Assembly: GCF_039634785.1 (NCBI RefSeq)
Contig: NZ_JBBIAB010000013.1
Location: 1-64,000 of the forward strand
From: Tistrella mobilis
GTDB taxonomy: Bacteria > Pseudomonadota > Alphaproteobacteria > Tistrellales > Tistrellaceae
Reading direction: 5' to 3'
Length of the DNA: 64,000 nt
Of the stretch, positions 1-64,000 are shown in pieces (positions within the stretch are counted from its first letter, which is position 1; each line of letters begins with the position of its first letter). Under the pieces are notes generated by a model. That model saw only the letters and a program-made list of their open reading frames with translations. It was not told the origin of the DNA and did no database searches. The translations under genes were made by a program, and so were the position numbers.

Positions 1-249
1 CCCGGCCGCTCATAAACACGGCGGGTTTCCGTCGTCCACATTCTGTCCGCTCCCATTTCCTTTGGGGCGGCATCGAATCACAACAGATTCACCGGATTCA
101 ATAACATTCCGGACGGGCTCTCAGGCCAGGCCGTTCATAAACCCGGCGGGTTTCCGTCGTCCACATTCTGTCCGCTCCCGTTTCCTCTGGCGCGACAGAG
201 AATCACAACGGATTCACCGGATTCAATAACCTTCCGGACGGGCTCTCAG
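1..249. repeat. 125-bp direct tandem repeat, two copies
   Basis: Two head-to-tail copies of a 125-bp unit lie at about 1-124 and 126-249 and differ at only a few positions. Both contain the same inner words, for example TTTCCGTCGTCCACATTCTG and GGATTCAATAAC, and both end in GGACGGGCTCTCAG. The left copy is cut by the window edge, so the array may be longer. The unit length is not a multiple of three. The second copy ends about 30 bases before the GTG start of the large gene at 280, so the array is its upstream region or the remains of a duplicated 5' end. Confidence 0.85.
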
Positions 250-279
250 TCCTGGGATGCACCCCAGGGCCGCCTGACC

Positions 280-3200
280 GTGAACCTGCTGCTGGTGCCG
301 GTGGGCGACCCGGCCCAGCCGCTGGGCCCCCCGACAGCCCCGGCCTTTCAGGGCACGGCGCTGCGCCTTGCCGCCCATATCTCGGATGATCCGGGGCGGG
401 TGGCGACCCTGGCCGATGTGCCGGCCGGGCCCCAGGTCTTCGATCTGGCGCCGCCGCCCGGCCAGGCGGCGCTGTTCGACTGGCTGCGCGCCGAATTCAA
501 GCTCACCCTGCCCGAGACGGTGCATGTCCGCAGCGACGACTTCCGGCTGCGCAAATACCTGCCGCTCAGCTATCGCCGCTCCCATGGTTTCGTGGCGCCG
601 AAAACGCCGCTCGCCTCGATCGACGACACCTATCACTGCCTGCTGAAATGCCCGCCGCCCCCGACACGCCCCACCCCGCCCGAGACCGACGAAATGAGCT
701 GGGGCGAAGGCTTCGCCGTGCTGCTGCGCCAGCCGCCGGTGGCCCGCGCCGCCGGGCTGATCCACACCGTCACGCTCGACCTGCCGGAACCGGCGCCGGG
801 CCAGGCCCATCCGGGCGGCTGGCTGTTCTTCTCGCTGGCGGCCGGCCATCCCTTCGCGGCCGAGGCCGCCGCCGATCCGGGCTGGGCGAAGCTTTACGCC
901 ACCCGCCTGCCCCGGCTGGACCGGGCGGAGCCGCGGCCGGTCTTCACCGCCACGCTGTTCCCGGTGGCGGCGGATGCCGCGGCGGCGGCCGGTCTCGGCC
1001 CGCTGGACCAGGTGTTTCCGGAAGCCGCCGTCTTCGACGACGGTTTCGCCAAGATCGTCCATGCCCGCCAGCCGATCCATGCCGACGGCAGCGCCGAGGA
1101 TGCCGCCGGCGGCCCGCCGCTCCGGCTCGACCCCGGCATTCAGCTCGCCTGGGACGACGAGGACACGCTGGTCGCCACCAACCGCGCGATCGGCACCGAG
1201 ATGGACGGCTCGCTGCCGCCCGAGGCGCCGAGCGCGGTCTTCGGCTACCGGGTCGATGTGCGCGCGGCCGGCGATGCCGGCTGGACCTCGCTGCAGGCGG
1301 TCACCTCGCCCGGTTTCGCGGTCGGCGGGGCCGCGATCCCCGCCTTCGATGCCGAGGGCATCGTCGAGGTCCACCCCATGACCGTCGCCGGGCAGTTCTG
1401 GCTGCCGGTGTTCTTCGCCCGCTGGGCCGGCGGCTCGCTGGTCGCCCCCGGCGATGACGAGGTGCTGCTGCGCGGGCCGGCACGAACCGCGGCCCTGCCC
1501 TATTCCGGCACCGGCGCCGGGGCGGTGCCGCTGCGCTATGGCCGCGACTATGAATTCCGGGTGCGGCTGGCCGATACCACCGGCGGCGGCCCGGCGGCGG
1601 ATGCCGATCCGGTCAACCCGGCCGCGGCACCGGTGGCGCGCCAGGCCTTCCGCCGGATGATCCCGCCCGGCCCGGTGCGCAGCCGCGACCTGGACGGGGC
1701 CGGCGCCCACACGCCCCGGCATTTCCAGATCCACCGGCCGCGGATCGGCTATCCCCAGGCGGTGTTCACCGGCTTCCCCGGCGCTTTCGACCATCTGGCC
1801 GCGATCGGCCGCGCCAATCAGGGCCGGCCGCCGGCCGCCTGGGTGGTGCCGGATATGCCCGACCCCGATGCCGATCTGCTGGAGATCCGCGTCCTGGTCC
1901 AGGCGCCGCGCTTCGACCCGGCCGGCGGCGATGCCGGCTTCACCCTGCTGTACCGCACCACCCGCGCCTTCCCGGCGCTGGTCGATCCTGCCGCACCCGC
2001 GGTGCTGGACCTCACCCTCGACTGGGTGGATTGCGCGCGCCTTTCCGACATCGCCTGGCCGGTGGATGGCGGCCTGCCCGGCACCGGGCCGGTGGTGGTG
2101 CCGCGCGGCCGCAATGTCCGGGTGCTGGTGCGGGCGCTGGGCCGCGCGGATCCGGGCTATTTCGGGTCCGAGGCCGCGCGTCTGGGCAGCCCGGGAGAGC
2201 TGTGGCCGGGCACAGTGACGGTGCCGCTCTCGCCCGAACCGCCGCTGTTTGCGCCCACCACCGATCAGGAGCGTCTGGCCTCGGTCTTCCTGCAACCGGA
2301 AGTACCGCGCGCGGCCGAAACCGCGGTGGCGGCCGCCCAGCCGGGGGCCACGAAGCTGATGGTCACGCGGCTTGCCGCCGCAACCGGGCTGGTGGCAGAG
2401 GACGGCACGCTCTACGGGGTCCCCGGCCGGCGCACGGTTTTCGGCTGCGCCGGGCTGAAACATCACCTGGCGCCCGATGGCGGCGCGCTGACCCTGACCA
2501 GCCCGGTGGAACTGGAACAGGTCTGGCTGAACCTGGTGCGCCTCAGGCTGGATCGCGACTGGAGCTGGACGGGGTTGTCCAGCCCCGCCGTCACCGTCTC
2601 GCGGCGGGTGGAGCTGCTGCCGATCGGCCAGATCTCGACCCGGTCGCTCGGCAGCATATCGGTCGATCATGCGATCAACGGCCAGGCGCTCAGGGCCGCC
2701 CCCGACCGCGAGAGCCTGGATCTGGTCTTCCTCGACGCGCTGGAACCGCCCACCGGCCCCGACGGCCACCCTTACGAGGTCCGTCTGACCTATACGCTGA
2801 CCGCGCGTTTCGACGATGGCGGCACGCAATCGGTGGAGGTGGAAACCCGGCTGCCGGTCGCAACCGCGCCCAAGGTGGCGCCGAAACTGGTCTCGGCCGG
2901 CCATGCCTTTTCCGACTACACCATCCTTGGCGATTACGAGGCGACCGGCCGGCGGCGGCGCATGCTCTGGCTGGAATTCGAACCCGACCCCGCCCGCGAC
3001 CCGCGCGACATCATCTATGCCCGGGTGCTGCACCACACCCCGGATCCGATGCTGATGCCGGGCTGGGAACCGGCGGCCGACCCCGCCCCCTATGCCGGGC
3101 TCGACCTCGACCCCGAGGCGGTGCGGGTGATCCGCCCCGGCCAGGGCGACGACCATGCCGGGCTGAACGCCATGCAGCCCCTGATCAAGGCGGTGGACAG

Positions 3201-3900
3201 CGACGTGCATTACGCCCTGCCGCTGCCGGCCAATCTCTCCAGCCAGTCGCCGGAACTCTTCGGCTTCTTCACCTATGAATTCCGGGTCGGCCATCCGCAG
3301 GGCACCGAGGCGGCGCCCTTCTGGTCCACCGCCCAGGGCCGCTTCGGCCCGGCGCTGGTGATCGAGGGCGTGCAGCACCCGGCGCCCGATCTCGCCTGCG
3401 CCATCCGCCGCACCCGCGCCGGCATCACCGCCAGTGCGGGCTATGCGGTGGCGGTGCAGGATGGCCGGGTGATGCGCATCCAGCCGCCCAACACCGAAAT
3501 CTGGTTCGTGCTCTACGGCCGGGTGATGCAGGCCGACGGCCAGAGCTGGCGCAACATCCAGCTCGACCTCCGCCGCGCCCAACCGGCCCCCCGCCGCCCG
3601 ACCCAGGGCCGCCCCGGCCTCGGGCATCCTGGCGCCGGGAATCCTGGCCTCGGGCACCTCGGCACACACCACCTCGCCCCCACCGGCCACACCGCCTGGA
3701 CCACCGCCGACATCGAAGCCCGCCTCGCCGCCTTCGGCTTCGACGACGCCACGCCGCTCACCGCACTCGCCATCGAACTCCTCCCCGAACCCAACGGCGC
3801 CTTCGACGCGCCGCTGGCGGGCGATCTGGGCCAGGTGAGGATCCTGCGCACCTCGCCGCTGGTGGCGGTGGGTGGGGCGTGTTGTCCGCCGGAGGTGTGA
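280..3900 (+). CDS. Very large protein of unknown function, 1206 aa
   Basis: I do not recognise this family. The protein is rich in Pro, Ala, Gly and Asp and has no visible transmembrane segment or signal peptide. Several stretches have the alternating pattern of beta-sandwich (fibronectin-III-like) modules, such as the region around residues 310-460. A Gly/Pro/His low-complexity tract sits at about residues 1105-1130. GTG at 280 is the first usable start. The frame stays open upstream through the tandem repeat to a stop at position 13, and the stretch just before the GTG (SWDAPQGRLTVN) looks like coding sequence, so the true N-terminus may be longer or may have been disrupted by the repeat. 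Function cannot be assigned. Confidence 0.75.
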   Translation: MNLLLVPVGDPAQPLGPPTAPAFQGTALRLAAHISDDPGRVATLADVPAGPQVFDLAPPPGQAALFDWLRAEFKLTLPETVHVRSDDFRLRKYLPLSYRRSHGFVAPKTPLASIDDTYHCLLKCPPPPTRPTPPETDEMSWGEGFAVLLRQPPVARAAGLIHTVTLDLPEPAPGQAHPGGWLFFSLAAGHPFAAEAAADPGWAKLYATRLPRLDRAEPRPVFTATLFPVAADAAAAAGLGPLDQVFPEAAVFDDGFAKIVHARQPIHADGSAEDAAGGPPLRLDPGIQLAWDDEDTLVATNRAIGTEMDGSLPPEAPSAVFGYRVDVRAAGDAGWTSLQAVTSPGFAVGGAAIPAFDAEGIVEVHPMTVAGQFWLPVFFARWAGGSLVAPGDDEVLLRGPARTAALPYSGTGAGAVPLRYGRDYEFRVRLADTTGGGPAADADPVNPAAAPVARQAFRRMIPPGPVRSRDLDGAGAHTPRHFQIHRPRIGYPQAVFTGFPGAFDHLAAIGRANQGRPPAAWVVPDMPDPDADLLEIRVLVQAPRFDPAGGDAGFTLLYRTTRAFPALVDPAAPAVLDLTLDWVDCARLSDIAWPVDGGLPGTGPVVVPRGRNVRVLVRALGRADPGYFGSEAARLGSPGELWPGTVTVPLSPEPPLFAPTTDQERLASVFLQPEVPRAAETAVAAAQPGATKLMVTRLAAATGLVAEDGTLYGVPGRRTVFGCAGLKHHLAPDGGALTLTSPVELEQVWLNLVRLRLDRDWSWTGLSSPAVTVSRRVELLPIGQISTRSLGSISVDHAINGQALRAAPDRESLDLVFLDALEPPTGPDGHPYEVRLTYTLTARFDDGGTQSVEVETRLPVATAPKVAPKLVSAGHAFSDYTILGDYEATGRRRRMLWLEFEPDPARDPRDIIYARVLHHTPDPMLMPGWEPAADPAPYAGLDLDPEAVRVIRPGQGDDHAGLNAMQPLIKAVDSDVHYALPLPANLSSQSPELFGFFTYEFRVGHPQGTEAAPFWSTAQGRFGPALVIEGVQHPAPDLACAIRRTRAGITASAGYAVAVQDGRVMRIQPPNTEIWFVLYGRVMQADGQSWRNIQLDLRRAQPAPRRPTQGRPGLGHPGAGNPGLGHLGTHHLAPTGHTAWTTADIEARLAAFGFDDATPLTALAIELLPEPNGAFDAPLAGDLGQVRILRTSPLVAVGGACCPPEV

Positions 3901-3965
3901 TCCGGAAGATCACGTAGAAGAGCCACTTCGCTCGCGACACCACGGGGTTGGGTCACCCCTGGCTC

Positions 3966-4245
3966 TCACCGGGTCTTCCCCGCGACCGTCAAGGCACAAC
4001 GCTCGGCACGGTCGCGGATCATGCCAGCACACTGCTCACTGGCCGGTCGGTCCAAGCCGGACGGCGCAAGGTCCTCTGCGACGACTGAACGGCTCCGCCC
4101 GCTTCGGCAGCGAGGCGGACAAGGGCGGCACCTCTGCATCGCCCAGCCACTCCGGCGCATATGCGAAGCCGAGTTCACCGTGCGGGTTCTGTGTCAGCTG
4201 GCCGACCAGGCGCCCGTCCCACCAGATATCGAGGGCGCGCGTCAT
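3966..4245 (-). pseudogene. hipA: HipA-like kinase remnant
   Basis: The reading frame starts at ATG 4245 and overlaps the hipB stop as ATGA. It encodes about 50 residues typical of the HipA N-terminal subdomain: IWWDGRLVGQL, HGELGFAY and LPKRAEPFSRR. The match then stops abruptly and the frame ends at 4036, giving 69 aa instead of the usual 400 or more. A short stretch in another frame down to 3966 (RDRAERCALTV) could be the original C-terminal end. That would mean an internal deletion removed the whole kinase core. No active HipA toxin can be made from this locus. The N-terminal assignment is fairly secure; the C-terminal scrap is a guess. Confidence 0.65.
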
Positions 4246-4484
4246 GCCTTCCGCCCTCCGTTGGTATCGGGCGGCGGTGTGATAGCGAAGGAGCATCCAA
4301 GGGCCGCCAGGACCTGAAGCGTCTTGCCGATCTGCGCGGTCGGCTTGCCCGCTTCGAGATCGACGATGAAGCGCAAGCCGACCCCGGCTGCGCCCGCAAG
4401 CTCGTCCTGCCGCAGGCCTGCGGCCTTGCGGGTGGCGCGGACAATGTCGCCGATCTCGGCAGGGGTGAGCGTGCGTCTGGCCAT
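4242..4484 (-). CDS. hipB: HipB-like antitoxin / XRE-family DNA-binding protein
   Basis: An 80-aa protein with one Cro/C1-type helix-turn-helix: a first helix around IGDIVRATRKAAGLRQDELA, then the recognition segment GAAGVGLRFIVDLEAGKPTAQIG, which is typical of HipB. It would repress its own operon and neutralise HipA. The start at 4484 is chosen because the HTH begins soon after it and a GGGAAAG Shine-Dalgarno-like stretch precedes it. That stretch lies inside the nearer of two identical palindromes, so bound repressor would also cover the ribosome site. The stop overlaps the hipA remnant start by 4 bases. With HipA truncated, this is an orphan repressor that may still bind DNA. Confidence 0.75.
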   Translation of the reverse strand: MARRTLTPAEIGDIVRATRKAAGLRQDELAGAAGVGLRFIVDLEAGKPTAQIGKTLQVLAALGCSFAITPPPDTNGGRKA

Positions 4485-4488
4485 GATC

Positions 4489-4504
4489 TTTCCCGATCGG
4501 GAAA
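4489..4504. promoter_or_regulatory. HipB operator palindrome, proximal copy
   Basis: The perfect 16-bp palindrome TTTCCCGATCGGGAAA lies immediately upstream of the hipB start and covers its ribosome-binding site. It is identical to the distal copy at 4538-4553, with centres 49 bp apart. Paired operators upstream of hipB are known for HipBA autoregulation; binding here is inferred. Confidence 0.75.
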
Positions 4505-4537
4505 TTATGATCGAGCCCCGGAGATTGTCCATTAAAA

Positions 4538-4553
4538 TTTCCCGATCGGGAAA
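4538..4553. promoter_or_regulatory. HipB operator palindrome, distal copy
   Basis: Second perfect copy of TTTCCCGATCGGGAAA, 49 bp from the proximal copy. The hipB promoter probably lies in the AT-richer stretch between the two copies. Confidence 0.75.
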
Positions 4554-4619
4554 GCACCTCGCGCGCATCATGGTGGCGAACCGTCTTAGAGAGACATAAA
4601 AGGCAACCGCGGTCTCGGC

Positions 4620-4654
4620 AAAAAAAGCCCCGACAGGCCCAAACCCGCCGGGGC
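4620..4654 (-). terminator. Rho-independent terminator of the catalase gene
   Basis: Read on the minus strand, the stem GCCCCG/CGGGGC is followed by seven T residues. It lies 26 bases past the catalase stop codon. Confidence 0.8.
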
Positions 4655-4679
4655 AATCCTTCATCAAAGACGGCCGCCC

Positions 4680-6800
<2,121 letters not shown>

Positions 6801-6870
6801 CTGGTCGGGGCTCCGCTGGCGGGATCAGGCGATCCGGGGCTGGCTGAGTGAAGGGGGCAAAGAGAGGGAG

Positions 6871-6920
6871 GGCGGGCGGCCCGGCCGGGGAGGCGGGGCG
6901 GAGCGGCCGGGCCGCCCGCC
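6871..6920 (-). terminator. Strong GC hairpin downstream of the CBS gene
   Basis: A perfect 16-bp inverted repeat (GGCGGGCGGCCCGGCC and its complement) with an 18-nt loop lies 14 bases past the CBS-gene stop. A pyrimidine-rich tract, not a clean T-run, follows on the minus strand. It is a likely transcript end or stabiliser. Confidence 0.55.
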
Positions 6921-6934
6921 GACGGGGGCAGGGC

Positions 6935-7408
6935 TCAGCGCCCGCCGCCGCCATTTCCGGCCGAGCCGTGCCCGGCGCGGCTCTGGTTGTGCGCACCGCC
7001 CGGGACGACCACGCCGGTCATCGCGGTGCCGGTGGAGTCCGGCGAATAGCCGAGAGCGCTGTCGGCCAGCGACAGCACGCCGACCAGCCGGTCCTGCCGG
7101 TTCATCACCGGGATGCGGCGGACCTGAATGTCGCCCATGTTCTGGACGACATGCTCCACATCCTCGTCCTCGTAGCAGTATTTCACGTCGCGGGTCATGA
7201 CCTCGGCGACCTTGGCGGACCCGTCGCGGCCGGCACCGACGCCGCGAATCGCGATGTCGCGATCGGTCACCGCGCCGACCAGACGGTCGTTCTCGCCGAC
7301 CGGCATATAGCCGATGTCGCAATCCGCCATCCGCTCCGCCACCGCCCGCAGGCTTTCATTCGGCGTGGCAAGCTGGATGTTGCGGTTCATGAGTTCCTGG
7401 ACCTGCAT
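6935..7408 (-). CDS. CBS-domain pair protein
   Basis: A 157-aa protein made almost entirely of two CBS motifs, at roughly residues 5-60 (NRNIQLATPNESLRAVAERM, VGAVTDRDIAIR) and 67-122 (MTRDVKYCYEDEDVEHVVQNM, VGVLSLADSALG). Such Bateman modules bind adenine nucleotides and act as energy or stress sensors. There is no attached catalytic domain. The last 30 residues are a Gly/Ser-rich tail. ATG 7408 is preferred because it places the first CBS motif at the N-terminus and has GGAG upstream; the frame is open further upstream but is low-complexity there. It is transcribed in the same direction as katE and lies upstream of it, so a shared stress-response role is possible. Confidence 0.85.
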   Translation of the reverse strand: MQVQELMNRNIQLATPNESLRAVAERMADCDIGYMPVGENDRLVGAVTDRDIAIRGVGAGRDGSAKVAEVMTRDVKYCYEDEDVEHVVQNMGDIQVRRIPVMNRQDRLVGVLSLADSALGYSPDSTGTAMTGVVVPGGAHNQSRAGHGSAGNGGGGR

Positions 7409-7578
7409 GTCTCGATACTCCGTCACGGTGCCCGGCCGGAAAGACGGGGGCCGGGCCAGGGTGTGTCGGGGATCCGGGTGCGTCGGGATCTGGGCGCTCA
7501 ACGCGCCCCGGCGGCGATGGTTCCGGAACGGATCGCGCGGAGAGGCGATTGAGGGGCCGTATCCCCAAGGAGCCCGCC

Positions 7579-8289
7579 ATGCCCGCCCCCTCTCTCGACG
7601 ACCACCCCGACAGCCAGACGGCCATCCGCTCGCTCGACGAGGCCCGCCGGCAGGCGGAAGGCTGCCGGCGCTGCGATCTCTGGGCCAATGCCACCCGCAC
7701 CGTGTTCGGCGAGGGCCCGCCATCGGTGGAAGGGGTGACGGGGGAAGGGGTGACGGCGGAAGGGGTGACGGGGGAAGGGGCGGCGGGGGGCCCCCGGCTG
7801 ATGCTGGTCGGCGAACAGCCCGGCGATCGCGAAGACCGGGCCGGTCATCCCTTCGTCGGCCCGGCGGGCGCGGTTCTGGACCGGGCGCTGGCCGAGGCGG
7901 GCATCGATCGGGCGCGGGTCTATGTCACCAACGCGGTCAAGCACTTCAAGAACGAGCCCAGGGGTAAGCGCCGGCTGCACAGGCGCCCGGATGCCGGCGA
8001 AATCGACCGCTGCCGCTGGTGGCTGGAGCTGGAACGCCGCTTCGTGCGCCCGCAGGTGATCGTTGCGCTGGGGGCAAGCGCCGCCCGGGCGCTCACCGGC
8101 CATGCGGTCACCATCTCGCGGGTCCGCCGCCGGGTGCTGGCCCTGGGCGAGGCCGGGGTCGCACCGGCGGCCCGACTGCTGGTCACCACCCACCCCTCCT
8201 GCATCCTCCGCCAGCGCGACGACGCCGCCCGCCGGCGGATTTTCGAGGCGGTGATCACCGATCTGGTTCTGGCCGCCCGCCAGACATGA
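7579..8289 (+). CDS. udgX: UdgX-type uracil-DNA glycosylase
   Basis: A 236-aa member of the uracil-DNA glycosylase superfamily, UdgX branch. Motif A is GEQPGDREDRAGHPFVGPAG (from about residue 78). The UdgX-specific loop is GKRRLHRRP (about 129-137), whose His is known in the mycobacterial enzyme to attach covalently to the DNA after uracil removal. HPSCILR near the C-terminus is motif B. Cys29, Cys32 and Cys145 are candidate ligands of the family's Fe-S cluster. AAGGAG is 6 bases before ATG 7579, which decides the start. Oddly, residues about 50-70 are a repeat insert (EGVTG units) encoded by four 15-bp tandem copies. Confidence 0.9.
   Translation: MPAPSLDDHPDSQTAIRSLDEARRQAEGCRRCDLWANATRTVFGEGPPSVEGVTGEGVTAEGVTGEGAAGGPRLMLVGEQPGDREDRAGHPFVGPAGAVLDRALAEAGIDRARVYVTNAVKHFKNEPRGKRRLHRRPDAGEIDRCRWWLELERRFVRPQVIVALGASAARALTGHAVTISRVRRRVLALGEAGVAPAARLLVTTHPSCILRQRDDAARRRIFEAVITDLVLAARQT
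7728..7787 (+). repeat. Four 15-bp in-frame tandem repeats inside udgX
   Basis: Four consecutive units of the type GGAAGGGGTGACGGG, each 15 bp (five codons), with small changes in units two and four. They encode an EGVTG-like low-complexity insert between the N-terminal Cys pair and motif A. Copy number can change without breaking the frame. Confidence 0.85.
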
Positions 8290-8498
8290 GGCCCGGCTTG
8301 CCGGTGCACATGCCGGATCTCTGATGCGCAGTGTGCAACGATCTTTGAAGGTGGACCTCTCAGGCATCAATGAACGTCCATAAAGCCGCCGGGATGACTT
8401 GCAGGTGACACAACCTGCACTCTACTCTGCTCGAAAATCAGGGTCATGCCGGCGGTCGAACCGGCAGGCCCGGGGTAGTCGGGCAGCGGGAGGCTATC

Positions 8499-11400
8499 GT
8501 GAGCGTGATCGGTCGGGCAGGTCCGGGCGGGCGGCAGGATGCGGCGGCAGAGACCATCGCAGAGGCCGCACCTATATCACCGCTGCCGCTGTCGGGTGCG
8601 CAGGCCGGGATCTGGGCCGATCTGACGTCGGGCGGGGTCGGCCCTGCCGGCTACAACATCGCCGACCGGATCGATCTGGACGGGCCGCTCGACCCCGCGG
8701 CACTCTGCACCGCCATCCGGCTGACCGATCAGGCGACAGAGGCGGTGCGGCTGCGCTTCATGGTCGACGAGAGCGGCACCCCCTGGCAGTGGCTCGCCGA
8801 TGCGCCGGGCCGGTTCGATTTTGCCCGCATCGACCTCTCGGACGCCGACGACCCCGAACTGCTCGCCCAAGAGGCCTTCGAAGCGCTGCAGGCCCGCCCC
8901 TTCGACACCGCCCACGGGCCGCTCTGCCGCCATCAGCTGCTGCGGCTGGCGCCCGACCGCCATCGCTGGATCCGCTGCTATCATCACCTGATCGTGGACG
9001 GTCAGGCGGGCATCATTCTGGCCGGCACCGTGGGGCGGATCTACACCGCCCTCGTCCGCGGCGACGCCCTGCCCGACCGGGATCTGCCGGCCTTCACCGA
9101 CCATCTGGCGCGCGAAGCCGCCCATGTCGCCGGCCCGGGTGCCCGGGCCGATGCCGCCTGGTGGCGCAGCCGTCTGGACGGGCTGCCGGCCACGGCCGGC
9201 TTCCGGCCGGCCTCCACCGCCTCCGCCCGCTTCGACGGGCGGACCGGATCGGTGACCCGCCCGCTCGGCGCGGCGCGGCTGGCGGCGATGGACCAGGTGG
9301 CGCGCAGGCATGGCCTCGGCTCGCGCAGCAGCCTGGCGCTGGCGCTGTTTCTGGTGCTGCTGGGCCGGGTGGCCGGCACCGACACGCCCGTCTGCAACGT
9401 GCCGCTCGGCAATCGCATGGGGCGCGCGGAGCGGCGCACCCCGGGCGAATTCGCCTATACCGTCCCGACCGGCACCCGGATCGACGGCACCGAAAGCCTG
9501 GCCGGGCTTGCCCGGCGGATCGGTGCCATGACCCGCCGCGACCTCCGGCACATGCGCCTCGCACCCATGCGCTGGCCCGAGGCCGGCTTCTTCCCCGACA
9601 GGCCGGCCAGCCGCGGCGCGATGTTCAATGCCATGGACCTGCCCGCGACCTATGGCTTCGACGGGTTGCAGGTGCGGGTGGCGGACTCGATCTTCGGCGA
9701 GTTGCACGACGTGATGGCCTGTCTGCGGACCTACGGCGCCGCCGATGCCTCGGACATGCAGTGGAGCTTCCCGCCCGCCCGCATCGACCGGGCCCGGGTG
9801 GAAAGGCTGGCCGCCGCCTTCGACACCATGCTCGATGCCGCCCTCGCCGATCCGACGCAGCCGGTGGATCACCTGCCGGCGGGCGATCTGCCGTCACCCG
9901 TCGACACCGCCGGGCCGGTCCCGCCGCAGCCGGCGACGGCGCTGATCGACACCGCCACGCGCACGGCGCTTGAAGCCGAAGTCACCCGGCTGTTCGCCGA
10001 CCTGCTGGATGCCCCGGGGCTCGGCGCCGACGACGATCTCACCGCCCACGGCCTGCACTCCCTGCGCGCGATCCGCGCGGTGGCGCCGATCAGCCGGCTG
10101 ATCGGACGCGAGGTGACGGTGGCCGACATCCTGGATCATCCCTCGGCCGCGGCCCTGGTCGGCCATCTGTTCGGCCATCTCTCGGGGCCGCTTGAGACGG
10201 CGGCAGCGGCGGAAGAAATCCGACATACACAGGTTGCAGCATCTACGGAAACAACCTCTTTCCGGTTGCCGGCCCGGCTGGAGGGGCAATGGCTTGCCCG
10301 ACGCGATGCCGGGCCCGGCACCAGCTATTCCATCGGGGTGATCTGCGACCTGCCGGCCGGGACCACGGCAGCGGCCCTTGAACAGGCCCTGCACCGGCTG
10401 CTCGACCGGCATCCGGCCCTGCGCTCGACCTTCGCCGAGGATGCCGGCGGCCAGGTCGTGCAGCGGGTCGGGCCGGTGCCGCCGATCCGGCTGGCCGGCT
10501 ATGACGATGCGGCGGAAATGCTGGCGCCCTTCGACCCGGCGACCGGGCCGCTGATCCGCTTCGGCTGGGAGGCGGACCAGCCCGAGCGGTTGCGGGTGGT
10601 GGCCGATCATCTGGTCTTCGACGGCGAAAGCCGGGCGGTGTTCCAGCGGCAGTTGACCGCCCTGCTGACCGGGCAGCCCCTGCCGCCGCCGGCACCGGCC
10701 GATCCCGGTGCGCTCGACGCCGCGACAGAGGCGGCGGCGCGCGCCTTCTGGGCCCCGCGCCTCGCCCGGCTGCCCGAACGGGCCCTTGCCGCCGAACCCG
10801 ATCCGGTCCCGCCGGGGGATGGCCGCCGGGCGATGATCCGGCTGGCGCCGGAAACCGCCCGGGCGCTGCACGGCCTGACCGGCCGGGGCGCCACGCCGAC
10901 GGCGGTCTGGATCGCGATTGCAACCACAGCCCTGTGGCGAATTCTTGAAGACACGGAAAGGTTGTCGGTCGGCGTCACCTTTGCCGGGCGCGGTCGCCGC
11001 GACACCACCGATGCCATCGGGTGTTTTGTGAATTTGCTTCCTGTGGTTGTTGAACCGACCGCAGACGAGGCCCTGCCCCAGCTGGCCCGGCGGATCGGCC
11101 GCGACATTTCTCAGGTGCTGACCGTCCAGGATTATCCGCTCTCCCGGCTGTCGGCAGACTGGGCGCGCGCGGTGCCCGGCCGCGGGCCCGAACCGATCGA
11201 TGTGGTCTGCACGCTGGAAAACGACCTCTCGGCGCTGGAAGCCGCCGATATCTCTTTCGCCACCGGCAAATTCCCGCTGCTGATCGGGCTGATGTGGCAG
11301 GGCGATGCGGCCGCGCTCAACATCGAATACGACCCGGCCCGCTTCGGCAGCGCCTGGATCGGCCGGCTGCAGACGATGATCACCCGGCTGATTGCCGCCG

Positions 11401-14400
11401 CTGCCGCCGATCCGTCGACCCCGGTGGACCGGCTGGACCTGCTGGGTGCCGAGGATCGCGCGGTCATCGCCGCCGCGAACGCAACCGACTTCGCCTGGCC
11501 GCGCGATACCGGCCTTGGGCAGCAGCTGGACCAGGTGCTGCGGGCCGATCCGGACCGCATCGTCCTCACCGAGGATACCGGTACCCTGGCCGCCGGAGAT
11601 CTGCGCGCCCGGCTGGGTGGGGTTGCGGCAGCCCTTGCCGCCGCAGGTGTGCGGCCCGGCGCACCGGTGGCGCTGGCGGTGGAACGCGACGCCGACGGTC
11701 TCATCGCGCTGATGGGCATCATCTGGGCCGGCAACGCCTTCCTGCCGCTCGCCGCCACCTTCCCGGTGGCAACAGCGCGGGAGCTGCTGGCCGCCGCCGG
11801 CTGCACGGTGCTGGTGGCGGATGGTCCGGGCCTGGCCCGCTGGGCCGACCTCGCCCCCGACATCACGCTGATCCCGCTGCCGACCGGCCGGGCCGACCTC
11901 GCCCCCGCGCCACGCGGCCCCGAAGATCCCGCCTGCCTGCTCTATACCTCGGGCTCGACCGGCCTGCCCAAGGGCGTGGTGGTGCCGCATCGCGCGATCC
12001 TGCGTCTGGCCTATGGCGGCCTCTGCCCGCCCGGGGGCTGCATGGCCCAGGCGGCGCCCATGGCCTTTGATGCGATCAGCCTGGAACTCTGGGCGCCGCT
12101 GCTCAATCACGGCCGGGTGCGGGTGCTGCCGGCGACCACCATGTTCGATCCGCCGCTGCTGGAACGCACGATCCGCGATGACGGCATCGATACGATGTGG
12201 ATCACCGCCAGCCTGTTCAACCAGATCGTCGACGAACGGCCCGGCACCTTCGCCGGCCTTAAAAGGCTGATGACCGGCGGCGAGGTGATCAGCCCCGATC
12301 ATGTCCGCCGGGTGATGGCCGCCTGCCCGGGGCTTGCGCTCTACAACGGCTATGGCCCCACCGAGAACGGCACCTTCACCACCATCCACCGGATCACCGC
12401 CGCCGATCTGGAGGGCGGCCCGGTGCCCATCGGCCGGCCGGTTCCCGGCACGCGGGTGCATATCGTCGACGGTCGCGGCCAGCCGCTTGCGATCGGCATC
12501 TGGGGCGAGCTGGTCACAGCCGGTGACGGGCTGGCCACCGGCTATGCCGGCCGACCGGATCTGACGGCGAAATCCTTCGTCACCCTGAGCGGCGTGGACG
12601 AGCCGCTCGTCTATCGCACCGGCGACCGGGCGCGCTGGCGGGCGGACGGCACGATCGATTTCGGCGGCCGGCGCGACGGTCAGCTGAAGATCCGCGGCCA
12701 GCGGATCGAAACCGCGGCGGTGGAGGCGATCCTGACCGCACAGCCGGGCGTGCGGGATGCGGTGGTGGTGGGCGTGGGCCAGGGTGCCGATCAGGTCCTG
12801 GCGGCGCTGATCGCGGCAGACACCGCCGACGAGCCCGGCTGGCGCGCGGCCATCGCTGCACGGCTGCCGGCCTATATGGTTCCCGAACGCTTCCGGCTGG
12901 TCGACCGGCTGCCGGTCAATGCCAACGGCAAGGCCGATCGCCGGCAGGCGGCCGGGATGCTGTCCGAAGCCAACGCCGTCATCAGCGCGCCCGCCGCCAC
13001 GACGACCGGCTTCACGGGGGCGGTGACCGGCGCCTTCGAAAGCCTGTTCCCCGGGGCCCGGATCGATGGCGATACCGATTTCTTCGATCTGGGCGGCCAC
13101 AGCCTGGCCGCCATGCGGCTGTCCGCCCTGCTTCAGGCATCGACCGGCCGGCGCCCCGGGCTGGCGCAGATCATGGCGGCGCGCAGCGTGCGCGCGATCG
13201 CGGCCCTGCTCGACCGCCTGCCCGCCGAGGTGGTGGAACCGGCCATCCCCCGCGCCGCCGGCCAGGAGCACCCGCTCTCCCCCGGGCAGCTGCGGCTTTG
13301 GGTGCTGCACCGGCTGTATCCCCGGCTTGCGACCTATTCGGTGCCGATGCTGCTGGCGCTGGACGGCCCTCTCGACCCCGATGCGCTGGATCGGGCGCTG
13401 GTCGGTCTGGAAACCCGCCATCACGCCCTGCGCACCCGCTTCGTCGCCCGCCCGAATGATGGCGATGGCGTGCGGCAGATCGTGGCGCCGCCGGGTGCCC
13501 TGACCGCCCGCCGGCTCCACCTGGATGCGGCCGCAGCCGATCAGGCGATCGCCCGCGAAATTGCGCGGCCCTTCGATCTGGCCACCGAACCGCTGGCCCG
13601 CGCGGTGCTGATCCGCATCGACGAGCACCACCACCGCCTGCTGCTGGTCCTGCACCATGCCATCGCCGACGGCTGGTCGCTGCCGGTGCTGCTGCGCGAT
13701 CTGGGCCGGCTTTATGCCGGCGCGGTGGACGGCCGGCCGGACGATCTGCCGCCGCCCGCCCGCCAGTTCGCCGATATCGCCGTCTGGCAGCGGGCGCGCG
13801 CCGCCGGCGCCCGGGGCCGCGCCCTGATCGACCGCTGGCGCAGCCGGCTGACGCCGCCGCCCCAGCCGCTCCGCCTGCCGGCCGACCATCCGCGCCCGGC
13901 GGTGCGCAATTTCGCCGGCGAGATTCTGAGCCTGACCCTGCCCATGGCCGCCACCGCCGCGGTCGACCGCATGGCCGCGGCCGCCGGGGTGACGCCGTTC
14001 ACCGTGCTGACCGCCCTGTTGCAGGCCCTGCTGCACCGGCTGACCGGCGCCCGCGACATCGCCCTCGGCCTGCTGGTCGCCGGCCGCGGCGCGCCGGTGC
14101 CGGACGATCTGGTCGGCTTTCTGGTCAACACCGTCGTGCTGCGCCAGTCGGTCGATCCGGCCGCCCGCTTCGCCGATCATCTGGCGATCACCACCGACCG
14201 GCTGGCCGAAGCGGTGGCCGATCAGGATGCCCCCTTCGAAGCGGTGCTGCAGGCGCTGGGCACCGATCGCGACCCGGCGCGCAACCCGCTCTTCGACGTG
14301 CTGGTCACCTGGCAGGACGACATGCCGGCCATGCCGGCGATGGCCGGGCTGACGGTCAGGCCGCTGGACTGCGTGCTGCCCTTCGCCAAATTCGACCTCT

Positions 14401-17400
14401 CCTTCCATTTCCAGCGCGATGGCGGCCGGATCCGCCTGCATCTGGAATATGCGACCGAGCTGTTCGAAGCGGCGACCGCCCGCCGGCTGGCCGACCGTCT
14501 GGCGGTGCTGGCCACCACGCCCGGCCTGGAGGGCGGCCCGCTCGGCGCATTGCCGCTGATGACCGATGCCGACCGGGCGGCGCTGGCCCGCTGGAACGAC
14601 ACGGCATGCGCCTTCGATATCGCCCGGCCCCTGCCGCAGCGGCGCCATGCCGGCGACCCCGCCGCCCCGGCCCTGATGGCGCCCGGCCTCACCCTCGACA
14701 ATCAGGGCCTCGACCGCCGCGTGGGCGGGCTGGCCCGCCGGCTGCTGGCGGCGGGCGTGCAGCCGGGCGATGTGGTGGCCCTGGCCCTGCCGCGCAGCCC
14801 CGATCTGCTGATCGCGGTGCATGCCGTGCTCGCCGCCGGTGCCGCCTGGTGCCCGCTCGGCCCCGACCTGCCGCCGCAGCGCCGGGCGCATATGATCGAG
14901 GATCTGGGCGACCCCTGGTTCCTGAGCGATACCGCGCACGCCGCGGGCCTGCCGGCCGCCCGGCTGATCCTGACCGGCAGCGACCTCGCCGATCTGCCGG
15001 TCGTGCCGGCGGGGCCGGACGATCTCGCCTATGTCCTCTTCACCTCGGGCTCGACCGGCCGGCCCAAGGGGGTGGAGATCACCCGGGGCGCGCTCGCCAA
15101 CCGCATCCTGTGGATGCAGCAGACCTTCCCCATCGGCCCGGCTTCCATCGGTGCTGGGGACGTGATCCTGCAGAAGACCCCGGCCGGTTTCGACGTCTCG
15201 GTCTGGGAACTGGTCTGGTGGGCCTGGACCGGTGCCGCCGTCGCCGTGCCGCCGCCGGGCATCGAGCGCGACCCCCAGGCGCTGGCGGCGGCGATCCGCG
15301 AGCATCGCGTCACCGTGATCCATTTCGTGCCGGCCATGCTGCGCGCCTTCCTGGATGCGCTGGACGACGGCCGGATCGATGGGGCCCACCTTGCCACGCT
15401 GCGCCTGGTCTTCGCCAGCGGCGAGGCGCTGGATGCCGCCACCGCCGCCCGCTTCGACCGGCTGCTTCATGCCCGCTTCGGCACGGCGCTGCACAATCTC
15501 TACGGGCCGACCGAGGCCACCGTCGACGTCACCTGGCAGCCCTGCACGCCCTGGGATCCGGCGGCGAAAACGGTGCCGATCGGCCGCCCGGTCGCCAATA
15601 CCCGGGTGCTGATCCTGGACCGCGCCGGCCGCGACCTGCCGCCCGGAGTGGCGGGCGAAATCGTGCTCGCCGGCCCCCAGGTCGCCCGCGGCTATCGCGG
15701 CCGGCCGGATCTGACCGCAGACCGCTTCCGCCCCGATCCCGACGTCGCGGGCGCCAGGGTCTATCACACCGGCGATCTGGGCCGGTGGACGGCCGACGGC
15801 GTGGTCGAGTATCTGGGCCGGATCGACGATCAGGTGAAGATCGGCGGCGTGCGGCTGGAACCGGCCGAGGTCGAAGCCGCGCTCGATGCCTGCCCGGGCG
15901 TGGTACGCGGCCTGGTGCGGGTCGGCCGGCGCGACGGCCTGGCCGAGCTGGAAGCCTGGGTGATGGGCGCAGCCGACCTGACGCCCACGGGGCTGCGCGC
16001 GGCGCTTGCCGACCGGCTGCCGGCGGCGATGATCCCGACCCGCTGGTTCCGGATCGATCAGGTGCCGCTGTCGCCCAACGGCAAGGTCGACCGCAAGGCG
16101 CTGGCGGGCGTGCCGCTGGCAGGCCGCCCGGCCGTGGCCGCCGCCCCCACGGGCCATCCGGCCGAGGCCGAGATCGCCCGGATCTGGCGCGAGGTGCTGC
16201 CGCCGGAAGCCGTGTTCGGCCCCGAGGACGGGTTTTTCGAAGCGGGCGGCAGTTCGCTGATGCTGCTGCGGCTGCACGACCGGCTGGAGGCGCGCTGGCC
16301 CGGCCGGTTCAGCCTGGCCGGCCTGTTCGCCGCATCGACCGTGGCCGCCCAGGCCGCCCTGCTGGATGACGGCGACACCGCCGCCGGCACCGCCGCAACC
16401 GCCGCAACCGATGGCGCGATCGCCATCATCGGCATCGGCCTGCGTGTCGCCGGCGCCGAGGATCTGGCCGGCTTCTGGCGGGATGTCGCCGCCGGTGCCG
16501 ACCGGGTCGGGCCACCTGCCGCCGCACGGCTCGGCAGCGCCCGCCATATCGCCGCCGCTGCCGGCATCGCCATGCCGGCCACGCCGCGCGACGCCGCCTG
16601 GCTGGACGATATCGACGGTTTCGATGCCCGCCGCTTCCGCTTCTCCCCCGCCGACGCCGCCCTGCTCGATCCCGAACAGCGGCTGTTCCTGGAAACCGCG
16701 CACCGGGCGCTGGAAGATGCCGGGCTGGGCGGCACGGGGCTGAAGGGCGCCCGGGTCGCGGTCCATGTCGGCGGCAATGCCAACCCGCTGCACCGCCAGG
16801 CGCTGCGCCATCTGTCGGGCGCGCGGCTGGAACAGGCCTTCGCGCTGAACGTGCCGTCGAACATCGCGACCCGTCTGGGTTTCCTGAACGACTGGCACGG
16901 CCCCGCCAGCCTGGTCGACACCGCCTGTTCCTCAGGGCTGGTGGCGGTGGATGCCGCCTGCCGCGATCTCGTCCGCGGCACGGCCGATCTTGCGATCGCG
17001 GGCGCCGCCCGGCTGATCCTGGTGCCGCAGGGCGATGACCAGCGCATGACCATCGAAAGCAGCACCGGCCGCACCCATGCCTTTGCCGAAGGCGCCGACG
17101 GCACCGGCGCCGGCGAGGGCGCGATCGCCCTGGTGCTGAAGCCGCTGGCCCGGGCGCTGGCCGATGGCGACCCGGTGCATGGGGTGATCCTGGCCACCGC
17201 CGTCAACCAGGACGGCGCCTCCAGCGGTGCCGCCGCCCCCAACCCGATCGCCCAGGCCGATGTGATCCGCACCGCCTGGGACCGGGCGGGCGTGCCCTTC
17301 GCCAGCGTTTCCTACATCGAAGCCCATGGCACCGGCACCCGGCTGGGCGACCCGATCGAAATCGAGGGGCTGACCCGGGCGGCCGGACCCGTCGCCTTCG

Positions 17401-20400
17401 CCGCGCCGGCGATGATCGGCTCGGGGAAGGGCAATTACGGCCATCTGGACAATGTCGCCGGCGCGCTCGGCCTGGTGCGTGCGGTGGCGGCCCTTGCCCA
17501 CGACACCGCACCGCCGCAGCCCTTTTTCGACCGGCCCAACCCGGCGATCGATTTCGCCCGGGCGCCGGTCAGGGTCGCCGCCCGCGCCACCCGCCTGCCC
17601 GATCGCGGCACCCCGCGCCGCGCCGGGGTCAGCTCTTTCGGCCTCAGCGGCATCAATGCCCATGCGGTGATCGAAGCCGCCCCGCCCCGGCCGGCGGCGG
17701 CCATGGATCCGGATGGCCATGCGGTCATCACGCTCTCGGCCGGCGACCGTGCGGCGCTCGGCCGCTATGCCCGCATGATGCACGATCGCATCTCGGCCGA
17801 TGCCGGGCTCGATCTCGCCGGCATCGCCTGCACGCTGGCCCGGGGCCGCAGCCATCTGGGCCGGCGCTTCGCGGTCGCCGTGCCCGACCGGGCGGCGCTG
17901 CTGGCGGCGCTCGACCGGCTGGCCCGGGGCGATGATCGGAACACCGCCGAGGTCGCGACCGGCCGCAACATCCGCCACCAGACCGTCGCCGCCTGGCATG
18001 CCGATCCGGCCGCGGCCGATGCCGCCGCCCGCGCGGTTCTGGATGGTGCCGTGCCGGTCTGGCCCGACGATCTGCCCGCCCGCCGCCACCACCTGCCGCC
18101 GGCGCCGTTCAGCCGCACCCCCTGCCGGCTCGATCTACCCGTTACAGATGTAAATAGTGCGGTTAATGCCACTTATGATCCGGTCTGGGCCACCTTCCCC
18201 GGCGGCCGGGCGCTGGCCCTGCCGCTGGCCGATCCGGCGTTCTGGCCGGTGGCGGAGCACCGCCTGGCCGGCCGGCCGACCCTTGTCGGCATGGCGATCC
18301 CGGCGCTGGTCGCCGCCGATCGCGGCGCGGGCTTCGTGCTGCGCAACCTGGTCTGGCGCCGCCCGCTCCATGCCGGATCGGGCGAGGCGAGCCTGGTGAT
18401 CGCCCGCGACGGCAGCGTCACCGCCGGCCATGCCACGGCGGACGGCGGCTGGGCGGTTGCGGCCGAGGCCCGGCTTGAGACCTCGTCCGCACCGGATCCC
18501 TCGGCCGTGGACCTGTCGACCGACGGCCTGATCGCCCTCGACCTCGCCCCCTTCGACGGGGCGGAGGGGGTGATGCAGGTGGGCCCGCGCTGGGATTGCC
18601 GGCAGGCGATCTGGCTGGCGCCCGATCGGCGCCGCGCCGTCGCCCGGCTGGCCCTGCCCGCCGCGGCCGCCGCCGATCGCCGGCTCTGGCCCTGGCATCC
18701 GGCCCTGCTCGACATCGCCGCCAGCCTGCTCGCGGGGGCAGGAGAGGTCCCGCGTGAGGTGGCGGCCATCCGCGTCCTGGCGCCCCTGCCCGACACCGTG
18801 ATGGCCCGCGCCGACCGCCGGCCCGACGGGCTGGTCGACATCCGCCTGGCCGACGCGGCCGGCCGGCTGTGCCTGCTGATCGAGGGCCTGCGCTTCGTGG
18901 CGGCAGACGGCCGGGCGGCGCCCGAGCTTCTGGCGCCGGTCTGGGGTCCCGCCCCCCTGCACCCGGCCCCCCTGCCGGCCGACAGCCGCCTTGTCCGCAA
19001 CGCCGACGATCTGGCGGCGGCTCCGGCCGATGCCGCGCTGATCCTGCAGCTGCCGACCGGCCCCGATCTCGCCCGCCGGACCGCCGATCTGCTGAAGATC
19101 GCGCTCGCCCGCCCGGGCACCAGGCGGATCGCCGTCACCGGTGCCGGCACCGCAACCGATCCCGACCGCGCCGCCGCCGCCGGGGTGGTGATCGCCGCCG
19201 CCCATGAAACCCGGCATCAGGATCTGCGCTATCTGGACGTGGCCGATGATGCCGCCGCGGCTGCGGTCGCCGCCGAATGGGCGGCGGCGGCGGTGCCGGA
19301 GCGCTTCAGCCTCTGGCGCGACGGTCTGCGCCATATCCGCCGCCTGGACCCGATCGCCGCCGATGGGGCACCCGCCTGGCCCGATCACGGCGTGGCGGTG
19401 GTGACCGGCGGCACCGGCGGTTTCGCGGCCGCCCTTGCCGAAGCGCTCAGCCATGGCGGGCGGGTGGCCCTTGCCCTGCTTGCCCGCCGCGCCACCGCCG
19501 ATGACATGCTCGCCGCCGCCATCGCCCGGATCGAGGCCCGCGGCGGCCGCGTGCGGCTGTTTGCGACCGACATCACCGACCAGGCGGCCCTTGCCGAAAC
19601 GCTCGCCCGGGTGCGCGCCGATCTGGGGCCGATCACCGCCGTGGTGCACATGGCGGGCATCGCCGACGGCGCCATGCTGGCGGTGCGCGACATGGCCGGA
19701 TTCGACGCGGTCATGGCGCCCAAGATCCAGGGCGCGCGCAATCTCGACGCGCTCACCCGCGAAGACCCGGTCACCGCCTTCGTGGTCTTCGCCAGCCTGA
19801 CCGGGCTGGTGGGGGCCGCCGGCCACACCGCCTATGCGGCGGCCAATGCCTGGCTCGACGGGTTCGCCCGCCGCCGCCGGGCCGCCGGCCTGCCGGCGCT
19901 GGCCATCGACTGGTGCGCGCTTGCCGATCAGGGCATGGCCGCACGCGCCGGGGCCGATCGCGCGGCCGGCGCGCCGGTGATCTTCCCCGCCCAGGCGGTC
20001 GGCGCCATGACCGGCGCGCTCTCCACCGGCGCCGCCCAGGTGGTGGTGCTGCCGGCGGGGCTTGCCGCAACGCTGACGGCGCCCCAGCCCGCCCCTCAAC
20101 CCCAGCCAGAACCGGCATCCAGGCCCGAACCCGCCGACCTCGCCACCCGCATCGCCCGCATCTGGGCCGAGGTGCTGGGCCACGACAGCGTCGGCCCCGA
20201 CGACGATTTCTTCGACCTCGGCGGCGATTCGCTCGCGGGCCTCGACATCGCCGAGCGGTTGACGGCGGAAACCGGCCAGCCGGTCACCCTGCAACTGTTG
20301 TTCGACCACACCACCCCGCGCGCGCTTGCGGCACTTCTGGCGCCCGAGGCCGCCCCCACCACCATCCCCGCTCCCAACCTGGCCCACCAGATCGCCGCGA

Positions 20401-23400
20401 TCTGGGCCGAGGTGCTGGGCCACGACACCGTGGGCATCACCGATGATTTCTTCGATCTGGGCGGCGATTCGCTCTCGGGCATGGAAATCGCCGATCTGAT
20501 CGCCGCCAGGCTGGGGCTGGCCGCCACGCTCACCGTGCTGTTCGACCACACGACCCCCGCCGCGCTGGCTGCCGCCCTGGCGCCCGCCGCCACCACGCCC
20601 GAACGGCAACCGGCTCCCCCCGAACCCGTCCTGGCCGATCCCCGCAAGGCGCCGGCCGGTCTGGACAGCTGGCCGCTCGCCTGGGAACAGCGCGCGGTGG
20701 TAGAGACCGAGGCGCTGGCCGGCATGGGCACCGCCTTCAACCTGCCCCATGAAATCGACCTGCCCGGCGATGTCGATCTGTCCCGGCTGCGGGATGCGGT
20801 GGCGGCGCTGGTCCGGCGGCATGCGGCGCTGCGCACCGGTATCCTCCGCACGACCGATACCCTCCGCACGACCGATACCCTCCGCACGACCGGCGGGCAG
20901 GATGGCGACGACTGGCGGATGGTGCCGGTCGATCCCGCCGCCGCGACCCCGGCCCTCGACATCCAGCCGATGGCCGCGGCCGCCGGCACGGCCCCCGCAG
21001 CCCCGGTCCGGCCCTTCGCGCCCGATGGCGGGCCGCTCGCCCGCTGGTCGCTGCATCGCGACCCGGCCGGCCGGCTGGTGCTGGCCTTCGACATCCATCA
21101 CAGCATGTCCGATGCCCAGGGCGTCGAGATCCTGTTGACGGAACTGGGCGCGCTCTATCAGGGCCAGACCCTGCCGCCGGTCCGGGTGGATCTGCGCGAT
21201 TACGGCTGGTGGTCGGCCAGGCACGGCGATGCGGCGCTCCGCGACGCGCGGGCCTGGTGGGAGGGGATCTTCCCTGCCACCCCCCATGGGCGCGACCTGC
21301 CCCGGCTCGACCTGCCGGCCGATCGGCCGCGGCCGCCGGTGCATGGCCATGATGCCGCAGCAACCGGCTTCGAGCTGCCGGCGGCGCTCTCGCGCGACAT
21401 CCGCGATCTGGCGTCCCGCCGACGCACGACCCCCTTCACCGTGCTGCTGGCCGGCTGGGCAATTCTGCTCTCCCGGCTGGCGGGGCATGACGACATCACC
21501 GTGGCGCTGCCGGTCAACACCCGCGCCGCCGCCGGTTTCGACGGCGTGGTCGGCATGCATGCCGCCCTGGTGCCGGTGCGGATGCGCGTGCCCGCCGATG
21601 GCAGCGCCGCCGCCCTGCTCGCCCATATCCGCGACCGCCAGGCCGGCGCGCTCAGCCATCACGCCCTGTCGCTCGGCCGGATGCTGGCCGAATTCCAGGC
21701 CCCGGCGATGCCGGAACGCAGCCCCCTCTCGGAAGTCTCGATCTCGTATATGAACCATGCCGCAACCGCGGCGGGCGCGCTGGACGGCAGCGGCTTCCGC
21801 CTGCGCGGCGTGCCCCGCGCCGACGGCAAGAACGATCTGTCGGTGTTCATCGCCGATCGGGGCGAAGGCTTCGGCCTGGTGCTGGAATACGACACCGGCC
21901 TGTTCGATGCCGCCCGGATCGAGGCCTTCGGCCCGATGCTGACCCGGATCCTGGCCGGGCTGACCGCCGATCCCGACCGGCCGGTCGGCCGGCTGCCGCT
22001 GCTCGACGATGCGACGCTGGGCCTGCTGGCGGCGCGCGAGGCGGCAGAGGGGCTGTCGGTGCTGGACGATCGGGGCCAACCCGTCCCGCCCGGGGTCTGG
22101 GGCCATCTGCACCGGCTGACCGATGACGGCTGGCAGCCCACCGGCAGCAGGGCGCGCTGGCGGCCCGATCTGGCCGGGATCGAGACCGGCGGGCGGATCG
22201 ATCGCCTGACCCGCTGGCAGGGCCATCTGCTCGACCCGGCGCTGATCGAGGCGCAGCTTTCAGGCCTGCCGGGCGTGGGCGCCCTGCGCATCCTGCCCCG
22301 CCCGGACATGCTGGTCGCCGCGATCACCGGCACCGCGCCCGATGCGACCCGCCCCGATGCGACCCGGCTGCGCCGCGCCGCCGGGGCGATCCTGCCGCCG
22401 GCCCTGGTGCCCGGCGCCTGGTATCTGCTCGACAGCCTGCCTGACGACGACACCACGCTCGCCGCCCTGATCGCCGCCACCCCGCCGCTGGCCGATCCGG
22501 CCCCTGGCGCCACCGGCCCCGGCCATCTCGCCACCGTTCTGGGCGTGGTGTCCGCGGTTCTGGGCCGGCCGGTGACCGATCCGGCGGCCGATTTCCATGC
22601 GCTCGGCGGCCACAGCCTGCTGGCCATGCGGGTGGTGAACCGGCTGGAGGCGGCGACCGGCATCCGCCTTTCCATGCGGGCCTTCTTCGCCGATGCGACC
22701 ATGGCCGGCATCGCCCGCAGCCTGGCCGAGGCGGCCGGTGAGGCGACGGATGCGGCGGCAGACGATGCCATCCCGCCCGGCGCCGGCCCCGGCACCCACC
22801 CGGCCAGCCATGGCCAGCAGCGGCTCTATCTGTTGCAGCAGATGCAGCCCGAAAGCCCCGCCTGGCTGATGCTCTTCGTCCTGCCGGCCGGCGCCGTCGA
22901 TGCCGGGGCGCTGCGCCTGGCGCTCGACCGGCTCTCGGCCCGCCATGCCACGCTGCGCACCGGCTTTGCCACCACCGATGCCGGCATCGTCCAGCTGGTT
23001 GCGGCAGAAGCGCCGCCGCCGCTGGTGGTGGACGATCTCCGCACCCGTCCCGACGGCGTCGACGAGGCTCTGCGCCTGGCCCGGCACGAGGCCGCCACCC
23101 CCTTCGACCTGGCGGCGGCGCCCCTGTTCCGCGCCCGGCTGATCCGGGTCGGCGACCATGAAAGCCTGCTGCTGCTGGTGCTGCACCACATCGTCGGCGA
23201 TGGCTGGTCGAGCCGGATCCTGCTCGCAGAGCTTGCAACACTTTATCAGGCCGCAACCGAAGGACGTGGCGACCCGCTGCCGCCCCTTCGGATCGGCTAT
23301 GCCGATTACGCCCGCTGGCAGCAGGGCCGGGACTGGCAGGCGGCGCTCGACGGCTGGCGCGACCGTCTGGCCGGGGCACCCGATGCGATCGCGCTGCCCA

Positions 23401-24104
23401 CCGACCGGCCGCCCCGCCCCGATGCCTCGGGCCGCGGCGCCACCGTCCGGCGCGAGCTGCCGGCCGAAGTTCTGGCCGGGCTCTCGCGGGTTGCCCGGCG
23501 GCACAATACCGGCCTCGCCGCGGTCGGGCTCGCGCTCTTCGCGGCCGTGCTCTATCGGTTGAGCCGTCAGGGCGACATGGTGATCGGCATGGGCGTCGCC
23601 GGCCGCGACCGGGCCGAAACCGAGGGGCTGATCGGCTTCTTCGTCAATGTTCTGCCGATCCGGCTGCAATTGGACGACGACACCGGGCTCGGCCAGCTGA
23701 TCGATCTGACCCGCGACCGCCTGGCCGAGGCGCTGGACCGGCGCGAGCTGCCCTTCGACCGGCTGGTCCGGGCGCTGGCCCCGGGCCGTGCCGGCGGCCG
23801 TCAGCCGCTCGCCAATGTGATCTTCGAATACCAGCGCTTCGACGACGTGACGGCGGCCACCACCGAGGCGCAGCTGCCGCCGCCGCCGGCCGATGGCGGG
23901 CGTCTGGAATCGGCCGTGGCCGGGCTGGTCGATGCCGCGACCGCCAAGCATGACCTGATCCTGTTCTTCGAGGATGGCGGCGACCGTGCCAGACTGTCCT
24001 TCGATTACGACACCGACCTGTTCGATGCCGCGACGATCGAGGCCTGGGCCGGCTATCTGCTGCGCATCGCCACCGCCGTTGCCGCCCAGCCCGACGACAT
24101 CTGA
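8499..24104 (+). CDS. Hybrid NRPS/PKS megasynthase, 5201 aa
   Basis: Multimodular assembly-line enzyme building a lipo- or acyl-peptide with one polyketide extension. Domain order with active residues: C (HHLIVDG, about 162), T (GLHSL, S521); C (DHLVFDG, 703), A (1005-1500), T (S1535); C (HHAIADG, 1719), A (2040-2540), T (S2586); KS (C2810, H2943, H2982), DH (H3254, D3405), KR (S3766, Y3779), T (S3911), T (S3991); C (HHSMSDA, 4200), A-domain C-terminal scrap (4520-4665), T (S4706); C (HHIVGDG, 4896). The last C domain must work with the A-T-TE protein encoded next. There is no AT domain and no A domain in the opening module. GTG 8499 is chosen because GGGAGG lies six bases upstream and the first C motif follows soon after. 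No phosphopantetheinyl transferase, MbtH, exporter or dedicated regulator is adjacent. Confidence 0.95.
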   Translation: MSVIGRAGPGGRQDAAAETIAEAAPISPLPLSGAQAGIWADLTSGGVGPAGYNIADRIDLDGPLDPAALCTAIRLTDQATEAVRLRFMVDESGTPWQWLADAPGRFDFARIDLSDADDPELLAQEAFEALQARPFDTAHGPLCRHQLLRLAPDRHRWIRCYHHLIVDGQAGIILAGTVGRIYTALVRGDALPDRDLPAFTDHLAREAAHVAGPGARADAAWWRSRLDGLPATAGFRPASTASARFDGRTGSVTRPLGAARLAAMDQVARRHGLGSRSSLALALFLVLLGRVAGTDTPVCNVPLGNRMGRAERRTPGEFAYTVPTGTRIDGTESLAGLARRIGAMTRRDLRHMRLAPMRWPEAGFFPDRPASRGAMFNAMDLPATYGFDGLQVRVADSIFGELHDVMACLRTYGAADASDMQWSFPPARIDRARVERLAAAFDTMLDAALADPTQPVDHLPAGDLPSPVDTAGPVPPQPATALIDTATRTALEAEVTRLFADLLDAPGLGADDDLTAHGLHSLRAIRAVAPISRLIGREVTVADILDHPSAAALVGHLFGHLSGPLETAAAAEEIRHTQVAASTETTSFRLPARLEGQWLARRDAGPGTSYSIGVICDLPAGTTAAALEQALHRLLDRHPALRSTFAEDAGGQVVQRVGPVPPIRLAGYDDAAEMLAPFDPATGPLIRFGWEADQPERLRVVADHLVFDGESRAVFQRQLTALLTGQPLPPPAPADPGALDAATEAAARAFWAPRLARLPERALAAEPDPVPPGDGRRAMIRLAPETARALHGLTGRGATPTAVWIAIATTALWRILEDTERLSVGVTFAGRGRRDTTDAIGCFVNLLPVVVEPTADEALPQLARRIGRDISQVLTVQDYPLSRLSADWARAVPGRGPEPIDVVCTLENDLSALEAADISFATGKFPLLIGLMWQGDAAALNIEYDPARFGSAWIGRLQTMITRLIAAAAADPSTPVDRLDLLGAEDRAVIAAANATDFAWPRDTGLGQQLDQVLRADPDRIVLTEDTGTLAAGDLRARLGGVAAALAAAGVRPGAPVALAVERDADGLIALMGIIWAGNAFLPLAATFPVATARELLAAAGCTVLVADGPGLARWADLAPDITLIPLPTGRADLAPAPRGPEDPACLLYTSGSTGLPKGVVVPHRAILRLAYGGLCPPGGCMAQAAPMAFDAISLELWAPLLNHGRVRVLPATTMFDPPLLERTIRDDGIDTMWITASLFNQIVDERPGTFAGLKRLMTGGEVISPDHVRRVMAACPGLALYNGYGPTENGTFTTIHRITAADLEGGPVPIGRPVPGTRVHIVDGRGQPLAIGIWGELVTAGDGLATGYAGRPDLTAKSFVTLSGVDEPLVYRTGDRARWRADGTIDFGGRRDGQLKIRGQRIETAAVEAILTAQPGVRDAVVVGVGQGADQVLAALIAADTADEPGWRAAIAARLPAYMVPERFRLVDRLPVNANGKADRRQAAGMLSEANAVISAPAATTTGFTGAVTGAFESLFPGARIDGDTDFFDLGGHSLAAMRLSALLQASTGRRPGLAQIMAARSVRAIAALLDRLPAEVVEPAIPRAAGQEHPLSPGQLRLWVLHRLYPRLATYSVPMLLALDGPLDPDALDRALVGLETRHHALRTRFVARPNDGDGVRQIVAPPGALTARRLHLDAAAADQAIAREIARPFDLATEPLARAVLIRIDEHHHRLLLVLHHAIADGWSLPVLLRDLGRLYAGAVDGRPDDLPPPARQFADIAVWQRARAAGARGRALIDRWRSRLTPPPQPLRLPADHPRPAVRNFAGEILSLTLPMAATAAVDRMAAAAGVTPFTVLTALLQALLHRLTGARDIALGLLVAGRGAPVPDDLVGFLVNTVVLRQSVDPAARFADHLAITTDRLAEAVADQDAPFEAVLQALGTDRDPARNPLFDVLVTWQDDMPAMPAMAGLTVRPLDCVLPFAKFDLSFHFQRDGGRIRLHLEYATELFEAATARRLADRLAVLATTPGLEGGPLGALPLMTDADRAALARWNDTACAFDIARPLPQRRHAGDPAAPALMAPGLTLDNQGLDRRVGGLARRLLAAGVQPGDVVALALPRSPDLLIAVHAVLAAGAAWCPLGPDLPPQRRAHMIEDLGDPWFLSDTAHAAGLPAARLILTGSDLADLPVVPAGPDDLAYVLFTSGSTGRPKGVEITRGALANRILWMQQTFPIGPASIGAGDVILQKTPAGFDVSVWELVWWAWTGAAVAVPPPGIERDPQALAAAIREHRVTVIHFVPAMLRAFLDALDDGRIDGAHLATLRLVFASGEALDAATAARFDRLLHARFGTALHNLYGPTEATVDVTWQPCTPWDPAAKTVPIGRPVANTRVLILDRAGRDLPPGVAGEIVLAGPQVARGYRGRPDLTADRFRPDPDVAGARVYHTGDLGRWTADGVVEYLGRIDDQVKIGGVRLEPAEVEAALDACPGVVRGLVRVGRRDGLAELEAWVMGAADLTPTGLRAALADRLPAAMIPTRWFRIDQVPLSPNGKVDRKALAGVPLAGRPAVAAAPTGHPAEAEIARIWREVLPPEAVFGPEDGFFEAGGSSLMLLRLHDRLEARWPGRFSLAGLFAASTVAAQAALLDDGDTAAGTAATAATDGAIAIIGIGLRVAGAEDLAGFWRDVAAGADRVGPPAAARLGSARHIAAAAGIAMPATPRDAAWLDDIDGFDARRFRFSPADAALLDPEQRLFLETAHRALEDAGLGGTGLKGARVAVHVGGNANPLHRQALRHLSGARLEQAFALNVPSNIATRLGFLNDWHGPASLVDTACSSGLVAVDAACRDLVRGTADLAIAGAARLILVPQGDDQRMTIESSTGRTHAFAEGADGTGAGEGAIALVLKPLARALADGDPVHGVILATAVNQDGASSGAAAPNPIAQADVIRTAWDRAGVPFASVSYIEAHGTGTRLGDPIEIEGLTRAAGPVAFAAPAMIGSGKGNYGHLDNVAGALGLVRAVAALAHDTAPPQPFFDRPNPAIDFARAPVRVAARATRLPDRGTPRRAGVSSFGLSGINAHAVIEAAPPRPAAAMDPDGHAVITLSAGDRAALGRYARMMHDRISADAGLDLAGIACTLARGRSHLGRRFAVAVPDRAALLAALDRLARGDDRNTAEVATGRNIRHQTVAAWHADPAAADAAARAVLDGAVPVWPDDLPARRHHLPPAPFSRTPCRLDLPVTDVNSAVNATYDPVWATFPGGRALALPLADPAFWPVAEHRLAGRPTLVGMAIPALVAADRGAGFVLRNLVWRRPLHAGSGEASLVIARDGSVTAGHATADGGWAVAAEARLETSSAPDPSAVDLSTDGLIALDLAPFDGAEGVMQVGPRWDCRQAIWLAPDRRRAVARLALPAAAAADRRLWPWHPALLDIAASLLAGAGEVPREVAAIRVLAPLPDTVMARADRRPDGLVDIRLADAAGRLCLLIEGLRFVAADGRAAPELLAPVWGPAPLHPAPLPADSRLVRNADDLAAAPADAALILQLPTGPDLARRTADLLKIALARPGTRRIAVTGAGTATDPDRAAAAGVVIAAAHETRHQDLRYLDVADDAAAAAVAAEWAAAAVPERFSLWRDGLRHIRRLDPIAADGAPAWPDHGVAVVTGGTGGFAAALAEALSHGGRVALALLARRATADDMLAAAIARIEARGGRVRLFATDITDQAALAETLARVRADLGPITAVVHMAGIADGAMLAVRDMAGFDAVMAPKIQGARNLDALTREDPVTAFVVFASLTGLVGAAGHTAYAAANAWLDGFARRRRAAGLPALAIDWCALADQGMAARAGADRAAGAPVIFPAQAVGAMTGALSTGAAQVVVLPAGLAATLTAPQPAPQPQPEPASRPEPADLATRIARIWAEVLGHDSVGPDDDFFDLGGDSLAGLDIAERLTAETGQPVTLQLLFDHTTPRALAALLAPEAAPTTIPAPNLAHQIAAIWAEVLGHDTVGITDDFFDLGGDSLSGMEIADLIAARLGLAATLTVLFDHTTPAALAAALAPAATTPERQPAPPEPVLADPRKAPAGLDSWPLAWEQRAVVETEALAGMGTAFNLPHEIDLPGDVDLSRLRDAVAALVRRHAALRTGILRTTDTLRTTDTLRTTGGQDGDDWRMVPVDPAAATPALDIQPMAAAAGTAPAAPVRPFAPDGGPLARWSLHRDPAGRLVLAFDIHHSMSDAQGVEILLTELGALYQGQTLPPVRVDLRDYGWWSARHGDAALRDARAWWEGIFPATPHGRDLPRLDLPADRPRPPVHGHDAAATGFELPAALSRDIRDLASRRRTTPFTVLLAGWAILLSRLAGHDDITVALPVNTRAAAGFDGVVGMHAALVPVRMRVPADGSAAALLAHIRDRQAGALSHHALSLGRMLAEFQAPAMPERSPLSEVSISYMNHAATAAGALDGSGFRLRGVPRADGKNDLSVFIADRGEGFGLVLEYDTGLFDAARIEAFGPMLTRILAGLTADPDRPVGRLPLLDDATLGLLAAREAAEGLSVLDDRGQPVPPGVWGHLHRLTDDGWQPTGSRARWRPDLAGIETGGRIDRLTRWQGHLLDPALIEAQLSGLPGVGALRILPRPDMLVAAITGTAPDATRPDATRLRRAAGAILPPALVPGAWYLLDSLPDDDTTLAALIAATPPLADPAPGATGPGHLATVLGVVSAVLGRPVTDPAADFHALGGHSLLAMRVVNRLEAATGIRLSMRAFFADATMAGIARSLAEAAGEATDAAADDAIPPGAGPGTHPASHGQQRLYLLQQMQPESPAWLMLFVLPAGAVDAGALRLALDRLSARHATLRTGFATTDAGIVQLVAAEAPPPLVVDDLRTRPDGVDEALRLARHEAATPFDLAAAPLFRARLIRVGDHESLLLLVLHHIVGDGWSSRILLAELATLYQAATEGRGDPLPPLRIGYADYARWQQGRDWQAALDGWRDRLAGAPDAIALPTDRPPRPDASGRGATVRRELPAEVLAGLSRVARRHNTGLAAVGLALFAAVLYRLSRQGDMVIGMGVAGRDRAETEGLIGFFVNVLPIRLQLDDDTGLGQLIDLTRDRLAEALDRRELPFDRLVRALAPGRAGGRQPLANVIFEYQRFDDVTAATTEAQLPPPPADGGRLESAVAGLVDAATAKHDLILFFEDGGDRARLSFDYDTDLFDAATIEAWAGYLLRIATAVAAQPDDI
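8571..10178 (+). other. NRPS opening module C-T without adenylation domain
   Basis: A complete condensation domain with HHLIVDG (residues 162-168) is followed directly by a carrier domain whose serine lies in GLHSLRAIR. That motif is closer to aryl/acyl carrier proteins than to the usual GGHSL. No adenylation motif lies between or before them. The carrier must be loaded by an enzyme acting in trans, or this C domain is a starter/acylating domain. Confidence 0.8.
10251..13236 (+). other. NRPS module C-A-T, Val-like specificity
   Basis: The A-domain core motifs are intact: LLYTSGSTGLPKG, NGYGPTENG, YRTGDRARW and NANGKADR. Aligning by eye to GrsA gives the pocket residues D-A-L-W-M-G-G-T-F-K, close to the valine signature DAFWIGGTFK as I remember it. 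A branched aliphatic residue is the best guess. The C domain has DHLVFDG in place of HHxxxDG, so the first His is changed but the catalytic His is kept. Confidence 0.65.
13260..16388 (+). other. NRPS module C-A-T, serine specificity
   Basis: The C domain has intact HHAIADG. The A domain has VLFTSGSTGRPKG, NLYGPTEATVD, YHTGDLGRW and SPNGKVDRK. The pocket read by eye is D-V-W-H-F-S-L-V-D-K, essentially the known serine signature DVWHLSLIDK. The carrier (GFFEAGGSSLMLL) hands over to a ketosynthase. Confidence 0.8.
16413..20588 (+). other. AT-less PKS module KS-DH-KR-T-T
   Basis: The ketosynthase has VDTACSSGL, EAHGTGTRLGDP and a divergent third motif GKGNYGHLD. It is followed by a linker of about 150 residues with no GHSxG acyltransferase motif. 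Next come a dehydratase-like domain (EHRLAGRP, HPALLDIA), a ketoreductase (VVTGGTGGF, FASLTG, GHTAYAAANA) and two near-identical carrier domains 80 residues apart (GGDSLAG, GGDSLSG). The AT-less layout and doubled carrier are typical of trans-AT systems; no trans-AT gene is in the window. Confidence 0.8.
20631..22748 (+). other. NRPS module C-(A remnant)-T
   Basis: The condensation domain has HHSMSDA, so the glycine of HHxxxDG is alanine. After it, where a 500-residue A domain should follow, only about 145 residues remain. They match the A-domain C-terminal lid: PTGSRARWR resembles the YRTGDRARW motif and GRIDRLTRWQGHLL resembles the A8 hinge. All ATP- and substrate-binding motifs A1-A6 are absent. 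The carrier (ALGGHSLLAMR) is intact, so this module can only be loaded in trans or skipped. Confidence 0.75.
20836..20889 (+). repeat. 18-bp tandem repeat in the fourth C domain
   Basis: Three consecutive in-frame copies of a unit reading CTCCGCACGACCGATACC (the last copy diverges), encoding LRTTDT repeats inside the N-lobe of the condensation domain. It is a recent slippage-type expansion. Confidence 0.8.
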
Positions 24105-24146
24105 CCCGACGACGTCTGACCCCCTCCTGCCGCTTTCGGAGCCTCC

Positions 24147-27100
24147 ATGAAGATCGGCGACCTGCTGCTCGACGACATCACGCCCGGCCCCCGCCCGGCC
24201 GAGGCCCCCGCCCCTGCGGTCGAGGGCACGGTCGTGGATGCCATTCTGCGCCGGGCGGCCGCCCATCCCGACCGGATGGCGGTGCAGGATGAAGATGGCG
24301 CGGTCAGCTATGCCGGGCTGGTGGCCGAGGCCCGCGCCATTGCCGGCGTGATCGCCGCGGCGGGCCTTGACGACGAGGCCCGGGTGGGGGTGATGACCGG
24401 CCGCAGCCGGCAATATATCGCCGCCGTGCTGGGGGTGATGATGGCGCGGGCGGCCTTCGTGCCGCTCGATCCCGCCATGCCCCTGCCCCGCCGGCAGATG
24501 ATCGCGCGGGCCGCCGGGCTTGCCATGATCATCGCCGATCGGGACCGCATGGGCGATGCCCGCCGCCTGGCCTGGAGCTGCCCCGATATCGCCCATCTGG
24601 TCTGCCCGGATCTCGACGACGTCGACAGCCCGACCGAGGCCCATGGCGCGCGGATGAACGCCGAGCTCTGGGATCATCTGGCCGGCAGCGCCGCCGACGA
24701 CGTCGCCGCCGCCGGCTGGCGCAGCCCCTTCACCGGCCAGCCGATCGCCGAGACGGTGATGGCGGATTTCGGCCAGGCCGCGGCGGGCAAGCTGTCCGGT
24801 CTGGTCACGCCCGCCAGCCGGGTGCTGGAAATCGGCTGCGCCTCGGGCTTCACGCTCCGCGCCCTGGCGCCGCTTGCCGGCCCCTATCTCGCCACCGACA
24901 TCTCGCGCCGGGCGGTGGAGCGGGCGGGCGGGGTGGCGCGCCGGCTGGGCCTCGACCGGGTCGACCTGAAGCCGATGGCCGCCCATGATCTGGACCTGCT
25001 GGCGGGGCGCAGCTTCGACCTGATCGTGCTCAACAGCGTGATCGAAAGCTTCCCGGGCTTCGGCTATCTGGCCGATGTGCTGACCCGGGCGGCCGGGCTG
25101 CTAGCGCCGGGTGGCGCCATCTTCCTGGGCAATATCCGCGATCTGGACCGCCGCGACGCCTTCCTGGACGATCTGGCCGGCTTTGCCCGCAGCCATGCGG
25201 GCGACGCCCAGATCGGCACGCGGCTCGATGCCGCCGACGACCTCTTCGTGCCGCGCCGCTTCTTCGAAGACTGGGCCGCCCGCCATGGCGGCTTCCGGGT
25301 CACGGCAAGCGCGCTGGAGGTACCGGGCTTCGACCTTGCCCCTTATGTCTATGATCTGGTGCTGACGCGCGACGAGGCCGCACCCGCCGCACCGCCCCGC
25401 CACAGCCATCACGGCCGCGCGGCGCTGGCCAAAGCGGCATCCGGCCCCCTGCCGGCGGCCCCCACGCCCGACATGCTCGCCTATGTCGTCTTCACCAGCG
25501 GCACCACCGGCACGCCCAAGGGCGCGATGATCGAACACGGGTCGCTCGCCAATCTGGCCATGGCCGCCGCCGAGGTGTTCTACGCGCCGCTCCAGCCTTC
25601 CGACACGCGGCCGCTCGATCTCTGCTGCATCGCGCCCTTCGCCTTCGACGCCTCGATCATCCAGACCCTGCCGGTGCTGGCCCAGGGCCACCGGCTGCAT
25701 CTGCCCGACGACGACACCCGCCGCGATCCGGCCCTGCTCGACGGCTTCCTGCGGGCGCGCAACATCGCCATGATCGACCTCACCCCCAGCCAGTTCACCC
25801 TGCTGCTGGACCACTGGAAGACGAGCGGCACCCACGCGCCCGTCCTTCAGGTTGTGCTGGGCGGCGAGCCGGTGACCACGGCGCTGGTGGAGCGGATCTT
25901 CGCCGAGCCCGCCCATGCCGGGCTGCGGCTGATCAACGCCTATGGCCCCACCGAATGCTGTGTCGGCGCCGCCGCCCATGCGATGACCGCCCATGGCTGG
26001 CGCGAGATCCTGCCGCCGCCGATCGGCCGCCCCTTCCCCGGCGTGGTGATCGAGATCCGCGATGCCGCCGGCCGGCCGGTACCGCCGGGCGTGGCGGGCG
26101 AAATCGTGATCGGCGGCCGCGGTGTCGGCCGTGGCTATCTGGGGGCGGCAGGCGCCGCCGCCGCCCGTTTCGAAACCGATGCCGCGGGCCGGCGCTGGTA
26201 TCGCACCGGCGATATGGGCCGCAGCCTTGCAGGCGGTGCCATCGCCTTCATCGGCCGGGAAGACGGCCAGGTGAAGATCCGCGGCAACCGCATCGAGCTT
26301 GGCGAGGTGGAAAGCGCGCTGCTCGCCCATCCCTTCATCCGCGCCGCGGTCGCGACGCTCGCCGATGGCGCGCTTCTCGCCCATATCGTGCCGCGACCGG
26401 GCTTCGACGAGGCCCGCTGCCGCGCCGATCTGGAGGCGCGGCTGCCGGCGGTGATGATCCCGTCGCGGATCCTGGTCATCGACGAGATCCCGCTCACCGT
26501 CAACGGCAAGGTCGATACCGCCCGGCTGCCCCGGCCGGCCCCGGCCGGCACCGACCGCCCCGCCGCCACCGCCCCCCTTCGCCCGCTCGCCGACGAGACC
26601 GAGCGCCGCGTCGCCCGGATCATGGGCGAGGTGCTGGAGGTGGCCGTCGACGATGCCGCGGCCGATTTCTTCCGCCTGGGCGGGCACAGCGTGCTGGCGG
26701 TGCAGCTGGTCGACCGGCTGCGCCGGGACTTCGGCGTGAAGCTGCCGCTCTCGGACCTCTTCGCCCATGCAACCGTCGAAGGCCTGGCCCGGCGCCTCGC
26801 CCGCCAGGCCCGGGCCCGGCCTGACCGGCTGGTGGTGGTGAATGCCGCGGGCCACCTGCCGCCGATCGTCTGTTTCCACCCGGTCGGCGGCAATGTGCTC
26901 TGCTATCAGGCACTGGCCGCCGGGCTCGGCCCCGACCAGCCGGTGGCGATGGTCGAAGCGGCGGGGCTGGAGGCCGACGACACGCCCGAACCGTCGGTCG
27001 AAGACATGGTGGCCGCCACCCTTAACGACATCACCCGCTTCGCCGCCGGCCGGCCGCTCCACCTTGCGGGCTGGAGCTTCGGCGGCCTGCTGGCGACAGA

Positions 27101-27662
27101 GGCCGCCCGCCGGCTGGATCAGGCGGGCAGCCCCACGGGCCGGGTGCTGCTGTTCGACGCGGTCGCCTCGCCCGATCCGATCCGCGACCTGCTGGCCAAG
27201 GACGATGCCGACTACCTGGCGACACTTTTCGCCGGCATGGGCATCGCCGACGCCGCCACCTTCCGCGCCCTCGCCCCCGAAGCCCGGCTCGACCTGCTGA
27301 TCGACCGCGGCAAAACGGCCCTCGGCCTGCCCGACGGCGTCGACCGCGACGCCATGCGCCGCCTGCTGGCGGTGTTCCAGAACAACGCCGTCGCCGCCAT
27401 CCGCTACCGCGTCCCCCGCCTCGACCGCCTCTCCGCCCTCCTGGTCCGCCCCAGAACCCCCTCCGCCCAGGCCCCGGGCCTCCCCGGCGACCCCTGGAAC
27501 GGCTGGCGCGACCGCTTCGGCGCCGGGGTGACGCTGGCCTGGATGGACGGCGACCACGCCTCGATGATGATGCCGCCGCATGTGGAGGTGCTGGCGGGGC
27601 TGGTCAGGGGGTATCTGGAGGGGGATGCGACAGGCGACAGAGGTGCGACAGGCCATGAGTGA
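24147..27662 (+). CDS. Terminal NRPS protein: A domain with inserted methyltransferase, T and TE
   Basis: A 1171-aa NRPS protein completing the assembly line. The N-terminal part of an A domain (A1-A2, to about residue 150) is interrupted by a class I SAM methyltransferase (about 165-405; VLEIGCASGFTLRAL, then LNSVIESFPGFGYLADVL as in NRPS methyltransferases). The A domain resumes at A3 (VVFTSGTTGTPKG, about 445) and runs to A10 (TVNGKVD, K788). A carrier (GGHSV, S848) and a type I thioesterase (GWSFGG, S977; DGDHAS, H1137) end the protein. The pocket reads roughly D-A-I-D-V-G-A-V-G-K and matches no signature I recall. An a2-a3 insertion is linked in studied enzymes to side-chain methylation. 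There is no C domain, so it pairs with the C-terminal C domain of the preceding protein, 42 bases upstream. GGAG precedes ATG 24147. Confidence 0.93.
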   Translation: MKIGDLLLDDITPGPRPAEAPAPAVEGTVVDAILRRAAAHPDRMAVQDEDGAVSYAGLVAEARAIAGVIAAAGLDDEARVGVMTGRSRQYIAAVLGVMMARAAFVPLDPAMPLPRRQMIARAAGLAMIIADRDRMGDARRLAWSCPDIAHLVCPDLDDVDSPTEAHGARMNAELWDHLAGSAADDVAAAGWRSPFTGQPIAETVMADFGQAAAGKLSGLVTPASRVLEIGCASGFTLRALAPLAGPYLATDISRRAVERAGGVARRLGLDRVDLKPMAAHDLDLLAGRSFDLIVLNSVIESFPGFGYLADVLTRAAGLLAPGGAIFLGNIRDLDRRDAFLDDLAGFARSHAGDAQIGTRLDAADDLFVPRRFFEDWAARHGGFRVTASALEVPGFDLAPYVYDLVLTRDEAAPAAPPRHSHHGRAALAKAASGPLPAAPTPDMLAYVVFTSGTTGTPKGAMIEHGSLANLAMAAAEVFYAPLQPSDTRPLDLCCIAPFAFDASIIQTLPVLAQGHRLHLPDDDTRRDPALLDGFLRARNIAMIDLTPSQFTLLLDHWKTSGTHAPVLQVVLGGEPVTTALVERIFAEPAHAGLRLINAYGPTECCVGAAAHAMTAHGWREILPPPIGRPFPGVVIEIRDAAGRPVPPGVAGEIVIGGRGVGRGYLGAAGAAAARFETDAAGRRWYRTGDMGRSLAGGAIAFIGREDGQVKIRGNRIELGEVESALLAHPFIRAAVATLADGALLAHIVPRPGFDEARCRADLEARLPAVMIPSRILVIDEIPLTVNGKVDTARLPRPAPAGTDRPAATAPLRPLADETERRVARIMGEVLEVAVDDAAADFFRLGGHSVLAVQLVDRLRRDFGVKLPLSDLFAHATVEGLARRLARQARARPDRLVVVNAAGHLPPIVCFHPVGGNVLCYQALAAGLGPDQPVAMVEAAGLEADDTPEPSVEDMVAATLNDITRFAAGRPLHLAGWSFGGLLATEAARRLDQAGSPTGRVLLFDAVASPDPIRDLLAKDDADYLATLFAGMGIADAATFRALAPEARLDLLIDRGKTALGLPDGVDRDAMRRLLAVFQNNAVAAIRYRVPRLDRLSALLVRPRTPSAQAPGLPGDPWNGWRDRFGAGVTLAWMDGDHASMMMPPHVEVLAGLVRGYLEGDATGDRGATGHE

Positions 27663-27849
27663 CGACAGCGGCAAACGCAATGACGCAGGCCACGCTGACG
27701 ACGTTCTGCGGCGTGCGGACCGCACGGCAGATGACCGGCGCATCCGCGACCTGATGAACGCCCTCGACGCTGGCGAATGCTCCGGCGAACCGCGCCCCTG
27801 GGACCACGAGGCCTTTCTGGCCCGGATGACCGCCCGGTATGGCGGTTGA
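27655..27849 (+). CDS. ParD-like antitoxin-type small protein
   Basis: A 64-aa acidic protein. The C-terminal half (RIRDLMNALDAGECSGEPRPWDHEAFLARM) resembles the toxin-binding tail of ParD/CopG-type antitoxins (the ...SGEPxPFDxDAFxARM pattern). The N-terminal half is polar and lacks an obvious ribbon-helix-helix. The ATG overlaps the last 8 bases of the thioesterase gene in another frame, so it would be translated by coupling. No ParE-like toxin gene follows. It is either a solitary antitoxin remnant or a small protein co-opted into the operon. Confidence 0.5.
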   Translation: MSDDSGKRNDAGHADDVLRRADRTADDRRIRDLMNALDAGECSGEPRPWDHEAFLARMTARYGG

Positions 27850-27970
27850 GCAGGGCGCCCCCGGGCCTGCCGGGCCCCGGCCGGCCCCTCCGCCCCCCGA
27901 TCAGGACTTTCCTTCCCCTGCCCGCCCCGCCATCATCGCCCGGTCTCAACAGCCTGAGCCCGGGGGCCCC

Positions 27971-29824
27971 ATGACCGATCCGATTGCCCTGTCACCGGCC
28001 GAGCTGATCCGGCGCGGCGCGGCGTTCAGCCGGGCCTGGCGGATGAAGGAGGCCTATGCCGATCTGACGGCGGCGCTGCGGCTGGCGCCCGATGATCCCG
28101 AGCTGCGCTATCAGATCGGCCGGCACCATATGCGCAACGGCCATGTCGAGATGGCGTTGATCGCCTTTCACGATCTGCGGCGCCGCGCGCCCGGCTACAG
28201 GGATGTGGCGGCGCGGTTCGAAACCTGTCTCGGCCGGCTGCGTTTCCCGCCGCCCTTCGACATCACCGCCGATCTGATCGCGGTGCTGGATGCGGGCCGG
28301 GCGGATGATCTGCAGATTGCCGGGGTCGTCACCCGGGTGCTGACCGGCCGCCACGGGATCGGTGCCGACATGGCGCTGGATGAGGCACGAATCGCCACCC
28401 TTGCCGGCAATCGGCTGTTTCGCCTGTATCTGCGGATCTGCCGCAACGTCGATCCGGCGATCGAGGCGGTGATGCGCCGCCTGCGCCGCCTGGCCGCGGG
28501 GCTTGAGCCCGGTCCCGCCCTGCCGCCGGGGCTGCTGGCGGATCTTGCCGTCGGTTTCGCCAATGGCGATTACGTGGTGGACCAGCCGGCCGACGAGGCG
28601 GCGGTGACAGACCGGCTGCGCGCCGGTCTGACGGGGGCGGAGGCCGTGGTGCCGGGGGCTGCCCCCGGCCCGGTGATGACCCTTGCGCTTTATGAGGCAC
28701 CGCCCGTCGCAGCAGTCGCGCAGATCCGATCCGCGGGGGCGGATGACGACGGTATCGCCGCCTTCATCGCCCGGTTCCACGACGAGCCCCTGGCACTGGC
28801 GGCCGAGCCGGTAGCAACGCTCGGGCATGCGGAGCCGGCGACCACGGATGCCGTGTCGGCGCGCGTCCGCAGCCAGTACGAAACCGCCCCCTATCCGCGC
28901 TGGCGCGGCGTGGCGTCGACCGGGATCACCGATTTCCCCGGCACCCTGGCCCGCGCCCTGCCCGTCGCGGCCCTGCCCGACAGCGTGACCGCCGCCATGC
29001 CTGCGCAGCCCGATGTGCTGATTGCCGGCTGCGGCACCGGCCGTCATCCCGCCAACCGGGCCAGCGCGACCACCTGCCGGTCTCTGCTCGCCATCGATAT
29101 CAGCCACAGCAGCCTTGCCTATGCCGCGGTCAAGGCGCGCGAGCTTGGCCTGGCCGACCGCATCCGCTTCGCCCGTGCCGATATCCTCGACCTGCCGGCG
29201 CTGCTGCCACCGGCCGGTTTCGACCTGATCGAGGCGGTGGGCGTGCTGCACCACATGGACGATCCATTCCGCGGCTGGCAGGTGCTGCGCGATCTGCTCC
29301 GCCCCGGCGGGTGGATGCGGATCGGGCTCTACAGCCGCACGGCGCGCCGCCACATCACCCGGGCGCGCGCCTGGCTGGCCGACCGGAACTGGGGCAAAAC
29401 CCCGGCCGATATCCGCCGCTTCCGGCGGGAGCTGGTCGCCGGCCGGCTGGATCCGGCGCTGGACCCGCTGAAGGACATCACCGACATCCACAACCTCCAC
29501 CATCTGCGCGACCTGTTGTTTCACGAACAGGAACTGACCTTCACGCCCGGGATGATCCGCGACCACCTCGACCGCCTGGGCCTCCGCTTTGCAGGGTTCA
29601 CCACCGGCCAGCCCGAAACCCTCCACGCCTATCGCCAGCGCTTCCCAGAAGACCCCACCGCCACCGATCTGGACCGCTGGGCCGCCTTCGAAGCCGATCA
29701 TCCGGATGCGTTTCTCGGGATGTATCAGTTCTGGTGTTATGACCCGCGGCAAAACGACATGATCACTGGCGAGAGTGCGGTCCGCATTCAAAGCAGCGGT
29801 AGATCGGTGCATCTTCCTGGGTGA
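27971..29824 (+). CDS. TPR-containing class I SAM methyltransferase
   Basis: A 617-aa protein. The N-terminal 110 residues form tetratricopeptide-like helices (LIRRGAAFSRAWRMKEAYADL, PDDPELRYQIGRHHMRNGHVEMAL). A long helical middle is followed by VRSQYETAPYPRW (about residue 300), a linker typical of this class. A Rossmann methyltransferase comes next (VLIAGCGTGRHPAN, LLAIDISHSSLAYA, LIEAVGVLHHMDDPF). The substrate is unknown. ATG 27971 is preferred over the earlier in-frame ATG at 27839 because the added 44 residues are Pro-rich low complexity and lie over the end of the preceding small gene. It sits between the NRPS genes and the RiPP locus and could serve either. The two oxygenases of the RiPP locus also carry helical-repeat N-termini, which hints at a link. 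Confidence 0.8.
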   Translation: MTDPIALSPAELIRRGAAFSRAWRMKEAYADLTAALRLAPDDPELRYQIGRHHMRNGHVEMALIAFHDLRRRAPGYRDVAARFETCLGRLRFPPPFDITADLIAVLDAGRADDLQIAGVVTRVLTGRHGIGADMALDEARIATLAGNRLFRLYLRICRNVDPAIEAVMRRLRRLAAGLEPGPALPPGLLADLAVGFANGDYVVDQPADEAAVTDRLRAGLTGAEAVVPGAAPGPVMTLALYEAPPVAAVAQIRSAGADDDGIAAFIARFHDEPLALAAEPVATLGHAEPATTDAVSARVRSQYETAPYPRWRGVASTGITDFPGTLARALPVAALPDSVTAAMPAQPDVLIAGCGTGRHPANRASATTCRSLLAIDISHSSLAYAAVKARELGLADRIRFARADILDLPALLPPAGFDLIEAVGVLHHMDDPFRGWQVLRDLLRPGGWMRIGLYSRTARRHITRARAWLADRNWGKTPADIRRFRRELVAGRLDPALDPLKDITDIHNLHHLRDLLFHEQELTFTPGMIRDHLDRLGLRFAGFTTGQPETLHAYRQRFPEDPTATDLDRWAAFEADHPDAFLGMYQFWCYDPRQNDMITGESAVRIQSSGRSVHLPG

Positions 29825-29874
29825 CGGATAAACTTTCAGAGTTTCATTTGGTTTAGAGAAATCATCTGTAGTTG

Positions 29875-29905
29875 TTGAGATGTATGATACGTGTCTTATT
29901 GGTTA
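29875..29905 (+). promoter_or_regulatory. Promoter-like element upstream of precursor 1
   Basis: TTGAGA at 29875, followed by an AT-rich stretch with ATACGT and CTTATT, 87 bases before the precursor start. The same succession (TTGACA, ATACGT, TTTTATT) occurs 83 bases before precursor 3, in the same order and nearly the same spacing. Promoter assignment is inferred from this conservation and from the drop in GC content. Confidence 0.5.
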
Positions 29906-29961
29906 GATATCGCCCTGCCGACTCGGCATACCATGGGATTGGTGCATTCAAACCGATGGAG

Positions 29962-30126
29962 ATGCCGATGTCCCTGTACCACCACGAGAGCACCGCCACC
30001 CAAGTCGAGGCCGATGCGCTTCGCCCTGCACGCAAGACCTGGCAGCAGCCGGTGCTGAGTATCGACGCCCTGCGTGACACGGCCGTCGGCGCGTTCTCCA
30101 ATGCCGACGGCAACATCGCTTCCTGA
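29962..30126 (+). CDS. Lasso-type RiPP precursor peptide 1
   Basis: A 54-aa peptide. The leader carries W27-Q-Q-P-V-L, matching the [Y/W]xxPxL motif that binds the PqqD-like recognition element in lasso systems. Thr40 would be the penultimate leader residue. The predicted core is VGAFSNADGNIAS (residues 42-54), with Asp at core position 8 as ring acceptor and the five-residue tail GNIAS. Start choice: ATG 29962 aligns with the start of precursor 3; ATG 29968 has GGAG at a better spacing (6 nt), so the peptide may lack the first two residues. It is nearly alignable over its length with precursor 3. The methylase gene lies downstream. No other gene overlaps it. Lasso-type identity is inferred from the leader and neighbours. 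Confidence 0.7.
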   Translation: MPMSLYHHESTATQVEADALRPARKTWQQPVLSIDALRDTAVGAFSNADGNIAS

Positions 30127-30214
30127 AACCTGCCCACGGGTCTTTCCGATCCGCCCGGGATTGCGGGCGCAACGGCCGGGTCCGCGTCCCGCTCGCGGGC
30201 CTGCCACCGCTGAC

Positions 30215-30380
30215 GATTGTCTGCGCTGCTGCCGGTCATGACCGCTTTACCGCGGCGGTGAACGCCGTGCGGTCAACCGCCGACCATGCGGGTGACGGAG
30301 CCGGAAACCGAGCCGGGGCAGCCCCTGTTCATCCGCCGCAGGAGCGGGGTGATACCGGCGGCGGCGGCGATGATGCTGCG
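30215..30380 (+). pseudogene. Decayed fragment of a LysR regulator gene
   Basis: This stretch aligns with codons about 8-65 of the intact LysR gene at 37187. Shared blocks include the words for FTAA and the run encoding GQPLFIRRRSGV, identical apart from a few changed bases. Frame breaks and substitutions destroy the reading frame, and the homology ends after about 165 bp. It lies the same distance behind precursor 1 as the intact regulator lies behind precursor 3, so a precursor-LysR unit was duplicated and this copy has decayed. The rest of the 30127-30655 gap shows nothing I can name. Confidence 0.75.
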
Positions 30381-30655
30381 GCCTTCACCCGTTGTGCCGG
30401 CCATTCCCGTCGGCATGGTGAGAGCACCATCAACACCCACCGTATCCAGGGTTGCAAAAGACCGCCATCTTCAGGAACTCGTCTCATCTGGTTCGCAATG
30501 GATCGGCATAATCGATATGTTGTGGACATGGACCATGCGGAGATCCGGGCGGGTCGAGGCGTACACAGCGACGCCCCCGCCCCTGCCTCACGCTGGAACA
30601 TGCCAACATGACAGACTCCAGCCTTGAACGGCCAGGTCACGGGAAGAGTTCGACA

Positions 30656-31660
30656 ATGACTGAGATGTCCAACATCGGCAGTTTGACGGTGGTTGGTAGC
30701 GGCATCACCGCGATTTCCCATATGACCGTGGAAGCCATCGGCCACATCCGGGAAGCGGATATCGTTCTGCATAATCTGCACGGCGTCGCCGCGACCCATC
30801 TGGCCACGCTCAACCCGAACTGTGTCGAGCTTGGGCATCTCTATGATGAAGGCAAGCCGCGTGCCGCAACATACGTTCAGATGGCCGAGTTGATCCTCCG
30901 CGAAGTTCGGGCCGGCCATCGTGTCGTCGCGGCTTTTTTCGGCCATCCGGCCTTTTTCAGCAAGGCGACACGCCGCGCGCTTTCGATCGCCGAAGCCGAG
31001 GGCGCCGCGGTGGCCATGATCCCCGGGATCAGTTCGATCGACACGCTGCTGGCCGACCTGCGCGTTCATATCAGTTCACAAGGGTGCCAGATTCTGTCGG
31101 CCCACGCGATCGTCTCCGGACGGCCCAACCTGGCCACCGACGGCCACCTGATCATCCTGATGCCCAGTTCCATCGGTCACGAGACCGGTCCGTCAAAGGC
31201 GGGATATGATCGCGCGCGACCGGAACATCTCTTCCAGCGATTGGCGGAAACCTATGGAGCCGATCATCCCTGCGTCATCTATACCGGTGCGGCGATCCCG
31301 TCCGAGTCTGCGATGGCGTGGCGACGCTCGCTCGGCGTCTGCGCCTCGCCGGAAGGCCTGCAAGACCTGCCCTCACAATGGACCCTCCATATTCCTCCCC
31401 GCGTCCCGGCCGGGGCGAACGCGCCGACTGCGTCCGGTCCGGACGAGGAGGCCGACGAGGAGGCACCCCGCCATGTCGAACACTACGGCCCCTTCGAAAG
31501 GGCGGCCATCGCGCAACTCGACCGTGACGGCACCGTGGGCCGCAAACCCCGGGTGGGTGGCAATGCTATGCTGCTGAAGATCATGACCAGGATCGCCGAA
31601 AGCCCGGCGTTTGCGGCAACGGTGCCCTGGCTGCGTCGGGGTTTCCGGCAGGGTGGCTGA
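30656..31660 (+). CDS. Borosin-type peptide backbone N-methyltransferase (tetrapyrrole methylase fold)
   Basis: A 334-aa protein of the tetrapyrrole/corrin methylase superfamily. Many positions match the fungal borosin enzyme OphMA and its bacterial relatives as I remember them: LTVVGSGITAISHMTVEAI (SAM-binding start), YDEGKPRAATYVQMAELIL with the Arg-x3-Tyr pair corresponding to R72/Y76, FFGHPAFFSKATRRAL, MIPGISSIDTLLADL, YTGAAIPSES, and the closing TLHIPPR. Classic borosins transfer methyl groups to backbone amides of a peptide. No core peptide is fused to its C-terminus, so a substrate in trans is expected; the adjacent precursors are the obvious candidates. The C-terminal 90 residues (YGPFERAAIAQLDRDG onward) are charged and could form the clasp region. 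ATG 30656 has AAGAG 7 nt upstream; an earlier ATG at 30608 is possible. Confidence 0.75.
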   Translation: MTEMSNIGSLTVVGSGITAISHMTVEAIGHIREADIVLHNLHGVAATHLATLNPNCVELGHLYDEGKPRAATYVQMAELILREVRAGHRVVAAFFGHPAFFSKATRRALSIAEAEGAAVAMIPGISSIDTLLADLRVHISSQGCQILSAHAIVSGRPNLATDGHLIILMPSSIGHETGPSKAGYDRARPEHLFQRLAETYGADHPCVIYTGAAIPSESAMAWRRSLGVCASPEGLQDLPSQWTLHIPPRVPAGANAPTASGPDEEADEEAPRHVEHYGPFERAAIAQLDRDGTVGRKPRVGGNAMLLKIMTRIAESPAFAATVPWLRRGFRQGG

Positions 31661-31662
31661 TC

Positions 31663-31968
31663 TCAGGCCGGCTGCGCCGATGAAACGTCCTGGGGCCGAA
31701 CGCCAATCAGGCCCTTTTCAGCCATACGGTCGAGCAATGCCAACACGTCCCGGCGAATGATATCGGGATCGGCATCGTATTCGGCGCTCAACGCCCGGCA
31801 CAACCCTTCCACCTCGGTGGGTTCGGCTATGCGGTTCCAAACGTCGGTTCCGATCGGGTCCAGGTTGTAATAGGCACCGTTTTCGGTACTCATCATCACC
31901 AGTTCGCCATCGATTTCCGACACGAACACTTCCTCGGCTTGAAAGACGTGAGAGTTCAGGGTCAACAT
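31663..31968 (-). CDS. PqqD-like RiPP recognition element (lasso B1)
   Basis: A 101-aa PqqD-fold protein. Diagnostic features are the first strands FVSEIDGELVMMSTENGAYYNLDPIGTDVW (beta-hairpin with the YYNLDxxGxxVW signature) and a helix with LDRMAEKGLI at the end. Such proteins hold the leader's YxxPxL motif and present it to the cyclase and protease. The start at 31968 has AAGGA 7 nt upstream; the longer open frame upstream is low-quality sequence. It is convergent with the methylase gene, with only two bases between the stops, and divergent from the cyclase gene across 355 bp. In most lasso clusters B1 is followed by a B2 protease; here it is not. Confidence 0.85.
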   Translation of the reverse strand: MLTLNSHVFQAEEVFVSEIDGELVMMSTENGAYYNLDPIGTDVWNRIAEPTEVEGLCRALSAEYDADPDIIRRDVLALLDRMAEKGLIGVRPQDVSSAQPA

Positions 31969-32030
31969 GGGCACATCCTTGTCCTGCGAGGCTTGCGGAG
32001 CGTAGCATGGTCCCGGATTAAATGGAAAGG

Positions 32031-32066
32031 CTCGGCTTTTGCCGGGAAACTCGGCTTTTGCCGGGA
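32031..32066. repeat. 17-bp direct repeat in the gap between B1 and cyclase
   Basis: CTCGGCTTTTGCCGGGA occurs at 32031-32047 and again at 32050-32066 (19-bp period). It lies upstream of both divergent genes in a 355-bp gap that otherwise shows no coding signal. It could be a regulatory site; nothing else in the gap is recognisable. Confidence 0.6.
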
Positions 32067-32323
32067 GACACTGGGCGCTCTCGCCTTTATGGCCTGACCA
32101 TCGGCCCGGCAGGGCGATGTCCGGATCACCGTCGAACCAGTCGTCCCCCCGGACACCGACATCGTCGACATCACGGAGACTTCGGTATGTATCATGATGG
32201 TGGCGCCCTGGGCGAGCCGGGGCCCGATCGGTGTGCCGCGCCCGCCTTGTCTGACGAGATCGACCGCCGGGCCGCCGTTGCCGAGGCGCGATGCCGAGCC
32301 GATGCCGCGGGCAGCGCGGTCCC

Positions 32324-34270
32324 ATGACGGGTATTTCCGGCCTTTGGTATCCTGATGGACGGCCGGGCGCAGCCGAAGACTGCGCCCGCATGCAGGCGGC
32401 ACTGGCGGTCTACGGACCGGACCGCTCCGGCCTCTGGGATGATGGCGATGTCGCGCTGGGCTGCCGGCTCAAACGCCTGCTGCCTGAAGATCGACTGGAC
32501 CGACAACCGGCGACCAGCGCCGACGGCCGCTTCGCCCTGGTGGCGGACGTGCGACTGGACAACCGGCCGGAACTGGCGGCGGAGCTGGGGATTTCCGCCG
32601 GGCGGCTGGCGGCGATGGCGGATTCGGCGCTGCTGCTGGCGGCCTGGGAGGCGTGGGGCGAGGCCGGTATCAACCGGCTGTATGGTGATTTCGCCTTCGC
32701 CGTGTGGGATGGACGCGCCCGCCGGTTATCCCTGGTGCGCGATTTTCCGGGCATGCGGCCGCTATTCCTCCACCAGGGGCGCGGCTGGATCGGCTTCGCG
32801 TCGATGGCCAAGGGCCTGCACGCCCTGCCCGACGTGCCGGTGGCGGCCGATCTGGAAACGCTGTGCCACTATCTGCTGGTCATGCCCAGGGCTGGAACCA
32901 ACAGCTTTTTCACCGGCATTCAGCGGGTCGAGCCCGGCCATATCACGGTCGTCGAGGCGGACGGGGCCGTCCGCTCGACCCCCTGGTGGCGACCGCCGGG
33001 GAAGCTGCCCGAACCCGCGGACCCGCGCGAGCTGGTCGAAACATTCCGCGCCACCTTCGACCGCGCGGTGGCAGACCGGCTGCGCGCGGTGGGGCCGGCC
33101 GCTTCGACGCTGAGCGCCGGGCTGGACAGTTCGGCCGTGACGGCAACCGCCGCCGAGCTGCTGGCGCCGTCCGGCCGGCGGCTCACCGCCTACACCCATG
33201 TGCCGCTTCCCGGCGTCCCGCTGGAGCAGAACCCGGGCCGGTTCGGGGATGAGGGGCCCTTGGCGCGCCTGCTGGCATCGCGTCACCCCAACATCGATCA
33301 TGTCGAGGTGGACGCGGCCGACCGGCATATCGGCGACGACCTGGACCGCCGCTTCTATTATGCGGAGGCGCCGGCGCTGAACCTTTGCAACACGCTTTGG
33401 ATTTCGGAGATCACGCGCCAGGCCGCCATGCGGGGCCAGACCGTGCTCCTGGTCGGGACTGCGGGCAACAAGACCATCAGCGCCGACGGATTGGAGAGGC
33501 TGAACGCGCTGCTTTATCGAGGACGGCTGATCGCCTGGGCGCGGGAGGCGGTGGCCCTGATGCGGGCGGGGGAAATCGGCATCAAGGGCCTGGGTTTCTG
33601 GAGCTTGAGGCCGCTGATGACCGGGGCCCTGGAAGAGCGGTTGAGTTCTCTGTTCGGCCGCCGGAACCTGAGCCTTCGGGACTATTCCCCCCTGCGTCCC
33701 GATCGTCTGGCGCGCTTTCTGGAGGACCGGCCGCCCGAGGCGCGGGGCGGCAACCGTGTCGTCGGGCGGAACGCGCTGGACCGCGTGCACCAGACGCTTC
33801 TGGTTTTCCCTCAACAGGAAGCGGTGACCCTCAGTCGGAAAGGGATGCTGGCCAGCCATGGCGTCGACCATCGCGACCCGACCGCCGATCGCCGGTTGAT
33901 CGAGCTGTCGCTGGCCCTGCCGGATTCGTTGCTGCTGCGGAACGGCCAGAAGAAATGGCTGTATCACCAGGTGTTTGCGGACCGCGTTCCCCCTGAAATC
34001 CGGCTCAACCGGCGCAAAGGCCTGACCGGGGCCGATTGGGCGGAACGACTGCTTCGCGCCCAGGCAAGCCTGCAAGGGGAACTCGACCGCGGGGCGGCCT
34101 GCGCCAACGCCCGGGACCTGCTCGACCTGGATGTGCTGACCACCCTGCCGGCCAGCTTGCCGGATCCCGCGACGGCCAGGGGGCCGGTCATGCACACCTA
34201 TCGATTGAGGATGCTGCGCGGCCTTTCAGCGGCTCATTTCCTGCGGCGCGTCGACGGGGGCAATCTCTGA
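32324..34270 (+). CDS. Asparagine-synthetase-like lasso cyclase
   Basis: A 648-aa protein of the AsnB/lasso macrolactam synthetase family. The N-terminal Ntn-like half starts MTGISGLWYPDGRP: position 2 is Thr, not the catalytic Cys of true asparagine synthetases, so glutaminase activity is lost. The synthetase half has the PP-loop TLSAGLDSSAVTATAAELL (about residue 265) that adenylates a side-chain carboxylate, here predicted to be Asp8/Asp9 of the precursor cores, for attack by the core N-terminus. A conserved C-terminal block (RKGMLASHGVDHRDPTADRRLIE, about 525) also fits. ATG 32324 is chosen because the MxGI start is the family N-terminus; the frame is open a little further up. It is divergent from the PqqD-like gene. 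Confidence 0.85.
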   Translation: MTGISGLWYPDGRPGAAEDCARMQAALAVYGPDRSGLWDDGDVALGCRLKRLLPEDRLDRQPATSADGRFALVADVRLDNRPELAAELGISAGRLAAMADSALLLAAWEAWGEAGINRLYGDFAFAVWDGRARRLSLVRDFPGMRPLFLHQGRGWIGFASMAKGLHALPDVPVAADLETLCHYLLVMPRAGTNSFFTGIQRVEPGHITVVEADGAVRSTPWWRPPGKLPEPADPRELVETFRATFDRAVADRLRAVGPAASTLSAGLDSSAVTATAAELLAPSGRRLTAYTHVPLPGVPLEQNPGRFGDEGPLARLLASRHPNIDHVEVDAADRHIGDDLDRRFYYAEAPALNLCNTLWISEITRQAAMRGQTVLLVGTAGNKTISADGLERLNALLYRGRLIAWAREAVALMRAGEIGIKGLGFWSLRPLMTGALEERLSSLFGRRNLSLRDYSPLRPDRLARFLEDRPPEARGGNRVVGRNALDRVHQTLLVFPQQEAVTLSRKGMLASHGVDHRDPTADRRLIELSLALPDSLLLRNGQKKWLYHQVFADRVPPEIRLNRRKGLTGADWAERLLRAQASLQGELDRGAACANARDLLDLDVLTTLPASLPDPATARGPVMHTYRLRMLRGLSAAHFLRRVDGGNL

Positions 34271-34285
34271 CGGCCCCGTCGGGCG

Positions 34286-35278
34286 TCACGGCTCGGCACA
34301 AACATCGATGGCGACGGCGATCCGCAGCCCCGGCTGTTTCAATGGCCTGGTCCAGTGCAGGGCGTAGGACGGCATCATCACCAGGCGCCCGGGAACCGGC
34401 GCAAATCTCAGCATCCGCCATCCCGGCGCCTCGGCGGGGATGAAATCATAGCGGCCGATATACAACGCCCCCTGATCTTCGCCAGGCGCCAGCGCCACCT
34501 CGGGCACCGCCGCATAGAAGACGCAGGTGATCCAGCCGCGGTGATGCTTGTGCGGAAGCGCGTGGCCGCCGTCGTGGGAGATCACGCTCCAGGTGTCGAG
34601 CCGATAGCGGGCGGGACCGGCGCCCATAGCGGCATGGACCTGCGCGCCAAGCTCGGCGCGGTAGCGATCGACCCGCTCCCGCACCGCCGTCATCAGGTCG
34701 GTGATCGCCGGTTCGGCGATCCGGTGGACATGGTCGATCCGGGTGCTGCTGAGGATGGCCTGATCACGTTCATGATAGGTGCCGGTGTCCAGCCGGTCCA
34801 GCAAGGCCCGGGCGACCGCGCCCGGATCCACGATGGTCCCGCCATCAGAACCGTCGGTCAGATCGTGACACCGGATAAAAGCGGGATCCAGGATCCGCCC
34901 CACTTCGTCGTAATCCCCCGCCCGCACCAGCAGAGCGAGATAGCGCTCCACCATCAGGCTGCCGACGCGGCCGCCGGCGAACAGTCCCCGGTACTCGTCC
35001 AGGGCCTTGTCCAGTTCATACCGATCGGCGGCGTCCCCGAAGGCGCCGTGGATCGACATGTCGGCACCATGCCGGAAGCCCAGAATCACCAGGCGTTCCG
35101 CCACCTCCGGCAAACCGGCGGCGGCCAGCATGCGGGCGTGTACAGCAACGGGAACGGCGTTCGCGCCGCCATCCCGTAAAATCCGGCCATAGGCGATCAA
35201 TCCGCCCTCGACATCGCCCCGGCGGCATCGCAGCAAAGCCTCGGCGGCAAGATGGTTGGCCGCCCCGCCATCAAGCAC
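34286..35278 (-). CDS. 2OG-Fe(II) oxygenase with helical-repeat N-terminus, copy 1
   Basis: A 330-aa protein. Residues 1-170 are alpha-helical repeats of TPR/SEL1 character. Residues about 235-330 are a 2OG-Fe(II) oxygenase domain of the Pfam 2OG-FeII_Oxy_5 kind: PHKHHRGWITCVFY (candidate iron ligands H243/H245), DQGALYIGRYD, then MPSYALHW (distal His308) and LRIAVAID (Arg319 for 2-oxoglutarate). It would hydroxylate or otherwise oxidise a peptide side chain; a 2OG enzyme hydroxylating Asp is known in the canucin lasso cluster. GTG 35278 follows GGGGAGG at 7 nt, which supports the start. It is convergent with the cyclase gene (16 bases) and downstream of precursor 2. It is a clear paralogue of the gene at 35666. 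Confidence 0.8.
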   Translation of the reverse strand: MLDGGAANHLAAEALLRCRRGDVEGGLIAYGRILRDGGANAVPVAVHARMLAAAGLPEVAERLVILGFRHGADMSIHGAFGDAADRYELDKALDEYRGLFAGGRVGSLMVERYLALLVRAGDYDEVGRILDPAFIRCHDLTDGSDGGTIVDPGAVARALLDRLDTGTYHERDQAILSSTRIDHVHRIAEPAITDLMTAVRERVDRYRAELGAQVHAAMGAGPARYRLDTWSVISHDGGHALPHKHHRGWITCVFYAAVPEVALAPGEDQGALYIGRYDFIPAEAPGWRMLRFAPVPGRLVMMPSYALHWTRPLKQPGLRIAVAIDVCAEP

Positions 35279-35342
35279 GGCGGCGCCTCCCCATCCCGGC
35301 CATTATGGCCCTCAGAACGGAACGGGCCATGGCGATGCGCTC

Positions 35343-35501
35343 TCAACTACCCAGGCAACAGTCGACAGCGCCACCCGCCTGCAACAAAGTCGCCTCAACC
35401 AGGTCGATATCACCAAGACGCGGTGCCGTCCAAGCCTTGCGCGGCAGCGTGGTTTGCTCATCCGAAGCGGTGACGTTCTGCTCCATCGGTTCTTTTGCCA
35501 T
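35343..35501 (-). CDS. Lasso-type RiPP precursor peptide 2
   Basis: A 52-aa peptide encoded between the two oxygenase genes and in their direction. The leader has W24-T-A-P-R-L and Thr38 at the predicted -2 position. The predicted core is LQAGGAVDCCLGS (13 residues), with Asp at core position 8 and tail CCLGS, which contains two adjacent cysteines. ATG 35501 is well supported by GAGGG eight bases upstream. The leader is diverged from precursors 1 and 3, but the spacing of W, P, L, T and D is the same. It is probably transcribed with the flanking oxygenases. A disulfide or thiol modification is possible but unproven. Confidence 0.7.
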   Translation of the reverse strand: MAKEPMEQNVTASDEQTTLPRKAWTAPRLGDIDLVEATLLQAGGAVDCCLGS

Positions 35502-35651
35502 CCCGAAAGCCCTCAAACACATTTCAAAGCCAGGCCCCATCCTAGTCTTCCGAAACGGGGCGAACAAGTCGCCCATGCCCACCGGTGGCCCGATCACCGG
35601 CGGCGACAGCGAAAATTCCCGACGCGTTCTGACGCCGTCCCGCGAAAATCC

Positions 35652-35679
35652 TCAGGGCTCAGGGCTCAGGGCTCAGGGC
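35652..35679. repeat. Four tandem copies of TCAGGGC at an oxygenase stop codon
   Basis: Four exact heptamers in a row. The stop codon of the oxygenase gene at 35666 lies inside the array, so slippage would change the last residues or move the stop. Confidence 0.8.
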
Positions 35680-36658
35680 AGATGTCGATGGCGACCGCAA
35701 TGCGCAGACCCGGCTGCTTCATGGGTTTGGTCCAATGCACGGCGTAGGACGGCATCATGACCAACTGGCCGGGGACGGGGGCCACCGCAATGGTCCGCCA
35801 ACCCGGCGCCTCGTCGGGAATGAAGTCATAACGACCGATGCACAAGGCCCCCTGGTCATCATCCGACATCAGCGCCTCGGCCGGCGCGGTGGGGTAAAAC
35901 ACGCAGGTAATCCACCCGTGGCTATGCTTATGGGGAACCGTATAACCATCGGTTTCGGATATCACGCACCAACTTTCCAATCTGAAACGCCGGGGTACGT
36001 TGGTCATGATGACATGGGCGTCCGACGGGAGGTCGGCGCGGTAACGCTCGACCCGCTCCCCCACCGCGCGCACCAGCGACGCGATGGCCGGATGCGGCAG
36101 CCGATCGACATGGTCGATGCGGGTGCTGTTGCGGATGGCCTGAAAGGTACCGCGATAGGCCCCGGACTCACGATGCTCCATCAAAACCCGCGTGATCTCG
36201 ACGGGGTCGACCACGGTGCCACCGTCACGGTCATCGGTCAGATCATGGCGACGGATCAGGGCGGGATCCAGAATGCGCCCCACCTCGGCGTACGCGCCGA
36301 CCTGCACCAGCAGGGCCAGATAGCGTTCCACCATCAGACTGTCGATGCGGCCCTGTGCGAAGAGCTGGCGATAATCCTCGATGACCTTCAACAGGTCGGT
36401 CTTCCCGAGGGCGCCTCCGAAGGCCCCGTAGATCGACATGTCGGCGCCCTTGCGCAGCCCCACAAGCGTCAGGCGCTCGGCAATCTCAGGGAAACCGGCG
36501 CTGGCCAGCATACGGGCGTGAAGGGCAACCGGCAGGACCCTCGCCCCGCCCTCCTGCAACACCTGGGCATAGGCGTCCAATCCACCCTCGACGTCACCAT
36601 GGCGGCACCGTGACAGGGCGTTTGCGGCACGCAAATTGGCGGACGCGGTGTCAAGCAT
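35666..36658 (-). CDS. 2OG-Fe(II) oxygenase with helical-repeat N-terminus, copy 2
   Basis: A 330-aa paralogue of the gene at 34286, the same length and alignable throughout. It has a helical N-terminal half (HARMLASAGFPEIAERLTLVGL), then PHKHSHGWITCVFY (H243/H245), DQGALCIGRYD, MPSYAVHW (H308) and LRIAVAID (R319). All candidate iron and 2-oxoglutarate ligands are kept in both copies, so neither looks dead. Between them sits precursor 2. Two divergent copies may act on different precursors or different residues. The start at 36658 (ATG) has only a weak Shine-Dalgarno. The stop lies in a heptamer repeat. Confidence 0.8.
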   Translation of the reverse strand: MLDTASANLRAANALSRCRHGDVEGGLDAYAQVLQEGGARVLPVALHARMLASAGFPEIAERLTLVGLRKGADMSIYGAFGGALGKTDLLKVIEDYRQLFAQGRIDSLMVERYLALLVQVGAYAEVGRILDPALIRRHDLTDDRDGGTVVDPVEITRVLMEHRESGAYRGTFQAIRNSTRIDHVDRLPHPAIASLVRAVGERVERYRADLPSDAHVIMTNVPRRFRLESWCVISETDGYTVPHKHSHGWITCVFYPTAPAEALMSDDDQGALCIGRYDFIPDEAPGWRTIAVAPVPGQLVMMPSYAVHWTKPMKQPGLRIAVAIDICPEP

Positions 36659-36853
36659 CAGGACATTCCACTTTGACCAGGATAGAGGCTCTCATACAAC
36701 CATTGCCGCGTGCCGATATCCAGGCGGTTGGTGCGCACGATATCGGCAACGGCACCTGTCCCGTCATTATTCGCCGCAGCAACGGCGTCATGGAGGCACA
36801 GACATCCCGGCCGGAACCCCCGTTCGGATCTCTATTTATAATAGAATTTATTT

Positions 36854-36882
36854 TTGACATAATCGTCATACGTTATTTTATT
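36854..36882 (+). promoter_or_regulatory. Sigma70-like promoter of precursor 3
   Basis: TTGACA at 36854-36859, a 17-bp spacer containing ATACGT, then TTTATT at 36877-36882, in a conspicuously AT-rich stretch of an otherwise GC-rich region. The element is conserved upstream of precursor 1 at a similar distance. Confidence 0.6.
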
Positions 36883-36936
36883 CAGACCGGACCCGTGATA
36901 CCACATATTTGATGAATTCAACGGTTGGAGAGAAAA

Positions 36937-37101
36937 ATGCCGATGTCCCCCGACTGCCACGAGAACGGCACCCCCACCAGGACCGGTCCCCTCCTCGCGG
37001 CACGCACGCCCTGGCAGCGGCCGGTACTGAACGTCGAAAACGTGGAAAGTACTGCACTCGCTCTTAGCGGCTCGCGCAACGACGGCGGCCGCCTCTCCTG
37101 A
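36937..37101 (+). CDS. Lasso-type RiPP precursor peptide 3
   Basis: A 54-aa peptide, a sister of precursor 1: the same MPMS start, W26-Q-R-P-V-L in the leader and Thr39 at the predicted -2 position. The predicted core is LALSGSRNDGGRLS (residues 41-54), with Asp at core position 9 and tail GGRLS. GGAG six bases before ATG 36937 gives a good ribosome site. Its promoter region is conserved with precursor 1, and it is followed after 85 bp by the LysR gene, as precursor 1 is followed by a decayed LysR fragment. Ring size would be nine residues here against eight in the other two. Confidence 0.7.
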   Translation: MPMSPDCHENGTPTRTGPLLAARTPWQRPVLNVENVESTALALSGSRNDGGRLS

Positions 37102-37141
37102 TCTCTGCTCTGCTGTACGCCCCCGCCCCGATGCCATAGAC

Positions 37142-37166
37142 TGATGCATTGACCTCTGATGCATCA
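37142..37166. promoter_or_regulatory. Putative LysR binding site
   Basis: TGATGCAT occurs at 37142 and 37157 (15-bp period); the second copy extends to the perfect palindrome TGATGCATCA. It lies 20-45 bp before the LysR start, where LysR-type regulators usually bind to control themselves and neighbours. Binding is inferred. Confidence 0.45.
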
Positions 37167-37186
37167 CTCATGGTGATCGGATCTCC

Positions 37187-38098
37187 ATGGACCTGCGCCA
37201 GCTGAAGATCTTCTGCGCCGTCGTCGATCACGGCAGTTTCACCGCGGCGGCAGAGGCCGTGCACACCGTGCAGTCCAACGTGACCATGCGGGTGAAGGAG
37301 CTGGAGGCCGAGCTGGGGCAGCCCTTGTTCATCCGCCGCAGGAGCGGGGTGATGCCGACGGCGGCGGGCGAGATTTTTCTCGGCTATGCGCGGCGCATCC
37401 TGCAGTTGACCGACGAGAGCCGGGCCGCCTTGCAGGATGGCGGCCGGCCTGCCGGCCCCTTGCGGCTGGGGGCGATGGAGACCACCGCCGCGATCCGCCT
37501 GCCCCGGCTGCTCGGCACATATCGCGCGCGCCATCCCGAGGTGCGGATGTCGCTCACCACCGGCACCACGGCCGAGCTGATCCGGGCGGTGGAAAGCTGC
37601 CAGCTGGACGGCGCCTTCATCGGCGGCCGGCATCAGCACCCGGCCCTGGTTCAGGAGGCGCTGTTCGACGAAGAGCTGGCGCTGATCAGCACCAGCGATA
37701 TCACATCGCGCGACGCCCTGCTCGACACCCTCCCCGATCAGACGGTGTTCGTCTTCCGGGCCGGCTGCTTCTACCGCTCCACGCTGGAAAGCTGGTTCCA
37801 TCAGGCCGGGCTGGTCCCGGGGCAGGTCATGGAAATGGGCACGCTGGACGGCATTCTGTCCTGCGTCGCCGCGGGCATGGGCATCACCCTGCTGCCGGCA
37901 TCCGTGGCCCGCAACGCCAGCCTGGCCGATGCGCTGCACTGCCATGCCCTGCCGGCAGGCGTGGCCACCGTCACCACGGTTTTCATCCGCCGGCGCGACA
38001 GCCTGCCGGGTGCGGCGCTGAAGGCCTTCATGGCACTCGCCCGGGCGACGTTCCAGCCATCGCCGCTTCGGCCGCCGCAGCCGGCAGACCCTGAATGA
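37187..38098 (+). CDS. LysR-family transcriptional regulator
   Basis: A 303-aa regulator. It has an N-terminal winged HTH (MDLRQLKIFCAVVDHGSFTAAAEAVHTVQSNVTMRVKELEAELGQPLF) and an effector domain from about residue 88 (PLRLGAMETTAAIRLPRLLGTYRARHPEV). It most resembles LysR proteins of general-purpose or efflux-control type; the ligand is unknown. Being 85 bp behind precursor 3, with a decayed copy behind precursor 1, it is a good candidate regulator of the RiPP locus. Its 3' end overlaps the convergent nitronate monooxygenase gene by about 70 bases. Confidence 0.88.
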   Translation: MDLRQLKIFCAVVDHGSFTAAAEAVHTVQSNVTMRVKELEAELGQPLFIRRRSGVMPTAAGEIFLGYARRILQLTDESRAALQDGGRPAGPLRLGAMETTAAIRLPRLLGTYRARHPEVRMSLTTGTTAELIRAVESCQLDGAFIGGRHQHPALVQEALFDEELALISTSDITSRDALLDTLPDQTVFVFRAGCFYRSTLESWFHQAGLVPGQVMEMGTLDGILSCVAAGMGITLLPASVARNASLADALHCHALPAGVATVTTVFIRRRDSLPGAALKAFMALARATFQPSPLRPPQPADPE

Positions 38099-38999
38099 GT
38101 TCCGCCATGCGCTCCGCGGCGGGAACGATGTCGTGGATGCGGCCCACCCCCTGCCCGGCATAGAGCGACAGCTTGCGCGCCAGCGCCGGCCGGTCGATCG
38201 CGCGTGCGCCGCCGCCCACAAGGCGCAGCAGGTTCCAGCGGTCGCGATTGGGGATCACGCGATGCGGGGTGCCGTAGCGCCAGCCGAATGAATATCCGGT
38301 GCGGTATTCGGTGTCGTCGGTGGTGGCCTCGACGATCTTGCGCTTGTAGAGCGGATGCGCCTCGGATTCCGCGCTCGCCACGAAGGCCGTGCCGACCAGC
38401 ACCCCCGCGGCACCCAGCCCCATGGCGGCCCTCACATCCTCGCGCGTGGTGATCCCGCCCGCCGCCAGCACCGGCCGCCCGGCCGCAGAGGCGACGATCG
38501 CGGGCAGCAGCGCCATCAGGCCGATGGTGCCGCGATTGAGATGCCCGCCGGCCTCCGCCCCCTGGGCGGCGATGATGTCGGCGCCCGCCGCGATCGCCCG
38601 GCGGGCCAGCGCCACCGTGCCCGCCTGCACCATGACCACCAGCCCCGCCGCCTTGGCCCGCGGGATCATCTCGGCGCCGTAATCCTCGGCATAGAACAGC
38701 GACAGCAGCCGCGGCCGTTCCTCCAGAACCACCCGGAACTGCGCCTCGAACACCTCGGGCCCGCCGAACTGGGGCACCAGATTGACGCCGAAGGGCCGAT
38801 CGGTCAGCGACCGGGTCTCGCGGATCCATCCCCTCAGCGCCCGCGGCGGCAGGCGCAGCCCGCCGAGCACGCCCATGCCCCCGGCATTCGCCACCGCGGC
38901 CACCAGCCGGGGCCCCGAAATCGCCGCCATGCCGGCCAGAAACACCGGATGGCGGACACCGCAGAGCCCTGCGACGGCCTGGTTCTTCGCCTCGACCAT
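38028..38999 (-). CDS. Nitronate monooxygenase (2-nitropropane dioxygenase family)
   Basis: A 323-aa FMN-dependent TIM-barrel enzyme that oxidises nitronates. Family landmarks are HPVFLAGMAAISGPRLVAAVANAGGMGVLGG at the N-terminus, the phosphate-binding QGAEAGGHLNRGTIGLMALLPAIV block, PVLAAGGITTREDVRAAMGLGAAGVLVGTAF, and the closing GVGRIHDIVPAAERM. It starts four bases after the cytochrome b561 stop, so the two are one operon. The 3' end runs into the LysR gene on the other strand. Confidence 0.88.
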   Translation of the reverse strand: MVEAKNQAVAGLCGVRHPVFLAGMAAISGPRLVAAVANAGGMGVLGGLRLPPRALRGWIRETRSLTDRPFGVNLVPQFGGPEVFEAQFRVVLEERPRLLSLFYAEDYGAEMIPRAKAAGLVVMVQAGTVALARRAIAAGADIIAAQGAEAGGHLNRGTIGLMALLPAIVASAAGRPVLAAGGITTREDVRAAMGLGAAGVLVGTAFVASAESEAHPLYKRKIVEATTDDTEYRTGYSFGWRYGTPHRVIPNRDRWNLLRLVGGGARAIDRPALARKLSLYAGQGVGRIHDIVPAAERMAELIQGLPAAAAEAAMAGTSPGRVP

Positions 39000-39002
39000 C
39001 TC

Positions 39003-39575
39003 TCACAGCTCCACATGCTTGCCGAGCATCCGCTGCACGGCCGGGGTCTTGAGCACGACGTGATTTTTCCAGGCGCCGAACAGATGCAGCGCCAGCCCGG
39101 CCAGGAATGCCGTGCCGCCGATCGCGAACAGCGTGTCGACCAGGGCTTTCAGCCCGGGGGCGGGATCGATCAGCCGCGGCAGGGCGTGGCCGCCCGGGAG
39201 GACGACCGCCGCGCCGCCCGCCGCCCTGGACAGCCAGACCGCCGCCGGCAGCAGCACCATGGCCAGGGCCAGCGCCGCCGCGACCGACCGGCCGATGATC
39301 ACCTCCACCGGATTGGCCACCTCCACCGGATCGGGCCTGCCCACCGGCAGCGGATGAAACGAGGTGATCCGCGCATAAAACCGGTAGATCGAGACCAGAA
39401 ACAGCACCAGGCCCAGCAGGTTCTGCACCTCCGCCAGCCCGGCATCCGCCACCCCGTCGGGCGCCGCGGCTATCGCGATCTCAAGCCCCAGGATCGCCAC
39501 CAGCAACGCCGCCACCATCCAGTGCAGCACGATGGTGACCGGCGAAAAGCCGAGCCCGTTATCCCGCCATTGCAT
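39003..39575 (-). CDS. Cytochrome b561-type membrane protein
   Basis: A 190-aa four-helix inner-membrane protein. Helix 1 has VTIVLHWMVAALLVAILGLEI, helix 2 LLGLVLFLVSIYRFYARI, helix 3 AAALALAMVLLPAAVWLS and helix 4 LFAIGGTAFLAGLALHLFGAW. His in VLHW and LALH are haem b ligand candidates. It is likely an electron carrier or superoxide/quinone oxidoreductase of the cytochrome b561 (CybB) group. It is followed directly by the monooxygenase gene. A short internal repeat (PVEVANPVEV) lies in the loop before helix 3. Confidence 0.85.
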   Translation of the reverse strand: MQWRDNGLGFSPVTIVLHWMVAALLVAILGLEIAIAAAPDGVADAGLAEVQNLLGLVLFLVSIYRFYARITSFHPLPVGRPDPVEVANPVEVIIGRSVAAALALAMVLLPAAVWLSRAAGGAAVVLPGGHALPRLIDPAPGLKALVDTLFAIGGTAFLAGLALHLFGAWKNHVVLKTPAVQRMLGKHVEL

Positions 39576-39712
39576 GTGTTCCTCCCGCCATCACGCCTGC
39601 CAGATCCATCCGGAAGGTTAGGCGGGGCGGATCATCATGAACAATGATTTGAAATGATCCTGAACATCTTCATGAATGATACATGGCGACGAAGGGACGG
39701 GATGGACGCGCC

Positions 39713-40771
39713 TCACCCCTGCCCCGCCCGCATCACCATCCCATACAGATCCCGGGGATCGTCCGGATCCGCCAGCAGGTCCAGATCCTGGGCGAAGGGC
39801 GTCTCGGCCACGCGGTCGCGGATGTAACGCAGCGCCGAAAAGTCTTCGATCGCGAAGCCGACGCTGTCGAACAGGGTCACGGCATCGGCGGCGCGGCGGC
39901 CCGGGGCGTCGCCGGTCAGGACCTGCCAGAATTCCGTGACCGGATGGTCGGGGGCCAGCTGCTGGATTTCGCCCTCGATGCGGGTCTGCGGGGCGTATTC
40001 GACGAAGATGTCGGCGCGGGTCAGGATGCCGGCCGCAAGCTCGGTCTTGCCCGGGCAGTCGCCGCCCACCGCATTCAGATGCACGCCCGCACCCACCATA
40101 TTGTCCGACAGGATGGTGGCGCGGCGCTTGTCGGCGGTGACGGTGGTGATGATCTCCGCCCCCTCCACCGCCGCCTCGGCCGAGCGGCAGGCGGTGATGG
40201 TGAAGCCGGCGGCGTCCAGATTGCGGCGGAATTTGGCGGTCGCCGCCGGGTCGGTATCCCAGAGCCGCAGCCGGTCGATGCCGAGCAGGGCGCGGAAGGC
40301 CAGCGCCTGGAATTCCGACTGGGCGCCGTTGCCGATGATCGCCATGGTCGTGGCACCTTCAGGTGCCAGATGCCGTGCGGCCAGCGCCGACATGGCGGCG
40401 GTGCGCAGCGCCGTCAGAATGGTCATTTCGGTCAGCAGCACGGGATAGCCGGTCGCCACATCCGCCAGCATGCCGAAGGCGGTGACGGTCTGGCGGCCGG
40501 TGGCGGTGTTCTTCGGGTGGCCGTTGACGTATTTGAAGCCATAGGCGCGGCGGTCGGCCGCGGGCATCAGCTCGATCACCCCATCGGGGCTGTGGGCGGC
40601 GATGCGCGGGGTCTTGTCGAATTCCGGCCAGCGGCGGAAATCATCGGCGATATAGCCGGCCAGATCGGCCAGCACCCGTTCCACCCCCAGATGCAGCACC
40701 AGCTTCATCATGTGGTCGACCGAGACGAAGGGCACGAGATTGAGCGTGGCGGGGGTGTGCAAAGCGGTCAT
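39713..40771 (-). CDS. Ornithine cyclodeaminase
   Basis: A 352-aa NAD-dependent enzyme converting ornithine to proline with release of ammonia. It is of full family length. The Rossmann dinucleotide segment is TMAIIGNGAQSEFQALAFRALLG; the substrate side has MTILTALRTAAMSALAARHLAP and GVHLNAVGGDCPGKTEL with the catalytic Asp. It overlaps the upstream arginase stop by four bases (ATGA), so translation is coupled and the pair forms an arginine-to-proline pathway. No terminator is obvious within the 137-bp gap downstream. Confidence 0.92.
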   Translation of the reverse strand: MTALHTPATLNLVPFVSVDHMMKLVLHLGVERVLADLAGYIADDFRRWPEFDKTPRIAAHSPDGVIELMPAADRRAYGFKYVNGHPKNTATGRQTVTAFGMLADVATGYPVLLTEMTILTALRTAAMSALAARHLAPEGATTMAIIGNGAQSEFQALAFRALLGIDRLRLWDTDPAATAKFRRNLDAAGFTITACRSAEAAVEGAEIITTVTADKRRATILSDNMVGAGVHLNAVGGDCPGKTELAAGILTRADIFVEYAPQTRIEGEIQQLAPDHPVTEFWQVLTGDAPGRRAADAVTLFDSVGFAIEDFSALRYIRDRVAETPFAQDLDLLADPDDPRDLYGMVMRAGQG

Positions 40772-41751
40772 GACCGGTCACTCCGTGTCGGGTAGTCCAT
40801 GACCCGGCGGCCCAGCAGGCTGGCCAGCAGGTCGACCATCAGCAGCGCGGTGCGGCCGCGCTCGTCCAGGAAGGGGTTCAGTTCCACCAGATCGACGCTG
40901 TCGACCAGCCCCGCCTCGTGCAGCATCTCCATCACCAGATGCGCCTCGCGGAAACTGGCGCCGCCGGGCACGGTGGTGCCCACACCGGGCGCGATGGCAG
41001 GGTCCAGGAAGTCCACATCCAGGCTGAGATGCAGCCGCCCGCCGGCCGCCTGAACCCGGTCCAGAAACGGGCGGAGCAGGGCGACCATGCCGTGTTCGTC
41101 GATGCGGCGCATGTCGTGCACGGTGATGCCCGAAGCCGCCAGCGGCCCGCGTTCGGCCGCATCCACGCTGCGGATGCCGATCATGCAGATATGGGCGGGG
41201 TCGACCAGCGCCGCGGGTTCCGGGAAATGCCCGGCAAAGCCCGGCCGGCCGGTGGCATAGGCCATCGGCACGCCGTGCAGATTGCCGCTGACGGTGGTCT
41301 CCAGCGTGTGAAAATCGGGATGGGCATCCAGCCAGAGCACGAAAAACGGCCGCCTCTCGGCCGCGGCCCGCCGGGCCAGCCCGGTCAGCGTGCCCGCCGC
41401 CAGCGCATGGTCGCCGCCCAGAAACACCGGCAGATCGTCGGGCCCGGCGCTGGCGGCAAAGGCCGCATCGGCAATCGCCGCCGTCCAGCCGGCGATGCGG
41501 GCCAGGTGTTTCAGCGCCGGATTGTCATGGGGTCCGGACAAACGATCCGTGCGGGCTGTCGGCTCGGCGCGGGGCGCCAGATCGCCCTCGTCGGTGACGC
41601 GATGGCCCAGCGCCGCCAGCGCCTCGACGATGCCGGCGGTGCGAAAGGCGGCCGGCCCCATGGCGCAGCCGCGCCGCCCGGCTCCCTCTTCCAGCGGCAC
41701 GCCGATCAGCCGGCAATGGCGCGGCCGCTCCCCCTGGTCGGTCTCCGTCAT
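40768..41751 (-). CDS. rocF: Arginase
   Basis: A 327-aa binuclear manganese ureohydrolase splitting arginine to ornithine and urea. Metal-binding residues are visible: GGDHA (H115), DAHPDFH (D142, H144, D146) and SLDVDFLDP (D245, D247). The N-terminal GVPLEEGAGRRGCAMGPAAFR is typical of arginases over agmatinases. ATG 41751 is preferred because AAGGGA lies 8 nt upstream; the frame could extend ten residues further. A 28-bp near-perfect palindrome overlaps the leader and Shine-Dalgarno. It is the first gene of the arginase-ornithine cyclodeaminase operon. Confidence 0.92.
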   Translation of the reverse strand: MTETDQGERPRHCRLIGVPLEEGAGRRGCAMGPAAFRTAGIVEALAALGHRVTDEGDLAPRAEPTARTDRLSGPHDNPALKHLARIAGWTAAIADAAFAASAGPDDLPVFLGGDHALAAGTLTGLARRAAAERRPFFVLWLDAHPDFHTLETTVSGNLHGVPMAYATGRPGFAGHFPEPAALVDPAHICMIGIRSVDAAERGPLAASGITVHDMRRIDEHGMVALLRPFLDRVQAAGGRLHLSLDVDFLDPAIAPGVGTTVPGGASFREAHLVMEMLHEAGLVDSVDLVELNPFLDERGRTALLMVDLLASLLGRRVMDYPTRSDRS

Positions 41752-41763
41752 CGGGCAGTTCCC

Positions 41764-41791
41764 TTCCTGTCCGGTGATCACCTGACAGGAA
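41764..41791. promoter_or_regulatory. 28-bp palindrome at the arginase start
   Basis: The left arm TTCCTGTC and right arm GACAGGAA flank the inner palindrome GGTGATCACC, so the whole 28 bp is symmetric except for one base pair. It begins 12 bases before the arginase ATG and covers the Shine-Dalgarno. It is a strong operator candidate for an arginine- or ornithine-responsive regulator, for example the Lrp/AsnC protein at 42870. Confidence 0.65.
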
Positions 41792-41897
41792 TCGAAACAT
41801 GGCCGCGCGGCGGAGTGGAGACGGCAGATCGGCGGAAAGCGCTGCCGGATTTACCGGAGTGGCAGCAGCTTCCGCCGAAATGGCAGGCCCCTCTGAA

Positions 41898-42701
41898 TTA
41901 CGCCGCCCCGAACGCCCAGGACATATAGCCGACCACCCGCCGCCGGTCGGGTTCGGGGAAGGCGGCGAGCGCCGACATCACCGCCGCACCGACCACGCCG
42001 CCCAGGATGCACAGTCCGGCGCGGCTTTCGCAGAAGCCGCGGGATGCCGCCGCCTCGGTCTGCGGCGGCTCGATCGCCCGCACGCGGATCACCGGCTGGC
42101 TGCGATGGGTCACGGCCGGCGTGGTGGTGTGGGCAGTGGCGGCGGGTGTCGGCGCCGGGGCCGGGGCCGGCGTCACCGCGGCCGCCAGCGCCGTGCCGGC
42201 CGCCCGGCCATTGGCCAGCCCGTCGATCGATGCGGTGCGCACCGGCACGGATTTGGCGGTCAGCGCATCATCGCGGTCCAGGAAATAGACCGTGACATTC
42301 TCCCCCGGCCGATGCGCCGCAATTGCGGTGAACACGTCGTGGGTGCGCTGCAATTCGGTATCGTCGATGCGGAACAGATAATCCCCGGCCGCCACCGTGC
42401 CCGCCAGCGGCGAGCCGGCATCGACCTCGGCGACGCGGACGAAGATCCGGCCGTCCTTGCGATAGGGCACCGCTTCCAGCGTAATGCCCAGCCGGGCGCC
42501 CTGATCGGCGGCCAGCCGGCCGGCGGACCAGTCATGCGCGAAGGGTGCCCTCCCCTCGCCAAAACGGCCCTCGCCAAACCGGCCCTCGCCAAAACCGCCT
42601 CTACCGGAACCGCCGATATCTTGGGAAGCTTCCGCGGCGAGCGCGGGTCCGGACATCCACGACAGGCTAAAGATCAACGACGCGGCAAGCGCCTTCTTCA
42701 T
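41898..42701 (-). CDS. Exported PDZ-domain protein
   Basis: A 267-aa protein with a signal peptide (KKALAASLIFSLSWMSGPALA, cleavage near residue 22). A short repeat tract follows (three FGEGR units, about 35-50), then a PDZ-like domain about 60-150 (LGITLEAVPYRKDGRIFVRVAEVDAGSPLAGTVAAGDYLFRIDD), an Ala/Pro/Thr-rich linker and a C-terminal hydrophobic helix (GLCILGGVVGAAVMSALAAF). There is no protease domain. It is likely a periplasmic protein with a membrane-tethered C-terminus. It stands alone, between arginase and the divergent Lrp gene. Function unknown. Confidence 0.75.
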   Translation of the reverse strand: MKKALAASLIFSLSWMSGPALAAEASQDIGGSGRGGFGEGRFGEGRFGEGRAPFAHDWSAGRLAADQGARLGITLEAVPYRKDGRIFVRVAEVDAGSPLAGTVAAGDYLFRIDDTELQRTHDVFTAIAAHRPGENVTVYFLDRDDALTAKSVPVRTASIDGLANGRAAGTALAAAVTPAPAPAPTPAATAHTTTPAVTHRSQPVIRVRAIEPPQTEAAASRGFCESRAGLCILGGVVGAAVMSALAAFPEPDRRRVVGYMSWAFGAA

Positions 42702-42824
42702 CTGTCCTCCCCGGCCGATGTTTCGGCCTGTCTCTTATATTTATGAGAGTGATGGTAAAGGAGGGTAGTCCCAAGTCAACGCACAAAAGCACCGACTCCC
42801 AAATGCTGCAGAGCAATATTCATC

Positions 42825-42845
42825 TCGGATTGGTTGAAAATCCGA
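42825..42845. promoter_or_regulatory. Inverted repeat upstream of the Lrp/AsnC gene
   Basis: TCGGATT and AATCCGA, separated by seven bases, lie 25-45 bp before the ATG at 42870. Lrp-family proteins usually autoregulate through such sites; this is inferred. Confidence 0.45.
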
Positions 42846-42869
42846 TCCGGATCGACCCCAGGAGCCCCG

Positions 42870-43322
42870 ATGTCCCTGCCCGAACTCGACCCGCTGGACC
42901 AGCGCCTGATCACCCTGCTGCGCCATGACGGCCGGCGCAGCATTTCCGACCTCGCCATCGATCTGGCGGTTTCCCGCGCCACCGTGCGGTCGCGGATGGA
43001 GCGGCTGGAAAAGGCCGGGGTGATCCTGGGCTACACCGTCATCCTGCGCGCCGATGCGGTGGAAGATCCCGTCCGCGGCATCATGCTGATCGAGGTGGAG
43101 GGCCACGCCGCCGACCGGGTGATCAAGGCGTTGAGCGGCATGCCCGCGGTCCAGGAAATCCACACCACCAACGGCCGCTGGGACCTGATCACCACCCTCT
43201 CGGCCACCAGCCTGCCCGATCTGGACCAGGTGCTGCGCCGCATCCGCCTGATCCCCGGCATCACCGCCAGCGAAACCAACCTGCTGCTGGCGACGCCGCG
43301 GACGACGCGGGCCAGATTGTGA
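42870..43322 (+). CDS. Lrp/AsnC-family transcriptional regulator
   Basis: A 150-aa regulator with the classical layout: N-terminal HTH (LDPLDQRLITLLRHDGRRSISDLAIDLAVSRATVRSRMERLEKAGVI) and the RAM ligand-binding domain (MLIEVEGHAADRVIKALSGMPAVQEIHTTNGRWDLI). AGGAG six bases before ATG 42870 decides the start over an earlier in-frame ATG. Members sense amino acids. It is encoded divergently from the PDZ gene and the arginase/ornithine cyclodeaminase operon, so control of arginine use is the likeliest role, but this is inference. Confidence 0.88.
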   Translation: MSLPELDPLDQRLITLLRHDGRRSISDLAIDLAVSRATVRSRMERLEKAGVILGYTVILRADAVEDPVRGIMLIEVEGHAADRVIKALSGMPAVQEIHTTNGRWDLITTLSATSLPDLDQVLRRIRLIPGITASETNLLLATPRTTRARL

Positions 43323-43424
43323 GACGCCGGGGGCAGCCCCGCTCTGGACAGACCGGGGCACCCTCTGTCATGGTGGACTCAATGGCATTGTAAAGGGCAT
43401 TGCCTCTTATAAGGGACACGGGAT

Positions 43425-44930
43425 ATGGCCGACGCCGCAGTGTTCGATCTGGTCATTCGTGGGGGGCGGGTGGTCGACCCGGAAACCGGGCATGATGCCG
43501 TGGCCGATGTCGGGATCACGGGTGACCGGATCGCGGCGGTGGGGCCGGCGCTCGCGGCCGGGCGGCGCGAGATCGATGCGGCGGGGCTGGTGGTGGCGCC
43601 GGGCTTCATCGATCTGCATGCCCATGGCCAGTCGATCCCGGCCGACCGGATGCAGGCCTTCGACGGGGTCACCACCGCGCTGGAGCTGGAGGTGGGCGCC
43701 CTGCCCGTGGCGGCCTGGTACGATCATCAGCAGGCGGCCGGCCGGGTGCTGAATTACGGGGCGGCCGCCGCCTGGCTGTTCGCACGCAAGGCGGCGATGA
43801 TCGGGCTGGACCTGAACAGCGGCCTGCCGCCGATCGCGATGATGGGCGCGGGCGCCGGTGACATGCGCTGGTCGGTCGATGCCGCCACGCCCGCCCAGAC
43901 CGAAACCATCGTCGACCTCACCCGCCGGGGGCTGGACGAGGGCGCGCTCGGCATCGGCATTCCCCATGGCTATGCCTCGGGCGCCGGGCTGAAGGAGATG
44001 AGCCGGATCTGCGCGCTCGCCGCCGCATACGACCGCCCGACCTATACCCATATCGCCTATATGTCGAACATCGACCCCAGAAGCTCGGTCCAGGCCTATG
44101 TCCAGCTGATCGGCCTGGCGGGTGCCACCGGCGCGCATATGCATATCTGCCATCTGAACAGCACCAGCCTGCGCGACATCGAAGAGGCGGCGGGGCTGAT
44201 CCGCACCGCCCAGGCCCAGGGCCTGCCGGTCACCACCGAAGCCTATCCCTATGGCACCGGCTCCACCGTGCTCAGCGCCGGCTTTTTCATGGAAAGCGAT
44301 TTCGCCGAGCGCACCGGCACCGGCTATGGCGCGATCGAGGTGGTGAGCACCGGCCGGCGTTTCGCCGACCGCGACGAACTGGCCGCAGCCCGTGCCGAGG
44401 CGCCCGAATCCCTGGTGCTCTGGCATTTCCTCGACACCGACGACCCGCACGACACGAAGCTGCTCGACATCTCGGTCACCTTCCCCGGCGGCGCCATCGC
44501 CTCCGACGCCGTGCCGTGGAGCAACCCCGACGGCTCGCTCTATGACGGCGAGGACTGGCCGCTGCCGGCCGACAAATCCTCGCATCCCCGCTCATCCGGC
44601 ACCTTCACCCGCTTCCTGGCCCAATGGGTGCGGGAACGCGAGGTGGTGCCGCTGGTCGAAGCCATGGCCAAATGCTCGCTGATCCCGGCGCAGATCGTGG
44701 AAAGCTGCAGCAGCGCCTTCCGCCGCAAGGGCCGGCTGCAACCCGGCTGCGATGCCGATATCGTGGTCTTCGATCTGGCCCGGGTGCAGGACCGCGCCAC
44801 CTTCGAAGCCATGCATCTGCCGGCCGAGGGCATGGTCCATGTGCTGGTCAATGGCGAGGCGGTGATCAGCGGCGGCGAACTCGTCATCGACGCCCGCCCC
44901 GGCCGGCCGATCCGGAGCGATCCCAGATGA
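43425..44930 (+). CDS. N-acyl-D-amino-acid deacylase (amidohydrolase family)
   Basis: A 501-aa metal-dependent amidohydrolase releasing D-amino acids from N-acyl derivatives. It has an N-terminal beta-sandwich start (FDLVIRGGRVVDPETG), metal ligands H65 and H67 in FIDLHAHGQS, and further TYTHIAYMS and AHMHICHLNST blocks. The stretch GVTTALELEVG, in place of the GNCG cysteine motif of classical D-aminoacylases, points to the N-acyl-D-glutamate-type branch; the exact substrate is open. The last four bases overlap the CobW gene start (ATGA). Upstream, CAATGGCATTG at 43380-43390 is a small perfect palindrome that could be an operator. Confidence 0.82.
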   Translation: MADAAVFDLVIRGGRVVDPETGHDAVADVGITGDRIAAVGPALAAGRREIDAAGLVVAPGFIDLHAHGQSIPADRMQAFDGVTTALELEVGALPVAAWYDHQQAAGRVLNYGAAAAWLFARKAAMIGLDLNSGLPPIAMMGAGAGDMRWSVDAATPAQTETIVDLTRRGLDEGALGIGIPHGYASGAGLKEMSRICALAAAYDRPTYTHIAYMSNIDPRSSVQAYVQLIGLAGATGAHMHICHLNSTSLRDIEEAAGLIRTAQAQGLPVTTEAYPYGTGSTVLSAGFFMESDFAERTGTGYGAIEVVSTGRRFADRDELAAARAEAPESLVLWHFLDTDDPHDTKLLDISVTFPGGAIASDAVPWSNPDGSLYDGEDWPLPADKSSHPRSSGTFTRFLAQWVREREVVPLVEAMAKCSLIPAQIVESCSSAFRRKGRLQPGCDADIVVFDLARVQDRATFEAMHLPAEGMVHVLVNGEAVISGGELVIDARPGRPIRSDPR

Positions 44931-45904
44931 CAGCCGCACCTGCAACCGTCCCCATCCTGGTCATCACCGGCTGGCTGGGGGCGGGCAAGACCACGCTGAT
45001 CAACAGCCTGCTGGCGGGGGCCGGCGGTCGGCGCATCGCCGCGATCGTGAATGATTTCGGCGCCATCAACATCGACGAAGAGCTGATCCGCGCCCGCACC
45101 GATACCGTCGTCGGCCTGGCGAATGGCTGCGTCTGCTGCACCTTGCAGGGCGATCTGTTGCGCACCCTGAAACTGCTGCTCGCCGACGATCCGCCGCCGG
45201 ATCAGATCATCGTCGAGGCGAGCGGCGTGGCCGACCCGGCCGGCATCATCCAGGCCCTGTCCGACCCGGTGCTGTGGAAGAGCACGCGGCTGGATGCCGT
45301 GCTCTGCGTGGTCGATGCCGAGGATCTGGTGGCAAACCCTGCCCGGCGGGCCGACCCGCTCTGGCAGGCGCAGCTGGCGGCGGCGAGTTTCGTGGTCCTC
45401 ACCAAGGCCGGCGGGCTCGACGCCGGGGCGGCGGCGGATCTCGCCCGCAGCCTGTCGCCCGGGGCCAAGCCGCCGGTGATCGACACCGCGCGCGAACCCC
45501 TGCCGACGACCCTGCTGCTGGATGGCGGCCCCGACCTCCCCGCCCTGCCCGGCCGACGCTTCACCGCAACCCCGACCGCCGCCGGTGAAGGCCAGGGAGA
45601 GGGGGGCCATGCGGGCAGCCGCTTCGCCACCACCACCTGGCAGGGTGCGGGCCCCGTCAGCCTGGTGGCGCTTCAGGCGCTGATCGGCGCGCTGGCGCCG
45701 GTGCTGGTCCGCGCCAAGGGGATCTTCCGCTTCACGGAAAAGCCCGGCCAGACCTGGCTTCTCCAGATGGTCGGACAAAGGGTGACGCTGGCACCGCTTT
45801 CGGGAGATTATCCGGAAGGCTGCCGCCTGGTCCTGATTGCAGAGGCCGGGCGGCTTGACGGCGCGGCCATCGCCGCGCAGCTTGCGCCACAGACACCTCT
45901 TTAA
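44927..45904 (+). CDS. CobW/COG0523-family GTPase metallochaperone
   Basis: A 325-aa G3E-family GTPase. It has Walker A GWLGAGKTT (15-23), the metal-binding CxCC motif in ANGCVCCTL (C68, C70, C71), an Asp-rich switch region, and VLTKAG as nucleotide-specificity loop. A CobW C-terminal domain starts at about residue 215. Translation is coupled to the D-aminoacylase gene by an ATGA overlap. This suggests it delivers zinc to that enzyme; metal identity and client are inferred. It also carries a short Gly-rich insert at about 220-230. Confidence 0.88.
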   Translation: MTAAPATVPILVITGWLGAGKTTLINSLLAGAGGRRIAAIVNDFGAINIDEELIRARTDTVVGLANGCVCCTLQGDLLRTLKLLLADDPPPDQIIVEASGVADPAGIIQALSDPVLWKSTRLDAVLCVVDAEDLVANPARRADPLWQAQLAAASFVVLTKAGGLDAGAAADLARSLSPGAKPPVIDTAREPLPTTLLLDGGPDLPALPGRRFTATPTAAGEGQGEGGHAGSRFATTTWQGAGPVSLVALQALIGALAPVLVRAKGIFRFTEKPGQTWLLQMVGQRVTLAPLSGDYPEGCRLVLIAEAGRLDGAAIAAQLAPQTPL

Positions 45905-45924
45905 CCGGAAGAAGAACCGCATTC

Positions 45925-46749
45925 ATGCAGCGTGCGAAGGGCACCGACCGCATTCTCGACATCCTTGAACATCTGGAGACCGAGACCAGGCCGGTCAGCC
46001 GCAATGCGCTGGCCAAGGCGCTGAACTGCCCGCGGTCGACGATCTATTCCCTGGTCGACCAGCTGGTCGCCCGCGACTGGCTGACCCAGGACGACAGCGG
46101 CACCATCAGCCTTGGCCATCGGGTGGGGCTGCTGGGCCTCGCCTATTCACGCAATGCGCGGTTCGAGCCGGTGGCCCGCGAGGTGGTGCAGCGGGTGGCG
46201 AGCGAGGCCGGCGTGGTCACCGAAATCAACATTGCCGACAGCTGGCAGCAGCTGGTGCTGATTTCGGCCACCGGCCGCAGCCGCAATTATCTGCGCACGG
46301 TGGAAGGCTCGCGCTATCCCCTGCCGATCACCGGCTCGGCGCGGCTGCAACTGGCCGACATCCCGCGCGAGGTGATCCGCCGCAACATCCCGGACGAAGA
46401 CTTCCGCCTGGGCTCGGGCGAGATCCTGCCCTTCGAGACCTTCTGCGCCGAAATCGACCAGGCCCGCCGCGACGGCCATTTCATCGCCCGCGGGCTGATC
46501 GACCGTTATGTCGGCACGGCCGGGGTGCCGATCCTGAACCGCCACGGCCACTGCGTCGCCACCCTCAGCATCATCCTGCCCCAGGCCGACCTGGACGCCC
46601 GCCAGAACGACCTGCTCGACATCCTGCGCCGCGGCGCCGACGAATTGTCGGGCTACCTCCGCGCCGCCGTCTGGCCGATGGGCGACCGGGCTTATGGGCA
46701 TCTGTTTCATGATCGGGTGGGGGTTGGGGGGGCGGTGGGGGCGGGGTGA
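45925..46749 (+). CDS. IclR-family transcriptional regulator
   Basis: A 274-aa regulator with a winged HTH (GTDRILDILEHLETETRPVSRNALAKALNCPRSTIYSLVDQLVARDWL) and an IclR effector domain (residues about 75-250; GVVTEINIADSWQQLVLIS, ARGLIDRYVGTAGVPILNRHG). It is 20 bp after cobW, in the same direction. It probably controls the D-amino-acid region that continues on the other side of the accessory insert. The C-terminal 25 residues are Gly-rich and unusual. Confidence 0.85.
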   Translation: MQRAKGTDRILDILEHLETETRPVSRNALAKALNCPRSTIYSLVDQLVARDWLTQDDSGTISLGHRVGLLGLAYSRNARFEPVAREVVQRVASEAGVVTEINIADSWQQLVLISATGRSRNYLRTVEGSRYPLPITGSARLQLADIPREVIRRNIPDEDFRLGSGEILPFETFCAEIDQARRDGHFIARGLIDRYVGTAGVPILNRHGHCVATLSIILPQADLDARQNDLLDILRRGADELSGYLRAAVWPMGDRAYGHLFHDRVGVGGAVGAG

Positions 46750-46812
46750 GAGGCCCAGACCACTGCAATCACGTGATGATATCATCATCAAGAGGTTAGC
46801 ATCGGACATCGG

Positions 46813-47064
46813 CTACCACTCCCATTCCTCCTCGTCCCACTCATGCGCCATCGTGTCGGGGACAAGCGGCAGGTCGTCCTTGGCTGCGGCCATCCTCGCG
46901 AAGGCGTCGTCCCAGCCATCGCGTATGCGTCGCGTCGACGCCAGCACGACGACGCCGTGCTCGACGCGCATCTCGATCTCGTCGCCGAAGCCGCATTCCT
47001 TGATGACCGAGCTGGGAATCCGCACGCCCTTGGAATTGCCGATCGGGATCAGGTTCACTTTCAT
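46813..47064 (-). CDS. MazE/AbrB-type antitoxin
   Basis: An 83-aa protein with a SpoVT/AbrB swapped-hairpin DNA-binding domain at the N-terminus (KVNLIPIGNSKGVRIPSSVIKECGFGDEIEMRVEHGVVVL) and an acidic C-terminal tail (MAHEWDEEEWEW) of the kind that wraps a MazF toxin. AGGAGG 8 nt before ATG 47064 is a strong ribosome site; a TTG two codons earlier is possible. No toxin gene follows in the 60 bases before the IclR gene. It is a solitary antitoxin, next to an insertion-sequence remnant. Confidence 0.8.
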   Translation of the reverse strand: MKVNLIPIGNSKGVRIPSSVIKECGFGDEIEMRVEHGVVVLASTRRIRDGWDDAFARMAAAKDDLPLVPDTMAHEWDEEEWEW

Positions 47065-47207
47065 GGCCAAATCCTCCTATGTAATTACAATGCGATTACC
47101 GCAGCAGATACTGTCAATGCTTCCCCACAGGCCGTGATCACGGTAGCGAGGCAGCGCCGGTCATCCCCACTGGCTCCGCGTTACCGCTCCGTTGCGTCAT
47201 AGAGGCC

Positions 47208-47396
47208 GGGAACGGTTTGGTCGCCCTGAGCGTCGAGCGCCTGAACGACGAGATCAAGCGCCGTACCGAGATCGTCGGCATCTTTCCGGGCGAGGCCGCC
47301 ATCACAAGGCTCATCAGCGCCATTTTCCTGGAGCAGGATGATGAATGGGCCGTCAGCAATGATCCACACATCATACTTCCCGCCGTCGCAGCATGA
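47208..47396 (+). pseudogene. IS256-family transposase, C-terminal remnant
   Basis: The plus-strand frame ending at the TGA 47394-47396 reads LSVERLNDEIKRRTEIVGIF, then PGEAAITRLISAIFLEQDDEWAV, the well-known C-terminal end of IS256-family (mutator-type) transposases. No start codon or catalytic DDE region is present. The sequence behind the stop (GAGCTACACCACGGGGTGG) resembles IS256-family right ends. Only the last 60 residues or so of the transposase remain. Confidence 0.85.
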
Positions 47397-47526
47397 GACA
47401 GCCGGCCAGACATACCGGAGACTTCGGCGCTATTGTGCGAGCTACACCACGGGGTGGGACACGATTTGGACAGAGATGGACGCCGATGCCGTAAGGCGCC
47501 AGATTGAAAGCGAGTTGCGATGAATC

Positions 47527-47554
47527 AAAAAGGGGCGCTATCGGCGCCCCTTTT
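47527..47554. terminator. Bidirectional rho-independent terminator
   Basis: Stem GGGGCGC/GCGCCCC with a TATCG loop, flanked by five A residues and four T residues. It serves the lipoprotein gene on the minus strand (stop at 47560) and any plus-strand transcript from the IS remnant side. The 47397-47526 stretch before it shows no supported gene. Confidence 0.85.
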
Positions 47555-47559
47555 CTACA

Positions 47560-48426
47560 TCAGTGGTTCTTCACAAAGAAGAATGTCTTCCCTTGGTGGA
47601 GAATGATTGGATATTTTAGAAAAGACATGTGTCCGGATTCGTTTTGATAAGCGAGGGTCATCGCCGGGAAGAGTATATACATCCATTCCGGTAGGCGCGC
47701 AGTGTAATCTGTCATTATATCGTAGTCAGGAAATGTAGCCTTCGCATAGTCGATTCGCGAATCAGGGACGTAACTATAGGATGGAAAACCGGAAGTTGAG
47801 AGTATGCCAGACTTTACTGGCTCGGATTGTGGGGGAGACAGTGGACCAATTTCGGTCGGCGGGAGAATAGAAAGCTGGTAACCGCACCTTTTTGATTCAA
47901 AACATTTTTCAGACGTGAAATTGTATTGGATACGATATCCATCGTAATTTTTGCCGATCCGTTCTTCTGCGCGGACAACTGCGACGTCTGGCGCAAATTT
48001 TTGAACCGAAACCGTTATATCCGCCGTCTCGATCGCCTCGACGATCGCCTCGACAGCGTCTGTTGCAGTGGTCGCCTTCTCAGGTGGCACCCATGCGATC
48101 AGCACGGGCCAGGTCGGTGCTTTTGGTCCGCTGGCGCCTGCCAGAAAGCCTAATGCACCGCTTGTGAGCGATGTGAAACCCGCCGCAGGGGAGAGTGCAC
48201 CGACAACGCCGCCGACGATGCTGCTGTCGAAGATGCCGGTGGAAGGGATGTTCGTGCCCTCGGGGATCCTCACGTCCCGAATCCCCTGGATGCCGGCCGC
48301 CCGCGCTATCCGGTAAGCGCGACTGTCACTTGGCAGTCCCTCGTAGCCGCTCTGGGGGCCGCTTGAAGCGCAGGCCTGTAAGATGAGCGCAAGGGCGGCT
48401 GTAACGGCGAATGACGTCTTCTTCAA
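47560..48426 (-). CDS. Lipoprotein of unknown function
   Basis: A 288-aa predicted lipoprotein: KKT, hydrophobic stretch, then lipobox LILQ-A-C with Cys19. Mature features include a glycine-rich hydrophobic segment (about 65-100; SSIVGGVVGALSPAAGF, GALGFLAGASGP) that may insert into membrane, then a Tyr-rich beta-like domain to the end. TTG 48426 is proposed because GGAG lies upstream and it puts the signal at the N-terminus; ATG 48459 is an alternative. GC content and codon use are clearly lower than in the neighbours, consistent with transfer along with the IS remnant. I do not recognise the family. Confidence 0.65.
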   Translation of the reverse strand: MKKTSFAVTAALALILQACASSGPQSGYEGLPSDSRAYRIARAAGIQGIRDVRIPEGTNIPSTGIFDSSIVGGVVGALSPAAGFTSLTSGALGFLAGASGPKAPTWPVLIAWVPPEKATTATDAVEAIVEAIETADITVSVQKFAPDVAVVRAEERIGKNYDGYRIQYNFTSEKCFESKRCGYQLSILPPTEIGPLSPPQSEPVKSGILSTSGFPSYSYVPDSRIDYAKATFPDYDIMTDYTARLPEWMYILFPAMTLAYQNESGHMSFLKYPIILHQGKTFFFVKNH

Positions 48427-48581
48427 GGCGCTGGCTCCCGAGTGGTGGTGTCCCAGCATACAACATTGGTGCGGTCGAACGAGGGGCCTGCGAGGGGCTT
48501 CCAGAGCGCCGTCGCAAGCGGCATCGTTCTACTCGTGGTTTTTACGCTCTGGCTGTCGATGATCGCAACCGACGACAGGCG

Positions 48582-49811
48582 CTACGCGATCCCCCCCAAC
48601 CCCAACTCCCCCGGCACCCTTTCATTCCCCGCCAGCTCCCCCGCCAGCATCCGCCCGGTGGTCGGGCCCAGGGTGAAGCCCTGGTGGCCGTGGCCGAAAT
48701 TCAGCCACAGCCCCTTGTGGCGCGGGGCACGGCCCACAACCGGAAGCATGCCGGGCATGCAGGGGCGGTTGCCGAACCAGGCCTCGGATTCGACCGGGGT
48801 GCCCAGGTCGAACAGCTCGCCGGCAGCCATGCGGGCGCGGTCGATCTGGTGGCGGGTGGCGGTGGCGGTCAGGTCGGTGAGTTCCGCGCCGGTCAGCACC
48901 CGCAGCCCCTTGCGCATCGGCGCCACCACGATGCCGCGATCGGCATCGATCAGCGGCAGGTCGGGGCCGCGGCCGCCGGTGAAATGGCGGTGATAGCCGC
49001 GCTTGAAGAACATCGGCACCCGATAGCCCAGCGGCCGGAGCAGATCAGCGCTCCACGGCCCCAGCGCCACCACCACATGTTCGGCCTCGATCGGCCCGTC
49101 GGGGCCGTCGATCCGCCAGGTGCTGCCGGTCTGGCGGAGCGTGGTGGCATCGGCGATGACGGTGGCACCGCCCCGCGCGCTGAACAGCCGGGCATAGGCG
49201 GCAACCAGCGCGCCCGGATCGGCGCAGCTCCAGGCATCGGTCCAGTGCACCGCGCCGGCAAGCCCGATGCGGAGCGTGGGCTCGGCCTGCGCGAGGTCCT
49301 GGCCGGTTTCGATCCGCGCCGCCACGCCGAAATCCTGCCGCAGCCTTTCGGCCTCGTGCACCGCCTGATCGAAGCTGCGGGGCCTGCGATAGACGTCGCG
49401 AAACCCGTCGCGGCGGATCAGATCCCCGGCGCCGGCCGCCTCGATCAGCGGCGCGTGGTCCTCTCCGGCCTGCCGGATCATCGCGCTGTAGACCGCGGCG
49501 ATGCGGCGATGGCTGGCCGGGGCCGACGCCAGGAAATAGCGCAGCACCGGCCCCGCCCAGCGATGCAGCGATCCCGCCCGCCAGCGGACCTTGTCGTTGA
49601 AGCCCAGCGCCGCCGACAGGATCTCCCCCGCCTGGCGGGGGAAGGGATAGGGCTCCACCGCCTCCATCTGGATGATGCCGGCATTGCCGTAGCTGGTTTC
49701 CTCGCCCGCCGGGCGGCGATCGGCCAGCGTGACCGCCACCCCCAGCCGCTGCAACGCCAGGGCCGTGCCGACGCCGACCATGCCGGCGCCCAGAACGATG
49801 CAATCCTTCAT
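48582..49811 (-). CDS. dadA: D-amino-acid dehydrogenase-like FAD oxidoreductase
   Basis: A 409-aa DAO-family flavoprotein with N-terminal FAD-binding IVLGAGMVGVGTALALQRLGVAVTLADRR, the ETSYGNAGIIQ segment typical of DadA-like dehydrogenases, and a C-terminal GHGHQGFTLGPTTGRMLAGEL. It oxidatively deaminates D-amino acids to keto acids, passing electrons to the respiratory chain. It follows the ABC importer genes by 61 bases in the same direction and fits with the D-aminoacylase across the insert. ATG 49811 is chosen to start just before the dinucleotide fold. Confidence 0.83.
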   Translation of the reverse strand: MKDCIVLGAGMVGVGTALALQRLGVAVTLADRRPAGEETSYGNAGIIQMEAVEPYPFPRQAGEILSAALGFNDKVRWRAGSLHRWAGPVLRYFLASAPASHRRIAAVYSAMIRQAGEDHAPLIEAAGAGDLIRRDGFRDVYRRPRSFDQAVHEAERLRQDFGVAARIETGQDLAQAEPTLRIGLAGAVHWTDAWSCADPGALVAAYARLFSARGGATVIADATTLRQTGSTWRIDGPDGPIEAEHVVVALGPWSADLLRPLGYRVPMFFKRGYHRHFTGGRGPDLPLIDADRGIVVAPMRKGLRVLTGAELTDLTATATRHQIDRARMAAGELFDLGTPVESEAWFGNRPCMPGMLPVVGRAPRHKGLWLNFGHGHQGFTLGPTTGRMLAGELAGNERVPGELGLGGIA

Positions 49812-49872
49812 GAAAATCAGATCCCCGATGACAGAAGACAATGAGAGGGAAGGTTACGGACCCGGTTGGAGG

Positions 49873-51567
49873 TTATGCACCCGGCCGGAGGGGCGCAATC
49901 TCGCGGCAGGCGGCGAAATCCCAGCCGCGGCCGGGGGCGGCGTCGATCAGCGCGTGGGTATAGGCATGGCGCGGGGCCACCAGCACCCGGCCGGCCGGGC
50001 CCTGTTCCACCACCCGGCCCTGCTGCATCACGATCACCTCGTCGCAGATCTGGGCCGCCACGCGCAGATCATGGGTGATGAACAGGATGGCGATGCCCAG
50101 CTCGTCCTGCAGCCGTTCCAGCAGTTTCAGCACCTGATCCTGCACCGACACGTCGAGCGCCGACACGGCCTCGTCGGCCACGATCACCTCGGGCTCCATG
50201 GCGACCGCCCGGGCGATGGCGATGCGCTGGCGCTGCCCGCCCGAGAACTGATGGGGATAGCGGTCCAGCGCGTCCGCCGTCAACCCCACGGTCTGAAGCA
50301 GGCTTCGCGCCCGGGCCAGCGCCTCGTCCCGCGGCCGGCCGAAATTCATCGGCCCCTCGATCAGGCTGTCGGCGATCCGCCGCCTGGGGTTCAGCGAGCG
50401 GTACGGGTCCTGAAACACGATCTGGATCTTCTGGCGCCGCCGGCGCATCGCCCCGGGGTTCAGATGGGTGATGTCGGTGCCGGCCAGGCTGATCCGGCCC
50501 TGGCTGGGATCGATCAGCCGCATCACGCAGCGTGCCACCGTCGACTTGCCGGAGCCGCTTTCGCCCACGATACCGATGGTCCGGCCGGGCCTGAGGGCGA
50601 AGCTCACATCCTCGGCCGCCCGCTTGGCCAGGGTCGGTTTCAGGAAGCCGCCGCTCCGATATGTCTTGCCCAGCCCCGCCACGTCCAGCACCGGCGGGCG
50701 GGTTTGCGGATCCCGGGCCGCGCGCGGCCGCAGGCTCGGCACCGCCGCCAGCAGGGCCCTGGTGTAGTCGTGTTCGGGGGCGCGGAACAACCGTTCGGCG
50801 GGGGCGGTCTCGACCAGCCGGCCCTGGCGCATCACATGCACCGTGTCGGCGATTTCCGACACCACGCCCATATCATGGGTGATGAACAGCACCGCGGTGC
50901 CGTGCACCCGCTGCATCCGGGCGATCAGCGACAGGATCTGCTTCTGGGTGGTGACGTCCAGCGCCGTGGTCGGCTCGTCGGCGATCAGCAGGGCCGGTTC
51001 CAGGATCAGCGCCATGGCGATCATCACCCGCTGGCGCTGGCCGCCCGACAGCTGATGCGGATAGGCGCGAAAGATCCGCGCGATATCGGGCAGATGCACC
51101 TGTTCCATCGCCGCCAGCACCCGGGCGCTGCGCTCGGCGCGCGACAGCCTCGCCCCTTTCGATCGACCATGCGTCTCCAGCACCTCGGCGATCTGGTCGC
51201 CGACCCGCATCACCGGGTTGAGCGCGGTCATCGGCTCCTGAAAGATCATCGCCATCCGGTCGCCGCGCAGGCCGCGCAGCTGGCGCGGCGTGCGGGTCAG
51301 AAGCTCCGTGCCCTGAAGCAGGATCCGCCCCGACCGGACGTTCAGCACGCCGGGCGGCAGCAGCCCCATGACGGCAAGCGAGGTCAGGGACTTGCCCGAC
51401 CCGCTCTCGCCCACCAGGCAGGCGGTCTCGCCCTGCCTGATCTTAAGGCTCACCTCGTCCAGCACCGGCCGGGGGCCGGCCGCGGTCTGAAGGTCGATGC
51501 ACAGCCGGTCGATGGCGAGCACCTCTTCGGCCCCGTCGAAGCCGGCGGTCTTGAAACGGCTCGTCAT
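49873..51567 (-). CDS. Dipeptide/oligopeptide ABC transporter, fused double ATPase
   Basis: A 564-aa protein with two complete ATPase halves in one chain (DppD-DppF fusion, GsiA-like). The first half has Walker [12 protein letters not shown], signature [15 protein letters not shown] and Walker [13 protein letters not shown]. The second half has [26 protein letters not shown] and [12 protein letters not shown]. The typical Cys-containing oligopeptide C-terminal block is shortened between halves ([15 protein letters not shown]). It drives import through the DppB/DppC permeases encoded just upstream. ATG 51567 follows the DppC stop by four bases. Confidence 0.93.
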
Positions 51568-51571
51568 CGGC

Positions 51572-52432
51572 TCAGCCCTCCCGACGGCGCATGCGCGGAT
51601 CCAGCATGTCGCGCGCCGCATCACCCAGAATGTTGATCGCCAGCACACACAGGGACAGCAGCAGCCCGGGCCAGAAGATCAGCGACGGCTTCAGCAGGAA
51701 ATAGCTGCGGCCCTCGGCCATGATATTGCCCCAGCTGGGCGTTTCGGTGCCGATGCCCAGCCCCAGGAAGGACAGGATCGATTCGATCAGGATCGCCGAG
51801 GCACAGATATAGGTGCCCTGCACGATCAGCGGCGCCAGCGTGTTCGGCATCAGATGCCGCCACAGGATCACCGGCATGCGCGTGCCCAGCGTCATCGCCG
51901 CCTCGACATAGGGTTCCTCGCGCGCCGACAGCACGACCGAGCGCACCAGCCGCACCACCCGCGGGATCTCGGAAAAGGTGATCGCCAGGATCACCGACAG
52001 GACGCTGGCGCCGTGGATCGCGACCAGCGCCACCGCCAGCAGCACCGGCGGGATCGCCATGAAGGCGTCCATCACCCGCATGATCACCGCATCGGCGGTG
52101 CGGAAGAAGCCCGCGACCAGCCCGATGACCAGGCCGGCCATGATGCTGACCGCCGCGGTGCCGATGCCGATCAGCAGCGACACCCGGCCGCCATAAAGCA
52201 CGCGCGACATGAGGTCACGGCCCAGCGCATCGGTGCCGAGCGGGAAGTCGCCCCCCGGCGGTTTCAGCCGGGTCAGCGGCGACAGCGCCAGCGGATCATG
52301 CGGCGCCAGCAGCGGCGCCAGAAGCGTGGCGAGCACGATTGCCGCCAGCACCAGCACGGCCAGGCCAGGAACGATCAGGCCGGGGACGATCAGTGCCGGC
52401 ATCTGACGGATCGAACGAAACATCTGTGCCAT
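51572..52432 (-). CDS. Dipeptide-type ABC transporter permease, DppC-like
   Basis: A 286-aa inner-membrane permease with about six helices. It has the N-terminal LLAPHDPLALSPLTRLKPPGGDFPLGTDALGRDLMSRVLYGGRVSL block, diagnostic of DppC/OppC proteins, and the EAA loop EAAMTLGTRMPVILWRHLMPNTLAPLIV. The start codon overlaps the DppB stop by one base (TGATG). A short N-terminal duplication (LIVPGLIVPGL) is present. Confidence 0.93.
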   Translation of the reverse strand: MAQMFRSIRQMPALIVPGLIVPGLAVLVLAAIVLATLLAPLLAPHDPLALSPLTRLKPPGGDFPLGTDALGRDLMSRVLYGGRVSLLIGIGTAAVSIMAGLVIGLVAGFFRTADAVIMRVMDAFMAIPPVLLAVALVAIHGASVLSVILAITFSEIPRVVRLVRSVVLSAREEPYVEAAMTLGTRMPVILWRHLMPNTLAPLIVQGTYICASAILIESILSFLGLGIGTETPSWGNIMAEGRSYFLLKPSLIFWPGLLLSLCVLAINILGDAARDMLDPRMRRREG

Positions 52433-53373
52433 CAATAGCGGATCCGCGGGTCGAAGAGCGTATAGGCAAGGTCGATCAGCAGGTTGACCAGCACATACAG
52501 GCCGCTGGTCAGCAGGATCATGCCCTGGATGACCGGGTAGTCGCGTGCCATCACCGCATCGATGGTCAGCCGGCCGATGCCGGGGATGTTGAACACGCTT
52601 TCCACCACCACCACGCCCGACAGCAGCATGGCGAAGCCGGTGCCCACCACCGTCAGCACGGGCACGGCGGCATTGCGCAGGCCGTGGCGCAGCAGCACCC
52701 GGGTCTCGTCCACGCCCTTGGCCCGGGCGGTGCGGATGAAATCTTCCCCCAGCACGTTCAGCAGGCTGGCGCGGGTCATGCGTGCGGTCAGCGCGACATA
52801 GGCCGCGGTCAGCGTCAGCGCCGGCAGGATCGCGTGGCGCAGGAATTCGCCGAAGCCGGCCGAGGGTGCGCGATAGCCCTGCACCGGCAGCCAGCGCAGA
52901 TCGGCGGCGAAGATCTTGATCAGCACATAGCCCACCACGAAGGCCGGGACCGAAAACCCGGCGACCGAGACGATCATCACCACCCGGTCGCCGATGCGGC
53001 CATGGCGCCAGGCGGCGAAGGTGCCGAGCGGCACGGCGATCGCCACCGACAGGATGATGGTCAGCACCGCGATGTTGAGCGTGGGCCAGATCCGGTCGGC
53101 GATCAGCGCATTGACCGATGTGCCCGACAGAAGCGAGGTGCCGAGATTGCCCTGCAGCAGCTGCCCCACCCAGTGGATGAACTGCATAAGGATCGGCTCG
53201 TTCAGGCCCATGGTCTGGCGCAGCTTTTCGATCTGATCAGGGGTTGCGGCATCGCCGGCGATGATCGCGGCCGGGTCGCCGGGCGTCAGCCGCAGGATCA
53301 GGAAGACGATCAGCGCCACGATCGCCATCACCGGAACGACCGCGAGGATGCGTTTGACGATATAGCCTGGCAT
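52432..53373 (-). CDS. Dipeptide-type ABC transporter permease, DppB-like
   Basis: A 313-aa inner-membrane permease. It has the N-terminal MPGYIVKRILAVVPVMAIVALIVFLILRLTPGDPA start typical of DppB, GLNEPILMQFIHWVGQLLQGNLGTSL, the EAA-type loop RTARAKGVDETRVLLRHGLRNAAVPVLTVVG, and the terminal LLIDLAYTLFDPRIRY. Forms the channel with DppC. Confidence 0.94.
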   Translation of the reverse strand: MPGYIVKRILAVVPVMAIVALIVFLILRLTPGDPAAIIAGDAATPDQIEKLRQTMGLNEPILMQFIHWVGQLLQGNLGTSLLSGTSVNALIADRIWPTLNIAVLTIILSVAIAVPLGTFAAWRHGRIGDRVVMIVSVAGFSVPAFVVGYVLIKIFAADLRWLPVQGYRAPSAGFGEFLRHAILPALTLTAAYVALTARMTRASLLNVLGEDFIRTARAKGVDETRVLLRHGLRNAAVPVLTVVGTGFAMLLSGVVVVESVFNIPGIGRLTIDAVMARDYPVIQGMILLTSGLYVLVNLLIDLAYTLFDPRIRY

Positions 53374-53443
53374 GGGCTTGGGCTCCGGGCGGGCAGCTGC
53401 CCGGCCCGCCGCAGGGCGGCAGGGCCGGGCCGGCGGATGGGGA

Positions 53444-55060
53444 TCAGTCGGCGAGCTTCAGGTTCCAGAACACCGGAACCGCCGTCGGCAGCATGTCGGT
53501 CAGCCGGTTGCTGCGCGCCTGCACGAAGGGATAATTGCCGAGCGGCACGAAGATCACCTGGTCCAGCACATGTTCCTGGATCCGGTGCGCCACCGCCTTC
53601 TGCGCCTCCAGCCCGTCGGCCTTGAGATAGGCGGCGCGCAGGGCTTCGAGTTCGGGATCGTTCGCCCAGCCGAACCAGCCGGTATCGCCGGTGGACGGCA
53701 GGATCGGGTTGATCAGCGGCGTGTTGGACTCAACCCCGCTGATGAAGCTGGTGAAGATGTTCCAGCCGCCCTCTGCCGGCGGCTTCTGGCTGGCGCGGCG
53801 CGACACCAGGGTCTGCCAGTCCATGGCCTGCAGATCCACCTTGAACCCGGCCTCGCGCAGGGCGGCGGCGATCACCACCGGCGCGGTGCCGACGGTGCCG
53901 AGATCCGTCGCCTGCATGATCACCACCGGCGTGCCGTCATAGCCGGCCTCGGTCAGCATCTGCCGCGCCCGGGCCGGGTCGCCGCCGGCCTTCAGGCTTT
54001 CCGACCCCGCCTCGCTGCCGAGCGGCGTCCCACAACCAAAGATCGCACCACACAGCTTATAGTAGTCGGGGTTGCCGATCAGCGTGGCCATGACCTGTTC
54101 CTGGCCAAGCGCCGCCATCGCCGCCCGCCGCAGGCGGACATCGTTGAAGGGCGGATGCTTGAAATTCATCCGCGCGAAGACCTGATAGCCCAGCGGATCG
54201 CGGGTCTCCACCGTCACGTCGGGGCTCGATTTCAGAATGTCGAGCAGATCGATCTGGACGTTCTCGATCAGGTCGACCTCGCCGCCCATCAGCGCGCTGA
54301 TCGCGGTCTGATTGTCGGGCATCGTCACCCATTCGACGCGGTCGACATTGACGACCTTGGCCCCGGCAAGGCCGGAGGCCGGCTCGCTCCGCGGCTTGTA
54401 GCCGTCGAAGCGGTTGTAGACCACCTTCACCCCCGGCTGGAAATCCGCGCTCGAAAACACGAAGGGGCCGGAGCCGACATAATCGGTGATCGTCTGATCG
54501 GCAGGCGTCGCCGCCACCCGCGCCGGCATGATGAAGGCCGGCACCGAAGACGGCTTGGCCAGAACCTCCAGCAGCAGCGGGAAGGGCTCGGTCAGGGTCC
54601 AGACGACCTTGTCGTCACCCTCGGCCGCGATGCCGGCCGTGGCGACCATCAGAAAGGCGGCGGCGCCGTCGCGCGCGCCCCAGCGCTTCAGCGAGGCCAC
54701 GACATCGGCGGCCGTCACCGGCGCACCGTCGTGGAAGCGTAGCCCGTCGCGGAGCGTGAAGGTATAGACCAGCTTGTCGTCCGAGATGCTCCAGTCCGCC
54801 ATCTGCGGCCGGATCACACCCTCGCCATCGCCCGCGACCAGCACGTCATAGACCATATAGCCGTGATCGCGGGTGATATGCGCGGTGCTGACGATGGGGT
54901 CGAGCATGCGCAGCCCCGAATGCATCACCGCCGTCAGGGTTTCGGCCTGCACCGGCCCCGCCATGGCCGCCAGCACGACGGCGGCGGCGGCAAGATTGCG
55001 CCCTGCCCCCGTCCCGGTCACCCCTCTGGCGGCCCTGCGGAAACGCCTGTTGAACCGCAT
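53444..55060 (-). CDS. Dipeptide/oligopeptide-binding protein (SBP family 5)
   Basis: A 538-aa periplasmic solute-binding protein, first gene of the importer operon. It has an Arg-rich signal peptide with a long n-region (RRFRRAARG ... AMAGPVQA, cleavage near residue 39). Mature features are LDPIVSTAHITRDHGYMVYDVLV, YTFTLRDGLRFHDGAPVTAADVVASLKRW (the family signature) and SGPFVFSSADFQPGVKVVYNRFDGY. GAGGAGG eight bases before ATG 55060 decides the start. Gene order on the minus strand is binding protein, DppB, DppC, double ATPase, then D-amino-acid dehydrogenase, which suggests uptake of D-residue-containing peptides. The 55061-55328 gap upstream holds the likely promoter region (AT-rich, 55175-55235). 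Confidence 0.92.
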   Translation of the reverse strand: MRFNRRFRRAARGVTGTGAGRNLAAAAVVLAAMAGPVQAETLTAVMHSGLRMLDPIVSTAHITRDHGYMVYDVLVAGDGEGVIRPQMADWSISDDKLVYTFTLRDGLRFHDGAPVTAADVVASLKRWGARDGAAAFLMVATAGIAAEGDDKVVWTLTEPFPLLLEVLAKPSSVPAFIMPARVAATPADQTITDYVGSGPFVFSSADFQPGVKVVYNRFDGYKPRSEPASGLAGAKVVNVDRVEWVTMPDNQTAISALMGGEVDLIENVQIDLLDILKSSPDVTVETRDPLGYQVFARMNFKHPPFNDVRLRRAAMAALGQEQVMATLIGNPDYYKLCGAIFGCGTPLGSEAGSESLKAGGDPARARQMLTEAGYDGTPVVIMQATDLGTVGTAPVVIAAALREAGFKVDLQAMDWQTLVSRRASQKPPAEGGWNIFTSFISGVESNTPLINPILPSTGDTGWFGWANDPELEALRAAYLKADGLEAQKAVAHRIQEHVLDQVIFVPLGNYPFVQARSNRLTDMLPTAVPVFWNLKLAD

Positions 55061-55328
55061 GTCCAATGCCTCCTCTGTGCACCGCCGCATCGGGCGGCCA
55101 TGCAGCACCCACGACCGGACCGCCGACGAGCCTGCTCCCCAGCCTCGCCATCCCGCCCCTTTTGGGCCTGCATGTCTTTTGTAATGGACTTATGTTCCCC
55201 GTAATGATCAGCTTATTTTATTGAGGACTGATGTCAACGCCAATTCGGCACGCGCGCCGATGCGGCGGGCATGTGGGGCAGAGGCTGTGCGGAAGAGAGG
55301 TACCGGTGCCGGTACCGGTGGCGGGGCG

Positions 55329-56507
55329 CTATGCCGGGCGGAGATGGATCGCGACCACGGCCCCGCCCTCGGGGCGGTTGGCCAGCGTCAGATCTCCGCC
55401 ATGGGCAACCGCGATGGCCTGGACGACCGAAAGCCCCAGCCCCGTGCCGCCCGTGGCGCGCGACCGCGAGGCGTCGCCCCGCCAGAACGGGTTGATCGCG
55501 ACCGCATCCATGTCCTCGGGGAAACCGGGGCCGCGGTCCAGCAGGCGGATGACCACGCCGCCATCAGGCAGCGGCGCGGTTTCGACGCGCAGCCAGCCGC
55601 CGCCGGCTGCATAGCGGCGGGCATTGTCGACCAGCGCCAGCACGGCCTGGCGAAGCCTGGACGGATCGGCGGAGACGGGGGCCGGCTGAAGATCGGTTTC
55701 GACCGTCAGACCCTCCGCCTCCAGCATCGGCTGCGCGGCCGACAGAACCGCCGCCACCACCCCGGCCGCATCCAGCCTCTGGCGCTGCATCACCAGCTGC
55801 TGGCCGATCGCCAGCGACAGGGTGCGCAGATCCTCGACGATCCGGCCCAGACCTTCCACCTGAAGCAGAAGATCCGCCAGCATCCTGCGGTCCATCGGGA
55901 AAACGCCGTCGAGTATGCCCTGCAACCCGCCCTGCAGAACCGTCAGCGGTGTGCGCAGTTCATGGGCGACCGCCATGTTGTTGAAGCGCAGCCGCGTCTC
56001 CATCCGCTCAAGGTTCGCAGCCAGCGTGTTGAAGGTGCGGACCAGGCTTTCCACCTCGCGCGTGCTGCCGGCCGAGGCGGCGACGCGGGCGGAAAAATCA
56101 CCCGATCCCAGAACATCGGCCGCCGCGGTCAGGTCTTCCAGCGGCCGGGCGATCCGCCGCGCCAGATAGACCCCGATGATCGCCGAGACCACTGCCGACA
56201 GCAGGCTGTAGGCCAGGGTGGCGATCTGCACCTTCAGATCCGCCTCGGCCGATGCCGTCTCCAGATGATCGATGAGCGTCTTAAGCCCGGCCTCGTCGGG
56301 CAGCAGCCCCTCGTAGACGCGCGTATAGGCAAGCGCCGCCTCGGGCGGCAGGCTGCGATTGATGCTCTCTTCCAGATAGGCCGAATACCAGGTGACGCCG
56401 ATATAGGCGAGGCCCACGCTCAGCATCAGCATGGTCGCGATGGCGATCGCGGTCAGGGTGGCGAGCGGCAGGGCGCGGGCTCTGCGCCAGCGCGTCGGCC
56501 GGCTCAT
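55329..56507 (-). CDS. Two-component sensor histidine kinase
   Basis: A 392-aa membrane kinase with two transmembrane helices (about 14-40 and 95-117) enclosing a short periplasmic domain. A HAMP segment follows (ARRIARPLEDLTAAADVLGSGDFSARV), then an H-box MAVAHELRTPLTVLQGG (phosphorylated H182), an N-box LVDNARRYAAGGG and G-boxes DRGPGFPED and GGTGLGLSVVQAIAVAHGG. The start overlaps the response-regulator stop by four bases. General layout resembles AdeS/BaeS-type sensors. The signal is unknown. Confidence 0.93.
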   Translation of the reverse strand: MSRPTRWRRARALPLATLTAIAIATMLMLSVGLAYIGVTWYSAYLEESINRSLPPEAALAYTRVYEGLLPDEAGLKTLIDHLETASAEADLKVQIATLAYSLLSAVVSAIIGVYLARRIARPLEDLTAAADVLGSGDFSARVAASAGSTREVESLVRTFNTLAANLERMETRLRFNNMAVAHELRTPLTVLQGGLQGILDGVFPMDRRMLADLLLQVEGLGRIVEDLRTLSLAIGQQLVMQRQRLDAAGVVAAVLSAAQPMLEAEGLTVETDLQPAPVSADPSRLRQAVLALVDNARRYAAGGGWLRVETAPLPDGGVVIRLLDRGPGFPEDMDAVAINPFWRGDASRSRATGGTGLGLSVVQAIAVAHGGDLTLANRPEGGAVVAIHLRPA

Positions 56508-57196
56508 TGCGGGTCCGCCAGACGATAGCCGACGCCGCGCACGGCCGGGAAAAAGCCGGTCTCGCCCATTTCTTCCAGCTTGCGGCGCAGATTGGAGACA
56601 TGGGTGTCGACGGTGCGGACCAGCGCATCGCTTTCCGGCAGGCAGGCATCCAGAATGTCGGCGCGCGCAAAGACCTGGGTCGGGTGGCGGATCATATGCG
56701 CCAGGATCCGGAATTCGCTCAGCGTCAGCGACAGCAGCCGGCGCTCGCCGTCGCGGTTCACGAAGGCCGCATGGCTGCCGAAATCCACCTCGATCGCCCC
56801 GAAGCGGCGCAGCACGGTATCGGGCCGCTCCAGGGTCCGGCGCAGCACGGCCTTGACCCGCGCCACCACTTCCTGCGGGTTGAACGGCTTCACGACATAG
56901 TCGTCGGCCCCCAGATGCAGGCCGCTCAACCGGTCGATATCGTCGGCGAGCGCCGTCACCATGATCACCGGGGTCGCACTGGTCTGCCGCATCCGGGCCA
57001 GCACGGCGAAGCCGTCGATCTTCGGAATCCGCACGTCCAGCAGCACGATATCGGGCTTCAGAAGCGCGTGATGCTGAAGGGCGGTTTCGCCATCGGCGGC
57101 CTGAACGGTGCGGAAGCCCTCGCGCAGCAGATAGCCGTCCAGAATCCGCGCAATCGCCGGCTCGTCCTCGACCAGAAGGACAAGATTATTGTTCAT
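56504..57196 (-). CDS. OmpR/BaeR-type response regulator
   Basis: A 230-aa response regulator. The receiver domain has the acidic pair DE at 11-12, phosphoacceptor D54 in IVLLDVRIPKIDG and the Lys in VVKPFNP. The winged-helix output domain has LSLTLSEFRILAHMIRHPTQVFARADIL and VRTVDTHVSNLRRKLEEMG. It is partner of the overlapping sensor gene. ATG 57196 starts the receiver in the normal place; longer frames upstream are low complexity. The promoter region (57197-57388) is shared with the divergent PAP2 phosphatase gene, its likely target. Confidence 0.93.
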   Translation of the reverse strand: MNNNLVLLVEDEPAIARILDGYLLREGFRTVQAADGETALQHHALLKPDIVLLDVRIPKIDGFAVLARMRQTSATPVIMVTALADDIDRLSGLHLGADDYVVKPFNPQEVVARVKAVLRRTLERPDTVLRRFGAIEVDFGSHAAFVNRDGERRLLSLTLSEFRILAHMIRHPTQVFARADILDACLPESDALVRTVDTHVSNLRRKLEEMGETGFFPAVRGVGYRLADPQ

Positions 57197-57388
57197 ATTG
57201 AATGCCTTGCCGCCGTTGACCGGGTCGTCGTCGCCAGCGGCGACGCCGGACCATACGGGCTTCGGCCGTCGCCGACAATGCCCGGGCGGGCGGGTGGCCC
57301 GATCCACACAGGATCTTCATCCGGTCTTCGCCATTTCTTGACAATCGCGCCTCACCCTTCAGTCGTCCCATCTCAAGGAGAGGCCGGC

Positions 57389-58183
57389 ATGCACCCCGCC
57401 CCACAGGGCTATGCGCCCCCGATTTCCACCCCCCTGCCGGGACCCACCCCCCTGCCGGGACCCGGCCCCCTGCCCGCACCCGGCCGCCGGACCGGCATCG
57501 ACCGGGCACCGTCGGTGATCGCCAGATCGATCATCATCGTCAGCTTCGCCTTCATGATCTTTCCTGCGATCGATCTTGCGGTCGCCCATCGGGTCGCCGA
57601 CGGGTCGGTCTTCGTTCTGGCGCAGGATCCGTTTCTGAAGGGGCTGCGCGCCTTCGGCCAGGGCAGCCCGGCCTGGATTCTGGGGCCGCTGCTGCTGCTG
57701 ATCCTGGCGCACCGGTTTCTGCCCCGGCGCTATGCGATCTGCCCGCCACACAAGCCGCTCTTCGTGCTGATGAGCTTTGCGGCAGGCCCGCTGCTGATCG
57801 TCCACACCCTGAAACCCCTGATCGGCCGCGCCCGGCCGCGCCAGCTGCTCGATTTCGGCGGGGCGGCGGATTTCACCCCGGTCTGGCAGTTCTCCGATGC
57901 CTGCGCGCGCAACTGCTCCTTCCCTTCGGGAGAGGCCGCCGGGGCGGCGGCGGCGCTGTCGCTTCTGGTCTTCGTGCCCGCGCGGCTGCGATGGGTCGCG
58001 GCCCTGATCCTCGCCCCCGTGCTGATGATGATCGCGGGCAACCGCGTGCTGTTCGGCGCCCATTTCCTGTCGGATGTGGTGCTGGCCTGGCTGTTCACCA
58101 TGCTGGCCATGGCCTGGATCTGGCGATGGATGCAGCCGCGCGCGGCGCGCATCGACCGCGTCCTCTCAAGCGCCCGGCCATAG
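57389..58183 (+). CDS. PAP2-family membrane phosphatase, PSGE variant
   Basis: A 264-aa membrane protein of the lipid phosphatase/PAP2 family. It has a Pro-rich cytoplasmic start (PLPGPTPLPGPGPLPAPG), then about five helices. Motif 1 is K142...RARP (to P150), motif 2 PSGE (179-182) and motif 3 NR219VLFGAH225FLSD229. In canonical PAP2 enzymes motif 2 is PSGH; here the His is Glu, a change seen in some LpxE-like subfamilies as I recall. The probable substrate is a lipid phosphate, such as lipid A or phosphatidylglycerophosphate. AAGGAG precedes ATG 57389. It is divergent from the two-component system, which suggests envelope remodelling under its control. Confidence 0.85.
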   Translation: MHPAPQGYAPPISTPLPGPTPLPGPGPLPAPGRRTGIDRAPSVIARSIIIVSFAFMIFPAIDLAVAHRVADGSVFVLAQDPFLKGLRAFGQGSPAWILGPLLLLILAHRFLPRRYAICPPHKPLFVLMSFAAGPLLIVHTLKPLIGRARPRQLLDFGGAADFTPVWQFSDACARNCSFPSGEAAGAAAALSLLVFVPARLRWVAALILAPVLMMIAGNRVLFGAHFLSDVVLAWLFTMLAMAWIWRWMQPRAARIDRVLSSARP

Positions 58184-58265
58184 GCTGCACCTCCGTCAAT
58201 CCGCTGGACGGCCGGCACGGCCGGTGTGACCATCTTCGTCACGCGCCCAGCCAGAGATCCCGCCC

Positions 58266-58949
58266 ATGCCCGATCCCCAGCCAGACCCGCTCACCCCCGT
58301 TCTCGACGACATCGCCGATCTGGGGGCGCTGACCCGCAGCCTGTCGGGGCGGTACGAGGCGATCTTCCGGGGCTTCCGCGCGGCACTCGCCCGGCGGCTC
58401 GATCAGGCGGAAACGATGGCCGACGCGGCGCTTCAGGCGATGGCCATGGCAGAGGCGACCGTGGCCGCCTTCCGGGCGGCCTTTCCCAACCAGCCGGCGC
58501 TCGCCTGCACGGGGGGCTGTGCCGCCTGCTGTCATCTGTTCGTGGCGGTGCCGCCGGGGGTGGCCGAGGCGATGGCCGCCCATATCGCCGCCACCCATCC
58601 GCCCGCGGCGCAGGACCGGCTGATCGCCGATCTGCGCGCGGCGGCGGCCGCCGCGGCTTCCATGGCCGATCCGGCGCGGCTCAGGCGGCGCTGCCCGCTT
58701 CTGGGCGCGGATGATCGCTGCACCGTCTATGACGTGCGGCCGCCGGCCTGCCGGGCCTTCACCTCGACATCGGCGGCGCGCTGCCGCCAGCTGCTCGATG
58801 ATCCCTCGCGCGACGTGCCCCAGAATGCCGGGCAGTATCGCCTGTTCATCGAGGCGACGGCCGCGCTGCAGGAAACCGCCCGCCGGCGCGGCCTGGCGGA
58901 CGGGCAGCGGGGGCTTGCCGCCGCCCTGCTCGATGCCCTGGGCGACTAG
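58266..58949 (+). CDS. YkgJ-family cysteine-cluster protein
   Basis: A 227-aa protein of the Zn/Fe-chelating YkgJ/FliB-type family. The cysteine pattern is CTGGCAACCHLFV (C81, C85, C88, C89), RRCPLL, then DDRCTVYDVRPPACRAF, expected to bind a metal or Fe-S cluster. The first 75 residues are helical. Function of the family is largely unknown (candidate metal-dependent modification or oxidoreduction). The stop codon lies in a 21-bp direct repeat. Confidence 0.8.
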   Translation: MPDPQPDPLTPVLDDIADLGALTRSLSGRYEAIFRGFRAALARRLDQAETMADAALQAMAMAEATVAAFRAAFPNQPALACTGGCAACCHLFVAVPPGVAEAMAAHIAATHPPAAQDRLIADLRAAAAAAASMADPARLRRRCPLLGADDRCTVYDVRPPACRAFTSTSAARCRQLLDDPSRDVPQNAGQYRLFIEATAALQETARRRGLADGQRGLAAALLDALGD

Positions 58950-58983
58950 CGTCTCAGGTGCTCTGGGCGACTAGCGTCTCAGG
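58938..58983. repeat. 21-bp direct repeat at the YkgJ-like gene end
   Basis: CTGGGCGACTAGCGTCTCAGG occurs at 58938-58958 and 58963-58983 (25-bp period). The first copy includes the stop codon TAG. It is a simple local duplication of the gene's last bases. Confidence 0.85.
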
Positions 58984-58995
58984 GCAGCCAGATTG

Positions 58996-59256
58996 TCAGG
59001 CCGCCGGCTGGGGCGGGGCTTCGGCGCGGCTGCGACGACCGGCCAGGACCTCGTCGAAGGCATCGGCGATGCGCGCCACCGCGGTCAGCAGCGGCACATC
59101 CCGCAGATCATGGCCTTCGGCCAGGGCGGCGGCGTTCAGCCCCGATCTGCGGGCGCGGGCGACCAGCCGTTCGGCCAGGGCGTAATCGGCGGCGATCCTG
59201 CGGGCCAGCGCTTCCAGAACCGGGAAGGCGGTTTCAGACTGTGCGACGTTCGACAT
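58996..59256 (-). CDS. Small conserved-looking hypothetical protein
   Basis: An 86-aa, mostly helical, charged protein (FPVLEALARRIAADYALAERLVARARRSGLNAAALAEG). No signal, membrane segment or known motif is seen. It is convergent with the YkgJ-like gene and divergent from the AraC gene. Codon pattern is consistent with real coding, but the function cannot be assigned. Confidence 0.5.
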   Translation of the reverse strand: MSNVAQSETAFPVLEALARRIAADYALAERLVARARRSGLNAAALAEGHDLRDVPLLTAVARIADAFDEVLAGRRSRAEAPPQPAA

Positions 59257-59422
59257 GACGACGATCCTTGGAACGGCACGTCCGGGACATCTGATGGGGG
59301 GAGACGACGGGCGTGCCAGGGCGTTATCATAGCCCGGGCGCCCCCGGCAAACCCGGCCCGGCGTCTCAGATACCCGGCCCCGCGTCTCGATCCGCGGCGG
59401 CCGTTATGAAAGACCACCGACC

Positions 59423-60547
59423 GTGCCCAACCCTTCCGTTCCCCGCCCGGACCAGCCCGCATCCGCCCCCGCACCGGCGGCCGGCGTGGTCCGGCTGTTC
59501 GATGCCGATGCCGGGGCCCATGATGCTGCCTTCGAAGGCTGGCGCCTGGCGCTGGACGGCCTGTTCGACGTCTCGCGCCCGCGCGATGACGCCGAGCCGT
59601 TTCGGGGCGGCATCGTCGCGCATGATTTCGGCCAGGCGGTCGTCACCGACACCCATGCCGGCGGCCAGCGCTTCCGGCGCGACGGCCGCACCATCGCCCG
59701 CGGCGGCCTGGATCATTTCCTGGTGCAGCTCTACCGCCAGGGCGGCTTCGACGGAGAGGCCGAGGGCCGCGACATGGCGGTCCGCCCGGGCGATGTCTGC
59801 CTGTTCGACCTGTCGCGGACCATGCAGACCGATGCCGGGCGGTTCCGGAACGTCACCCTGCTGCTGCCCCGCACCCTGCTGGCGCCGCTGGTCGACACGC
59901 CCGACGATCTGCACGGGCTGGTGCTGGACGGCAGTTCCGGACCCGGCCGCATTCTGGCCGCCCATCTGCAAAGCCTGGTGGCCCAGGGCGCGCTGATCGA
60001 TCCGGCCGATGCCGGCCCGGTGCTGGAAGGCACGGCCGGGCTGATCGCCGGCTGTTTCCGCCGCGCCATGGCGCTGGCCGGCCCCACCGACGGCGAGGCC
60101 GCCCAGGTGGTGCGCCACGGGGTGCGCGATGCCGTGCTGGGGGCCATGCACCGTTTCATCGATGCCAACCTGACCTCGCCGGAGCTGACGCCCGAGGCGC
60201 TGATGCAGCGTTTCCACATCTCGCGCCCCACCCTCTACCGGCTGTTCGAAAGCTCGGGCGGGGTGGTCGCCCATATCCGCGCCCGGCGGCTCCGGCGCTG
60301 TTTCGCGGCGATCACCGATCCGGCCCAGGCACATCGCCGGCTGTCGGACATCGCCTATGACTGGGGCTTCACCGACGACACCGCCTTCGCCCGCGCCTTC
60401 CGCCGCAGTTTCGGCCTGTCGCCGCGCGATGCCCGCCGCGCGGCGCTGGAAGCCCGTGCCGCCGGCCACCACGACGGCACCACCCGGGCGCTCCCCGGCG
60501 GCGACCCCGGCCTGCAACGGCTGATCCGGCAGCTGCGGACCGTCTGA
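59423..60547 (+). CDS. AraC-family transcriptional regulator
   Basis: A 374-aa regulator with an N-terminal AraC_binding_2-like sensing domain (about 35-200) and a C-terminal double HTH (about 250-350). The second HTH reads RRLSDIAYDWGFTDDTAFARAFRRSFGLSPRDARRAAL, the classic AraC signature. The effector is unknown. It stands alone; a small hypothetical gene is divergent from it. Confidence 0.88.
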   Translation: MPNPSVPRPDQPASAPAPAAGVVRLFDADAGAHDAAFEGWRLALDGLFDVSRPRDDAEPFRGGIVAHDFGQAVVTDTHAGGQRFRRDGRTIARGGLDHFLVQLYRQGGFDGEAEGRDMAVRPGDVCLFDLSRTMQTDAGRFRNVTLLLPRTLLAPLVDTPDDLHGLVLDGSSGPGRILAAHLQSLVAQGALIDPADAGPVLEGTAGLIAGCFRRAMALAGPTDGEAAQVVRHGVRDAVLGAMHRFIDANLTSPELTPEALMQRFHISRPTLYRLFESSGGVVAHIRARRLRRCFAAITDPAQAHRRLSDIAYDWGFTDDTAFARAFRRSFGLSPRDARRAALEARAAGHHDGTTRALPGGDPGLQRLIRQLRTV

Positions 60548-60749
60548 GGCCCCCTGCTGCACCCTCCCCCCCTGCCACCCGTGCAGCCCGGCCCTGCACA
60601 TTCCGCCATCTGCAATCACTCGCCTGATCGCGCGGGATAGGGCACACTCTCAGCCTTGAGAGGATGCCGGTTCGGGAGGACCGGCCGCGACGCGCGGCCA
60701 ACGCGCGCGCAGAAACGGCAGAACCTGGGCAGTCGCGAGGCGGGGTCGG

Positions 60750-61088
60750 ATGACGAGGTATAAGAGCGGCGGCGCTGCCGATGCAGCGCTGATGGGATCG
60801 CTGGTGCGCCTGTGGCTGGAAGCGGGCACGGTGATGATGATGCGCACCGGCATGAGCCTGTTCCAGACCGGCCCGGCCGGAGAGGAAGTCCGGATGATCG
60901 CCGAAAAGCCGGCCGCCTTCCTCCAGGCCCAGGTCGCCGCCACCGCCGCCGCCGGCGCCGCCATCACCCGCGACCCGATGGACCCGATGGGCGCCATGGT
61001 CGCCGCCGGCCGCGCCTGGACCGGCGTGATCTCCCGCAAAACCAGCGCAAATCGGCGCCGGCTGAACCGGCATATTTCGGCGAAGTGA
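60750..61088 (+). CDS. Small hypothetical protein, Ala/Met-rich
   Basis: A 112-aa protein with an amphipathic/hydrophobic N-terminal half (DAALMGSLVRLWLEAGTVMMMRTGMSLF) and a basic C-terminus (SRKTSANRRRLNRH). It loosely resembles small alphaproteobacterial proteins sometimes labelled antifreeze- or phasin-like. Nothing diagnostic is visible. Coding probability is moderate. Confidence 0.45.
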   Translation: MTRYKSGGAADAALMGSLVRLWLEAGTVMMMRTGMSLFQTGPAGEEVRMIAEKPAAFLQAQVAATAAAGAAITRDPMDPMGAMVAAGRAWTGVISRKTSANRRRLNRHISAK

Positions 61089-61162
61089 GGGGTGGGGGTG
61101 GCCGCCGAGGCTTTGCCGGCAGCCATCAGATCGGCGGAAGCCCGGCAGGCAGGCAGGCCGGT

Positions 61163-61452
61163 CAAGAGGTCTTCCGGACATCCTGTTCTTCGACGAACCG
61201 GAGCCTGGTCTGCACCCGCATGCCATGACGCTGGTGTCTGAAATGCTCAAGCGTCTAGCCAGGACGCGGCAGGTGTTTATCGCAACCCGGTCGCCCTACA
61301 TGGTGGACTGCTTCGACCTCGACAATATCGTGGTCGCCGAAGCCAGCGACGGGGCGACGACGCTGCGCAACCTCCCCCGGGCGCAGTACCAGCAATGGCT
61401 GGATGACGCCTGGCTCTGTCAGATATCTGGCTCCTGTCGGATATCTGGCTGA
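61163..61452 (+). pseudogene. AAA-family ATPase, C-terminal remnant
   Basis: The frame reads LPDILFFDEPEPGLHPHAMTLVSEML (Walker B of AAA_21/OLD-like ATPases), then RTRQVFIATRSPYMVDCFDLDNIVV, the typical end of such ATPases. No Walker A or N-terminal part exists upstream. The extreme 3' end contains a direct repeat (GATATCTGGCT twice) that may have altered the last residues. With the DUF4276 gene 39 bases downstream, it is the rest of an ATPase/DUF4276 pair of the kind found among phage-defence loci. Confidence 0.7.
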
Positions 61453-61491
61453 AAATGCCCGTCGGGGTACCCGGATGATCAGGGTGGCCGG

Positions 61492-62140
61492 ATGAATCGC
61501 GTCTGCATCGTCTGCGAGGGTGCGACCGAGGTGGAGTTCGTCAAGGGGTGTCTGGCGCCACATCTGATGGATCATGGTGTGAGCGCCTATCCCTCCATCC
61601 TGCGCGCGCCATCGGGCGGGCATCGCGGTGGCCGCATGTCGGTCGAACGGCTGGCGCGCTTCCTGTCCCATCAGTATCGGGAGACGCGCCGGCTAGACGA
61701 CCCTGGTGGATTACTACGGGTTCCAGGATGCCGGCGGCTGCACGCGTGCAGATCTGGAACAGGACATTCTGGCGCATGTTACAAAGCATGCGTCCGGCAT
61801 CGATACCCGGTTCATCCACCCCTATGTTCAGATGCATGAATTCGAAGGGTTGCTGTTCTCGGATGTCGAACAGTTTCAGTATGTTCTGGACGGCTGGGAT
61901 GCCGGGGTCCGGCAGAGGCTGATCGCCATACGCGCGCAGTTCTCGACACCTGAAGACATCAACAACAGCCGCGCAACCGCGCCTTCTAAACGGATCCTGG
62001 CCGCCTTTCCGGACGGAAGCGACAACAAGACCGAACACGGCCCGGTGATCGCCGAAGCCATCGGCCTCGCCACGATCCGGCGGCACTGCCCCCAATTCGA
62101 CGCCTGGGTCGCCATGCTTGAAGCCTGGGGCAACGGCTGA
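61492..62140 (+). pseudogene. DUF4276 (TOPRIM-like) gene with frameshift
   Basis: The first frame encodes MNRVCIVCEGATEVEFVKGCLAPHL (the TOPRIM-like start of DUF4276) up to about 61690. The second, from about 61694, continues with TLVDYYGFQ, RFIHPYVQMHEFEGLLFSD and ends at 62140. A single indel near 61690-61695 would join them into about 215 aa, the usual family length. The C-terminal HEFEGLLFSD block is well kept, so the break is recent or a sequencing error. Partner of the truncated ATPase upstream. Confidence 0.75.
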
Positions 62141-62184
62141 GCGGCCGGGCACCGCCCGTACGGGATCCTGACGCGGCGACGAAG

Positions 62185-62214
62185 CCGGATCCCCGCCTTG
62201 CGCCGGGATGACGG
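62185..62214. repeat. REP-like intergenic repeat
   Basis: CCGGATCCCCGCCTTGCGCC followed by GGGATGACGG can form a small hairpin and looks like the dispersed GGATCCCCGCC...GGGATGACGG repeats common between genes of alphaproteobacteria. A degenerate relative occurs at about 62775-62800. Confidence 0.5.
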
Positions 62215-62324
62215 TGGGCAGGATGTGCCGGGACCGGCAGCGCCAGCGCCGGACATCAACGGCGCGCCGCGTGGATGGCCAGAGGGCTGAATCGACCGCC
62301 AACCCGGGGGGACCGGGTTGCGCG

Positions 62325-62573
62325 GTTTCCATGACCAGAGCAAATGGTCATGCCTTCAAACGTTGGACAACGCGGACGAAAGCCTGACCAGGTTTCCATG
62401 ACCGGAGCAAATGGTCATGCCTTCAAACGTAATTTCAGCACAATCGGCTGGCTGGCAGAAGTTTCCATGACCGGAGCAAATGGTCATGCCTTCAAACTGC
62501 TGGAAGGTGCACAAAATAATCGACCAAGCACAAAAAGTTTCCATGACCGGAGCAAATGGTCATGCCTTCAAAC
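62325..62573. CRISPR. Short orphan CRISPR-like array, four 37-bp repeats
   Basis: Four 37-bp repeats start at 62325, 62392, 62461 and 62537. Each begins GTTTCCATGACC and ends GGTCATGCCTTCAAAC, with the inner palindromic arms CATGACC/GGTCATG. The first has one changed base (A for G at position 12); the other three are identical. Unique spacers are 30, 32 and 39 bp, more uneven than usual. The degenerate first repeat and the AT-rich, palindrome-bearing right flank suggest the leader is on the right and transcription on the minus strand. No cas gene is in the window. Confidence 0.75.
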
Positions 62574-62640
62574 TCCCCCTCTTCCAAGCCCTTGTCAAGG
62601 GCCCTCCGAAAAGCGTGGCTTCCGTCGGGTTCAGGCCATT

Positions 62641-62658
62641 TGCATAACCGGTTATGCA
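62641..62658. promoter_or_regulatory. 18-bp perfect palindrome in the array flank
   Basis: TGCATAACCGGTTATGCA is perfectly symmetric and lies 68 bp right of the last CRISPR-like repeat, next to the most AT-rich stretch of the region (62675-62710). It could be an operator in the array leader. The remaining 62574-62854 gap shows no gene. Confidence 0.55.
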
Positions 62659-62854
62659 TCCCGGACAACCATGTCTTTTTTCTCAATATAATCAATATTA
62701 TAATAATTCCACTGGGTTATCCGTAGCCGGCTGCGGCTCACACACCCCTCTACTGCCATCCCCGCCCGTCGTCTCCGCCTGCGCGGGGAAGAGGGGGTGA
62801 GGGGGCAGGCATCGCCCTACCGCCCGGGACCACCCCATCGCCGCCACCCGGCCC

Positions 62855-63454
62855 TCACAAGGTCGCCACCTCCCACCCGATCCCATGCTCCGCCGCCACC
62901 CGCCGGAAGCGGTCATGCAGCCGGTCGAAGCTGGCGGTGTCGCGGGCGACCAGCAGGAAGCCTTCGCCATCGGTCAGCGGCAGCACCACCGCCTCGATCG
63001 GGGCACTGAGCGCGGGCGCCGGTTGTGCGATCTCGGGCCGGCCGGGCGGGCGCCAGGCCAGAAGTTCGGTCTCGAAAAGCAGATCGGCCGTCGCCGTCAG
63101 GGTGTCGTGATCCGGCGTCGGGGCCTCTGCCGGCACCAGGATCAAAACCTGCTGCTGCATGCCCCAGCGCGCATTGTCCAGCGCCCCGTCGATCACCGCC
63201 GCCGCCGGGCCGGTGGCAAAGATCAGCCGCCGGGTCAGCCGATAGCGGATCCGGGCGCCGAGCGTCGCGCAATAGGCCGGGTCGATCCAGAATACCACCC
63301 GCCCCTCTCCGGTCACCGCCTCGGCCAGCCAGGCCGCCAGCTCCGGCGTCGGCTGGGCATCCACCGGCGGCGGTTCGGTGGAGAAGGCGACCCGCACGCT
63401 CCGGCCATCGGGCCGGACCGGATCGGCGATCAGGCGGTTGCCGGGCGTGGTCAC
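62855..63454 (-). CDS. Hypothetical protein, possible immunity partner
   Basis: A 199-aa soluble-looking protein without recognised motifs (segments such as RVVFWIDPAYCATLGARIRY and AVVLPLTDGEGFLLVARDTASFDRL). It is coupled by a 4-base overlap (ATGA) to the preceding, larger gene that extends off the window. Gene order (large modular protein, then small soluble protein with overlap) resembles effector/immunity pairs, but no sequence evidence confirms that. Confidence 0.6.
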   Translation of the reverse strand: MTTPGNRLIADPVRPDGRSVRVAFSTEPPPVDAQPTPELAAWLAEAVTGEGRVVFWIDPAYCATLGARIRYRLTRRLIFATGPAAAVIDGALDNARWGMQQQVLILVPAEAPTPDHDTLTATADLLFETELLAWRPPGRPEIAQPAPALSAPIEAVVLPLTDGEGFLLVARDTASFDRLHDRFRRVAAEHGIGWEVATL

Positions 63455-64000
63455 GGCTGCGCTCCGCCGGCCGCCGCAGGCAAGCTGGTCTCGGGCAATG
63501 GCGTGAAGAAGGTATCCGCCGCCCAGTCATAAACCTCGCCCGAAACCGCCTCGCCAAGCGCATAGCCGCCGATGCCACCGACGATGCAGCCACCCAGCGC
63601 ACCCACGCCCGTGCCCAGCCCCGGTTCCACGAAGGTGCCGGCGGCAGCGCCCAGCTGGCCGACACCCCGGCAGCCCAGCCAGGCGCCGGTCCAGCCGGAG
63701 ACGACCTGCACCGTGCGCCGGATCGGCCGGTCGGCGACGACGATCGACCAGGCATCGATCGCGACACCGGCAATCAGAAACACCCGCCCGGCATAACGAT
63801 AGGCCCGCGCGCCCTGATAAAGCGCGGCCCCGCCGCGCCCGGCCGGCGCATGGTCGCTGATCCGGAAATTGTCATGGGTGCCGCGCTGGTTCCAGTGATA
63901 GTCGATGGTGCCGCTGCGCGGATTGGGGCCGTAATCCAGCCGCAGCACCCGCTTGCCGGTCACATCCTGGAAGAACAGGGTCGAGGTCGAGCGGCCCCGA
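63451..64000 (-). CDS. C-terminal part of a large protein with glycine-zipper region (5' end outside window)
   Basis: The frame stays open to the window end (FFQDVTGKRVLRLDYGPNP precedes the first internal GTG), so the start lies beyond 64000. Visible parts are DYGPNPRSGTIDYHWNQRG and SDHAPAGRGGAALYQGARAYRYAGRVF, then hydrophobic IAGVAIDAWSIVVA and a glycine-zipper tract (GLGTGVGALGGCIVGGIGGYALG), ending EVYDWAADTFFTPLPE. Similar tails occur on secreted or polymorphic-toxin-like proteins as I recall. Membrane insertion by the zipper is a plausible activity. Identity of the N-terminal part is unknown. Confidence 0.65.
   Translation of the reverse strand, partial: RGRSTSTLFFQDVTGKRVLRLDYGPNPRSGTIDYHWNQRGTHDNFRISDHAPAGRGGAALYQGARAYRYAGRVFLIAGVAIDAWSIVVADRPIRRTVQVVSGWTGAWLGCRGVGQLGAAAGTFVEPGLGTGVGALGGCIVGGIGGYALGEAVSGEVYDWAADTFFTPLPETSLPAAAGGAQP

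Follow-up and report, generated by a model that had tools for sequence, protein, structure and literature searches.

Lasso peptides are usually sought as precursors lying beside their enzymes. The literature gives their leader motif as YxxPxL (PMC10368454), and Thr at position −2 is described as a conserved feature of these leaders (PMC10368454, PMC12670498). The C-terminal Ser, described as a kinase site, is conserved in the lasso precursors of clusters with a homologous kinase, and the oxygenase CanE is reported to act on the linear precursor with the help of B1 (PMC9266682). As for size, huascopeptin is called the shortest lasso (PMC7549694), with 13 residues and a 7-residue ring (PMC12427821); as for tailoring, the loop of microcin J25 tolerated up to two backbone N-methylations in vitro (PMC13352647).

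The window analysed here, a stretch of 64,000 nucleotides from Tistrella mobilis, holds three small ORFs, A1, A2 and A3, that are probably lasso-type precursors with unusually short cores, their cluster being a node of a genus-wide system with a remote, single B2 protease. A1 (29962..30126, + strand, 54 aa) has its predicted core VGAFSNADGNIAS at 30085-30123, with ring acid D8 and tail GNIAS; A2 (35343..35501, − strand, 52 aa) has LQAGGAVDCCLGS at 35346-35384, with D8 and tail CCLGS, its start being the ATG at 35501 or, alternatively, the in-frame ATG further on at 35486; and A3 (36937..37101, + strand, 54 aa) has LALSGSRNDGGRLS at 37057-37098, with D9 and tail GGRLS. All three leaders (3/3) carry W..P.L, with Trp replacing Tyr, and Thr is residue 8 (A1), 9 (A2) or 8 (A3) past this motif; given the parse that places the acid at 8 or 9, this Thr stands at −2 of the predicted cut site, one more residue precedes the core, and the predicted cores of 13-14 residues divide into ring and tail as VGAFSNAD-GNIAS, LQAGGAVD-CCLGS and LALSGSRND-GGRLS. 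The one strict geometry that the initial annotation had read in these ORFs (W-x-x-P-x-L, Thr(−2), Asp at 8, 8 and 9, then five residues of tail with Ser last) is thus confirmed. It had also called the Val and Leu starts unusual, which holds: core residue 1 (Val in A1, Leu in A2 and A3) is outside the first residues seen experimentally in lassos as named in PMC12670498, where Asn is called a first and Gly, Cys, Ser and Ala are the earlier examples, in a list worded "such as" that may be incomplete, the first residue being a common rather than a strictly defining feature.

The geometry was screened in 28 Tistrella loci from three genomes (549,024 bases, or 549 kb), where a suitably placed W..P.[LIVFM] box occurs in 96 ORFs, 45 of which combine it with T-x, a ring acid at core position 7-9 and a tail 3-12 residues long; most of these loci were picked for a match to the precursor profile (which includes the Asp column and was used in part of the choice), the cyclase, B1 or B2, and 45 is therefore not a genome-wide rate. 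Terminal Ser is found in 45/45, and ORFs taken by the box, a Thr 7-9 residues past it and a terminal Ser have Asp or Glu at core position 8 or 9, again in 45/45. Four dinucleotide shuffles of the same DNA, put through a near-identical screen slightly wider than the one behind that acid count, yielded 49-59 boxes, of which 0-2 came with a ring acid and none with ring acid and Ser together. The predicted ring has 8 residues in 38 of the 45 and 9 in the other 7, ring 8 being given preference where two parses fit; five cores have an additional acid at position 7, and the first residue is not Gly in 36. Judged from these sequences, the combination of W-x-x-P-x-L, Thr(−2), Asp8-9 and a short Ser-ended tail is general in the genus Tistrella and not peculiar to A1-A3; the earlier lasso-type reading and Thr(−2) parse stand.

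The very short tails pointed out beforehand are real, and extreme next to the shortest lasso in reviews (13 residues with a 7-residue ring; PMC7549694, PMC12427821); tails of 5-6 residues occur in 38 of the 45 cores across the 28 loci. These lengths, together with the absence of any aromatic residue in GNIAS, CCLGS and GGRLS, leave nearly even chances, in our estimate slightly under half, for unthreaded, branched-cyclic (lariat) products, whose ring of 8 or 9 residues is closed by the cyclase but never traps the five-residue tail. The C-terminal Ser could, however, carry a stopper, since kinase, nucleotidyltransferase, sulfotransferase or O-acyltransferase genes adjoin several precursor loci; a short-tail pair on pTM1 of T. 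mobilis KA081020-065 adjoins genes annotated as HPr(Ser) kinase, nucleotidyltransferase and two sulfotransferases. Also speaking for threading, tails of 7-11 residues are found in nine precursors of the same plan at 5 of the 11 loci scanned in other alphaproteobacteria, a count restricted to ORFs with T(−2), an acid at 7-9 and a terminal Ser (the off-parse candidates at L040 and L045 being excluded).

The window also encodes candidate enzymes of a lasso type. A PqqD-type recognition protein (lasso B1/RRE, 101 aa; 31663..31968, − strand) matches PF05402 with 75 bits (cut-off 23.4), and an asparagine-synthetase-like lasso cyclase homologue (648 aa; 32324..34270, + strand) matches PF00733 with 99.6 bits and has the ATP-binding motif SAGLDS at residue 264. 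They are accompanied by two 2OG-Fe(II) oxygenases of 330 aa, 62% identical to each other and both on the − strand: OX1 (34286..35278, GTG start; PF13759, 43.4 bits) and OX2 (35666..36658; PF13759, 47.9 bits), against a cut-off of 27. No ATP-grasp match was found in the ten window proteins scanned (27971 to 38098), and a graspetide reading was rejected on this ground. Some of the evidence goes against the lasso-type reading: the best NCBIfam match of the cyclase homologue, lasso cyclase NF033535, reaches 251.7 bits, well below the curated cut-off of 525; B1 scores 79.4 bits with NF033536 (lasso_PqqD_Bac), 0.6 bits below the cut-off of 80; there is no local B2; and in 30 of 49 cores the first residue is none of Gly, Ala, Ser and Cys.

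The leader protease B2, a transglutaminase-like protein, is represented by one NF033537 match over the cut-off per genome in 3/3 genomes (search at E 0.01), and its gene sits on another contig than the precursor cluster in each of them. In the source genome it lies on contig C29 (lasso_biosyn_B2, 73.6 bits, cut-off 33); a B2 inside the window is ruled out, as the genome-wide search gives only the C29 copy. Cys and His are retained in 7/7 aligned B2 proteins. No lasso-type precursor was found near the C29 gene, and neither B1 nor cyclase has a match on that contig. The precursors are scattered as well: 33 of the 39 with tails of at most six residues sit at loci that lack B1, B2 and cyclase alike, and the three genomes have 11, 16 and 7 distinct cores, respectively, at fetched loci without local core enzymes. 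In the T. mobilis plasmid record, the precursors inspected are either annotated as hypothetical proteins or missing from PLSDB's incomplete gene table. Loci with B1 or cyclase, the window excluded, show a Gly start in 9/11 precursors and tails of at most six residues in 3/11, as opposed to 4/35 and 33/35 at loci without B1 or cyclase. It is thus almost solely the window that links the short, non-Gly class to local enzymes; A1 and A3 may be bystanders of an inserted block in which A2 alone resides. The scattered Tistrella precursors are apparently finished by shared enzymes encoded elsewhere; such a hub-and-spoke layout, with a single remote B2, is unusual, and among the titles listed by the open-access literature searches none describes a lasso cluster of this layout. 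The initial annotation was silent on the absent local protease, on the scattered relatives and on the backbone N-methyltransferase gene treated below.

Comparison with pTM1 bears on the same question. The A1 ortholog there, annotated as hypothetical protein TMO_RS31730, has its core rewritten to AAPYTVSDGTIAS, and the A3 ortholog to GTFSGSIFDGSFTS; the leaders are conserved, and acid position, tail length and Ser are retained in both. Pooling A1 and A3 against these orthologs, the core has pN 0.40 and pS 0.11 (Fisher p 0.013) and the leader pN 0.06, nonsynonymous change differing between core and leader with p 1e-9; over 12 pooled pairs the core pN/pS is 0.77, and an excess of core change over synonymous change is shown for the A1 and A3 pairs only. 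The block 30354..36768, with the methyltransferase, B1, the cyclase homologue, the two oxygenases and, as its only precursor, A2, is absent at the same site in pTM1; the pTM1 sequences that align up to its two edges, 30353 and 36769, share an overlap of 23 bases. Third-position GC is 0.74 in the methyltransferase and 0.71 in B1 vs 0.82-0.89 in the genes flanking the cluster. A LysR-type regulator (37187..38098, + strand; PF03466, 155.8 bits) adjoins A3 and is at this site in both other strains examined; a truncated copy of its gene start (37189-37367) lies at 30197..30367 (+ strand, 77% identity), which suggests the trace of a duplicated precursor-LysR unit. Since pTM1 lacks the block yet keeps A1 and A3 orthologs without local B1, B2 or cyclase, and since Gly starts and tail lengths differ between loci with and without B1 or cyclase, A1 and A3 could be substrates of a different, remote pathway, with the enzyme block and A2 between them by chance. 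We find this rather unlikely, as A2, inside the block, shares their geometry and has a core that begins with Leu and closes with a tail of five residues, and as the A3 ortholog of pTM1 also has a 2OG-Fe(II) oxygenase 2.7 kb away.

The block further encodes an OphMA-like peptide-backbone N-methyltransferase of borosin type (334 aa; 30656..31660, + strand; PF00590, 75.3 bits, cut-off 27.8), whose residues 5-331 match OphMA 6-348 with E 1.3e-46. Cobalamin and siroheme enzymes were considered and rejected, those NCBIfam models scoring far below their cut-offs and OphMA far better. The ORF carries no fused core and stops within the clasp region, beyond which its relatives have another segment followed by a tail of repeats; no match was found in two other Tistrella genomes at E 1e-15; the equivalents of SonM Y58 and Y93 are, by spacing, Gly60 and Phe95; and a genome search for a separate borosin-binding domain gave a best E of 0.30, a weak test in which the window's own stub scored only 0.98. 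The gene may accordingly be what is left of a fused borosin gene after loss of the core, without function in this cluster, a view that we put a little short of an even chance; against it, the reading frame is unbroken, shares 43-45% identity with its two best relatives, and retains the equivalents of SonM R67 and Y71 (R69 and Y73). At 14 loci of methyltransferase relatives (13 distinct, L043 and L123 being one place), tblastn over the flanks as far as available found none of the window's cyclase, B1 and oxygenases nor the genome's B2; the same search detected lasso genes at three control loci. Of the 16 plasmid hits, three were examined, and the genome-collection scan, based on two short patterns, reaches close relatives only; the structure prediction (mean pLDDT 57.9 from three sequences) was too poor to use. 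An OphMA-like enzyme without a fused core inside a lasso-type cluster is unusual. Among the titles listed by the open-access literature searches, none describes a lasso cluster containing such a methyltransferase, and neither "N-methyl" nor "sulfotransferase" occurs in the main text of the review PMC9266682.

Returning to the lasso-type reading, the sequence itself shows the conserved leader, Thr, acid and Ser, the variable cores, the gene content and a single remote B2; where the precursor is cut, how the ring is bonded, whether enzymes act in trans, and any threading or tailoring, N-methylation included, are inferred. B1 would bind the W-x-x-P-x-L leader motif, and the single genome-encoded B2 cysteine protease, from its other contig, would cut after Thr(−2)-x; the cyclase would adenylate Asp8 (Asp9 in A3) and couple it to the freshly exposed N-terminal amine. 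The product would be a macrolactam of 8 or 9 residues that carries five more residues, the last a Ser, as its tail. Possible tailoring steps are hydroxylation of the precursor by the two 2OG oxygenases and N-methylation of its backbone by the OphMA-like enzyme. At the scale of the genus, each genome would contribute 7 to 16 different hypervariable cores, counted at those fetched loci that lack core enzymes, along with a few B1/cyclase loci and a single B2. It is a long shot that this amounts to a prochlorosin-like distributed lasso factory, where one B2 and a few B1/cyclase pairs would serve hypervariable precursors across replicons, each locus carrying only its own tailoring genes (kinase with nucleotidyltransferase, sulfotransferase, O-acyltransferase or 2OG oxygenase), where no other known lasso would have a tail as short as these products, the tailored C-terminal Ser acting as stopper, and where the borosin-type enzyme of the window would yield the first natural backbone N-methylated lassos.

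A search in the neighbourhood of enzymes would miss most short-tail Tistrella precursors. If these mature, the known tail-length limit would be lowered, the first-ring-residue rule relaxed, and core enzymes shown to serve many precursors in trans; the variable cores on a fixed scaffold form a natural library, and with a backbone N-methyltransferase gene in a lasso-type cluster, the combination of N-methylation and lariat formation in vivo becomes testable.

Among known systems, the lassos paeninodin, ThcoA/SyanA and pseudomycoidin share the Aromatic-x-x-P-x-L motif, Thr(−2), Asp/Glu at 7-9, separate B1 and B2 and a C-terminal Ser, phosphorylated there (PMC10368454, PMC9266682); in contrast, the cores here have 13-14 residues, five-residue tails and non-Gly first residues, B2 is on another contig or replicon, and most short-tail precursors lie apart from the core enzymes. 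The cluster of canucin, a tailored lasso peptide, likewise has an Fe/2OG oxygenase gene, CanE (PMC9266682), whereas the window has two paralogous oxygenases of 330 aa. Borosin systems, namely OphMA (fused), SonM/SonA (split) and the fused proteins with repeat tails from Niveispirillum and Azospirillum, share the methyltransferase domain and part of the clasp; unlike them, the window enzyme lacks both a fused core and (by the weak test above) a recognisable borosin-binding precursor, and sits with lasso-type genes. The prochlorosins, finally, are alike in their conserved leader, hypervariable cores and precursors encoded apart from the enzyme, but they are lanthipeptides, made by another enzyme and with another bond.

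The initial annotation had described three short precursor ORFs, A1 (29962-30126, + strand), A2 (35343-35501, − strand) and A3 (36937-37101, + strand), as sharing one strict geometry, and all three do exist with that geometry. The Thr of the T-x element (Thr(-2) plus one residue) lies eight residues past the W..P.L leader motif, or box, in A1 (core VGAFSNAD-GNIAS) and A3 (core LALSGSRND-GGRLS) and nine residues past it in A2 (core LQAGGAVD-CCLGS); the C-terminal residue is Ser in 3/3. This geometry is real and general across the genus Tistrella. A profile built from six precursors gave many further matches in three Tistrella genomes, and an ORF scan of 28 loci totalling 549,024 bases (13 in the window genome, 10 in T. 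mobilis KA081020-065 and 5 in a third genome, G001) found box, T-x and ring acid in 45 of 96 box-bearing ORFs, each of the 45 with a terminal Ser; no such ORF came from four shuffles of the scanned DNA used as a chance control. When the acid was not required, 45 ORFs with box, Thr and terminal Ser were obtained, and Asp or Glu stood at core position 8 or 9 in 45/45, a count not wholly independent of Asp, as the loci were partly picked by a profile containing an Asp column. The ring acid is at core 8 in 38 ORFs and at core 9 in 7, ring 8 being taken where two parses fit, and five carry an additional acid at core 7.

Tails in these 45 ORFs are of five (19), six (19), seven (4), or eight, nine and ten residues (1 each), and cores begin with Gly (9), Phe (7), Leu (6), Val (5), Ala (5), Ile (4), Glu (3), Asn (3), Thr (2) or Ser (1). 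The window genome holds 18 cores, two of them identical, and no core is common to different strains among the three. Further loci add four precursors, bringing the total to 49. Elsewhere in alphaproteobacteria, we found nine precursors of the same plan with tails of 7-11 residues; one genome (G095) has lasso-type precursors at several loci (L164-L166), two with five-residue tails, and most of them have B1 (the PqqD-type recognition protein) or a cyclase at the locus.

Two classes emerge when loci outside the window are sorted by their enzymes. Where B1 or a cyclase is present, the core starts with Gly in 9/11 and the tail has six residues or fewer in 3/11; the corresponding figures are 4/35 and 33/35 for precursors at loci deemed to lack both, that is, with no tblastn match to cyclase, B1 or the leader protease B2 at E 1e-3 (13 loci, 16-20 kb each) and with nothing matching PF05402 inside 30 kb in a whole-genome search (Fisher p about 3e-5 for each trait). 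The window precursors belong to the second class, yet they lie beside B1 and a cyclase homologue, and nowhere else were three short-tail precursors with a non-Gly start seen beside their presumed enzymes; one other short-tail precursor with enzymes (L034) starts with Val and has a tail of six. The window is also the weak point of the enzyme-precursor argument, because A1 and A3 occur in pTM1, a plasmid of KA081020-065, without the enzyme block.

Between A1 and A3 lie genes for a tetrapyrrole-methylase-family protein, a PqqD-type protein, an asparagine-synthetase-like protein and two 2OG-Fe(II) oxygenases (62% identical), together with A2; a LysR regulator follows downstream. The asparagine-synthetase-like protein matches a lasso cyclase model best (251.7 bits, far under the cut-off of 525), and the PqqD protein misses the cut-off of a lasso B1 model by 0.6 bits. 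A genome-wide search placed no lasso B2 within the cluster; each of the three Tistrella genomes has one B2, on contig C29 in the window genome and on replicon C3 in KA081020-065, where 17/19 scanned precursors lie on other replicons. By analogy with established lasso biosynthesis, the window precursors would most likely follow a route that starts with leader recognition by B1, continues with cleavage after Thr-x by the remote B2 and ends with the cyclase joining Asp8/9 to the N-terminus; the proposed cut site is supported by relatives that have Gly directly after T-x. These peptides are best regarded as a new, short-tailed kind of lasso-type precursor, their place in the threaded lasso class being putative.

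A lasso-cyclase-like gene with 41-42% identity to the window cyclase occurs in all three Tistrella genomes; in the window genome, where it is L033 (C3:294213-296171), the 18 kb around it yielded no B1, B2 or precursor, and it is a candidate trans cyclase. An apparent 5201-aa NRPS/PKS protein and a second apparent NRPS, both assigned by reading the translation alone, occupy 8499-29824 directly upstream of the window cluster, together with a TPR-methyltransferase. At six further loci (L102, L104, L040, L045, L050 and L051), lasso-type precursors or cyclases have between one and three phage tail-collar-like proteins as neighbours (Pfam Collar for two L104 proteins, N-terminal sequence for the others).

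The C-terminal Ser is the phosphorylation site of known lasso kinases (PMC9266682). One short-tail pair in pTM1 adjoins an annotated HPr(Ser) kinase, a nucleotidyltransferase and two sulfotransferases. Short-tail arrays in all three strains (L098 on C2 of the window genome, L108 at about 467-473 kb of pTM1, L115 on C2 of G001) alternate with DUF5989 genes or lie next to them, and SGNH-MBOAT-SGNH genes of the O-acyltransferase type come after; one more array has an adjacent sulfotransferase; the L109 precursor has no such tailoring gene within the annotated stretch seen. We infer that many of these spokes (precursor loci without core enzymes) carry their own tailoring genes, which perhaps supply the stopper absent from such a short tail.

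In pTM1, the block 30354-36768 is absent and the flanks join within repeated fragments of a LysR gene; at the same site in G001, block and precursors are both absent. At this site, therefore, both the precursors and the block have been acquired or lost. A3 matches its ortholog at every position from the Trp to the last pre-core residue, and the two differ at 8/14 core residues. For A1 and A3 pooled, pN is 0.40 and pS 0.11 in the core (N versus S, p 0.013), against 0.06 and 0.04 in the leader (40 codons); core and leader differ in nonsynonymous change (p 1e-9) and not significantly in synonymous change (p 0.29). Across 12 pairs, chosen for equal length and ring size, pN/pS is 0.77 in the core and 0.50 in the leader, so an excess above 1 is seen only for the window pairs.

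The block's methyltransferase, the tetrapyrrole-methylase-family protein, may have the lasso-type precursors as substrates, depend on a further partner, or be a remnant. No partner was found for it, and searches around 14 loci of its relatives found neither a cyclase nor B1, B2 or a window-type oxygenase. Matches at E 1e-15 or better occur in 3/385 sampled alphaproteobacterial genomes, its own included. L118, L120, L123 and L124 (Niveispirillum, Azospirillum and Aerophototrophica) encode borosin-type methyltransferases of the fused form, whose tails are long tandem repeats. Residues 5-331 of the window protein align with residues 6-348 of the borosin N-methyltransferase OphMA; counting from that alignment, by spacing rather than direct alignment, R69 and Y73 correspond to R67 and Y71 of SonM, a second such enzyme, and Gly60 and Phe95 stand at its Y58 and Y93, positions taken from published mutant data (PMC8429565). 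The relatives in Niveispirillum, Azospirillum and Aerophototrophica have an extra clasp segment and repetitive tails, whereas the window protein ends earlier.
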